DNA from: Pseudomonadota bacterium
GTDB taxonomy: Bacteria > Pseudomonadota > Gammaproteobacteria > Burkholderiales > Burkholderiaceae_C
Reading direction: 5' to 3'
NCBI GenBank assembly: GCA_021808525.1
Contig: JAKBBK010000027.1
Location: 1 to 36,572, forward strand
Length of the DNA stretch: 36,572 nt
Positions within the stretch are counted from its first letter, which is position 1. Each line of letters starts with the position of its first letter. The notes below the pieces were generated by a model. The model saw nothing but the letters and a program-made list of their open reading frames with translations. It searched no databases and was not told the DNA's origin. The position numbers were made by a program, and so were the translations under genes. Of this stretch, positions 1 through 36,572 are shown in pieces.

Positions 1-623
1 CCTTCGCCAACTCGGGGCAGATCTGCATGTCCACCGAGCGCATCATCGTCGACGCCTCGGTGGCCGACGAGTTCGCCGCGCGCCTGGCCGCGAAGGCCTC
101 GGCGCTGCCCCTGGGCGACCCGCGCAAGGGCCCGGTGGTGCTGGGCTCGGTGGTGGACATGAGCACGGTGCAGCGCTGCAATGCGCTGATCGACGACGCG
201 CTGGCCAAGGGCGCCAGGCTGCTGTGCGGGGGCAAGGCCGAATCCACGTTGATGCCGGCCACGCTGCTGGATCACGTCCGGCCCGACATGGCCATCTACC
301 GCGAGGAATCCTTCGGCCCGGTCAAGCCCATCGTGCGCGTGCAGGGCCTGGAAGCCGCCGTGGCCTGCGCCAATGACAACGCCTACGGACTGTCGGCGGC
401 CGTGTTCGGGCGCGACGCCGCGCGCGCGCTGGCCGTGGCCCAGCGCATCCAGTCGGGCATCTGCCATGTCAATGGACCCACCGTGCACGACGAGGCGCAG
501 ATGCCCTTCGGCGGGGTCAAGGACAGCGGCTGGGGCCGCTTTGGCGGCAAGGCCGGCATCGACGCCTTCACCGAGCTGCGCTGGGTCACTCTGCAGACCG
601 GCGCACGGCACTATCCCTTCTGA
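1..623 (+). CDS. Aldehyde dehydrogenase, C-terminal part (gene cut by window edge)
   Basis: The reading frame is open from base 3 and the first readable residues are FANSGQICMSTERI, which is the catalytic-cysteine region of the NAD(P)-dependent aldehyde dehydrogenase superfamily; the nucleophile Cys codon is at 24-26. The ATG at 27 is therefore internal, and the true start lies left of the window. Downstream are the conserved ESFGPV motif and the C-terminal block HVNGPTVHDEAQMPFGGVKD with SGWGRFGG. That block is typical of the aromatic aldehyde subgroup (vanillin, benzaldehyde and salicylaldehyde dehydrogenases). The enzyme would oxidise an aldehyde to the acid in the cytoplasm. The exact substrate cannot be set from this fragment. 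The TGA stop at 621-623 runs directly into a palindromic repeat that recurs elsewhere in the window. Confidence 0.93.
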   Translation, partial: FANSGQICMSTERIIVDASVADEFAARLAAKASALPLGDPRKGPVVLGSVVDMSTVQRCNALIDDALAKGARLLCGGKAESTLMPATLLDHVRPDMAIYREESFGPVKPIVRVQGLEAAVACANDNAYGLSAAVFGRDAARALAVAQRIQSGICHVNGPTVHDEAQMPFGGVKDSGWGRFGGKAGIDAFTELRWVTLQTGARHYPF

Positions 624-740
624 GAGCCCCCAGGGCCGGGCCTTGCCCGGCCCGCCCCCCGTGGGGGTCAAGGAATCTTGGGGCGGCCCGGCGATTCCTT
701 GAGAGAGCCCCCAGGGCCGGGCCTTGCCCGGCCCGCCCCC
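622..740. repeat. Compound GC-rich palindromic repeat, two 38-bp direct copies
   Basis: A 38-base sequence at 622-659 is repeated perfectly at 703-740. Each copy carries a perfect hairpin with arms GGGCCGGGC and GCCCGGCCC around a CTT loop (633-653 and 714-734). Between the copies is a 10-bp inverted repeat, TCAAGGAATC (668-677) against GATTCCTTGA (693-702). A third copy of the 28-base core lies at 7429-7456. The hairpins are not followed by a T-run, so they are not textbook intrinsic terminators; REP-like or transcript-end elements fit better. The second copy is translated as part of the MetE C-terminus. Confidence 0.85.
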
Positions 741-3028
741 TGGCTGTCGCGCAGGCTGCGCGCGGCGGCCACCATGTTGGCCAGCGCGGGCAGCACTTCG
801 GCCCACTGTCGGGTCTTGAGCCCGCAGTCGGGGTTCACCCACAGGCGCTCGGCCGGGATGCGCTGCGCGGCCTTGCGCAACAGCTGCACCATGTGCTCCT
901 GGGTGGGGATGTTGGGGGAGTGGATGTCGTACACGCCGGGGCCGATCTGGTTCGGGTAGTCGAAGCGGTCGAAGGCCTCCAGCAGTTCCATGTCCGAACG
1001 CGAGGTCTCGATGGTGATCACATCGGCGTCCATGTCGGCGATGGAGCCGAGGATGTCGTTGAACTCCGAATAGCACATGTGGGTGTGGATCTGGGTTTCG
1101 TCGCGCACGCCGTTGGCGGCCAGGCGAAAGCTCTCCACGGCCCAGGCCAGGTACGCCGCCCACTGCGAACGGCGCAGGGGCAGGCCCTCGCGCAAGGCGG
1201 CCTCGTCGATCTGGATCACCCGCACGCCCGCGGCCTGCAGGTCCAGCACCTCCTCGCGAATGGCCAGGGCCAGTTGCCTGCAGCTGAGGCTGCGAGGCTG
1301 GTCGTCGCGCACGAAGGACCAGTTCAGCATGGTGACCGGGCCGGTCAGCATGCCTTTCAGGGGTTTGTCGGTCAGCGAAGCGGCGTAACGGATCCACTCC
1401 ACGGTCATGGGTCGCGGGCGGCGAATATCCCCGTACAGGATCGGCGGCTTCACGCAGCGCGAGCCGTAGGACTGCACCCAGCCCTGCCGGCTGAGCGCAT
1501 AGCCCTCCAGCTGTTCCCCGAAATATTCGACCATGTCGTTGCGCTCGGCCTCCCCGTGCACCAGCACGTCCAGCCCCAGCGCCTCCTGCTCGCGTACGCA
1601 GCCTTCGATCTCGGCCCGCATGGCCGCGCGGTAGGCGCCGGCGTCCATGCGCCCGGCCCTGCATTCGGCGCGTGCGTGGCGGATTCGCGCGGTCTGGGGG
1701 AAGGATCCGATGGTGGTGGTGGGAAAGAGTGGCAGCGCGAGCCATTCGGCCTGTCGGGCGGCGCGCAGCGCGTGCGGGCTGCGGCGCCGCGCCATCTCGG
1801 GCCGCAGGGCATCGAGCGCGGCACGCACCTCGGCCTTGTGCACGCGCGGCGAGGCGCGGCGCGAGGCCAGCGCCGCCTGGTGGGCCTGGAGGTCGTCGCG
1901 CACCGCCTCCCTGCCTTCGTCCAGCGCGCGCGCCAGCACCCGCAGCTCGGTCAGCTTCTGGCGCGCGAAGGCCAGCCATGCCCGGAGCTCGGCGTCGATG
2001 CCCTCCTCGCCGTCCAGGTCCATGGGCACGTGCAACAGCGAGCACGAGGGCGCCAGCCAGAGTCGCTCGCCCAGGCGCGCCGCCAGCGGCTCCAGCCAGT
2101 CCAGCAGGGCGGAGAGATCGCTTTTCCACACATTGCGTCCGTCGATCACGCCCAGCGAGAGCACCCTGTGCGCGGGCAGGAGGTTGAGCAGGGGCGCGAG
2201 GTCGTCCAGGCCGCGGCTGAGGTCCACGTGCAGGCCGTCGACGGGGAGCCCGGCCGCCAGGTACCGGTTGTCGAGCAGGGGGCCGAAGTAGGTGGTCAGC
2301 ATCAGGCGGATGCCGGGCACGCGCAAGGCGTGGTAGGCGATGTTGAAGGCCTGCCGCCCATCCATGTCGAGCTCGGTGGCCAGGATGGGTTCCTCGATCT
2401 GCACCCAGGTGGCGCCCCGCGCGGCCAGGGCCCGCAGCAACTCCGCGTACACGGGCAACAGGCGGGGCAGCAGCGCCATTCGATCCGAGCCGTCCTTGGA
2501 CTTGCCCAGCGCCAGGTAGCTCACCGGCCCCAGCAGCACCGGCTTGGCCCGCACGCCGGCCCGGCGCGCCTCCTCCAGTTGGCCGAGCAGACGCGAGGCG
2601 TCCAGCTCGAAGCGGGTGTGGGCGTGGAACTCGGGCACGAGATAGTGGTAGTTGGTGTCGAACCACTTGGTCATCTCGGCCGCGGCCACGCCCGCGCAGC
2701 AGCCGGCATGCTCGTGCGGGCCCTGGGCGGCGCGCCCGCGCGCGGCCCGGAAGTAGGTGTCCAGTGCGTCGCCACCCAGGGAGCGCACCCGCTCGGGCAG
2801 GTTCCCCAGGGTGAAACTCATGTCCAGCACGTGGTCATAGAGCGAGAAATCCCCCACGGGCACGTAATCGAGCCCGCCTTGATCCTCCCAATGGCGCAGG
2901 CGCAGGGCGGCCGCCTGCCCGAGCAGATCCTCGGCCGGGAGCTGTCCTTTCCAGTAGGACTCGAGGGCGAACTTGAGCTCCCGGCGCCTGCCGATGCGCG
3001 GATAGCCGAGGTTGTGCGTGGTGACCAT
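668..3028 (-). CDS. metE: Cobalamin-independent methionine synthase
   Basis: MetE transfers the methyl group of 5-methyltetrahydropteroyl-triglutamate to homocysteine, the last step of methionine synthesis, without B12. The N-terminus [13 protein letters not shown] and the following RRELKFALE block match the family start. The C-terminal catalytic half contains the zinc-site segment [13 protein letters not shown] (His-x-Cys) and the later Cys in [12 protein letters not shown] chose the ATG at 3028 because family proteins begin there and AGGAG lies about 10 bases upstream; a longer frame to 3124 has no support. The protein is 786 residues. The family normally ends near [12 protein letters not shown]; here about 24 extra Gly/Arg/Pro-rich residues follow, encoded by the palindromic repeat. 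It is divergent from metR, as in enteric bacteria. Confidence 0.96.
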
Positions 3029-3078
3029 GGACCCAAGACTCCTGGATGCGAAAGATCCCATGCTAGGCAGGCCTATCC

Positions 3079-3124
3079 ATGACGTAAAATGGTCATTTCT
3101 CATGGATTCGTGAATTTCTGTCAA
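3079..3124. promoter_or_regulatory. metE-metR divergent control region with MetR-like site
   Basis: The 110-bp gap between the metE and metR starts holds TGAATTTCTGTCA at 3111-3123. It matches 7 of 8 fixed bases of the enteric MetR consensus TGAA-N5-TTCA when read on the minus strand. It overlaps a TTGACA hexamer (minus strand, 3124-3119) that could be the metE -35 box, although no good -10 follows at the usual distance. A second perfect inverted repeat, ATGAC-N8-GTCAT, spans 3079-3096 and contains TAAAAT (3085-3090), a possible metR -10 box. The MetR consensus is known from Enterobacteria; its use here is inferred. Confidence 0.5.
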
Positions 3125-3138
3125 ATATTGGCCCAGCC

Positions 3139-4023
3139 ATGATCGAGCGCATCCATCTCGCCATCGTGCAGGAAGTCGCGCGCCTGGGCTCGCTGACGGC
3201 GGCCGCGCAGGCCCTGTGCCTGACGCCCTCGGCGCTGAGCCATTCGGTGGCCAGGCTGGAGGCCCAGGCCGGCACCGACATCTGGATCCGCGAGGGCCGC
3301 AACCTTCGGTTCACGCAGGCGGGGGAACATTTGCTGGCGCTGGCCAGGCGGGTGCTGCCGCAGCTGCAGCTGGCCGAGCAGCGCCTGGAGCAATTCGCGC
3401 AGGGCGAACGCGGCAGCCTGCGCATCGGCATGGAATGCCACCCCTGCTACCAGTGGTTGCTCAAGGTGGTCTCGCCCTACCTCGCGCAATGGCCCGACGT
3501 CGATGTCGACGTCAAGCAGAAGTTCCAGTTCGGCGGCATCGGCGCGCTGTTCGACCACGAGATCGACCTGCTGGTCACGCCCGACCCCCTGCGCAAGCCC
3601 GGGCTGCATTTCGAGCCGGTGTTCGACTACGAGCAGGTGCTGGTGGTGGCCCGCGACCATCCCTTCGCGCGCCAGGCCTGGGTGCGCGCGGAGCAGCTGA
3701 GCGAGGAGGTGCTGCTCAGCTACCCCGTGGGCATCGAGCGCCTGGACGTGTACAGCCTGTTCCTGAGCCCCGCGGGAGTCTCTCCGCGACGCCACAAGAC
3801 CCTCGAGACCACCGAGATCATGCTGCAGATGGTGGCCAGCGGGCGAGGCGTGGCCTCGCTGCCGCGCTGGCTGGTGCAGGAGTACGCGGCCAGCTTCGAC
3901 GTGGTGCCCGTGCGCATGGGGCCCCGGGGCGTGGCCAAGCAGATCTTCCTGGGTTGTCGCAAGGCGGAGCGGGCCACGGGGTACCTGCGCGCCTTCGTGG
4001 ACATGGCGCGAGGCGGTTGCTGA
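3139..4023 (+). CDS. metR: LysR-type regulator of methionine synthesis
   Basis: This 294-residue LysR-family protein has an N-terminal winged helix-turn-helix (about residues 2-60; [20 protein letters not shown] is the DNA-reading helix region). A periplasmic-binding-protein-like effector domain follows (about 90-290). The [17 protein letters not shown] stretch and the [10 protein letters not shown] segment are characteristic of MetR, which uses homocysteine as co-inducer to activate metE. Its position divergent from metE, 110 bp away, supports the assignment strongly. The Shine-Dalgarno sequence ahead of the ATG is weak. It converges with the downstream binding-protein gene with a 30-bp gap. 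Confidence 0.92.
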
Positions 4024-4053
4024 ACGGCCGCTGGCCTGACGCAGTGGAACTAG

Positions 4054-4959
4054 CTAGCGCGTTGCGGGCGGTCGCGCGCGCAGCGCGGACTCCACGGCGT
4101 CCAGGCTGCTCATCAGCCACTGCGCATAGCCCATGGCGGGCCCGACGAACTCCTCGACCCCCACCGTGGGAACCCCCGAGGCCCGGGCCACCTGCTCCAT
4201 GCGGCTGGCCAGCGGGCTGCCGACCTGGCGGTTGTAGAACAGCAGGGCCACGCGCCGCTGGCGCAGTTGGTCCTCGTAGCGCGCCACCACCGCGGGCGCC
4301 GGCTCGGTATCGTTCATGACGTTGAACTGGAAGGTGTTGCCCAGGCTGACCCAGCCCAGGGCGCGCAGCATGTAGCCGTACACGGGCTCGGTGGCCGTGA
4401 CCTTCAGCCCGGGGTAGCGTGCGCGCAACTGCGCCACCCGCGCATCGACCCGCTGCAGGCTGGAGCGCAAGGCGGCAAGGCGCCGCGCATAGTAGGGGGC
4501 GTGCGCCGGGTCGCGCCGCGCCAGCAGCGCCTCGATGCGCGCGGCCATGGCGCCGGCCACGCGGGTGTCGTAGAACAGGTGCGGATTGCCGTCCGGCAGC
4601 AGGCTTGCGCGGTCCAGTTCCGCGGCGACGATCACCTGCCGGGTGGCGGAGGGATTGGCCGCCAGCATGCGGCGCATCCAGTCGTCGTAGCCCATCCCGT
4701 TCATCAGCACGATGGAGGCGCGCGCGACCTCCCGCGCGGTGCGTGGCGAGGCCTCGAACTCATGCGGGTCCACGTTGGGATCGTGGATGACGCTGCGCAC
4801 CTCCACGTAGGAGCCGCCCACGGCCTGCGCGATCACACCGTAGGTGCTCTCGGCGGCGACGATGGCCACGGGCACCGGCGCGGTGGCTCCCTCGGCCAGG
4901 CAAGGCGCCAGCGCCCAGGTGATGGCGGCTACGACAAGGACGAGGATTCGGATGGGCAT
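4054..4959 (-). CDS. Zinc/manganese-type ABC transporter substrate-binding protein
   Basis: The 301-residue product has an N-terminal hydrophobic signal segment (residues about 4-24) and should be periplasmic. DPHEFEASP around His66 and GNPHLFYD around His127 match the first two metal-ligand regions of the cluster A-I (ZnuA/MntC/PsaA) family. The third ligand region reads TEPVYGYM, with Glu191 where ZnuA-type proteins carry His, so metal preference is uncertain. A carboxylate near Glu269-Glu270 (VGVEEF) may supply the fourth ligand. No permease or ATPase gene is adjacent, so it is an orphan in this window. It follows an OprB-like porin gene by 126 bp on the same strand. The LAPC sequence near residue 20 is not a good lipobox. 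Confidence 0.85.
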   Translation of the reverse strand: MPIRILVLVVAAITWALAPCLAEGATAPVPVAIVAAESTYGVIAQAVGGSYVEVRSVIHDPNVDPHEFEASPRTAREVARASIVLMNGMGYDDWMRRMLAANPSATRQVIVAAELDRASLLPDGNPHLFYDTRVAGAMAARIEALLARRDPAHAPYYARRLAALRSSLQRVDARVAQLRARYPGLKVTATEPVYGYMLRALGWVSLGNTFQFNVMNDTEPAPAVVARYEDQLRQRRVALLFYNRQVGSPLASRMEQVARASGVPTVGVEEFVGPAMGYAQWLMSSLDAVESALRARPPATR

Positions 4960-5027
4960 GGCAGGGTCCGCCGGGGTTCACGGGAAGCATGGGCAGGACC
5001 ACAGCCTAGGCCAGTCCGGCCCGTTCC

Positions 5028-5040
5028 GCAAATGACTTGC
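5028..5040. promoter_or_regulatory. Possible operator upstream of metal-binding protein gene
   Basis: In the 126-bp gap before the binding-protein gene, the inverted repeat GCAA-N5-TTGC lies about 70-80 bases upstream of its start codon, embedded in an AT-richer patch. On the minus strand it reads TATGCAAGTCATTTGCG. The TATGCAA element recurs in the palindrome upstream of the neighbouring porin gene. A metal-responsive operator is possible, but the regulator is not identified. Confidence 0.3.
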
Positions 5041-5085
5041 ATAATTCCGGCGGGCCCGCCGGGCAGCCCGTCCCGGGCCCCAGCC

Positions 5086-6195
5086 CTATTCGAAGCCCAC
5101 GTGCAGGCGCAGGGTGGCGACCAGTGCCGACGGCAAGGTGCCGTCCGGGTGGACCACGTACTGCAGGTCGGGCTGCAGGGCCAGATGGGGCGCCAGCACG
5201 ATCTGGTAGGTCGCCTCGTAGCTGGTCTCGGTTCCCAGACCCCGGAACCGGGCGCGCGCGACACCCAGGCTGAGCTGGTCCTGCGCCCGCCCGGGCAGGG
5301 GCCCCGGCACCAGCACGCCGGCCTCGAAGTCGTAGCCCACGGCCCCCACCCGCCTCGGGCTCCAGCCGGCGCGCACGAAGGCGCTCGGTGGGTTGTCGCC
5401 GCCCTCCAGCGGCTGGTCGATGCTGAAGTAGGTACCCCAGTTCGCCTGCGGCAGCTGCGCGTCGGCGGGCCCGTCCGGGCGGTAGCTCCAGGCGCCCAGC
5501 TTGTAGGTGCCGCTGCCATGCCAGGCGCCCTCCTCCATCCACGTCGCACCGCGCCGCAGCGCGCTGGAGCGATCCTGCGGATCGGCCTGGAACACCCCGG
5601 TGCGGCTGGTCCAGGCACCCGAGTGCCAGGTGGCCATCGCCCCGATGCCCGACATCGGGAAAATGGGCGCCACGGTGTCGCCCGACCAGATCGGCTCGGC
5701 ACCGAAACTGCCGTTGAGCAGCAGGCCGGCGCTGTCGAGCACGTCGAAGTGCGCGTCGGCGGCGATCAGGCCCGCGCGAAGTTCCCAGTGCGCGCCCACC
5801 GGCTGCCCGTACCAGAGTTCGTAGATGCGGCTGCGCGAGGCGGCCTCGATATTGGTCACGCTTTGCGCATCTCCGACCCGCGTGGCCGAAGGCTGCCCGC
5901 TCTGGGTGCGCTGCAGCGTGGCCTTGATGCGCGAGCCCTGCGGCAGACCCAGCGCGCCGGCGTCGAGCACGAAGCCCAGGCGAGCCAGGGTGTCGCCCAC
6001 GCTTCCGGGCGCGATGCCGCCGCCGAGGTTGTCGACGACTTCCGAATCCAGGGACAAGGTCCAGTTGATGGGCGAGGCGGCGGGCGCCTGCTCGGCCGCG
6101 GCGGCCGGCGCCGTCAGCACGAGGGCCGCGAGGGTTGCGAGCACGAGGCCGCACTGCCGGCGCGAGGAAGGTTTCGAGCTTGCGTTTCGATCCAT
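5086..6195 (-). CDS. OprB-family carbohydrate-type outer-membrane porin
   Basis: The protein is 369 residues from the ATG at 6195, chosen because GGAG lies seven bases upstream and a clean Sec signal peptide follows (hydrophobic LVLATLAALVLTAPAAAAEQ). The mature part is rich in alternating beta-strand patterns and aromatic residues, contains the FPMSGIGAMATWH segment, and ends in LHVGFE with a near-terminal aromatic residue, as in beta-barrel outer-membrane proteins. Overall it resembles the OprB carbohydrate-selective porin family. The placement ahead of a zinc/manganese-type binding protein raises the alternative that this barrel admits metal or a metallophore rather than sugar. The family call is fairly firm, but the substrate is unknown. 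Confidence 0.78.
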   Translation of the reverse strand: MDRNASSKPSSRRQCGLVLATLAALVLTAPAAAAEQAPAASPINWTLSLDSEVVDNLGGGIAPGSVGDTLARLGFVLDAGALGLPQGSRIKATLQRTQSGQPSATRVGDAQSVTNIEAASRSRIYELWYGQPVGAHWELRAGLIAADAHFDVLDSAGLLLNGSFGAEPIWSGDTVAPIFPMSGIGAMATWHSGAWTSRTGVFQADPQDRSSALRRGATWMEEGAWHGSGTYKLGAWSYRPDGPADAQLPQANWGTYFSIDQPLEGGDNPPSAFVRAGWSPRRVGAVGYDFEAGVLVPGPLPGRAQDQLSLGVARARFRGLGTETSYEATYQIVLAPHLALQPDLQYVVHPDGTLPSALVATLRLHVGFE

Positions 6196-6299
6196 GCGTT
6201 CTCCGGCTTCCATTGTCGGCAAAAAATCGCAGGCCCATCGACGCCTGGGCTTGCCGGGCCGGACCGTCGGCGTTCCGGGCCTTGCTCGACCCAGTTTAT

Positions 6300-6320
6300 T
6301 ACGAATGCGTCGCATTTGCA
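6300..6320. promoter_or_regulatory. 21-bp imperfect palindrome upstream of OprB-like porin gene
   Basis: The arms TACGAATGCG and CGCATTTGCA flank a single central T; the inner six base pairs are perfect and 8 of 10 pairs match overall. It sits about 105-125 bases upstream of the porin start, in an AT-rich island between the divergent porin and oxidoreductase genes. On the minus strand it begins TGCAAATGCG, which resembles operators of Fur-superfamily metal regulators of the Mur type. The match to a named regulator is inference. Confidence 0.4.
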
Positions 6321-6410
6321 TACATATCTTCGACATCCGGCTCCGGCGCCAGCACGCCGCACGATGCCTGGGTATGCTTTGCCATCCCTGCCCCCCGAAA
6401 GGAAGCCTTG

Positions 6411-7424
6411 ATGCGAGCCATTGCCTATCGCCAGCCCGGCCCTCTGGACGCCCCTGAATCCCTCAGCGACGTCACGCTGGACGATCCCCGGCCCGGCCCG
6501 CGCGACCTGCTGGTGCGCGTGCGGGCGGTCTCGGTCAACCCGGTGGACACCAAGGTGCGCAAGAACACCGCGCCACCCGCCGGAGCGTGGAAGGTGCTGG
6601 GCTGGGACGCCGCCGGCGTCGTGGAGGCCGTGGGCGAGGCCGTGCGCAATTTCCGCGTCGGCGACAAGGTCTTTTATGCGGGCGACCTGACCCGACAAGG
6701 CAGCAACGCCGAACTGCAGGCCGTGGACGAGCGCATCGTGGGCCACATGCCCGCCTCGCTGGACTTCGCGCAGGCGGCCGCGTTGCCACTGACGGCCATC
6801 ACCGCCTGGGAGGCCTTGTTCGACCGCCTGGACGTGCGCCGCCCGGTCCCCGGGGGCGCGCAGGCGCTGCTGGTCATCGGCGGGGCCGGCGGCGTGGGCT
6901 CCATCGCCATCCAGCTGGCGCGCCAGCTCACCGACCTCCAGGTCATCGCCACCGCCTCACGCCCCGAGACGCGCGCCTGGGTGCAGCGCATGGGCGCGCA
7001 CCACGTGATCGACCACCGCGAGGCGCTGGCGCCCCAGGTGCAGGCCCTGCAACTGGGGCAGCCGGCCTTCGTGTTCTCCACCACGCAGACCCATCGCCAC
7101 CTGGCCGACGTGGCCGCGCTGATCGCCCCTCAGGGACGCTTCGCCCTGATCGACGACCCGCAGCAGCTCGACATCTCCCCATTCAAGCGCAAGAGCGTGT
7201 CGACCCACTGGGAGTTCATGTACACCCGCAGCATGTTCGCCACGCCCGACATCGACGAGCAGGGGCGGCTGCTGGACCAGGTCAGCCGCCTGGTGGATGC
7301 CGGCAAGCTGCACAGCACCCTGCACACCCGGCTTTCGCCCATCGACGCGGCCACGCTGCGCCAGGCGCATGCCATGACCGAGTCGGGCACCAATATCGGC
7401 AAGATCGCGATCGAGGGGTTCTGA
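6411..7424 (+). CDS. Zinc-type alcohol dehydrogenase family NADPH oxidoreductase
   Basis: This 337-residue medium-chain dehydrogenase/reductase has the N-terminal GroES-like fold (VSVNPVDTKVRK, then LGWDAAGVVEAVG). The Rossmann domain follows, with the nucleotide loop VIGGAGGVGSIAIQLAR (about residues 160-176). The cysteine ligands of true zinc alcohol dehydrogenases are absent, so it belongs with the quinone-oxidoreductase-like subgroup often labelled zinc-binding alcohol dehydrogenase. It probably reduces quinones or enals with NADPH. The ATG at 6411 has AAGGAAG about eight bases upstream. It is divergent from the OprB-like gene, and its stop codon is followed at once by a copy of the palindromic repeat. 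Confidence 0.9.
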   Translation: MRAIAYRQPGPLDAPESLSDVTLDDPRPGPRDLLVRVRAVSVNPVDTKVRKNTAPPAGAWKVLGWDAAGVVEAVGEAVRNFRVGDKVFYAGDLTRQGSNAELQAVDERIVGHMPASLDFAQAAALPLTAITAWEALFDRLDVRRPVPGGAQALLVIGGAGGVGSIAIQLARQLTDLQVIATASRPETRAWVQRMGAHHVIDHREALAPQVQALQLGQPAFVFSTTQTHRHLADVAALIAPQGRFALIDDPQQLDISPFKRKSVSTHWEFMYTRSMFATPDIDEQGRLLDQVSRLVDAGKLHSTLHTRLSPIDAATLRQAHAMTESGTNIGKIAIEGF

Positions 7425-7428
7425 GGAA

Positions 7429-7456
7429 CCCCCAGGGCCGGGCCTTGCCCGGCCCG
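7429..7456. repeat. Third copy of the GC-rich palindromic repeat
   Basis: The 28-base core seen at 627-654 and 708-735 recurs perfectly here, with hairpin arms at 7435-7443 and 7447-7455 around CTT. It lies four bases after the oxidoreductase stop codon and 14 bases before the hsp20 stop codon, between convergent genes. No T-run follows. Confidence 0.85.
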
Positions 7457-7469
7457 CGGCTGCCCGCCG

Positions 7470-7931
7470 CTACTGCACCTTGACCTCCAGCACCTTCGGC
7501 GCGGCCTCGGGGGCCTTGGGGATGCTCAGGCTGAGCACGCCCTCCTTGAACTCCGCCTTCGCGGCCTGTTCGTCCACGTTGCCCGGCAGGGAGAAACTGC
7601 GGCTGAAACTGCCGTAGTAGCGCTCCACGCGGTGGTACCGGGTGTCCTTCTGCTCGCTCTCCTGGCGTCGTTCCCCGGATAGGGTCACCAGCCCCTTGTC
7701 GATGGTGATCTTCACGTCTTCCTTCTTCACCTCGGGGATCTCGGCCTTGATCACGTAGGCAGTGGGAGTTTCCGAGATGTCCACGCGCGGCGACCAGTCC
7801 GCCACGGCCACCGACTCCGCGCCCTGGGCCCGGCGCCCCCAGGCGCCCATGCGCGACAGGCCGACCGCGCGCGTGTAGCGATCGAACAGGTCCTCGATCT
7901 CGTGCCAGGGATCCCATGGAACCATTGCCAT
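7470..7931 (-). CDS. Hsp20/alpha-crystallin small heat-shock protein
   Basis: The 153-residue product has an N-terminal MAMVPWDPWHEIEDLFDRY segment typical of bacterial class A Hsp20s. A complete alpha-crystallin domain follows (about residues 45-140), with VDISETPTAYVIKAEIPEV, the GER element, and the closing AEFKEGVLSLSIPK. The C-terminal IxI-like motif is weak (LEVKVQ). It would act as an ATP-independent holdase for unfolding proteins. The start at 7931 is supported by AAGGAG about ten bases upstream; a second in-frame ATG follows two codons later. No sigma-32 type promoter is evident. Instead, an FNR-like box with a plausible -10 lies upstream, suggesting induction at low oxygen. Confidence 0.94.
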   Translation of the reverse strand: MAMVPWDPWHEIEDLFDRYTRAVGLSRMGAWGRRAQGAESVAVADWSPRVDISETPTAYVIKAEIPEVKKEDVKITIDKGLVTLSGERRQESEQKDTRYHRVERYYGSFSRSFSLPGNVDEQAAKAEFKEGVLSLSIPKAPEAAPKVLEVKVQ

Positions 7932-8091
7932 GATGCTTTCTCCTTCGCGGGAGCCACGGATGGGGTCTCGCCGGCCGCCCCGCGCGCGACCGCGAGCCGC
8001 CGCACCGTGGCGCTCGCGCGCCCGCCACCCGCATGCGGCCGTCTCGAGGGGCCGCTCGCTGGCGGCGACTCCGGCCGGCAGGAACGCGATC

Positions 8092-8134
8092 AGTATGGTC
8101 TCGGGCCGCCCGCCGCGTCCCTGATGTGGGTCAA
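8092..8134 (-). promoter_or_regulatory. FNR/Anr-like box with -10 for hsp20
   Basis: On the minus strand TTGAC-CCAC-ATCAG (8134-8121) matches 8 of 10 fixed bases of the FNR/Anr/Dnr consensus TTGAT-N4-ATCAA. A -10-like CATACT lies at 8097-8092. The implied start near 8085 puts the box centre about 42 bases upstream, the class II activation geometry of FNR-type regulators. The resulting leader to the hsp20 ATG is about 150 bases. A weaker TACGAT at 8161-8166 on the plus strand could let the same box also serve the Fur-family gene. Confidence 0.55.
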
Positions 8135-8191
8135 GCACGCCGGCGCCGCGCGGCCTTCGCTACGATCAGGCATCGTCCAGCCCCACCCCTC

Positions 8192-8656
8192 ATGGCCCGT
8201 CCCGCCCGCGTTCCCGATCAGGTGCTCGAACTCCTGCGCCAGGGGGAGCGTCACGCATGGACCATGGAGCAGATCGCCAGCGGGCTGCAGGAGGCCGGCC
8301 ACCAGGCCGATTTCTCCTCCGTGTACCGGGCGGTCGAACGCCTGCTGGGAGAGCACAGCCTGGAACGCGTGCCTCTGGGCGACGGCGCCACGCAGTACGA
8401 ACTCGCCGGTCGGCACCACGACCACGTGCGTTGCGTGCGCTGCAAGGCCCTGGCGGCGCTGGATTGCGTACTGCACGAAAACGAACTGCGCGCGGCCGAG
8501 CGGGCCAGCGGGTGGACCATCCTGGAGCACCGGGTCGTGCTCGACGGCCTGTGCCCGCAGTGCCGCGCCGAGGGCCCCGAAGCACCCTGCGCGGTCTCGC
8601 TCAGCCCGAAGCCCCGGCCGCGGCGCCGCGGGGCGAGCCCAGGTTCGCGTCGATGA
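8192..8656 (+). CDS. Fur-family transcriptional regulator
   Basis: The 154-residue protein has an N-terminal winged-helix domain (EQIASGLQEAGHQADFSSVY is the recognition region) and a C-terminal dimerisation domain. Metal-binding features are HHDHVRCVRC (His75, His76, His78, Cys81, Cys84) and CPQC (Cys121, Cys124); the two CxxC pairs form the structural zinc site of many Fur/Zur/PerR proteins. The regulated metal or signal cannot be set from sequence alone. Start at 8192 is chosen from the family N-terminus; the Shine-Dalgarno sequence is poor. A Zur- or Mur-like role is tempting because a metal-binding-protein gene lies 3 kb away. The last 56 bases overlap the opposing hydrolase gene. Confidence 0.88.
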   Translation: MARPARVPDQVLELLRQGERHAWTMEQIASGLQEAGHQADFSSVYRAVERLLGEHSLERVPLGDGATQYELAGRHHDHVRCVRCKALAALDCVLHENELRAAERASGWTILEHRVVLDGLCPQCRAEGPEAPCAVSLSPKPRPRRRGASPGSRR

Positions 8657-9479
8657 AGGCGGCGACGTCGCGCAGCGTCGGCGCGAGTCGGCGCAGCGGC
8701 GCGCCCAGTGCGGCCAGCACCAGCAGGTGCCCGATGCCCGGGTAGTAGCGCTCGACCACCGGGCTGCCCACGGCGCGCAGGCGCGCCGCCATGCGTGCCG
8801 AGTTGCCCGGATCCACCGTCCGGTCGCGCCGGCCGCTGGCCAGCAGCAGGGGCGGCTCGCCGCCGCGCACGCAATGCAAGGGCTGGCTGGCGCGCCGCGT
8901 CGCCTCGGGGAACACGCGCTCGAGCATCGGGTCGCGCAAGGGCAGGAAATCGTAGGGCCCCGCCAGCCCGATGGCGCCGGCCAGCACGCGCCCCGGCAAC
9001 CCCAGCACGCGCAGGTAATCGGGGTCGGTGGCCAGCAGCACGGCGATGTGCGCGCCGGCCGAGTGGCCCATCAGGAACAGGCGTCGCGGATCCACGCCCA
9101 GGCTCGGTGCCTGCGCCTGCGCCCACGCCACGGCCGCCGCCGCGTCGTCCATGAAGCCGGGAAAGACAGCGTCAGGAAACACCCGGTAGTCGGGCACGAC
9201 GGTGGCACAGCCCAGGGAGGCCAGCGCCTTGCCCACGAAACGGTAATCGCGACGATCGCCGTCCTGCCAGCTGCCGCCGTAGAAAAACACCACCAGGGCG
9301 CGCGGCGGGCCCGGCGGCAGATGCAGGTCGAGGTGCTGGCGCGGGTGCGCTCCATACGGGATGCCGCGGCGTGAACCCATGCCCGCCCGCGGGGTCAGCG
9401 CGTCGAGCCAGGCCACCGGCCGGCAGGCGGCGGCGGCGGCGTGCAGGACGCCCGCAGCACGGGCACGCAGTCCGGTCAT
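8601..9479 (-). CDS. Alpha/beta hydrolase (carboxylesterase-like)
   Basis: The 292-residue product has an alpha/beta-hydrolase fold. The oxyanion-hole region is VVFFYGGSW (about residues 63-71; Tyr replaces the usual His of HGG). The nucleophile elbow is GHSAGAH with Ser140, a candidate acid is Asp219 or Asp223 in GRRDRTVD, and the catalytic His is His251 in GIGHLL. It resembles the BD-FAE/kynurenine-formamidase-like esterases. The natural substrate is unknown. A hydrophobic N-terminal stretch is present but is not a clear signal peptide. The 3' end overlaps the convergent Fur-family gene by 56 bases. Confidence 0.85.
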   Translation of the reverse strand: MTGLRARAAGVLHAAAAACRPVAWLDALTPRAGMGSRRGIPYGAHPRQHLDLHLPPGPPRALVVFFYGGSWQDGDRRDYRFVGKALASLGCATVVPDYRVFPDAVFPGFMDDAAAAVAWAQAQAPSLGVDPRRLFLMGHSAGAHIAVLLATDPDYLRVLGLPGRVLAGAIGLAGPYDFLPLRDPMLERVFPEATRRASQPLHCVRGGEPPLLLASGRRDRTVDPGNSARMAARLRAVGSPVVERYYPGIGHLLVLAALGAPLRRLAPTLRDVAAFIDANLGSPRGAAAGASG

Positions 9480-9600
9480 GGCGTTCGCGGACCGTTCAGG
9501 TTGCGGCGCCTCGCGCCGGGCGCCGCCAGCGGCTGCGCGGCGGCTGGCCCGCCTTCCCCGCGCCCCCGGCCGCGCCCTCGCCCTCGGCGTGTGGACATGC

Positions 9601-10734
9601 TCAACGCCTCGAGTATTCGATCATCGCGCCGGGAATCTCGGCCAGGCCCAGCACGCGCTCGGCGCCGCCCATGCGGATGGCCTCGCGCGGCATGCCGAAC
9701 ACCACGCTGCTGGCTTCGTCCTGGGCGATGGTGCGGGCCCCGCCCTCTCGCATCTGCACCAGGCCGCGCGCGCCGTCGTCGCCCATGCCGGTCATCAGGA
9801 TGCCCAGCGCGTTGCGCCCGGCGCATTGCGCGACCGAGCGAAACAGCACGTCCACCGAGGGGCGGTGACGATTCACCGGGGGGCCGTCGCGCACCTCGGC
9901 GTGGTACTGGGCGCCGCTGCGGCGCACCTGCAGGTGCCGCCCGCCCGGGGCGATGAGCACCGTGCCCGGCAGCAGCCGATCGCCGTCGCGCGCCTCGCGC
10001 ACCTGCAGCGCGCACAGGCGATCCAGGCGCTCGGCGAAGGCGGCGGTGAACTTCTCGGGCATGTGCTGCACCACGGCGATGGCCGGCAGGGTGGCGGGAA
10101 GTTCCACCAGCACCCGCTCCAGCGCCGTGGTGCCTCCGGTGGACATGCCCATGGCGATGATCTTCTCCGTGCTCTCGTGCAGGGCGAGCAGGGCCGCCGC
10201 CGGTGCCGCGGCGGCGGGGGCGGGAGCTCCGGGCGCCGACGCCTTCGCCGCGCGCGCGCCGCGCGCCGACTGCGCCAGATGAGAGGTATTGGCGCGCGCC
10301 GCGGCACGGATGGTCTGCCCGAACTCGGCGGTGCTTTCCACCAGGAAGTCCTTGAGCCCGACGCGGGGCTTGGTGAGCACGCTGAAGGCTCCCGCCGCCA
10401 GTGCGTCCAGCGTGAGCTGCGCGCCCTTTTCGGTGAGGGTGGAGCAGATGATCACGGGCAGCGGGTGTTCCTGCATGACCTTGCGCAGGAAGGTGATGCC
10501 GTCCATGCGGGGCATTTCCACGTCCAGGATCAGCACGTCGGGCCAGCCTTCGCGCTGCATGCGCTGCAGCGCGAACAACGGGTCGGGCGCCACGCCCACG
10601 ACCTGCACCCCGGGGTCGCGCGCCAGCACGGCCTGCAGCACCTGGCGAACCACGGCCGAGTCGTCGACGATGAACACGCGCACGGGCGCGCCGGACGCGC
10701 CGGACGCGCTGGATGCACCAGGAACAGGACTCAT
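9601..10734 (-). CDS. cheB: Chemotaxis response regulator protein-glutamate methylesterase
   Basis: CheB removes methyl groups from, and deamidates, chemoreceptors during adaptation. The 377-residue protein has a receiver domain (about 17-135) with phospho-acceptor Asp71 in [12 protein letters not shown] and the usual acidic pair in IVDDS. A long Ala/Pro-rich linker (about 150-185) follows, then the methylesterase domain with Ser198 (MSTGG), His224 (QHMPEKFT) and Asp320 ([10 protein letters not shown]). The ATG at 10732-10734 overlaps the cheD stop as ATGA, indicating translational coupling. No cheA, cheW, cheY or receptor gene is in the window. The linker is longer than in the enteric protein. 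Confidence 0.97.
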
Positions 10735-11342
10735 CCTCGAATCTCCATGGGGTTCTGCTCGGCGCCCTGGCCCCAGAAGCGCAGGTAGGCGTCGCCACTC
10801 CACAACTCGAACAGCAGGTTGCGATGCCCCTGCCCGCCCAGATGCTCGGCGCGCAGGCGCAAGCCGTGCTGCTGCACCAACGCCCGCGCCGCGACGATGT
10901 TGCGGTAGGGCACGTCTGCGGCCGCGCCCTCGCCGCCGAACATGCGCCCTCCGCCGAACAGCTTGGCGTCGAATTCCTGCGGCTTCGCCCCGGCCGCGTG
11001 CATGCTGCGCAGGAACAGGTACATGGCCTCGTCGGCGTAGCGCCCGTCGAGGTGTCCGCCGTGGCCGCCCTGGCCGTGGGGCGGGTGCCCGTGGCGGGCG
11101 TAGACATTGCGGGTCGGCAGCATGAAGTGGCACAGCCCTCCCACGCGCATGCCGGGATGCCACACGGCGATGGCCACGCAGGAACCGAGCAGGGTGCGCA
11201 CACGGGTGTTGCCGGAGCCGAAATGCCAGTCTCCGGGCTGCAGGTAGATCTCCTCGGGCTGGGCCGGCGTGCCCGCCGGCGCGGCGCCGGCGACGCCGAT
11301 GGCGGGCGCCGCCCTCCCCGGATGGGTGCGTGGCGGGCTCAT
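10731..11342 (-). CDS. cheD: Chemoreceptor glutamine deamidase CheD
   Basis: CheD deamidates specific glutamines of chemoreceptors. The 203-residue protein carries the catalytic Cys55 in [10 protein letters not shown] and His72 in GLCHFMLP, followed by [13 protein letters not shown] and the [10 protein letters not shown] segment typical of the family. The first 30 residues are Ala/Pro-rich and variable. The start at 11342 overlaps the cheR stop (ATGA), and the stop overlaps the cheB start in the same way, so the three genes form one tightly coupled unit in the order cheR-cheD-cheB. A His/Gly-rich insert around residues 82-95 ([14 protein letters not shown]) is unusual. Confidence 0.95.
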
Positions 11343-12139
11343 CGCGCGGCGCGGCGGTAGATGGCGGGTTGCACCGGCTGCAGATCGCTGTCCAGGCCGC
11401 TGAGACTTTCCGAGTGGCCCACGAACAGATGGCCGCCGGGGCGCAGGGCCTGCGCCAGGCGGGCCACCAGCGCGCGCTTGGTCGGCGCGTCGAAATAGAT
11501 CATGACATTGCGCAGCCAGATCAGGTCGAAGCCGCCCATGTCGGGCCAATGGCCGTTGAGATTGATGCATTCGAAGCGCACGCGCTCGCGCAGCGAGGCC
11601 TGCACCGCGAGCTTGCCCTCCTGGGCCCCGACTCCCCGCAGGCAGTAGGCCTTCAGGTAGGCCTGGGGAATGCGCTGCGCACGCTCCATGGCGTAGACCC
11701 CGGCGCGCGCCTGCTGCAGCACGCGCGTGCTGATGTCGGATGCGAGGATCTCCCAGGGCCGCGAGCCCATGCGCTCGGCCAGCACCATGGCCACGCTGTA
11801 GGGCTCCTCGCCGCTGGAACAGGCGGCGCTCCACACCCGGAAGGGGCGCGAGGCGTCGACCGTGGGCAGGATGCGCTCGGACAGGAAGCTGAAATGCTGG
11901 GGTTCGCGGAAAAAATAAGTCTCGTTGGTGGTCAGCAGGTCGACCGCGCGCTGGCGCTCCTCGGCGTCGCGCCGCAGCTGCTCCAGGTACTGCGCGAAGC
12001 TGTCGTGGCCCAGCACCTGCAGGCGCCGCCCCAGGCGGCTGCTCACCAGCGCCTTCTTGGACATGGGCAGCGAGATGCCGGCGGCCTCGAACATGAGCTT
12101 GCTGAATCCCTGCAATTCCTGGTCGGTGAGCGCTTGCAT
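11339..12139 (-). CDS. cheR: Chemotaxis protein methyltransferase
   Basis: CheR methylates glutamates of chemoreceptors with S-adenosylmethionine. The 266-residue protein has the N-terminal helical CheR domain (about 1-70), the [14 protein letters not shown] motif (about 70-83), and the SAM-binding loop [13 protein letters not shown] (about 103-115). The later [12 protein letters not shown] and [12 protein letters not shown] blocks are also family signatures. I chose the ATG at 12139 because family members start there; the upstream in-frame ATG at 12184 has no ribosome binding site. It is the first gene of the cheR-cheD-cheB unit and diverges from the HDOD-GAF gene. Confidence 0.96.
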
Positions 12140-12237
12140 GGTTCCCGAAAGAGGTCGACGCGGGCGAAAAACCGCCGCGCGCACAGCGAGAGACTAGCAT
12201 CCGACGCCATGCCCGTGAGCCCGCGCCGCCTTCGCCG

Positions 12238-13674
12238 ATGAACACCTCCCCGCCCCGTGCCGCCAGCCCGACAGGCGCCGACAGCTTCGCCGAACTGGCG
12301 CGCCGCATCGCCGAGCGCGACCTGCCCTCCTTCGGGCTCACCCTGCGTGAACTGTTCCAGGCCACGGGCGACGCCAGCGCCTCGGGCCAGCGCATCGCCG
12401 GCATCGTGTTGCGCGACCCGGCGCTGACTTCGCGCCTGCTGCGCGCGGCCAATGCCGCCCACCTGGGCCTGGGGGGCCACGCCCGCGTGGTCACCGTCAG
12501 CCGCGCCGTGGTGGTGCTCGGGCTCAACCCGATCCGCTCGCTGTGCGTGTCCGCACTCACGGTGGAGGCCATGGCCGGCGGCACGCGCCAGACCCAGCGC
12601 GTGCAGCATGCGCTGGGCCGCGCCCTGCATGCGGCCGTGCAGGCGCGCGACATCGGGCTGCGCCTGCGCGCCTCGCGCGAGTCGGCCGAGCAGTTGTTCG
12701 TCGAGGCCTTGCTGGGCAGCATCGGCGAGCTGGCCTTCTGGTGTTTCGGGGGCAGTCATGCCCAGAGCCTGGACCAGGCCTTGCGCGAGGGTCAGCCCGC
12801 CGAGCAGGCCGAGGCCGCCGTGCTCGGCACCACGCTGCGCGCCTTCGGGCGCGAGCTGCTGCGCGCGTGGAACCTGGAAGCCCTGCTGCGCGACAGCCGC
12901 GAGGTCGCGCTGGCGCGGCGCCTGGGCCAGGCCGCGGGCGCGGGCACCGCGCCAGGGGGTGGCTGGGCGGGGCCGGCGATGCGCGAGGCCGTGCACGCCG
13001 TCGCCCAGCTGCTCGGCCAGAACGAGACCGACACCCTGGCGCGCCTGCGGGACAACGCCCGCGAGGCGCTCGAGCTGGCGCGCGCGCTGGGCGCGCACGA
13101 TGCCGTCGCGAGCATTCCCGCCAGCGCCGGCGCGGTGCAAGACAGCCTGGAGCCGCCCGAGCCGCCCCAGGCGCCCTTTCCCGAGGCCGACCCGCAGGCC
13201 CAGTTGCGCGTGCTCACCGAGATGAGCCAGGCGGCCCGCTCGCGCAGGGAGCTGCCGCTGCTGCTGGAAACCTGCGTGGAGGGCCTGCATCGCGCCGTCG
13301 GCCTGGACCGGGCGGCCCTGTGCCTGCTCAACCCGGCGCGCAATCGCCTGAGCGCGCGCATCGCCATCGGCGTGGACGCCGCCGCGCTGCGCGACAAGCT
13401 GCACTGGGACTGGAGCCCCGACCTCGAATCCCGCTGGGCGCTGAACGCACCATTCTGGTGCAAAGGCGAGCCAGGCGAGCCGTCCGGCCTGCTGCGCGCC
13501 ACCGGCGCCGCGCAGGCCTTTGTCGCCCCCTTCGCCGTCGACGGACAGTTGCTCGGCCTGTTCTACGCCGACCGCGAGGCCTCCGGGCGCCCCCTCGGGA
13601 ACGAGCAATTCGAGAGTTTCCAGAGCTTCGTGGCCCTGGCCCAGGTCATCGTGCGCTCCCTGCCGCGCGCCTAG
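12238..13674 (+). CDS. HDOD domain and GAF domain signalling protein
   Basis: The 478-residue protein starts with an HDOD domain (about residues 25-290), recognisable from LPSFGLTLRELFQATGD, the IVLRDPALTSRLLRAANAAH block and TVSRAVVVLGLNPIRSL. The catalytic HD pair of true phosphohydrolases is missing, as is normal for HDOD. A GAF-like domain follows (about 320-475; LDRAALCLLNPARNRL and FAVDGQLLGLFYADRE). Such proteins act in signal transduction, sometimes in motility or cyclic-di-GMP networks. Being divergent from cheR, with 98 bp between start codons, suggests a motility link, which is inference. The start at 12238 is the only reasonable ATG near the N-terminal boundary. Confidence 0.82.
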   Translation: MNTSPPRAASPTGADSFAELARRIAERDLPSFGLTLRELFQATGDASASGQRIAGIVLRDPALTSRLLRAANAAHLGLGGHARVVTVSRAVVVLGLNPIRSLCVSALTVEAMAGGTRQTQRVQHALGRALHAAVQARDIGLRLRASRESAEQLFVEALLGSIGELAFWCFGGSHAQSLDQALREGQPAEQAEAAVLGTTLRAFGRELLRAWNLEALLRDSREVALARRLGQAAGAGTAPGGGWAGPAMREAVHAVAQLLGQNETDTLARLRDNAREALELARALGAHDAVASIPASAGAVQDSLEPPEPPQAPFPEADPQAQLRVLTEMSQAARSRRELPLLLETCVEGLHRAVGLDRAALCLLNPARNRLSARIAIGVDAAALRDKLHWDWSPDLESRWALNAPFWCKGEPGEPSGLLRATGAAQAFVAPFAVDGQLLGLFYADREASGRPLGNEQFESFQSFVALAQVIVRSLPRA

Positions 13675-13703
13675 GCGCGCGGCCCGTAGCCGGGCGCCGC
13701 CGC

Positions 13704-13725
13704 ACTGTTGTCCATGCACAACAGT
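13704..13725. promoter_or_regulatory. 22-bp near-perfect palindrome before porin gene
   Basis: The arms ACTGTTGT (13704-13711) and ACAACAGT (13718-13725) are perfectly complementary. The six-base spacer is itself symmetric around CATG except for one base pair, so 20 of 22 positions are palindromic. It lies 30 bases after the HDOD-GAF stop codon and about 180 bases before the porin ATG. Only two T residues follow, so it is a poor intrinsic terminator. A dimeric repressor or activator site is the better reading. Confidence 0.55.
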
Positions 13726-13904
13726 TAACCCGTCACGTCCCTGCTATGGAATGGTTTGCCACAACTCTGCGCTTAGGATTGTCCTGTCTGGCATTGATCG
13801 TCCCCGCTTTCCTGAGGGCCGGACAAAGCAGTGGCCCGCCCCTCGAGGGAAAGGGCCCAGCACCAAAACGATCCGCGAGGATCACAACTCTGGAGATTTT
13901 CACG

Positions 13905-14993
13905 ATGAAAAAATCCCTGATCGCGCTGGCTGTGTTCGGCGCTTTCTCCGGTGCCGCTCTGGCTGACGGCAGCAACGTGCAGCTGTACGGCCTGATCGAC
14001 CTGGGCGTGACCCACTTCAGCGGCGGCGCTGGCGGCAACGTCACGCAGCTGAGCTCCGGCGTGCAGTCCGGCTCGCGCATCGGCGTGAAGGGCACCGAAG
14101 ACCTGGGCGGCGGCCTGGCCACCATTTTCGACGTCGAAACCGGTTTCTGCGCCAGTGGCAGCACCAGCGCTCCGGCCACCCAGTCGGCCTACTGCACCGG
14201 CGGCCCCGGCGGCCCCGGCTTCATGGGCCGTCAAGCCTGGGTCGGCCTGAAGGGCGACTTCGGTACCGTCCAGGCTGGCCGTCAGTACACCCTGACGTTC
14301 GACGACCAGGCCAACATCGACCCGTTCGGCTATGGCCTGACCGGCTCGATCTCCAACATGGGTACCGTGGGCGTTCCGGCGCGTGCCAGCCAGGTCATCG
14401 GCTACACCTCGCCGAACCTGAGCGGCTTCACCGTCGCTGCCCAGTACATGTTCGGTGCCGGCATGCAATACGCCGCGGCCGACCAGTACAAGGCCACCGG
14501 TGGCTACAACCTGCAAGCCAGCTACGCCAACGGCCCGATCGGCGTGACCCTGAGCTACATCCGTGCCAACGACCCGAGCGGCAACGCCTTCGTGAAGGAC
14601 ACGGAAATCAGCGGCAGCTACAACTTCGGCGTGGCCAAGGTCGTGGGCTACTACACCGACAACAAGCCTGACACCAACGCCGTCAGCACCGCCAACCTGG
14701 ACAACATCAAGGCCTACATGCTGGGCGTGACGGTTCCGGTCGGCCCGGGTGCCATCCTGGCGTCGTACACCCACCTGTCGAACGACACGGTGGCCAACGC
14801 CGGTGCCAAGCAGTACGCGGTGGGTTACACCTACTCGCTGTCCAAGCAGACCAACCTGTACGCGTCCTACGCGCACATCAGCAACGACACCGCCGCCAAG
14901 TACGCGGTGGGCGACTCGACCGACGGCGGCTTCGCGCCGACCGCCGGTGGTTCGTCGTCGGGCCTGGGCTTCGGCATCCGCCACCAGTTCTGA
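13905..14993 (+). CDS. General outer-membrane porin (Burkholderiales type)
   Basis: The 362-residue precursor has a short classic signal peptide (MKKSLIALAVFGAFSGAALA, cleaved before DGSNVQLYG). The barrel has the family start VQLYGLIDLGVTHF, then SRIGVKGTEDLGGGLATIF and AWVGLKGDFGTVQAGRQYT. It ends SSGLGFGIRHQF with the terminal Phe needed for outer-membrane assembly. It forms a trimeric general diffusion channel. Codon use is visibly different from the neighbours, with a restricted set and more GCT and GGT, as in very highly expressed genes. GGAG lies about ten bases before the ATG. The 230-bp leader region carries a palindrome at 13704-13725, and a strong terminator follows. Confidence 0.95.
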   Translation: MKKSLIALAVFGAFSGAALADGSNVQLYGLIDLGVTHFSGGAGGNVTQLSSGVQSGSRIGVKGTEDLGGGLATIFDVETGFCASGSTSAPATQSAYCTGGPGGPGFMGRQAWVGLKGDFGTVQAGRQYTLTFDDQANIDPFGYGLTGSISNMGTVGVPARASQVIGYTSPNLSGFTVAAQYMFGAGMQYAAADQYKATGGYNLQASYANGPIGVTLSYIRANDPSGNAFVKDTEISGSYNFGVAKVVGYYTDNKPDTNAVSTANLDNIKAYMLGVTVPVGPGAILASYTHLSNDTVANAGAKQYAVGYTYSLSKQTNLYASYAHISNDTAAKYAVGDSTDGGFAPTAGGSSSGLGFGIRHQF

Positions 14994-15022
14994 TCGACGC
15001 AAGTCGAACGAGTTGGAACCGC

Positions 15023-15073
15023 GCCGCCTTCGGGCGGCCGGTCTTGGAAAACCGCCTTCGGGCGGTTTTTTTT
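15023..15073 (+). terminator. Tandem UUCG hairpins, intrinsic terminator of the porin gene
   Basis: Two successive hairpins share the sequence CCGCCTTCGGGCGG. The first has arms GCCGCC/GGCGGC (15023-15038) and the second has arms AACCGCC/GGCGGTT (15050-15067). Both close on the very stable TTCG tetraloop. Only the second is followed by a run of T (15066-15073) and should terminate transcription; the first may protect the 3' end of an abundant mRNA. Confidence 0.92.
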
Positions 15074-15187
15074 CGCCCGTCGACCGCGCGCCGGGAGTCC
15101 CGCGGGGCCGCGAGGCCCGGCGCCGGGCGCCCGACGCCGAGGATGCGCGACAATATTCCCTTCCGATCGCCCCGGCTTGCATTCGCC

Positions 15188-15865
15188 ATGACCACCTCGT
15201 TCCGCGGCCGCGACTCCCGCGACCGATCCCGCGCCTCGCTGCAGGACCGTCTGCTGGCGCTGGCCGACAACGCCTTGAAGACCCTGGCCGGAGGCCTGCA
15301 TGCCTCGCGACCGACGCCCGAAGCCCCCCCGGGGGCCGCCGCGCGCCCGCTGGAGCCGGCCGAGCGCGAGCTCTCGGGGCGCCTGATGCGGGTCAACCAC
15401 GTGGGTGAGATCTGCGCCCAGGCGCTGTACCAGGGCCAGGCCCTGGTGGCCCGCGACCCCGCGCTGCGCACGCATTTCGCGCAGGCGGCGCGCGAGGAAT
15501 GCGACCACCTGGCCTGGTGCCGCGAGCGCCTGCAGCAACTCGACTCCCGCCCCAGCCTGCTGGACCCGCTGTGGTACGCGGGCGCGCTGGGCCTGGGGGT
15601 GGCGGCCGGCAGCTTCGGGGAACGACTCAGCCTGGGCTTCGTGGTGGAGACCGAGAACCAGGTCGAACAGCACCTGGCCTCGCACCTGCAACGCCTGCCG
15701 CAGGCGGACCTGGCCTCGCGCGCCGTGGTGGAAACGATGCGCGCCGACGAAGTGGCCCATGCGACGGCCGCCGAAAAACTCGGCGGCCTGCCGCTGCCGG
15801 CCCCGGTGCGCTGGGGCATGCGCGCGGCGGCCAGGGTCATGACCACCACCGCCCAGTGGATCTGA
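15188..15865 (+). CDS. coq7: Demethoxyubiquinone hydroxylase (COQ7 type)
   Basis: COQ7 hydroxylates 2-polyprenyl-3-methyl-6-methoxy-1,4-benzoquinone, a late step of ubiquinone synthesis. The 225-residue protein is a ferritin-like di-iron monooxygenase with ligand motifs MRVNHVGEI, REECDHLAW (ExxH), NQVEQHL and MRADEVAHA (ExxH) in the expected order. The start at 15188 gives the family N-terminus with DRLLALADNALKTLAGG; an ATG at 15143 is an alternative with similar context. It stands alone, 27 bp from the convergent OsmC-like gene. Aerobic ubiquinone synthesis through COQ7 rather than UbiF is common in betaproteobacteria. Confidence 0.94.
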   Translation: MTTSFRGRDSRDRSRASLQDRLLALADNALKTLAGGLHASRPTPEAPPGAAARPLEPAERELSGRLMRVNHVGEICAQALYQGQALVARDPALRTHFAQAAREECDHLAWCRERLQQLDSRPSLLDPLWYAGALGLGVAAGSFGERLSLGFVVETENQVEQHLASHLQRLPQADLASRAVVETMRADEVAHATAAEKLGGLPLPAPVRWGMRAAARVMTTTAQWI

Positions 15866-15892
15866 GGCGCCCGCCCCCGGCGGGCCGGGGCC

Positions 15893-16339
15893 TCAGCCCT
15901 CGACGATCTCGAAACTGGTGGTGATGGCCGCCGTCTTCGCCAGCATGGCGCTGGCGGAGCAGTATTTCTCGTGGGACAGGGTGATCGCCCGCTCGACCTT
16001 GGCGGCGTCGAGCCCGCGCCCGCTGACCACGAAGTGCATGTGGATCGCGGTGAACACCTTCGGGTCGCTGCCGGCGCGTTCGGCCCGCAGGCGCACGCTG
16101 CAGTCGCGCACGTCCTGGCGACCCTTGCGCAGGATGTAGACCACGTCGTAGGCGGTGCAGCCGCCGGTGCCGGCCAGCACCGTTTCCATGGGCCTGGGCG
16201 CCAGGTCGTGGCCCCCTGGCTCGCCTTCGCGCGCGGCCGGCGCTCCGTCCATGGTGATCATGTGCCCGCTGCCCGTGGTGGCGACGAAGGCCATGCCCTC
16301 CCCATCCAGCGGCTTGCTCCAGCGCACCGTGCATTCCAT
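15893..16339 (-). CDS. OsmC/Ohr-family peroxide-reducing protein
   Basis: The 148-residue protein has the OsmC fold with the two reactive cysteines Cys61 (GTGGCTAYD) and Cys127 (HEKYCSASAM). These cysteines reduce organic hydroperoxides in characterised family members. It is closest in appearance to the generic OsmC-family group (YhfA-like) rather than Ohr. GGGAG lies about ten bases before the ATG, and CACAATAGAG upstream could supply a -10 box. It is probably cytoplasmic. It is transcribed toward coq7, with a 27-bp convergent gap and no obvious terminator between. Confidence 0.9.
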   Translation of the reverse strand: MECTVRWSKPLDGEGMAFVATTGSGHMITMDGAPAAREGEPGGHDLAPRPMETVLAGTGGCTAYDVVYILRKGRQDVRDCSVRLRAERAGSDPKVFTAIHMHFVVSGRGLDAAKVERAITLSHEKYCSASAMLAKTAAITTSFEIVEG

Positions 16340-16525
16340 TGCCAGGCTCTCCCTTGCGGCCGATCGCGGCCCCTGGCTCTATTGTGCGTCATGCGCCTCC
16401 CCCTCGTTGCCCGCCCGCAACACCGCCGCGCCGCGTCCGCCCCGGCTCGGCGCCCGCCGACGCAACAAAGTCCCCGCATCGGCGCATCCGCAGGCCGCTG
16501 AATCAACCCGGAGCCGCAAGGGGTT

Positions 16526-16554
16526 TTGCCAAGTACTCGGGTTTGTCCTAAGAT
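16526..16554 (+). promoter_or_regulatory. Sigma-70-type promoter for candidate small RNA
   Basis: TTGCCA (16526-16531) and TAAGAT (16549-16554) are separated by exactly 17 bases. They match 5 of 6 and 4 of 6 of the sigma-70 hexamers. The predicted start is near 16561. The promoter lies in the osmC-ilvA gap (16340-16720), the longest stretch in the window without a protein-coding gene. Confidence 0.7.
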
Positions 16555-16560
16555 AGAGCC

Positions 16561-16650
16561 ATGTCGACGATGTCTGGTCGACGCCTCTTGTCTCCTCCAC
16601 CCTCCTCCATAGGTGGATTCAAACCCAGGCCCCAAGCCTGGGTTTTTTTT
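16561..16650 (+). ncRNA. Candidate small RNA with anti-Shine-Dalgarno loop
   Basis: A complete transcription unit of about 90 nt is visible, with the promoter just upstream and a perfect intrinsic terminator at its end. Three stem-loops can be drawn. The first has arms GTCGAC at 16563-16568 and 16577-16582. The second has stem TCCACC (16596-16601) with GGTGGA (16612-16617) around a ten-base loop CTCCTCCATA. The third is the terminator. The loop's CUCCUCC, and a second copy at 16592-16598, are complementary to Shine-Dalgarno GGAGGAG, so a trans-acting translational repressor is a fair inference. I do not recognise it as a known RNA family. An ilvA leader with premature termination is the main alternative. 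Confidence 0.6.
16621..16650 (+). terminator. Strong intrinsic terminator of the candidate small RNA
   Basis: Perfect 10-bp stem AAACCCAGGC (16621-16630) with GCCTGGGTTT (16636-16645), loop CCCAA, and eight T residues at 16643-16650. It ends 70 bases before the ilvA start codon, so it cannot belong to ilvA itself or to the opposing osmC-like gene. Confidence 0.93.
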
Positions 16651-16720
16651 GTGCCGCGCGCGGCGGGCCCGGGGGCTGCCCTTGGATAAACTGGGGTCTT
16701 TGCCCGCCCTGGCCCCGCAC

Positions 16721-18262
<1,542 letters not shown>

Positions 18263-18266
18263 CGAG

Positions 18267-18914
18267 CTAGGGCTGCGCCGCCGCGCCCTGCCCCTGCTCG
18301 GGAACCCCGGGCCGCGCGGGCTGGCCCGGCTGTTCCACAACCAGCGGGCGCTGGAGCATGCCCGGGAAGACCTGCGCGGCGGGCAGGCCCGGCGCGGGCA
18401 CGGCCGGCGCCGCAAGACTGGGCGAGCCGTCGCGCGACGGCTCGCTGCGCAGCACGCTGCGCAGACCCTGACGCTCGATCTGCACCTGCCCGAAGGCGGT
18501 CGACACCAGGCGCACTCCCGGCGCGATCTCGGAGCCCACGGGATAGGCCGCGGCGGGCCTGCCGTCCACGCCGATCAGGGCGGCCCCCGCATGCTCGCCC
18601 CCGCCGATCACCCCGAACAGGCGAAAGCGCCGCGGTGCGCGAGGCGCCTCGGGCGCCGCGCCGTACAGGCGCGGGGCCTGCCGCGCCAGCTGGCCCGGGC
18701 TGTCGGCGCCACCGGCCAGCGCATGCGCGGGCAATTCCAGGGGCCGCGCCAGCAGGCGCAGCAGGGCGTGGGTGCCCGCCTCGGCGCAGGCGAAGGCCAG
18801 CAGCAGGGACAAGGACCGGGCCAGCAGCCGGGACCTGAGCTCGAAGCCGCCCGCGTCGAGGCCGCCGCGCGCCGCGTCAATGACCTGCCTGGGGTGATGG
18901 GAAAAGAGTCGCAT
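18267..18914 (-). CDS. GspC-like type II secretion protein, divergent copy
   Basis: The 215-residue protein has a single N-terminal membrane segment (SLSLLLAFACAEAG, about residues 30-50). A GspC homology region follows: RFRLFGVIGGGEHAGAALIG and then GVRLVSTAFGQVQ. GspC links the inner-membrane platform to the GspD secretin through this HR domain. By eye, about 39 of 61 residues of this domain match the second GspC encoded at 29938-30513, so the two are paralogues. The C-terminus is Pro/Ala/Gln-rich and no PDZ domain is present. The start at 18914 is chosen to begin just before the membrane segment. It is divergent from gspG with 84 bp between starts. Confidence 0.82.
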   Translation of the reverse strand: MRLFSHHPRQVIDAARGGLDAGGFELRSRLLARSLSLLLAFACAEAGTHALLRLLARPLELPAHALAGGADSPGQLARQAPRLYGAAPEAPRAPRRFRLFGVIGGGEHAGAALIGVDGRPAAAYPVGSEIAPGVRLVSTAFGQVQIERQGLRSVLRSEPSRDGSPSLAAPAVPAPGLPAAQVFPGMLQRPLVVEQPGQPARPGVPEQGQGAAAQP

Positions 18915-18998
18915 GGGCCTCGTATTATGGGCTCGGCCATGCGCGGCCCGGTTTTCCGGGGCGCATGGCGCGAAGTTCCCATTCCCACGAGCCCGAGC

Positions 18999-19442
18999 AT
19001 GCAAGCCCCGCAACTCCTCACGAACAAGCCCCGCCGCGCAGGCGGCTTCACGCTCATCGAACTGATGGTCGTGCTGGTCATCATGGGCGTGCTGGCCGCG
19101 CTGATCGTGCCCAACATCATCGGTCGCACCGACGAAGCCCGGGTCACCGCGGCGAAAACCGATATCGGCACCATCATGCAGGCGTTAAAGCTCTACAAGC
19201 TCGACAACGGTGTCTATCCTTCGCAGGAACAAGGGCTGCAGGCGCTGGTGGTCAAGCCCTCGACCGCGCCGGTTCCGGGCAACTGGAAGCCCTACCTGGA
19301 AAAACTGCCCAACGACCCCTGGGGGCGTCCGTACCAGTACCTCAATCCCGGCGTGAAGGGCCCGGTGGACGTGTTCAGCTACGGGGCCGACGGCAAACCG
19401 GGCGGCGAGGGTTCGAATGCCGACATCGGCAGCTGGCAGTAG
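18999..19442 (+). CDS. gspG: Type II secretion major pseudopilin
   Basis: GspG forms the body of the periplasmic pseudopilus. The 147-residue prepseudopilin has the leader ending RRAGG and the type IV prepilin cleavage site before FTLIELMVVLVIMG, with Glu at mature position 5. The globular domain has the GspG signature LYKLDNGVYPSQEQGLQAL, then LPNDPWGRPYQYLNPG and the calcium-site region FSYGADGKPGGEG. The start at 18999 gives a normal short leader, although the Shine-Dalgarno sequence is weak. It is the first gene of the main gsp operon and overlaps gspH by 26 bases. Confidence 0.97.
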   Translation: MQAPQLLTNKPRRAGGFTLIELMVVLVIMGVLAALIVPNIIGRTDEARVTAAKTDIGTIMQALKLYKLDNGVYPSQEQGLQALVVKPSTAPVPGNWKPYLEKLPNDPWGRPYQYLNPGVKGPVDVFSYGADGKPGGEGSNADIGSWQ

Positions 19443-19989
19443 TTCGCGCCGCCGCCTCGCCAGAGCCTGCGCCGGCTTCACGCTGCTGGAGATCCTGGCG
19501 GCGGTGTTCATCATGGCGCTGCTGACCTCGCTGGCGGCGCTGGCACTGCCCGGGGGCAATGACGAACTGGCGCGCACCGAGGCCCAGCGCCTGGCCGCCC
19601 TGTTCGACACCGCGCGCGAACAGGCGGCCGCCTTGTCCATGCCGGTGGCCTGGGCGGCCGGACCCGATGGCTATGCCTTCCTGCGGCCTTCGGTCCGCGG
19701 CTGGGTGCCGCTGCAGCAGGCCCCCCTTTCGCCGCGGGCCTGGGGCTGGATGAACAGCCCGAGCCCGGGCTCGACCATCCCCCGAGCTCCCGCCTCGTCG
19801 TGGTACGCGGGCCCCGTGCGCATCCGGGTGCTGGGAGGGGGAGGCGCGCTGGGGGCCGCCCCCGGCTGGCTGGTGTTCGGTGCCGAGCCGGTGTCGCAGC
19901 CCATGCGCGTGGAACTGGACACGGGCAGCCTGCGACTGAGCGTGAGCAGCGACGGGGCGCAGCCCTTCGAGGTCCGCGAACAGCGCTGA
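19417..19989 (+). CDS. gspH: Type II secretion minor pseudopilin GspH
   Basis: The 190-residue product has a prepilin-type leader and the cleavage motif AG before FTLLEILAAVFIMALL (Glu at position 5), followed by a beta-rich GspH-like domain that includes LARTEAQRLAALFDTAREQA. GspH is a minor pseudopilin near the tip of the pseudopilus. The start codon lies inside gspG (26-base overlap). Assignment as GspH rests on order (between G and I), size and the leader; the globular domain is divergent, as is usual for this protein. Confidence 0.9.
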   Translation: MPTSAAGSSSRRRLARACAGFTLLEILAAVFIMALLTSLAALALPGGNDELARTEAQRLAALFDTAREQAAALSMPVAWAAGPDGYAFLRPSVRGWVPLQQAPLSPRAWGWMNSPSPGSTIPRAPASSWYAGPVRIRVLGGGGALGAAPGWLVFGAEPVSQPMRVELDTGSLRLSVSSDGAQPFEVREQR

Positions 19990-20014
19990 GCGACCGGCCC
20001 ATCGCCCCACCCCC

Positions 20015-20434
20015 ATGACCCCGTTGCAGCCATCCTCCGGGCCCGCTCGCCTGCCGCGGCGATTCGACCCGCCGCGCCCGCGGAGCGCCGGTTTCACCCT
20101 GCTGGAGGTCCTGGTTGCGCTGGTGGTGGTCTCGCTGGCGCTGCTGGCGGCGCTGCGCGCCGGCGGCGGGCTGCAGGATGACGCCGAGCGCTACCGCGAG
20201 TCGGTGCTGGCCGAACAATGCGCCCAGAACTACCTGGTGGAGCAGAGGCTGCGCCAGAATTTCGTCGGCACGGGCGTGCACGTGCAGGCCTGCACCCAGG
20301 CCGACCGCTCCTTCACCCTGCGCACCGATGTGCAGCCCACCCCCAACCCCAATTTCCGGCGCGTCGACCTGAGCGTGCTCGACGCCTCGGGCTGGGCGGC
20401 GTGGAAAGTCGTGGCCATCGTCTGGAACCAGTGA
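20015..20434 (+). CDS. gspI: Type II secretion minor pseudopilin GspI
   Basis: The 139-residue product has the prepilin motif SAG before FTLLEVLVALVVVSLALLAA, with Glu at position 5. A small domain follows with AEQCAQNYLVEQRLRQNF, the conserved GspI region. GspI nucleates the tip complex with GspJ and GspK. It starts 25 bases after gspH, and its stop codon shares one base with the gspJ start (TGATG), so translation is likely coupled. Confidence 0.93.
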   Translation: MTPLQPSSGPARLPRRFDPPRPRSAGFTLLEVLVALVVVSLALLAALRAGGGLQDDAERYRESVLAEQCAQNYLVEQRLRQNFVGTGVHVQACTQADRSFTLRTDVQPTPNPNFRRVDLSVLDASGWAAWKVVAIVWNQ

Positions 20435-21162
20435 TGCGCCCCCTCCCGCACCCGTCGCACCCGTCGCGCCCGGCCGCGGCTCGCCAGCGCGGCTTCACGC
20501 TGCTGGAGATGCTGGTGGCCGCCTTCATCATGGCCATCGTCGCCGGCCTGGGCTGGCGCGGACTCGACAGCGTGGCACGTTCGCGCGACGACGCCGCGCA
20601 GCGCATGCGGGCGGGCACGCAACTGCAGCTGGCCATGCAGCAGATGAACGACGACCTGGCCGAGGCCAGCGACGGCGGAAACCTGCTCCCGGCCGTCAGC
20701 CAGTCCGGCAACGGCGACCTGCTGATCGTGCGCCGCGTGGGCGTCGCGCTGGGCTCGGACCTGCGCGCCTCGCCGCAGGCTCCGTCGGCGCTTTCGGGCG
20801 CGCTGCTGGTGGTGCGCTGGGGGGTGCGCGACGGGCGCCTGCTGCGCTGGGCCAGCCCGCCGCAGCTGGCGCGCGCCGGCCTGGTGCAGGCCATGCGCCA
20901 GCCCACCGGCAGCGCCGTCGTGCTGCTCGACGGCGTGGCGTCCATGCACATGCTGGTGTATCGCTTCGCCGGCAACGGGTTGCAGAGCCAGTCGGGTGCC
21001 TGGGTCAACCTGTACACCGCGGCCGATGGAGAGCAAAGCGGCAACAACCCGCTGCTGGCGCAATTGCGCACCCCTGGCGGGCTGCGCCTGAACCTGGACA
21101 TGGTGGCCCCGCAGATGCATGGTCCGATCGAGCGCGAGTTCCTGCTGGAGAACCGGGGATGA
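20434..21162 (+). CDS. gspJ: Type II secretion minor pseudopilin GspJ
   Basis: The 242-residue product has the cleavage motif RG before FTLLEMLVAAFIMAIVAGLG, then a GspJ domain with MQQMNDDLAEASD, WGVRDGRLLRW and a C-terminal EREFLLEN. It joins GspI and GspK at the pseudopilus tip. The ATG overlaps the gspI stop, and its own stop overlaps the gspK start as ATGA. Confidence 0.94.
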   Translation: MRPLPHPSHPSRPAAARQRGFTLLEMLVAAFIMAIVAGLGWRGLDSVARSRDDAAQRMRAGTQLQLAMQQMNDDLAEASDGGNLLPAVSQSGNGDLLIVRRVGVALGSDLRASPQAPSALSGALLVVRWGVRDGRLLRWASPPQLARAGLVQAMRQPTGSAVVLLDGVASMHMLVYRFAGNGLQSQSGAWVNLYTAADGEQSGNNPLLAQLRTPGGLRLNLDMVAPQMHGPIEREFLLENRG

Positions 21163-22127
21163 GGGCGCGCCGCGAGCGCGCTGAGCGCCACGCCGCGCCG
21201 GGCTCCCGCCCCTCCCAGCGGGGCGCGGCGCTGATCACCGCGCTGCTGCTGGCGGCGCTGAGCGCCGTGATGGTCTCGGGCATGCTGTGGCGCGAATGGG
21301 GCGCGATCCAGCGCGAACAGGCCGCTCGCGAAAGCGAGCAGGCCCGCTGGCTGCTGCGCGGCGCGGTGGACTGGGCACGCCTGATTCTCAACGAGGCGGC
21401 GCGCAACTCGCCGGTGGTGGCGCTGGATCAGCCCTGGTCCGTGCCGCTGGCGGAGGCCGACCTGGGCAGTTTCCTGGCCGCCGGCCAGGGCAGCACGCTG
21501 GGGCATGTGTGGCTGGAAGGGCGCATCGAGGACGCGCAAAGCCGTTTCAATCTCAGCGACCTGGTGCAGTTCGGCAAGGCCTGGCCGGCCGGGGTCGAGG
21601 TGCTGCAACGCCTTTGCACGGGACTGGGCCTGTCCCCGGCGCTGGCCGGCCAGATCGCGCAGGCCATGGCCCAGGCGCAATCGGCGACCTCGGGAGCGCT
21701 GCCCATCCGCGAGTTGCAGGACCTGGCGCGCGTGTCGCCAGGCATCGCCGCCGCGCTGCCGCGCCTGGCCCCCTACGTGACGGTGCTGCCCAGCAGCACC
21801 CCGGTGAATGCCAACACCGCCAGCGCGCCGGTGCTGGCCGCCGTGATGGACCTCAGCGGCGAGCAGGCGGCGCGCCTGATCGCGGCGCGGGCCCATGGCC
21901 ACTTCGCCGACTACAACGCCGTACTCGCGGCGCTGGGGTCGAAGGGGCCGCCCAGCGTCGACTACGCGTTGATGGGCGTGACCAGCAGCTATTTCGACGC
22001 GATTGCCCGTGTTCGGATCGGGGATTTTGAATACGCCGAGCGCGCGCTGATCCAGCGCGTGGGCACACTGAGCATGGTGCTGCGCATGCAGCGCGTGGCG
22101 CCATGGCTGGCCGATCCTCGCTCCTGA
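21159..22127 (+). CDS. gspK: Type II secretion tip pseudopilin GspK
   Basis: The 322-residue protein has a prepilin-like leader and the motif RG before AALITALLLAALSAVMVSGM. The residue at mature position 5 is Thr, not Glu, which is normal for GspK, the capping pseudopilin. The large periplasmic domain includes GRIEDAQSRFNLSDLV and VNANTASAPVLAAV, family signatures from the calcium-binding and helical subdomains. It overlaps gspJ by four bases. A 159-bp gap follows before gspL, the longest in the operon. Confidence 0.96.
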   Translation: MRARRERAERHAAPGSRPSQRGAALITALLLAALSAVMVSGMLWREWGAIQREQAARESEQARWLLRGAVDWARLILNEAARNSPVVALDQPWSVPLAEADLGSFLAAGQGSTLGHVWLEGRIEDAQSRFNLSDLVQFGKAWPAGVEVLQRLCTGLGLSPALAGQIAQAMAQAQSATSGALPIRELQDLARVSPGIAAALPRLAPYVTVLPSSTPVNANTASAPVLAAVMDLSGEQAARLIAARAHGHFADYNAVLAALGSKGPPSVDYALMGVTSSYFDAIARVRIGDFEYAERALIQRVGTLSMVLRMQRVAPWLADPRS

Positions 22128-22185
22128 ACCGGACGGCCCGATGCGCCACACCCCGCCACCGCGCAAGTCCTGCTCACACGCATTG

Positions 22186-22278
22186 CATGAAACTTTCATG
22201 AATCCTCGAGCTTTGTTGCGCCAATCCCCTGGGCGCCTTCGGGAAAGACACGGATACCCCGGGGCCGCTCCTTACAAT
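22186..22278 (+). promoter_or_regulatory. Internal gsp promoter region with palindrome
   Basis: In the 159-bp gspK-gspL gap a perfect 15-base palindrome, CATGAAA-C-TTTCATG, spans 22186-22200. A -10-like TACAAT lies at 22273-22278, only eight bases before the gspL ATG, so a transcript from it would have almost no leader. No -35 hexamer is visible at the right distance. The arrangement suggests a second transcription start inside the gsp cluster. Confidence 0.45.
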
Positions 22279-22286
22279 CCACGCGC

Positions 22287-23450
22287 ATGACCCGCCTTGT
22301 GCTTCAGCTTCCCGTCGGCCACCGGCCCGGCGTCGTGCCCTACGTGCGGCTCGACACCGGAGGTTCCGCGGGCGAGCACGGCGAAGCCCAGCCGGCGCTG
22401 TTGCCCAAGGCCGCGACCGTGGTCGGCGTGTGGCCCGCCGAGCAGCTCACGCTGCTCGGCCTGCAGCTGCCGGCGATGCCCTCGGCACGCCTGCAGGCCG
22501 CTTTGGCCGGTGCCCTCGAGGATCGCCTGCTCGGCGACGTGGCCCTGCAGCACCTGGCGGCCGCGCCGCGCGAGCCGGACGGCAGCCTGCGCTGGGCCGC
22601 CTGCTGCGAGCGCGAGGCCCTGCGCCAGTCGCTGGAGCTGCTGGAGCAGGCCGGCTGCGAGGTGGGGCGGGTGGTGCCCGAGCCCGCGCTGCTCGAACCC
22701 GGCTGGGCCTGCCTGCAGCGCCTGGACGACAGCCGCGTGCGTCTGTTGTGGCGTGACGCCGCCGGCGAGGCCGGTTGGCTGCACCTGGAGCAGCAGGAGC
22801 CCGGCGCGGCCTGTCCGCAGCTGCCGCTGGGCGTCCTGGTGGAACCGGGCCTGGAGCCGCTGGCTTCGCGCTGGTTCGGCGCGGCCGCCGCGCTGCATCC
22901 CTGCGAGCGCAGCCAGTGGCTGGCGCGCGCGGGCGATTCCGCCTGGGACCTGCGCCAGTTCGAACTCGCTCCGCGCGCCGCCGCGCAGCGCCTGTGGAAC
23001 CTGCTGCGCGAGCAGGCGGCCACCCCGGCATGGCGCCGCGTGGCCTGGCTCGCCGGCACCCTGGCGGCGCTGGAACTCATCGGCCTGAACCTGCACGCGG
23101 CGCAGCTGCGCCGGCATCAGGCGGCGCTGGAACGCCAGTTGCAAGTCACCGTGGCCCAGGCCATTCCGGGCGCGCCCGCGGTGCTCGACCCCGGGCTGCA
23201 GATGCGCCGCGCCCTCGACCAGGCACGACTTCGCAGCGGCGCACCCACCAGCGACGGCCTGGAGGTGCTGATGGGTCGCGCCGCCCAGCTGCTGGCGGGC
23301 GCGCGCCCGCTGGCGCTGGACTTCCATCCCGGGCGCCTGAACCTGCGCCTGGCCCCCGGACAGGCGGCCGCCGCCTCGCAGCGCTGCCAGGAACAGGGCC
23401 TCGCCTGCAGCGTCGAGGGCGGCTCGCTGCGCGTCTCGGCATCGGATTGA
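22287..23450 (+). CDS. gspL: Type II secretion inner-membrane platform protein GspL
   Basis: The 387-residue protein has an actin-like cytoplasmic domain (about 1-245; VVGVWPAEQLTLLGLQLPAM is the typical early segment). One membrane span follows (about 250-272; VAWLAGTLAALELIGLNL), then a small periplasmic ferredoxin-like domain. GspL binds the N-terminal region of the GspE ATPase and partners GspM. The N-terminus has been kept at the ATG at 22287, with a -10-like sequence just upstream. gspM starts 20 bases after its stop. Confidence 0.93.
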   Translation: MTRLVLQLPVGHRPGVVPYVRLDTGGSAGEHGEAQPALLPKAATVVGVWPAEQLTLLGLQLPAMPSARLQAALAGALEDRLLGDVALQHLAAAPREPDGSLRWAACCEREALRQSLELLEQAGCEVGRVVPEPALLEPGWACLQRLDDSRVRLLWRDAAGEAGWLHLEQQEPGAACPQLPLGVLVEPGLEPLASRWFGAAAALHPCERSQWLARAGDSAWDLRQFELAPRAAAQRLWNLLREQAATPAWRRVAWLAGTLAALELIGLNLHAAQLRRHQAALERQLQVTVAQAIPGAPAVLDPGLQMRRALDQARLRSGAPTSDGLEVLMGRAAQLLAGARPLALDFHPGRLNLRLAPGQAAAASQRCQEQGLACSVEGGSLRVSASD

Positions 23451-23470
23451 ACCCTAGGCGAAGCCCGGCC

Positions 23471-24046
23471 ATGGCCCTGTCCCCCCGTCGCGGTACGCGT
23501 GCCCCGCTTGCCACCCTGAGCGCCGAGTTCGCCGGCCGCTGGCGCACCATGTCCGGGCGCGAGCGCCGGCTCGTGCTGGTGGCCGCGGGCCTGGTCGCGC
23601 TGGCGCTGGTCTGGCTGGTGTTGCTGCGTCCGGCCCTGCGCACCGAGGCGCGGGCACCGCAGCGCATCGCCCGACTGCAGGCCCAGCTCGCCCTTGCGCG
23701 CAGCCAGGCCGATGAACTCGCGCGCCTGGCCGCGCAGCCCCCCGTGCACGCGCAGGCGGCCGATCTGGGCGACGCCGCCACCCGCTGGTTGCGCGCCCAC
23801 GGCGCGCAGGCGCAGGCTGCGTCGCTGCCGGGCAGCGTGACCCTGCAGGTGCAGCACCTGCCGGCCAGCGATCTGGCCGATTTCGCGCGCACCGCCCGCC
23901 AGGACTGGGCGGCCCAGGTCGCCTCGGCCAAGCTGCGGCTCGACGGCGGCGCCCAGGGCTCCAGCCTGTCGGGCAGCCTGGAGCTGCAGTCCCAGCAGGC
24001 GGCCTCGGGAACCGGCGCCGACACCGCGTCGGGGCAGGCGCCATGA
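23471..24046 (+). CDS. gspM: Type II secretion inner-membrane protein GspM
   Basis: The 191-residue product has a short cytoplasmic N-terminus, SGRERRLVLVAAGLVALALV as the membrane anchor (about 28-52), an Ala/Arg/Gln-rich coiled coil and a periplasmic ferredoxin-like fold. This is the standard GspM layout. It stabilises GspL in the platform. It overlaps gspN by four bases (ATGA). Confidence 0.93.
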   Translation: MALSPRRGTRAPLATLSAEFAGRWRTMSGRERRLVLVAAGLVALALVWLVLLRPALRTEARAPQRIARLQAQLALARSQADELARLAAQPPVHAQAADLGDAATRWLRAHGAQAQAASLPGSVTLQVQHLPASDLADFARTARQDWAAQVASAKLRLDGGAQGSSLSGSLELQSQQAASGTGADTASGQAP

Positions 24047-24825
24047 GCTCGCGACGCTGGCCCTACGTCGCCGCGCTGCTGCTGGGCTGCGCGTGGGCGC
24101 TGCTGGCCCACGCGCCGGCCAGCTGGGTGGCGGGCGCCGTCGCACGCGCTTCGGGGCGGCATGTGCTGCTGGGCAACGCCCAGGGCTCCTGGCACGATGG
24201 CACGGCGCTGGTGGTGCTGAGCTCCGGGCCGCAGGGGCGCGACGCCAACACCCTGCCCGGCCTGCTGTCCTGGAACATCGGCTTCGGCTCCTTGTGGCGC
24301 GGCGCCATCGAATTGCGCCTGCGCTGGCCGCCGCTGGCCGCCGGCGCCCTGCGCGCCCGGCTGGAGCCGGGCTTCGGCGGCTGGACCCTCGCGCAACAGG
24401 GGGCGCCGTGGCTGGCCGTGTTCCCCGCCTCGCTGCTCGAGGGCCTGGGCACGCCGTGGAACACCCTGGCTCCACAGGGCCTGGTGCACCTGCGCCTGCA
24501 GGGCCTGCGCCTGCACTCGGCGGCCGGGCGCATGGAACTCGGCGGCAGCCTGCGCGCGGATCTGCTGGACATGAGCTCGCGCCTGAGCACGGTGTCGCCC
24601 CTGGGCAGCTACCGGGTGGACGTCGACGGGCGCGGCGCCAGCGCCGAGTTGCACCTGAGCACGCTGTCGGGAGCCCTGATCCTCGCCGGCGACGGCGTCT
24701 GGAACGGCCAGCGCATGCAGTTCTCGGGCACCGCCCGCGCGGCCCCTCAGCGCGAGCAGGCACTGGCCACGTTGCTGGGCCTGCTGGGGCGCCGGGAAGG
24801 CGACCATGTACGCATCGGACTGTGA
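24043..24825 (+). CDS. gspN: Type II secretion protein GspN
   Basis: The 260-residue product has an N-terminal membrane segment (YVAALLLGCAWALLAHAP) and the family motifs ASGRHVLLGNAQGSWHDGTA and LPGLLSWNIGFG. GspN is a non-essential component present in some type II systems, mainly in betaproteobacteria and Xanthomonas relatives; it is thought to sit at the inner membrane facing the periplasm. It overlaps gspM, and a 67-bp gap with an imperfect repeat of GAAGGCATYGAGC precedes gspD. Confidence 0.9.
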   Translation: MSSRRWPYVAALLLGCAWALLAHAPASWVAGAVARASGRHVLLGNAQGSWHDGTALVVLSSGPQGRDANTLPGLLSWNIGFGSLWRGAIELRLRWPPLAAGALRARLEPGFGGWTLAQQGAPWLAVFPASLLEGLGTPWNTLAPQGLVHLRLQGLRLHSAAGRMELGGSLRADLLDMSSRLSTVSPLGSYRVDVDGRGASAELHLSTLSGALILAGDGVWNGQRMQFSGTARAAPQREQALATLLGLLGRREGDHVRIGL

Positions 24826-24892
24826 CGGCGTCGGGTGATGAAGGCATTGAGCAGCGAAGGCATCGAGCGGTGAACCATAGGGACCCACTTTC

Positions 24893-27259
24893 ATGAGCGC
24901 ATATTCCATCCCCAGGGCGACTCGTCCGGCGCTGCGCCGAGGCCGCGCAGCCACGGCATGGCTGCTTTGCACGGCCCTGGGCCTGGCGCCGCTGGCCCCC
25001 GCCGGGGCCGCGCCCCGCACGGCCCCCCGCCATGCGCGGGAGGCCGAGGCCCGGCCGCCCATGACCATCGACCTGGTCAACGCCGAGATCTCCAGCGCGG
25101 TGCAGGCCGTGGCCGCCGCCACGGGGCGCAATTTCATCGTCGACCCGCGGGTCAAGGGCCATATCTCGCTGCAGTTCAAGACCCCCGTGCCGCCGCAGCA
25201 GGTCTACCTGGCCCTGCTCACGCAGCTGCGCCTGGCCGGCTACGCGGTGGTCGAGCACGACGGGGTGTTCAAGGTCGTGCCCGAGGCCGACGCGCGCCTG
25301 CAGACCACGCCGGTGGGCGTGGGCAACCAGCTCGCTCGCATCCCCGGGCGCGGCGACCAGGTGGTCACGCAGGTGTTCGAGCTGCGCAACCAGGCCGCCA
25401 GCAACCTGCTGCCGGTGCTGCGCCCGCTGATCTCGCCCAACAACACCATCAACGTCGACCCCGGCAGCAACGCGCTGGTGATCACCGACTACGCCGACAA
25501 CCTGCGGCGCCTGGCGCGCATCATCGCCGGCCTGGACATCCCCACCGGCAGCGAGGTCGACGTGGTGCCGCTGCACTACGCGGTGGCCTCCGAGCTCGCC
25601 TCGACCCTGGACAAGCTGATCTCCCTGCAAGGCTCCTCGGACAACACCCGCGGCCTTCCGGCGCGCGCGCCGGCGCAGAACACCGGCGGGGTATCGACCT
25701 CCTCGGGCATGCGCGCGGTGGTGCTCCCCGACACCAGCAGCAACTCGCTGATCGTGCGCGCCAGCAACGGCGTGCAGCTCATGCAGATCGAGCAGATGAT
25801 CCACAAGCTCGATCGTCCGGCCGCCGACGACGGCGACGACATCCACGTGGTCTACCTGCACAACGCCTCGGCCGCCTCGCTGGCCAAGGTGCTGCAGGGC
25901 GTGCTGGCCGTCAACGCGGCCGCCGGTGGCGCCGGCGAGGGCTCGCTGCAGCAGGCCGCGCGCCAGGCCCTGGGCTCGGCGGCGGCGGGCGGGCGCTCCG
26001 ACTACTCCGGCGGCGGCATGGGCTCCAGCGGCTACTCCTCAGGCTCCGGGTCGGGCGCCTCGGGCCAGGGCAGCGGAGGCCTGGGCCACGCCCCCGACTT
26101 CGGGCCCGGCGACGAGAACCAGACGGTGGCGCTGCCGCAGGGCGGCTCGGTGTACGCGGACGTGGCGATGAACGCGCTGGTGATCAACGCGCCGCCGCCG
26201 GTGTTCCGCCAGCTCAAGGCCGTGATCAACAAGCTGGACGTGCGCCGCGCGGAGGTCTACGTCGAGGCGCTGATCGTCGAGGTCAGCGCCACCAAGGCGG
26301 CGCAGCTCGGCGTGCAGTGGGAATCGGCCCTGGGCAGCGCCACCGGCAACAACGGCATCGTCGGAGGCACCAACTTCAGCAACCTGGCCAACGGCAGCGC
26401 CAGCAACATCATCGCGCTGCAGACGGCCCTGTCCAGCGGCCAGGGGGCGGCCGCGCTGGCCAGCGGGGCCATCGCGCCCGAGCAGGGCCTGAACATCGGC
26501 ATCCTGCACAACATCGCCGGCATCACCACCCTGGGGCTGCTGGCGAACTTCATGCGCAACAACCTGGACGCCAACATCCTGTCCCAGCCGAACCTGATGA
26601 CCCTGGACAACGACACGGCCAAGATCATCGTCGGTCAGAACCTGCCTTTCCTCACCGGCTCCTACGCCCAGACGGGCTCCACCACCAACAGCGTCACGCC
26701 CTTCCAGACCTACGACCGCCAGGACGTGGGCCTGACCCTGAAGATCCGCCCCCAGATCACCGCCGGCAACGTGATCAAGCTGGACGTCTACAGCGAGAAC
26801 TCCACCGTCGCCAACCCTACGGTGACCAACGGCCAGTACATCACCGACAAGCGCTCGCTGCAGACCACGGTGCTGGTGGACAGCGGCCAGACCATCGTGC
26901 TGGGCGGGCTGATGCAGAACCAGCTCACCTACAGCCACAACAAGATCCCCGGCCTGGGCGACATTCCGGTGCTGGGCCTGCTGTTCGGCTCCAAGGCGCG
27001 CACCCTGACCAAGACCAACCTGATGGTGTTCCTGCGCCCGATCATCGTGCGCAGCCAGGCCGAGGGCACCGAGGTCAGCCGCCAGCGCTACGACTACATG
27101 CAGCGGCTGGAGCGCGGCACCCAGGCCCTGCCCTCCTTCGGCCTGCCCGAGCTGCCGGGTCCGATCCTGCCCGACCTCGGTCCGGCCGGGAATCCGGCGC
27201 CGGCGCCCGCCCCCGCGCCGCTGCCGGCGCCGGCGCCCGCGCCCTCGACCAAGCCCTGA
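24893..27259 (+). CDS. gspD: Type II secretion outer-membrane secretin
   Basis: GspD forms the 15-fold channel through the outer membrane. The 788-residue precursor has a signal peptide, then N0 (MTIDLVNAEISSAVQAVAAA) and the N1-N3 repeats with VFELRNQAASNLLPVLRPL and VVPLHYAVASELASTLDKL. The secretin core contains LLANFMRNNLDANILSQPNL, VGQNLPFLTGSYAQ and IPGLGDIPVLGLLF. A Gly/Ser-rich insertion of about 55 residues interrupts N3 (about residues 345-400). The C-terminus ends in about 25 residues of Pro/Ala repeats, where many secretins carry a pilotin-binding S domain; no pilotin is seen nearby. The Shine-Dalgarno sequence before the ATG is weak. Confidence 0.97.
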   Translation: MSAYSIPRATRPALRRGRAATAWLLCTALGLAPLAPAGAAPRTAPRHAREAEARPPMTIDLVNAEISSAVQAVAAATGRNFIVDPRVKGHISLQFKTPVPPQQVYLALLTQLRLAGYAVVEHDGVFKVVPEADARLQTTPVGVGNQLARIPGRGDQVVTQVFELRNQAASNLLPVLRPLISPNNTINVDPGSNALVITDYADNLRRLARIIAGLDIPTGSEVDVVPLHYAVASELASTLDKLISLQGSSDNTRGLPARAPAQNTGGVSTSSGMRAVVLPDTSSNSLIVRASNGVQLMQIEQMIHKLDRPAADDGDDIHVVYLHNASAASLAKVLQGVLAVNAAAGGAGEGSLQQAARQALGSAAAGGRSDYSGGGMGSSGYSSGSGSGASGQGSGGLGHAPDFGPGDENQTVALPQGGSVYADVAMNALVINAPPPVFRQLKAVINKLDVRRAEVYVEALIVEVSATKAAQLGVQWESALGSATGNNGIVGGTNFSNLANGSASNIIALQTALSSGQGAAALASGAIAPEQGLNIGILHNIAGITTLGLLANFMRNNLDANILSQPNLMTLDNDTAKIIVGQNLPFLTGSYAQTGSTTNSVTPFQTYDRQDVGLTLKIRPQITAGNVIKLDVYSENSTVANPTVTNGQYITDKRSLQTTVLVDSGQTIVLGGLMQNQLTYSHNKIPGLGDIPVLGLLFGSKARTLTKTNLMVFLRPIIVRSQAEGTEVSRQRYDYMQRLERGTQALPSFGLPELPGPILPDLGPAGNPAPAPAPAPLPAPAPAPSTKP

Positions 27260-27274
27260 GCCCCGGAGCCGGCG

Positions 27275-28699
27275 ATGTCCGCACGCTACCCGCTGCCCTA
27301 CGCCTTCTGCCGCGACCAGGCACTGCTGGCCGAGCGCGAGGGCGAGGACCTGATGCTGTGGATCAGCGAGTCCACGCGCGCCGCAGGCATGGCCGAGGTG
27401 CAGCGCCAGCATCGCGTGCGCGAGGTGCAGCGCATCGCGCAGGACGAGCTGCTCGAGCGCATCGGCGCCGCCTACGCGCAACGCGACGGCAGCGCCGCCG
27501 AGGTGGTCAGCGAGGTCGAGGGCGACGTCGACCTCTCGCGCCTGCTGCAGGACCTGCCCGCGGTGGAGGACCTGCTGGAGACGGCCGACGACGCGCCGAT
27601 CATCCGCATGCTCAACGCGCTGTTCACCCAGGCCGCGCGCGACGGCGCCAGCGACATCCACGTCGAGCCCTTCGAGACCTTCTCGGTGGTGCGCTTCCGC
27701 GTCGACGGCACGCTGCACGACGTGGTGCGGCCGAACAAGGCGCTGCACGCGGCGCTGATCTCCCGCGTGAAGATCCTGGCCCAGCTGGACATCGCCGAGA
27801 AGCGCCTGCCGCAGGACGGACGCATCTCCCTGCGCATCGGCGGGCGCGCGCTGGACGTTCGCGTGTCCACGCTGCCCTGCGCGCATGGCGAACGCGCGGT
27901 GCTTCGCCTGCTGGACAAATCGGCCGCGCGCCTGGACCTGCGCGCGGTGGGCATGTCGGCCCCCATGCTCGAGCGCTTCGACGCGCTGGTGCGCCACCCC
28001 CACGGCCTGCTGCTGGTGACCGGCCCGACCGGCAGCGGCAAGACCACCACGCTGTACTCGACCCTGGCGCGCCTGGACTCGGCCGAGCTCAACATCATGA
28101 CCGTCGAGGACCCGGTGGAATACGACCTCCCCGGCATCGGGCAGACCCAGGTCAACCCGCGCATCGACCTGAGTTTCGCGCGGGCGCTGCGCGCCATCCT
28201 GCGCCAGGACCCGGACATCGTGATGATCGGCGAGATCCGCGACTTCGAGACCGCGCAGATCGCCATCCAGGCCTCGCTGACCGGGCACCTGGTGCTGGCC
28301 ACCCTGCACACCAATGATTCGCCCTCGGCCGTCACGCGCCTGATCGACATGGGGGTCGAGCCCTTCCTGCTCGCCTCCTCCCTGCTGGGCGTGCTGGCCC
28401 AGCGCCTGGTGCGCATGCTGTGCGCGCAATGCCGCAAGCCCTCGCCCGAGGGCACCGGCTTCGTCGCAGACGGCTGTCCGGCCTGCAACCACACCGGCTA
28501 CCGCGGCCGCACGGGCGTGTTCGAGCTGCTCGAGGCCGACGATGCGCTGCGCGCCGCGGTGCACGAGCAGGCGGCCGAGGCCGAGCTGCGCCGCCTGGCC
28601 ACCGCCGCCGGCATGCGCAACATGCGCGAGGACGGCATGCGCTGGGTGGAGTCGGGCCAGACCTCGCTGGCTGAACTGATGCGCGTGACCCGCGAATAA
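27275..28699 (+). CDS. gspE: Type II secretion ATPase
   Basis: GspE is the cytoplasmic hexameric ATPase that powers the pseudopilus. The 474-residue protein has a short N-terminal GspL-binding region and the N2 domain (DGASDIHVEPFE). The RecA-like core has Walker A GPTGSGKT (250-257), the Asp box TVEDPVEYDLPG, Walker B DPDIVMIGEIRD (312-323) and the His box TGHLVLATLHTND. A tetracysteine zinc finger (CAQC and CPAC) identifies it as GspE rather than PilT. The start follows gspD by 15 bases, and gspF begins 16 bases after it. Confidence 0.97.
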   Translation: MSARYPLPYAFCRDQALLAEREGEDLMLWISESTRAAGMAEVQRQHRVREVQRIAQDELLERIGAAYAQRDGSAAEVVSEVEGDVDLSRLLQDLPAVEDLLETADDAPIIRMLNALFTQAARDGASDIHVEPFETFSVVRFRVDGTLHDVVRPNKALHAALISRVKILAQLDIAEKRLPQDGRISLRIGGRALDVRVSTLPCAHGERAVLRLLDKSAARLDLRAVGMSAPMLERFDALVRHPHGLLLVTGPTGSGKTTTLYSTLARLDSAELNIMTVEDPVEYDLPGIGQTQVNPRIDLSFARALRAILRQDPDIVMIGEIRDFETAQIAIQASLTGHLVLATLHTNDSPSAVTRLIDMGVEPFLLASSLLGVLAQRLVRMLCAQCRKPSPEGTGFVADGCPACNHTGYRGRTGVFELLEADDALRAAVHEQAAEAELRRLATAAGMRNMREDGMRWVESGQTSLAELMRVTRE

Positions 28700-28715
28700 C
28701 CCGGAGCACGCCGCC

Positions 28716-29930
28716 ATGCCCGCCTACCGTTTCGTCGCGCTGGACGCGGCCGCCGCCGAACAGCGCGGCGTGCTGGAAGCCGACAGCGCGCGCGGCGCCC
28801 GCTCGCTGCTGCGTTCGCGCGGTCTGATTCCCCTGCAGGTGGACGCCATCGCCGCCGAGGGCGCGCCGGTGGGGGCGCGGCGCTTCGCGCGCCGGCGCAT
28901 GAACGCGCAGGAGCTGGCGCTGCTGACCCGCCAGCTCTCGGGGCTGCTGGTGTCCGGTCTGCCCCTGGAGCGCGCGCTGGGGGCGCTGGCCGAGGATGCC
29001 GACCGCGCCGACCTGGCCGACCTGCTGCAGGCGGTGAAAAGCGAGGTCGGCGGCGGGCACAGCCTCAGCGCGGCGCTGTCGCGCCATCCGCGCGAGTTCT
29101 CCGACGTGTACCGGGCGCTGGTGTCGGCCGGCGAGGACAGCGGCGACCTGGGCGCGGTGCTGGGCAGCCTGGCCGATTACCTGGAGAGCAGCCAGCAGCT
29201 GCGCTCCAAGCTGCTGCAGGCGGTGGCCTATCCGGTGATCGTCGTGCTGGTGGCCATCGCCGTGGTCACGCTGCTGCTCACCTACGTGGTGCCGCAGGTG
29301 GTGGGGGTGTTCCAGGGCGCGCACCAGAAACTCCCCCTGCTGACGGTGATGCTCATCGCCCTCAGCGGTTTCATCCGCCACTGGGGCTGGCTGCTGGCGC
29401 TGGTGCTGGCCGGCGCGGCGCTGTTGCTGCGCCAGGCGCTGCGCGTGCCCGGGCCGCGCGCGGCGGTGCACGCGGCGCTGCTGCGGGTCCCGCAGCTGGG
29501 CCGCCTGGTGCGCGGGCTGAACACGGCGCGCTTCGCCTCCACGCTGGCCATTCTCAGCGGCGCCGGGGTGCCCATCCTGCGCGCGCTGCAGGCGGCCATC
29601 GACACCGTATCGAACAGCGTGCTCAAGGCCGATGCGCAGGAGGCGCTTGCACTGGTGCGCGAGGGTTCCTCGCTGGCCTCGGCGTTGAGCCTGCACCGGC
29701 GCTACCCGCCGGTGCTCATCACCTTCATCCGCCTGGGAGAGCAGACGGGCACGCTGCCCGAGATGCTGCAGCGCGCGGCCGCGCAGCACGCGCAGGAAGT
29801 CCAGCGCCGCGCCTTCACCCTGGTCACCATCCTCGAGCCGCTGCTGATCCTGGGCATGGGCCTGATGGTCATGACCATCGTGCTGGCGGTGATGCTGCCC
29901 ATCATCCAGATGAACAACCTGGTGAAGTAG
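28716..29930 (+). CDS. gspF: Type II secretion inner-membrane platform protein GspF
   Basis: The 404-residue protein has two repeated cytoplasmic GspF domains (ELALLTRQLSGLLVSGLPLE, then TARFASTLAILSGAGVPILR). Three membrane spans are visible (around 168-195, 217-240 and 371-397). The PVIVVLVAIAVVTLLLTYVV segment is the first span. It is the polytopic core of the platform, with gspE before it and gspC seven bases after. Confidence 0.97.
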   Translation: MPAYRFVALDAAAAEQRGVLEADSARGARSLLRSRGLIPLQVDAIAAEGAPVGARRFARRRMNAQELALLTRQLSGLLVSGLPLERALGALAEDADRADLADLLQAVKSEVGGGHSLSAALSRHPREFSDVYRALVSAGEDSGDLGAVLGSLADYLESSQQLRSKLLQAVAYPVIVVLVAIAVVTLLLTYVVPQVVGVFQGAHQKLPLLTVMLIALSGFIRHWGWLLALVLAGAALLLRQALRVPGPRAAVHAALLRVPQLGRLVRGLNTARFASTLAILSGAGVPILRALQAAIDTVSNSVLKADAQEALALVREGSSLASALSLHRRYPPVLITFIRLGEQTGTLPEMLQRAAAQHAQEVQRRAFTLVTILEPLLILGMGLMVMTIVLAVMLPIIQMNNLVK

Positions 29931-29937
29931 ACGCGCC

Positions 29938-30513
29938 ATGGCCATGACTCCAGCTTCCATGCCCGGCCGCAGGCACCTGGATCGGGCGCGCCTGGCGGCC
30001 GTGCTGGCCGCCAACCTGCTGGCCCTGGCCTGCGCCAGCGTGGCCGTGCACTGGGGCCTGCGCATCTGGCGCGCCGCCCGGGAGACTCCGTCCGCGCCGC
30101 TGGCGATGCCCGACTGGAACGCCCTGGCGGCCCGGGCCGCGGGCCTGTACCCGGCGCCGCATGTCGTCGCGGCTTCCACGCGCTTTCGGCTGTGGGGCGT
30201 GATCGGCGGCGGGGCCAAGGCCGGCGCGGCGCTGATCGGCATCGACGGCAGGGCGCCGCAAGCCTACCCGGCGGGGGCCCTGGTGATCGACGGCGTGCGC
30301 CTCGTGGACACCGGCTTCGGCCAGGCCGTGCTGCTGCGCAACGGCGTGCGCGAGGTGCTGCGCACCAGCCCGGACGCGGCCCCGCTCGCGGTGCCGCAGG
30401 CCTCGCCGGCCGGCGAGGCCTGGCCGGCGGAGGGGCGCTCGGTGCAATACGGCGGGGACTCGCCGGCCGCCGAAGCCGCCGCGTTGCGCCGATCCCTGCA
30501 ACGCCCGGACTGA
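29938..30513 (+). CDS. gspC: Type II secretion clamp protein GspC, operon copy
   Basis: The 191-residue protein has an N-terminal membrane segment (LAAVLAANLLALACASVAVH) and the HR domain STRFRLWGVIGGGAKAGAAL followed by GVRLVDTGFGQAV. No PDZ or coiled-coil domain follows, which makes it a short GspC. It starts seven bases after gspF and ends the main operon. It is paralogous to the divergent protein at 18267-18914; which of the two docks with GspD cannot be told from sequence. Confidence 0.9.
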   Translation: MAMTPASMPGRRHLDRARLAAVLAANLLALACASVAVHWGLRIWRAARETPSAPLAMPDWNALAARAAGLYPAPHVVAASTRFRLWGVIGGGAKAGAALIGIDGRAPQAYPAGALVIDGVRLVDTGFGQAVLLRNGVREVLRTSPDAAPLAVPQASPAGEAWPAEGRSVQYGGDSPAAEAAALRRSLQRPD

Positions 30514-30590
30514 GTCCGGGGCCTGAGCGCAGGCTCCCGCCGCGGCCGGCCTCCCCCGCGGTCGAGGGGTACGGGCCCTCCAGGCCGGCC

Positions 30591-30624
30591 GTGTCATCAA
30601 ATCGTCTCGCGGACATCCTACAAA
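30591..30624 (+). promoter_or_regulatory. Possible Pho box and -10 for phosphoesterase gene
   Basis: GTGTCAT (30591-30597) matches 6 of 7 bases of the PhoB half-site CTGTCAT. After the standard four-base spacer comes a weaker half-site TCGTCTC (30602-30608). A -10-like TACAAA lies ten bases further on (30619-30624), the spacing found at PhoB-activated promoters. The leader to the ATG would be about 60 bases. Only one half-site is strong. Confidence 0.4.
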
Positions 30625-30689
30625 GCGTGTCTGGCGCAACTCCTTGCAACAAGCGCCATCGCTTTGCCACCCCTTTTCCGAGGACGACC

Positions 30690-31952
30690 ATGAACCGCAA
30701 GACCCTCGCCGCGCTCGTCGGCGCCTGTTTCCTGGCCTGCGCCACCGCGCAAGCCGACCAGGGCCCCGTGCCCGCCGGCGTTCCCCACCTGGACCATGTC
30801 TGGGTGATCATGATGGAAAACCAGCCCATGAACGCCGAGGTGGGCAACCCCGACGTTCCCTACATCAACCAGCTGTACCGCAGCGCCAACGTCGCCACCA
30901 ACTACTACGGGGTCGGCCACCCCAGCCTGACCAATTACCTGGAAGTCGTCGGCGGCTCCAACTTCGGCGTGCGCAGCGACAACATGCCCGACTGGCACAA
31001 CGCCGGCTGCTCGCCCAACATCGCCACCGGCGTGCCCAACCTCGACGTGGCGGCGCCTGCGGGCCAGCCCACGGTGATCTGCCCCATCCAGGGTTCCGGT
31101 GTCGACGCGGCGACCCCGGCCATCGACTATGTCAACGAGGTCTACCCCGTGGGCTCCGGCGTGCCCGGCAATCCCGCCACCGGCTCCTGGGACCTGGACG
31201 GCAAGGTCGGCTACGCCGCCGCCCCGACGGTGGGCAAGACCATCGCCGAACAGCTCATGCAGGCCGGCAAGTCCTGGAAGAGCTACCAGGAAGACCTGCC
31301 GCTGGCCGGCGCCGACAACGTCAATTACAGCGACGGCGTGTTCGTCAACGGCAACGACAGCGGCTCGCTGCTGAGCCAGCCCACCCCGGGCGGCAGCATG
31401 GTGCAGCTGTACGCGGCCAAGCATGATCCCTTCGTGTATTTCCGCGACATCCAGGAAAGCCCGGCGCTGCGCAACAACATCGTCGGCTTCGACGGGCCCC
31501 GCGGCCTGTACGCCGACTTGCGCAGCGGCCAGGTGCCGAACTTCTCCTTCATCGCCCCCAATCAGTGCAATGACCAGCACGGCCGCGGCAACGCGGGTGC
31601 GGATTGCACCGGACCGGCCTTGATGTACCGCGGCGACGCGATGCTGCGCAAGCTGGTGCAGTCCATCCAGGCCTCGCCGGCCTGGGAGCATGGCCACAAC
31701 GCCATCGTTGTGACCTGGGACGAGAACGATTACGGCGTCAACGAGCCCAACAAGGTGCTGACCCTGGTGATCAACAACCACCGCGCCCCGCGCGTGGTCG
31801 ACAACACCTTCTACAGCCACTTCTCGCTGCTGCGCACCCTGGAAGGCGGCATGGGCCTGCCCTGCCTGAACCACGCCTGCGATGCCGGCACGGCGGTGAT
31901 GAGCCCGCTGTTCGCCGGTGGCGAGCGCGATCGCGACCACGATCGGCGCTGA
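30690..31952 (+). CDS. Secreted phosphoesterase (acid phosphatase/phospholipase C family)
   Basis: The 420-residue precursor has a Sec signal peptide (KTLAALVGACFLACATAQA). Motifs of the PF04185 phosphoesterase family (AcpA, phospholipase C) follow in order: VWVIMMENQP (Glu43-Asn44), GVGHPSLTNYL (His77-Ser79), PNQCNDQHG, VTWDENDYG and YSHFSLLRTLEGG. In the family these bind the metals and carry the nucleophile. It should hydrolyse phosphomonoesters or phosphodiesters outside the cytoplasm. Relatives in Pseudomonas and Burkholderia are exported by type II secretion, and this gene sits 176 bp after the gsp operon, so cargo status is a reasonable inference. GAGGA lies about six bases before the ATG. 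The C-terminal Arg/Asp-rich tail GGERDRDHDRR is unusual. Confidence 0.9.
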   Translation: MNRKTLAALVGACFLACATAQADQGPVPAGVPHLDHVWVIMMENQPMNAEVGNPDVPYINQLYRSANVATNYYGVGHPSLTNYLEVVGGSNFGVRSDNMPDWHNAGCSPNIATGVPNLDVAAPAGQPTVICPIQGSGVDAATPAIDYVNEVYPVGSGVPGNPATGSWDLDGKVGYAAAPTVGKTIAEQLMQAGKSWKSYQEDLPLAGADNVNYSDGVFVNGNDSGSLLSQPTPGGSMVQLYAAKHDPFVYFRDIQESPALRNNIVGFDGPRGLYADLRSGQVPNFSFIAPNQCNDQHGRGNAGADCTGPALMYRGDAMLRKLVQSIQASPAWEHGHNAIVVTWDENDYGVNEPNKVLTLVINNHRAPRVVDNTFYSHFSLLRTLEGGMGLPCLNHACDAGTAVMSPLFAGGERDRDHDRR

Positions 31953-32118
31953 GCTCGATGCGGCCGGCCCCCGCGGCCGCGTCGACTCGCCGGGCCGGCG
32001 CCGCCGCGCCAGCCCGGCCATGCCCTGAGCCGCGGCACCCCGCCGCGGCCGCCCAGGCCGAGCCCGGGCGGGCGATCCGTTAAGCTCGACGCCACTTGCC
32101 CGAACCAGGTGCGCCGCC

Positions 32119-33078
32119 ATGAGCCAGCCCGACCCGCCCGCAGCCGAAGCCCCCGCGCCACCGGAGAAACTGGTGGTGGCCATCTCCTCGCGCGCGCTGT
32201 TCGATTTCGAGGAGGAAAACCTGGTGTTCGAGACGGCCGACGACACGGCCTACATGCAGTTGCAACTCGAGCGCCTGGACGTTCCGGCCTCGCCTGGCGT
32301 GGCCCTGCAACTGGTGCGCAAGCTGCTGGCCTTCAACACCAGCGACGCCGACCGCGACCGCGTGGAGGTGGTGCTGCTGTCGCGCAACGACCCGGTGTCG
32401 GGGTTGCGGGTGTTCCGCTCCGCCCGTCACCACGCCACCGCCATCGAGCGCGGGGTGTTCACCCGCGGGCGCCCGCCCTACCACTACCTGCACGCACTGG
32501 GGGCCAAGCTGTTCCTGTCGGCCAACACCGATGACGTGCGCGCGGCGCTCGCCGCCGGCTTTCCCGCAGCCCAGGTGTACCCGCAGTCGGTGCGTGCCGG
32601 CGAGGCGCACCCGCAGGAGGTGCGTATCGCCTTCGACGGCGACGCCGTGCTGTTCTCCGACGAGGCCGAGCGCGTGTACCAGCGCGAGGGCCTGCCCGGC
32701 TTCACGCGCCACGAGACGCGCAAGGCCTCGCTGCCGCTGCCGCCCGGCCCCTTCAAGCCGCTGCTGGAGGCACTGCACAGGCTGCAGCACGCCGCCAGCA
32801 GCGGCGCCACCTCCATGCGCCTGCGCACCGCGCTGGTCACCGCGCGCAGTTCCCCCGCGCACGAGCGCGCGGTGCGCACCCTGATGGCCTGGAACATCGC
32901 CATCGACGAGGCCATGTTCCTCGGCGGCCTGGACAAGGGCCCCTTCCTGCGCGAGTTCCAGCCGGACTTCTTTTTCGACGACCAGACCCGCCACGTCGAG
33001 TCCGCGGCGCGCCACGTCCCCGCCGGCCGGGTGCATTCCGGGGTGCACGACCAGGCGGCCGGCCGGAAGTTGCGATAA
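32119..33078 (+). CDS. Cytosolic 5'-nucleotidase
   Basis: The 319-residue protein matches the PF06189 5'-nucleotidase family. The N-terminal KLVVAISSRALFDFEEENLV begins the fold, with VEVVLLSRNDPVSGLRVF, the LHALGAKLFLSANTDDVRAA block and RIAFDGDAVLFSDEAERVY carrying the Asp residues of a HAD-like active site. The C-terminus has WNIAIDEAMFLGGLDKGPFL and DFFFDDQTRHVE. It would dephosphorylate nucleoside 5'-monophosphates in the cytoplasm. The leading 15 residues are Pro/Ala-rich. It stands alone between the phosphoesterase gene and the trp leader; its stop codon lies inside the likely trp -10 element. Confidence 0.9.
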   Translation: MSQPDPPAAEAPAPPEKLVVAISSRALFDFEEENLVFETADDTAYMQLQLERLDVPASPGVALQLVRKLLAFNTSDADRDRVEVVLLSRNDPVSGLRVFRSARHHATAIERGVFTRGRPPYHYLHALGAKLFLSANTDDVRAALAAGFPAAQVYPQSVRAGEAHPQEVRIAFDGDAVLFSDEAERVYQREGLPGFTRHETRKASLPLPPGPFKPLLEALHRLQHAASSGATSMRLRTALVTARSSPAHERAVRTLMAWNIAIDEAMFLGGLDKGPFLREFQPDFFFDDQTRHVESAARHVPAGRVHSGVHDQAAGRKLR

Positions 33079-33086
33079 TCACGCTC

Positions 33087-33182
33087 ATGCAAGCTTGGCT
33101 CCCGCTCCCGCACGCTCCCGCGCAGCCCGCGTGGCGCAGCGCCGTGGGGGAGGCCTGGCCCTGGCGCAAGCCAGCCGCCTGA
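33087..33182 (+). CDS. trpL: Candidate trp operon leader peptide
   Basis: A 31-codon frame starts nine bases after the nucleotidase stop and encodes four tryptophans (codons 4, 16, 24 and 26), two of them separated by one residue (AWPWRK). It begins next to a -10-like GATAAT at 33074-33079, so it could be translated from a nearly leaderless RNA; there is no Shine-Dalgarno sequence at normal spacing. Tryptophan-rich leader peptides sense charged tRNA-Trp in transcription attenuation, and trpG-D-C follow directly. GC-rich DNA makes chance TGG codons fairly common, so the assignment needs comparison with relatives. Confidence 0.5.
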
Positions 33183-33283
33183 ACGAATCCCCCTCCCCCG
33201 CCTTGCCGCCCGCACCGGGCGGCCCCTCGGCGCGCGCCGGCCGCGACATCGCGTGCGGCGCCGCGCGGCGCAGACTCCGGAGT
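33146..33283 (+). other. Possible trp attenuator RNA structures
   Basis: Several mutually placed helices can be drawn. CTGGC-GCAA-GCCAG (33161-33174) is a GNRA hairpin containing the Trp-26 codon. GGGGGAGG (33146-33153) pairs perfectly with CCTCCCCC (33192-33199) across the end of the leader frame. GCCGCCCG with CGGGCGGC (33205-33223) is a strong hairpin after it. ACTCCGGAGT (33274-33283) is a palindrome that encloses the trpG Shine-Dalgarno GGAG. No T-run follows the strong hairpin, so intrinsic termination is not shown. Rho-dependent or translational control would be alternatives. Confidence 0.35.
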
Positions 33284-33291
33284 GTCACGCC

Positions 33292-33864
33292 ATGCTGCTG
33301 ATGATCGACAACTACGACAGTTTCACCTTCAACCTGGTGCAGTACCTGGGCGAACTCGGCCAGGACGTGCGCACCGTGCGCAACGACGAACTCACGACGG
33401 CCGACATCGAGCGCCTGGCCCCCGAGCGCATCGTCATTTCCCCGGGCCCCTGTTCGCCGGCCGAGGCCGGCATCAGCGTGGAGGTGCTGCGCCACTTCGC
33501 CGGGCGCCTGCCCATCCTGGGCGTATGCCTGGGCCACCAGGCCATCGCCGCCGCCTTCGGCGGGCGCGTGGTGCGCGCGCGCACCATCATGCACGGCAAG
33601 ACCAGCCCCATCGAGCACGACGGGCGCGGCGTGTTCGCCGGGCTGCCCAGCCCCTACACCGTGGTGCGCTACCACTCGCTGGCCATCGAAGAGGCGAGCC
33701 TGCCCGGCTTCCTGGAGGTCTCGGCCCGCACGGCCGATGGCGAGATCATGGGCGTGCGTCATCGCGAACATGCGATCGAGGGCGTGCAGTTCCACCCCGA
33801 ATCCATCGAGAGCGAGCACGGCCATCGCCTGCTGCGCAATTTCCTCGACATGCCGAATCGCTGA
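33292..33864 (+). CDS. trpG: Anthranilate synthase glutamine amidotransferase subunit
   Basis: TrpG supplies ammonia from glutamine to anthranilate synthase (TrpE). The 190-residue class I amidotransferase has [20 protein letters not shown] at its start, the oxyanion motif [10 protein letters not shown], the nucleophile Cys79 in [11 protein letters not shown], and His168/Glu170 in VQFHPESIE. The enzyme may also serve aminodeoxychorismate synthase (PabA), since the two subunits are often shared or hard to tell apart; the trpD-trpC neighbours favour TrpG. The partner gene trpE is not upstream, where betaproteobacteria commonly have it. GGAG lies about nine bases before the ATG. Confidence 0.94.
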
Positions 33865-33880
33865 ACAGGGGCGCCCCACC

Positions 33881-34918
33881 ATGACCATCACCAACCAGGA
33901 CGCGCTGGTGCGCGTCATCGAGCACCGCGAGATCTTCCACGACGAGATGCTGGCGTTGATGCGGCGCATCATGACGGGGGAGATGTCCCCGGTCATGATC
34001 GCCGCGCTGATCACCGGGCTGCGGGTGAAAAAGGAGACCGTGGGCGAGATCACCGCCGCCGCCATGGTCATGCGCGAATTCGCCACCAAGGTTCCTCTGC
34101 ACGATACCGACCGACTGGTCGACATCGTGGGCACCGGGGGCGACAGCGCGCACACCTTCAACATTTCCACCACCAGCATGTTCGTGGCGGCGGCCGCCGG
34201 CGCGCGGGTGGCCAAGCATGGCGGGCGCAGCGTGAGTTCCTCCTCGGGCTCGGCCGACGCCATCGAGGCCCTGGGCGGGGCCCTGAGCCTGTCGCCCGAG
34301 CAGGTGGCGCAATGCCTGCAGCGCACCGGCATCGGCTTCATGTTCGCCCCCAACCACCACAGCGCGATGAAGCATGCCGCGCCCGTGCGCAAGGAACTGG
34401 GAGTGCGCACCCTGTTCAACATCCTGGGACCGCTGACCAATCCGGCCGGCGCGCCCAACCAGCTGCTCGGCGTGTTCCACCCGGACCTGGTCGGCATCCT
34501 GGTGCGCGTGCTGCAGCGCCTGGGCAGTCGCCACGTGCTGGTGGTGCACGGCACGGACGGGCTGGACGAGGTCTCGCTGTGCGCCCCCACGCTGGTGGGT
34601 GAGTTGCGCGACGGGCAGGTGCGCGAGTATTCGGTGCATCCGGCCGACTTCGGCATGCGCATCTGCGATCTGCGCGAATTGCAGGTGGCCTCGCCGAGCG
34701 AATCGGTGCGGCGCATGCGCGAGGTCCTGGACGACCAGCCCGGCCCGGCGCGCGACGTGGTGCTGCTCAACGCAGGCTTCGCCCTGTACGCCGCCGACGT
34801 GGCGCCCGGCGTGGGCGAAGGCATCGAGCTGGCGCGCAAGGCGCTGGCCAGCGGCGCCGCGCGCCAGGGCATGCAGGCCTTCGTGGCCTGCACCCGCGAG
34901 CTCGCCGGCCTGTCCTGA
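33881..34918 (+). CDS. trpD: Anthranilate phosphoribosyltransferase
   Basis: TrpD adds phosphoribosyl pyrophosphate to anthranilate, the second step of tryptophan synthesis. The 345-residue protein has an N-terminal helical domain ([20 protein letters not shown]). The PRPP-binding motif is [18 protein letters not shown], and then come [15 protein letters not shown] and the [18 protein letters not shown] block. It starts 16 bases after trpG. The start at 33881 matches the family N-terminus. Confidence 0.97.
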
Positions 34919-34946
34919 TCCCTTCGCCCCGCGCGGGCCCGCCTCC

Positions 34947-35771
34947 ATGAACGACATCCTGCAACGCATCCTGGCCACCAAGGCCCGAGAAGTCGAGGCC
35001 GCGCGCGCCGCGCTGCCGCTGACCGAGCTCCAGGCGCGCGCCCGCGCACGCACCGAGGCGCCGAGGGGCTTCGCCGCGGCCATGCGCCGCCGCGTGGAGG
35101 CCAGATACCCCGCGGTGATCGCCGAGGTCAAGAAGGCCAGCCCCTCCAAGGGCCTGCTGCGCGCCGACTTCCGTCCGGCCGAGATCGCCGCCGCCTACGC
35201 CGCCCACGGCGCCGCCTGCCTGTCGGTGCTGACCGATCGCGAGTATTTCCAGGGCTCGCCCGATTTCCTGCGGGCCGCGCGCGCGGCCTGTGCGCTGCCG
35301 GTGCTGCGCAAGGACTTCCTGGTCGACGCCTACCAGGTGTTCGAGGCCGCCGCGATGGGCGCCGATTGCGTGCTGCTGATCGCCGCCGCGCTGGACGACG
35401 CGCGCATGGCCGAACTCGAGGACTGCGCCGGCAGCCTGGGCCTGGACGTGCTGGTGGAAGTGCACGACGCCGCGGAACTGGAGCGCGCCCTGCGCCTGCG
35501 CACCCCCCTGCTGGGCATCAACAACCGCGATCTGCGCAGTTTCGAGACCCGGCTCGAGGTCACGCTGGACCTGCTGCCGCGCATTCCCCCCGACCGCCTG
35601 GTGGTGACCGAGAGCGGCATTTCCACCCGGGCGGACGTCGCGCGCATGCGCGGGCAGGGGGTGCACGCCTTCCTCGTGGGAGAGGCCTTCATGCGCCGGG
35701 ACGATCCGGGCGCGGCGCTGGAGGAGCTTTTCGGCCCTGCCCCCGCTGACGCACTGCAGCAGGGGAGTTGA
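34947..35771 (+). CDS. trpC: Indole-3-glycerol phosphate synthase
   Basis: TrpC closes the indole ring from carboxyphenylaminodeoxyribulose phosphate. The 274-residue TIM-barrel protein has [19 protein letters not shown], the catalytic lysine region [42 protein letters not shown] and the late [10 protein letters not shown]. It is the monofunctional form, not fused to TrpF. The start at 34947 follows trpD by 28 bases. The stop codon TGA overlaps the -35 hexamer of the following tRNA promoter, so trpC ends the trp unit. Confidence 0.97.
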
Positions 35772-35796
35772 CAAATTCTTCCGATGCCTTGAGAAT
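35768..35796 (+). promoter_or_regulatory. Sigma-70 promoter of the tRNA-tuf unit
   Basis: A perfect TTGACA (35768-35773) is followed after exactly 17 bases by GAGAAT (35791-35796), 4 of 6 matches to TATAAT. The predicted start near 35803 is a few bases before tRNA-Tyr. The -35 box overlaps the trpC stop codon TGA at 35769-35771. Confidence 0.8.
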
Positions 35797-35810
35797 TTTA
35801 GGTTCGCCTC

Positions 35811-35896
35811 GGAGGGGTGCCCGAGTGGCTAAAGGGGGCAGACTGTAAATCTGTTGGCTTACGCCTACGTTGGTTCGAATCCAACCTCCTCCACCA
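35811..35896 (+). tRNA. tRNA-Tyr (anticodon GTA), CCA encoded
   Basis: Acceptor arm GGAGGGG pairs with CTCCTCC. The anticodon loop CTGTAAA sits between CAGA and TCTG and gives anticodon GTA. The T arm is GTTGG-TTCGAAT-CCAAC. The long variable region is typical of class II tRNA-Tyr. The 3' CCA is encoded at 35894-35896. Confidence 0.97.
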
Positions 35897-35908
35897 GAAC
35901 AACGCAGT

Positions 35909-35932
35909 ACGGTTTTACGGTTTCACGGTTTT
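35909..35932. repeat. Three tandem 8-bp repeats in tRNA spacer
   Basis: ACGGTTTT, ACGGTTTC and ACGGTTTT follow each other with exact period 8. A single ACGGTTTT recurs at 36429-36436 just before the tuf ribosome binding site. Function unknown; such runs can vary in copy number by slippage. Confidence 0.7.
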
Positions 35933-35998
35933 CGCAAGGCTTCGGGGGTCACGGGCCCACGGAACAGCGCGTCGCGGAAGATCGCAGAGGAACGAGCG

Positions 35999-36036
35999 AG
36001 CAGCACGAGCAGGTAGCAGCACGAGCAGGCAGCAGC
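35999..36036. repeat. Tandem 16-bp repeat in tRNA-Tyr/tRNA-Gly spacer
   Basis: AGCAGCACGAGCAGGT (35999-36014) is followed directly by the same sequence ending in C (36015-36030) and a partial third copy AGCAGC. It lies within the 192-bp spacer between two tRNA genes, which holds no gene. Confidence 0.8.
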
Positions 36037-36088
36037 GATACGAAAAGACCACGCCGGCAGGCGCGGTCCGCGCGAGCGGATTGCAGTC

Positions 36089-36162
<74 letters not shown>

Positions 36163-36283
36163 TGCTCCTTCGCGCCACGTCCTGCCACCCGCCGTCCGTT
36201 CGGCTCGTCTCCCGCCTGATCGCCCGCCCCGGCTCGCATTTCCGGCGCGGTCTTCCGAAGCAGGCGCAAACCGGCAGGAACAC

Positions 36284-36358
<75 letters not shown>

Positions 36359-36450
36359 TTGATTGGTAGTTGATTTGCGGCATCCGTTTTCCAGGTCACG
36401 CCGTTTTCGAGTCGCACGTTTCACCCTCACGGTTTTCAGGAGCATTCATC

Positions 36451-36572
36451 ATGGCGAAGAGCAAATTCGAGCGGACCAAGCCCCATGTGAACGTGGGGAC
36501 GATCGGGCACGTGGACCACGGCAAGACGACGCTGACGGCGGCGATCACGACGGTGCTGTCGAACAAGTTCGG
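36451..36572 (+). CDS. tuf: Translation elongation factor Tu, N-terminal part (cut by window edge)
   Basis: The first 40 residues are visible: [20 protein letters not shown], then the P-loop [14 protein letters not shown] that binds GTP. EF-Tu delivers aminoacyl-tRNA to the ribosome. AGGAG lies nine bases before the ATG. The arrangement tRNA-Tyr, tRNA-Gly, tRNA-Thr, tuf is the usual one in betaproteobacteria and often continues with tRNA-Trp, secE and nusG, which lie outside this window. The gene probably shares a transcript with the tRNAs upstream. Confidence 0.97.

Follow-up and report, generated by a model that had tools for sequence, protein, structure and literature searches.

The window, the whole 36,572-nt stretch of DNA that was analysed, carries a double-hairpin small RNA (sRNA) of Rfam family RF02278 on its forward strand, with a predicted primary transcript of ~90 nt (16561..16650). 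We regard it as very likely that this RNA, a probable ortholog of S17 of Bordetella pertussis, has its own promoter and represses translation by blocking ribosome binding sites (RBS) together with Hfq. In the proposed mechanism the sRNA would be transcribed from its own sigma-70 promoter and would end at an intrinsic terminator. Its exposed UGUCUCC(UCC) and CUCCUCC loop would base-pair with strong GGAGGAG-type Shine-Dalgarno (SD) sequences of many mRNAs, above all those of uptake and catabolic genes, and pairing would block ribosome binding, with Hfq assisting. From published relatives we infer that the RNA is expressed, depends on Hfq, is processed to a short form and represses this class of targets. 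The family has been described before; the new and testable parts are the conserved osmC address of the sRNA and a PhaR-type motif found upstream of it in the wider family.

The RNA unit and the conservation of its structure

The promoter consists of a -35 element, TTGCCA (16526..16531, forward strand), and, after 17 nt, a -10 element, TAAGAT (16549..16554, forward strand), both read directly and recovered by a promoter scan. This pair is the sole sigma-70-like site on either strand between 15500 and 17500 (shuffle mean 0.0), and at 25 same-genus loci the best promoter-like pair scores 7-9 of 12 with a spacing of 17-18 nt. The transcript ends are predicted from promoter spacing, terminator and fold. 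In the minimum-energy structure, 16561-16650 folds into three hairpins with -35 kcal/mol (z -5.2), and none of 200 shuffles is equally stable. The 5′ hairpin GTCGAC/GTCGAC (16563..16582) is indicated by the fold and by two-sided changes. Site 1, UGUCUCCUCC (16589..16598), has UGUCUCC exposed and its last three bases in the following stem, and is the same in 25 of 25 genus loci. The anti-SD hairpin (16596..16617) has a 6-bp stem (16596-16601/16612-16617) and displays CUCCUCCAUA; its loop CTCCTCCATA (16602-16611) is Site 2. An intrinsic terminator with a U tail (16621..16650) is recognized by a terminator scan, by the fold and by pairing in relatives. Its stem has 10 pairs (16621-16630/16636-16645), and eight T residues follow one another at 16643-16650, the first three inside the stem; the U tail is likely an Hfq site. 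All these elements lie on the forward strand. The region 15500-17500 holds three terminator-like sites (shuffle mean 0.9), the 5′ hairpin being another of these.

The promoter, ~90-nt unit, three hairpins, two CUCCUCC copies and strong terminator listed in the preliminary description are thus all present on direct reading, in scans and in the fold. The second CTCCTCC had been placed just 5′ of the stem. The heptamer is there (16592-16598), but it shares three bases with the anti-SD stem, and therefore the exposed 5′ stretch is UGUCUCC (16589-16595). A single CTCCTCC is ordinary in the window (8 observed vs 5.6 expected); the tandem CTCCTCCNNNCTCCTCC is seen a single time there, and none of 100 shuffles contains it. 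On sequence grounds, this is very probably a genuine sRNA gene.

Conservation of loop and stems had been set beforehand as a test, and the stems do pair in relatives. The same-genus comparison comprises 25 loci with 23 distinct sequences. At these loci five of the six pairs of the 5′ hairpin show both-sided changes. The anti-SD stem does not vary, and in the terminator 90.9% of cells are paired; the three helices together have 7 pairs with a two-sided change, vs 2.7 in shuffles. At the order level, among 34 sequences of which 33 are distinct, 99.5% of the cells of the anti-SD stem are paired, a value that none of 500 shuffles matches, and the stem occurs in the forms CCAC/GTGG, CCAT/GTGG, CTAT/ATAG, CCAT/ATGG and CCAA/TTGG. 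Two-sided changes there fall on two of six pairs, which 51 of 500 shuffles reach, and fill 6 cells, which no shuffle of the 500 reaches. The structure tested was the window's own fold, with a bias toward it over slid versions. The 33 order-level sequences besides the window are mostly the best-scoring RF02278 matches from searches of 41 and 150 genomes. They were excised by a pattern containing GTCTCCTC, a motif that all 33 places offered possessed, and its invariance at this level is therefore partly by construction. Two of ten weaker places entered this alignment; some others (L035, L041) are without GTCTCCTC. The hairpins and pairing sites are kept under selection.

A survey of named genomes with a core pattern that leaves three loop bases free gave at least 118 stretches. 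Because the pattern fixes the core, conservation of the core in them is by construction, and the tests lie in the loop, flanks and neighbours. Among the matches listed, every one of the 354 free loop bases (three per stretch) is A or T.

Family membership and genomic address

The core of the RNA (16589..16651, forward strand) matches the RF02278 model, Betaproteobacteria_toxic_sRNA, at full length (model 1-64 of 64) with 66.6 bits against a cutoff of 50 (E 1.8e-11). The description of the RNA as new therefore does not hold. No other Rfam family reaches its own cutoff at this locus in the Rfam covariance search; anti-hemB (RF02837) stays below its gathering cutoff with 28.5 vs 49.5 bits. RF02278 matches at E<=0.001 are found in 35 of 41 genomes (the own genome and 40 relatives) and exceed the cutoff in 31; all 25 same-genus genomes have a copy above cutoff. 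Within the order, a search using filters that drop weak matches gave matches in 99 of 150 genomes, above cutoff in 59. The 14 control genomes gave none.

A second RF02278-like place in the own genome was dismissed as a family member, with only 31 bits. This hairpin-terminator with GTCTCCTC (L002:1501-1564; contig C14:22380-22443, minus strand) lies directly 3′ of a Phasin_2 phasin gene that carries two PhaR-type sites. Possibly it is a 3′UTR-derived sRNA sharing this seed. Some genomes of the genus (L032, L033, L034 and L036, of genomes G020, G006, G021 and G003) have a second, distinct RNA-like locus of 30-33 bits, which carries TGTCTCCTCCAG and has a conserved upstream block around TGATCGTTTGTCG; it is likely a divergent paralog. 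Elsewhere in the window, 35811-36355 contains three tRNA genes.

Four RF02278 RNAs are known from Burkholderia cenocepacia, with Northern evidence credited to Kimelman 2012 (PMC4603805), and four from Herbaspirillum (PMC7011215). The B. cenocepacia double-hairpin RNAs ncS03, ncS05, ncS27 and ncS62 are published relatives with RBS-complementary loops, and are reported to be more abundant in biofilm and in glucose medium; overexpression of ncS27 slows growth and its silencing speeds growth (PMC5688073). The RNA ncS35 is a different one, without Rfam hits (PMC5760752). The window RNA resembles the four double-hairpin RNAs in its two hairpins, CU-rich anti-SD sites and intrinsic terminator, as well as in the full-length covariance match, but its 5′ hairpin is an addition specific to the genus. 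One copy above cutoff is present in the own genome, whereas three to five copies are reported for each Burkholderia genome (PMC5688073).

S17 of B. pertussis is reported to bind Hfq, to be processed by RNase E and to repress BP2158 directly, and matching mutations in its Site 1 and in the target bring repression of BP2158 back (PMC11722255). S17 left exponential growth of E. coli unimpaired (PMC11722255), and thus "toxic" is not a fixed property of the family. It is located between BP3151 and coq7 (PMC11722255). The window RNA shares with S17/S17S a coq7-side locus, an extra 5′ part before the core and two single-stranded RBS-complementary sites. They differ in that S17L, at 190 nt, lies directly beside coq7, whereas in the window osmC intervenes and the predicted leader is ~28 nt. 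Since both RNAs stand beside coq7, they are probably positional orthologs, on the basis of coq7 adjacency and family resemblance. The cuckoo RNAs of alphaproteobacteria are described as masking ribosome binding sites with a CU-rich anti-SD loop. The loop of the window RNA is similar by description; the Rfam family at cutoff here is RF02278 only.

The sRNA has as its divergent neighbour an OsmC-like gene (15893..16339, minus strand; Pfam OsmC 1.6e-18), beyond which lies coq7, a ubiquinone biosynthesis gene (15131..15865, forward strand; Pfam COQ7 4.2e-43). Among the matches listed, a divergent OsmC-type gene is present no more than 900 nt upstream of the sRNA in 101 of the 102 loci whose flank is long enough. 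Of the 77 listed matches with 2200 nt of flank, 35 have coq7 inside that distance, and all 77 have osmC or coq7. The word osmC is absent from the text of the S17 paper (PMC11722255). The RBS of osmC does not stand out as a target: among the matches listed, 6-7 bases are matched in 11 of 109 loci, vs 5.7% of mononucleotide shuffles, and the longest exact complement is at most 5 nt in 98 of 109. Any SD sequence would give such a slight excess. Given so strongly conserved a neighbour, there may nevertheless be a link between the sRNA and osmC function. OsmC protein was not found in viral contigs. Of 14 loci scanned, five (L108, L114, L149, L171, L195) have RNase P RNA at a distance of ~0.8-0.9 kb from the sRNA, the four titled ones being from Cupriavidus, Ralstonia and Burkholderia.

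Predicted targets and alternative readings

The preliminary description proposed a trans-acting anti-SD translational repressor, and this is the best reading. Blocking of the RBS has been demonstrated for S17 and proposed for other double-hairpin relatives (PMC11722255, PMC5688073), and masking of ribosome binding sites by the window RNA is well supported through them. The pattern GGAGGAGA-N2-10-ATG has 23 matches in the own genome and none in the backwards control. A Pfam scan limited to open reading frames (ORFs) behind these matches took in 15 of at least 100 aa, of which 12 have Pfam hits (that to DsrE falls short of its family cutoff). Transport proteins account for seven of the 12, with solute-binding proteins from two families, three MFS permeases, a purine/uracil-type permease and a FadL-type outer-membrane protein. 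Another candidate target encodes a pterin-4a-carbinolamine dehydratase. The control SD pattern AAGGAGAY, which shares up to six bases with the Site 1 complement, gave 20 matches (2 in the backwards control); of 16 ORFs scanned, 14 have Pfam hits and three encode transport proteins. The excess of transporters is not significant (7/12 vs 3/14, one-sided Fisher p 0.063), and p becomes 0.107 when two likely internal starts are dropped. Repression of transporters by relatives has been published, and the own genome's candidates are suggestive of, and consistent with, the same target class.

Two rival readings were weighed first. As a cis-acting leader or attenuator, its hairpins and terminator would control read-through into ilvA, the threonine dehydratase gene (16721..18262, forward strand; GTG start by conservation; Pfam PALP 4e-80, Thr_dehydrat_C 3.8e-48), and the preliminary description had likewise considered amino-acid control. 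The element does lie directly upstream of ilvA and in the same direction, both in the window and at nearly all same-genus loci (L029 ends early), but loci with the same core have ilvA in this direction within 900 nt downstream in only 21 of 104 cases among the matches listed. There is also a -10-like box between terminator and ilvA start, TAAACT in the window (16687..16692, forward strand), which marks a separate ilvA promoter and recurs as TANA(A/C)T at 24 of 25 same-genus loci, the 25th ending early. Rare adjacency and this conserved box together make control of ilvA unlikely, and attenuation was rejected on synteny and the separate box as very improbable. In the other reading the ATG at 16561 begins a leaderless micropeptide and the hairpins are incidental. 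This ATG stands 7 nt past the -10 box, and S17 is noted to contain a 32-residue ORF (PMC11722255); yet at 12 of 25 same-genus loci the codon is ACG, GCG, AAG or GTA while pairing sites and stems are kept. With the start codon lost so often, the micropeptide was rejected, and it is hardly credible as an explanation of the locus.

A further alternative keeps the SD pairing and removes its specificity: the RNA would be a general SD titrator, or growth brake, without particular mRNA targets, an action that would account for toxicity in E. coli. CUCCUCC is similar to the 16S rRNA anti-SD. According to papers citing Kimelman 2012, family members inhibit E. coli growth when cloned (PMC4603805, PMC7011215), and slowing of the host on overexpression points the same way (PMC5688073). 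Against titration, deletion of S17 raises 92 genes, 70 of them with matching sites (PMC11722255), and overexpression of NcS27 alters growth on some substrates and leaves it unaffected on others (PMC10987360). Titration thus appears unlikely, and repression of particular mRNAs by RBS blocking is the reading preferred here.

A PhaR-type motif upstream of the sRNA in relatives

Regulation of the accumulation of the B. cenocepacia double-hairpin RNAs is termed "yet unknown" in the paper that describes them, which also refers to a "common upstream motif" shared by three paralogs (its Fig. S3; PMC5688073). A repressor of S17 has been postulated, its identity not being given (PMC11722255). The upstream analysis covered 112 of the at least 118 loci, namely those with 350 nt of flank, which fall into 32 similarity clusters, two of them with 44 and 30 loci. 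Among the matches listed, TGC-N3-GCA lies no more than 150 nt upstream in 65 of 118 loci, vs 23 of 116 downstream and 10.1 in shuffles. A strict form, TTGCNNNGCA[CAG][AC]A on either strand, is present in 51 of the 112 regions of 350 nt among the matches listed, in 49 on the sRNA strand, against a background of 1.6 in shuffles and 18 in 1977 control stretches. With the best of four spacings taken, 47 of 50 strict sites among the matches listed are followed 16-18 nt on by a -10-like hexamer (4 or more of 6 positions matching), and the strict site therefore covers the -35 box. The central triplet, which was left free, is RNY in 47 of 50 of these sites (45 of 48 distinct ones).

When the 64 palindromes xyzRNYz′y′x′ are ranked, TGCRNYGCA comes first with 65 of 112 loci among the matches listed; the next has 16 and the median is 2. 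A -10-like hexamer 16-18 nt on accompanies 49 of 78 TGCRNYGCA sites among the matches listed, vs 9.3% of arbitrary positions. An extended form of the site is found in 24 of 32 clusters, or in 21-23 of 32 with single representatives, vs 0.39 when shuffled (again among the matches listed), and the TGCRNYGCA core is found at 12 of 25 same-genus loci. Four of 13 order-level loci without osmC in the flank also have TGCRNYGCA no more than 200 nt upstream (L088, L090, L095, L106).

PhaR is a repressor that senses PHB, a storage plastic. Its site in Ralstonia eutropha has been published as YTKNTGCRNYGCANMAR (PMC12849132), and that of Herbaspirillum PhbF is TG[N]TGC[N]3GCAA (PMC3206438). Among the matches listed, YTKNTGCRNYGCANMAR is found with at most one mismatch in 31 of 112 regions (1.1 in shuffles) and with at most two in 69 of 112 (8.1 in shuffles); three mismatches are too loose (85 of 112 vs 44.6). 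PhaR is encoded in the own genome, as is a phasin (Phasin_2, 3.2e-27), whose gene has two PhaR-type sites, by eye one before the -35 box and one near the start. R. eutropha phaP1 is described as having the same two-site arrangement (PMC12849132). For alphaproteobacteria, repression of the sRNA MmgR by PhaR/AniA is reported (PMC8401924, PMC12542648). MmgR (alpha-r8) of Sinorhizobium meliloti, Hfq-dependent and negatively controlled by AniA (PhaR), offers a parallel, at the level of the circuit, to what is suggested for the window RNA's relatives; PhaR control is published there, whereas here it is inferred.

Several observations bear on this proposal from the other side. The window's own promoter is without the site: TGCCAAGTA (16527..16535, forward strand), at the position that the PhaR-type core occupies at 12 of 25 same-genus loci, is not a site by the published consensus, and 16340-16600 has no match to the PhaR consensus at up to three mismatches. 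All 13 of the 25 same-genus loci without the core have GGGTTTGTMCTA across spacer and -10 box (window 16526-16560), a shared sequence that hints at a change of regulator inside the genus. Upstream of phaR itself TGCRNYGCA is present at only 7 of 38 loci, vs 18 of 181 control tiles; none of the 20 phaR loci in the window's genus has it, and neither does any of the 8 from genomes with the site in the sRNA promoter. The presence of PhaR does not track the strict site: among the matches listed, PhaR is present in 43 of 48 genomes that have the strict site and in 47 of 48 that lack it; 15 of the latter 48 entries still have TGCRNYGCA. A relaxed motif rescues only 6 of 47 core-less loci among the matches listed. 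Cupriavidus, a classical maker of PHB, is mostly without the core (present in 4 of 22 titled loci, three strict, among the matches listed). Ralstonia-titled loci have it in 6 of 7 cases among the matches listed, not in the strict form, and where seen it is near the RNA start, not over the -35 box. The text of the B. cenocepacia paper contains neither PhaR nor PHB (PMC5688073), and none of the papers listed in the literature search ties PhaR to the RF02278-type family by title or abstract start. Perhaps another regulator with a TGC-N3-GCA site acts instead of PhaR; the common upstream motif of PMC5688073 may be the same element.

On balance we lean slightly towards the view that the PhaR regulon of many betaproteobacteria includes the osmC-linked RF02278/S17-type sRNA, in a storage-to-uptake feedback, and that the window's lineage lost the operator. 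PHB granules would draw the PhaR repressor off DNA, and accumulation of PHB would thus cause PhaR to leave its operator over the -35 box. The sRNA would then be made and nutrient uptake shut down by SD masking. Such control would apply to relatives of the window RNA, and in the window's own lineage the RNA would have been retained and the PhaR operator lost.

A 2021 review describes the riboregulation of PHB in Cupriavidus necator as undeciphered. The conserved osmC address, often with coq7, may help to separate orthologs from paralogs in this family, and the finding of a PhaR-type motif at the -35 box provides a candidate repressor for it. If true, the circuit would constitute a feedback from carbon storage to uptake, parallel to PhaR control of MmgR in alphaproteobacteria.
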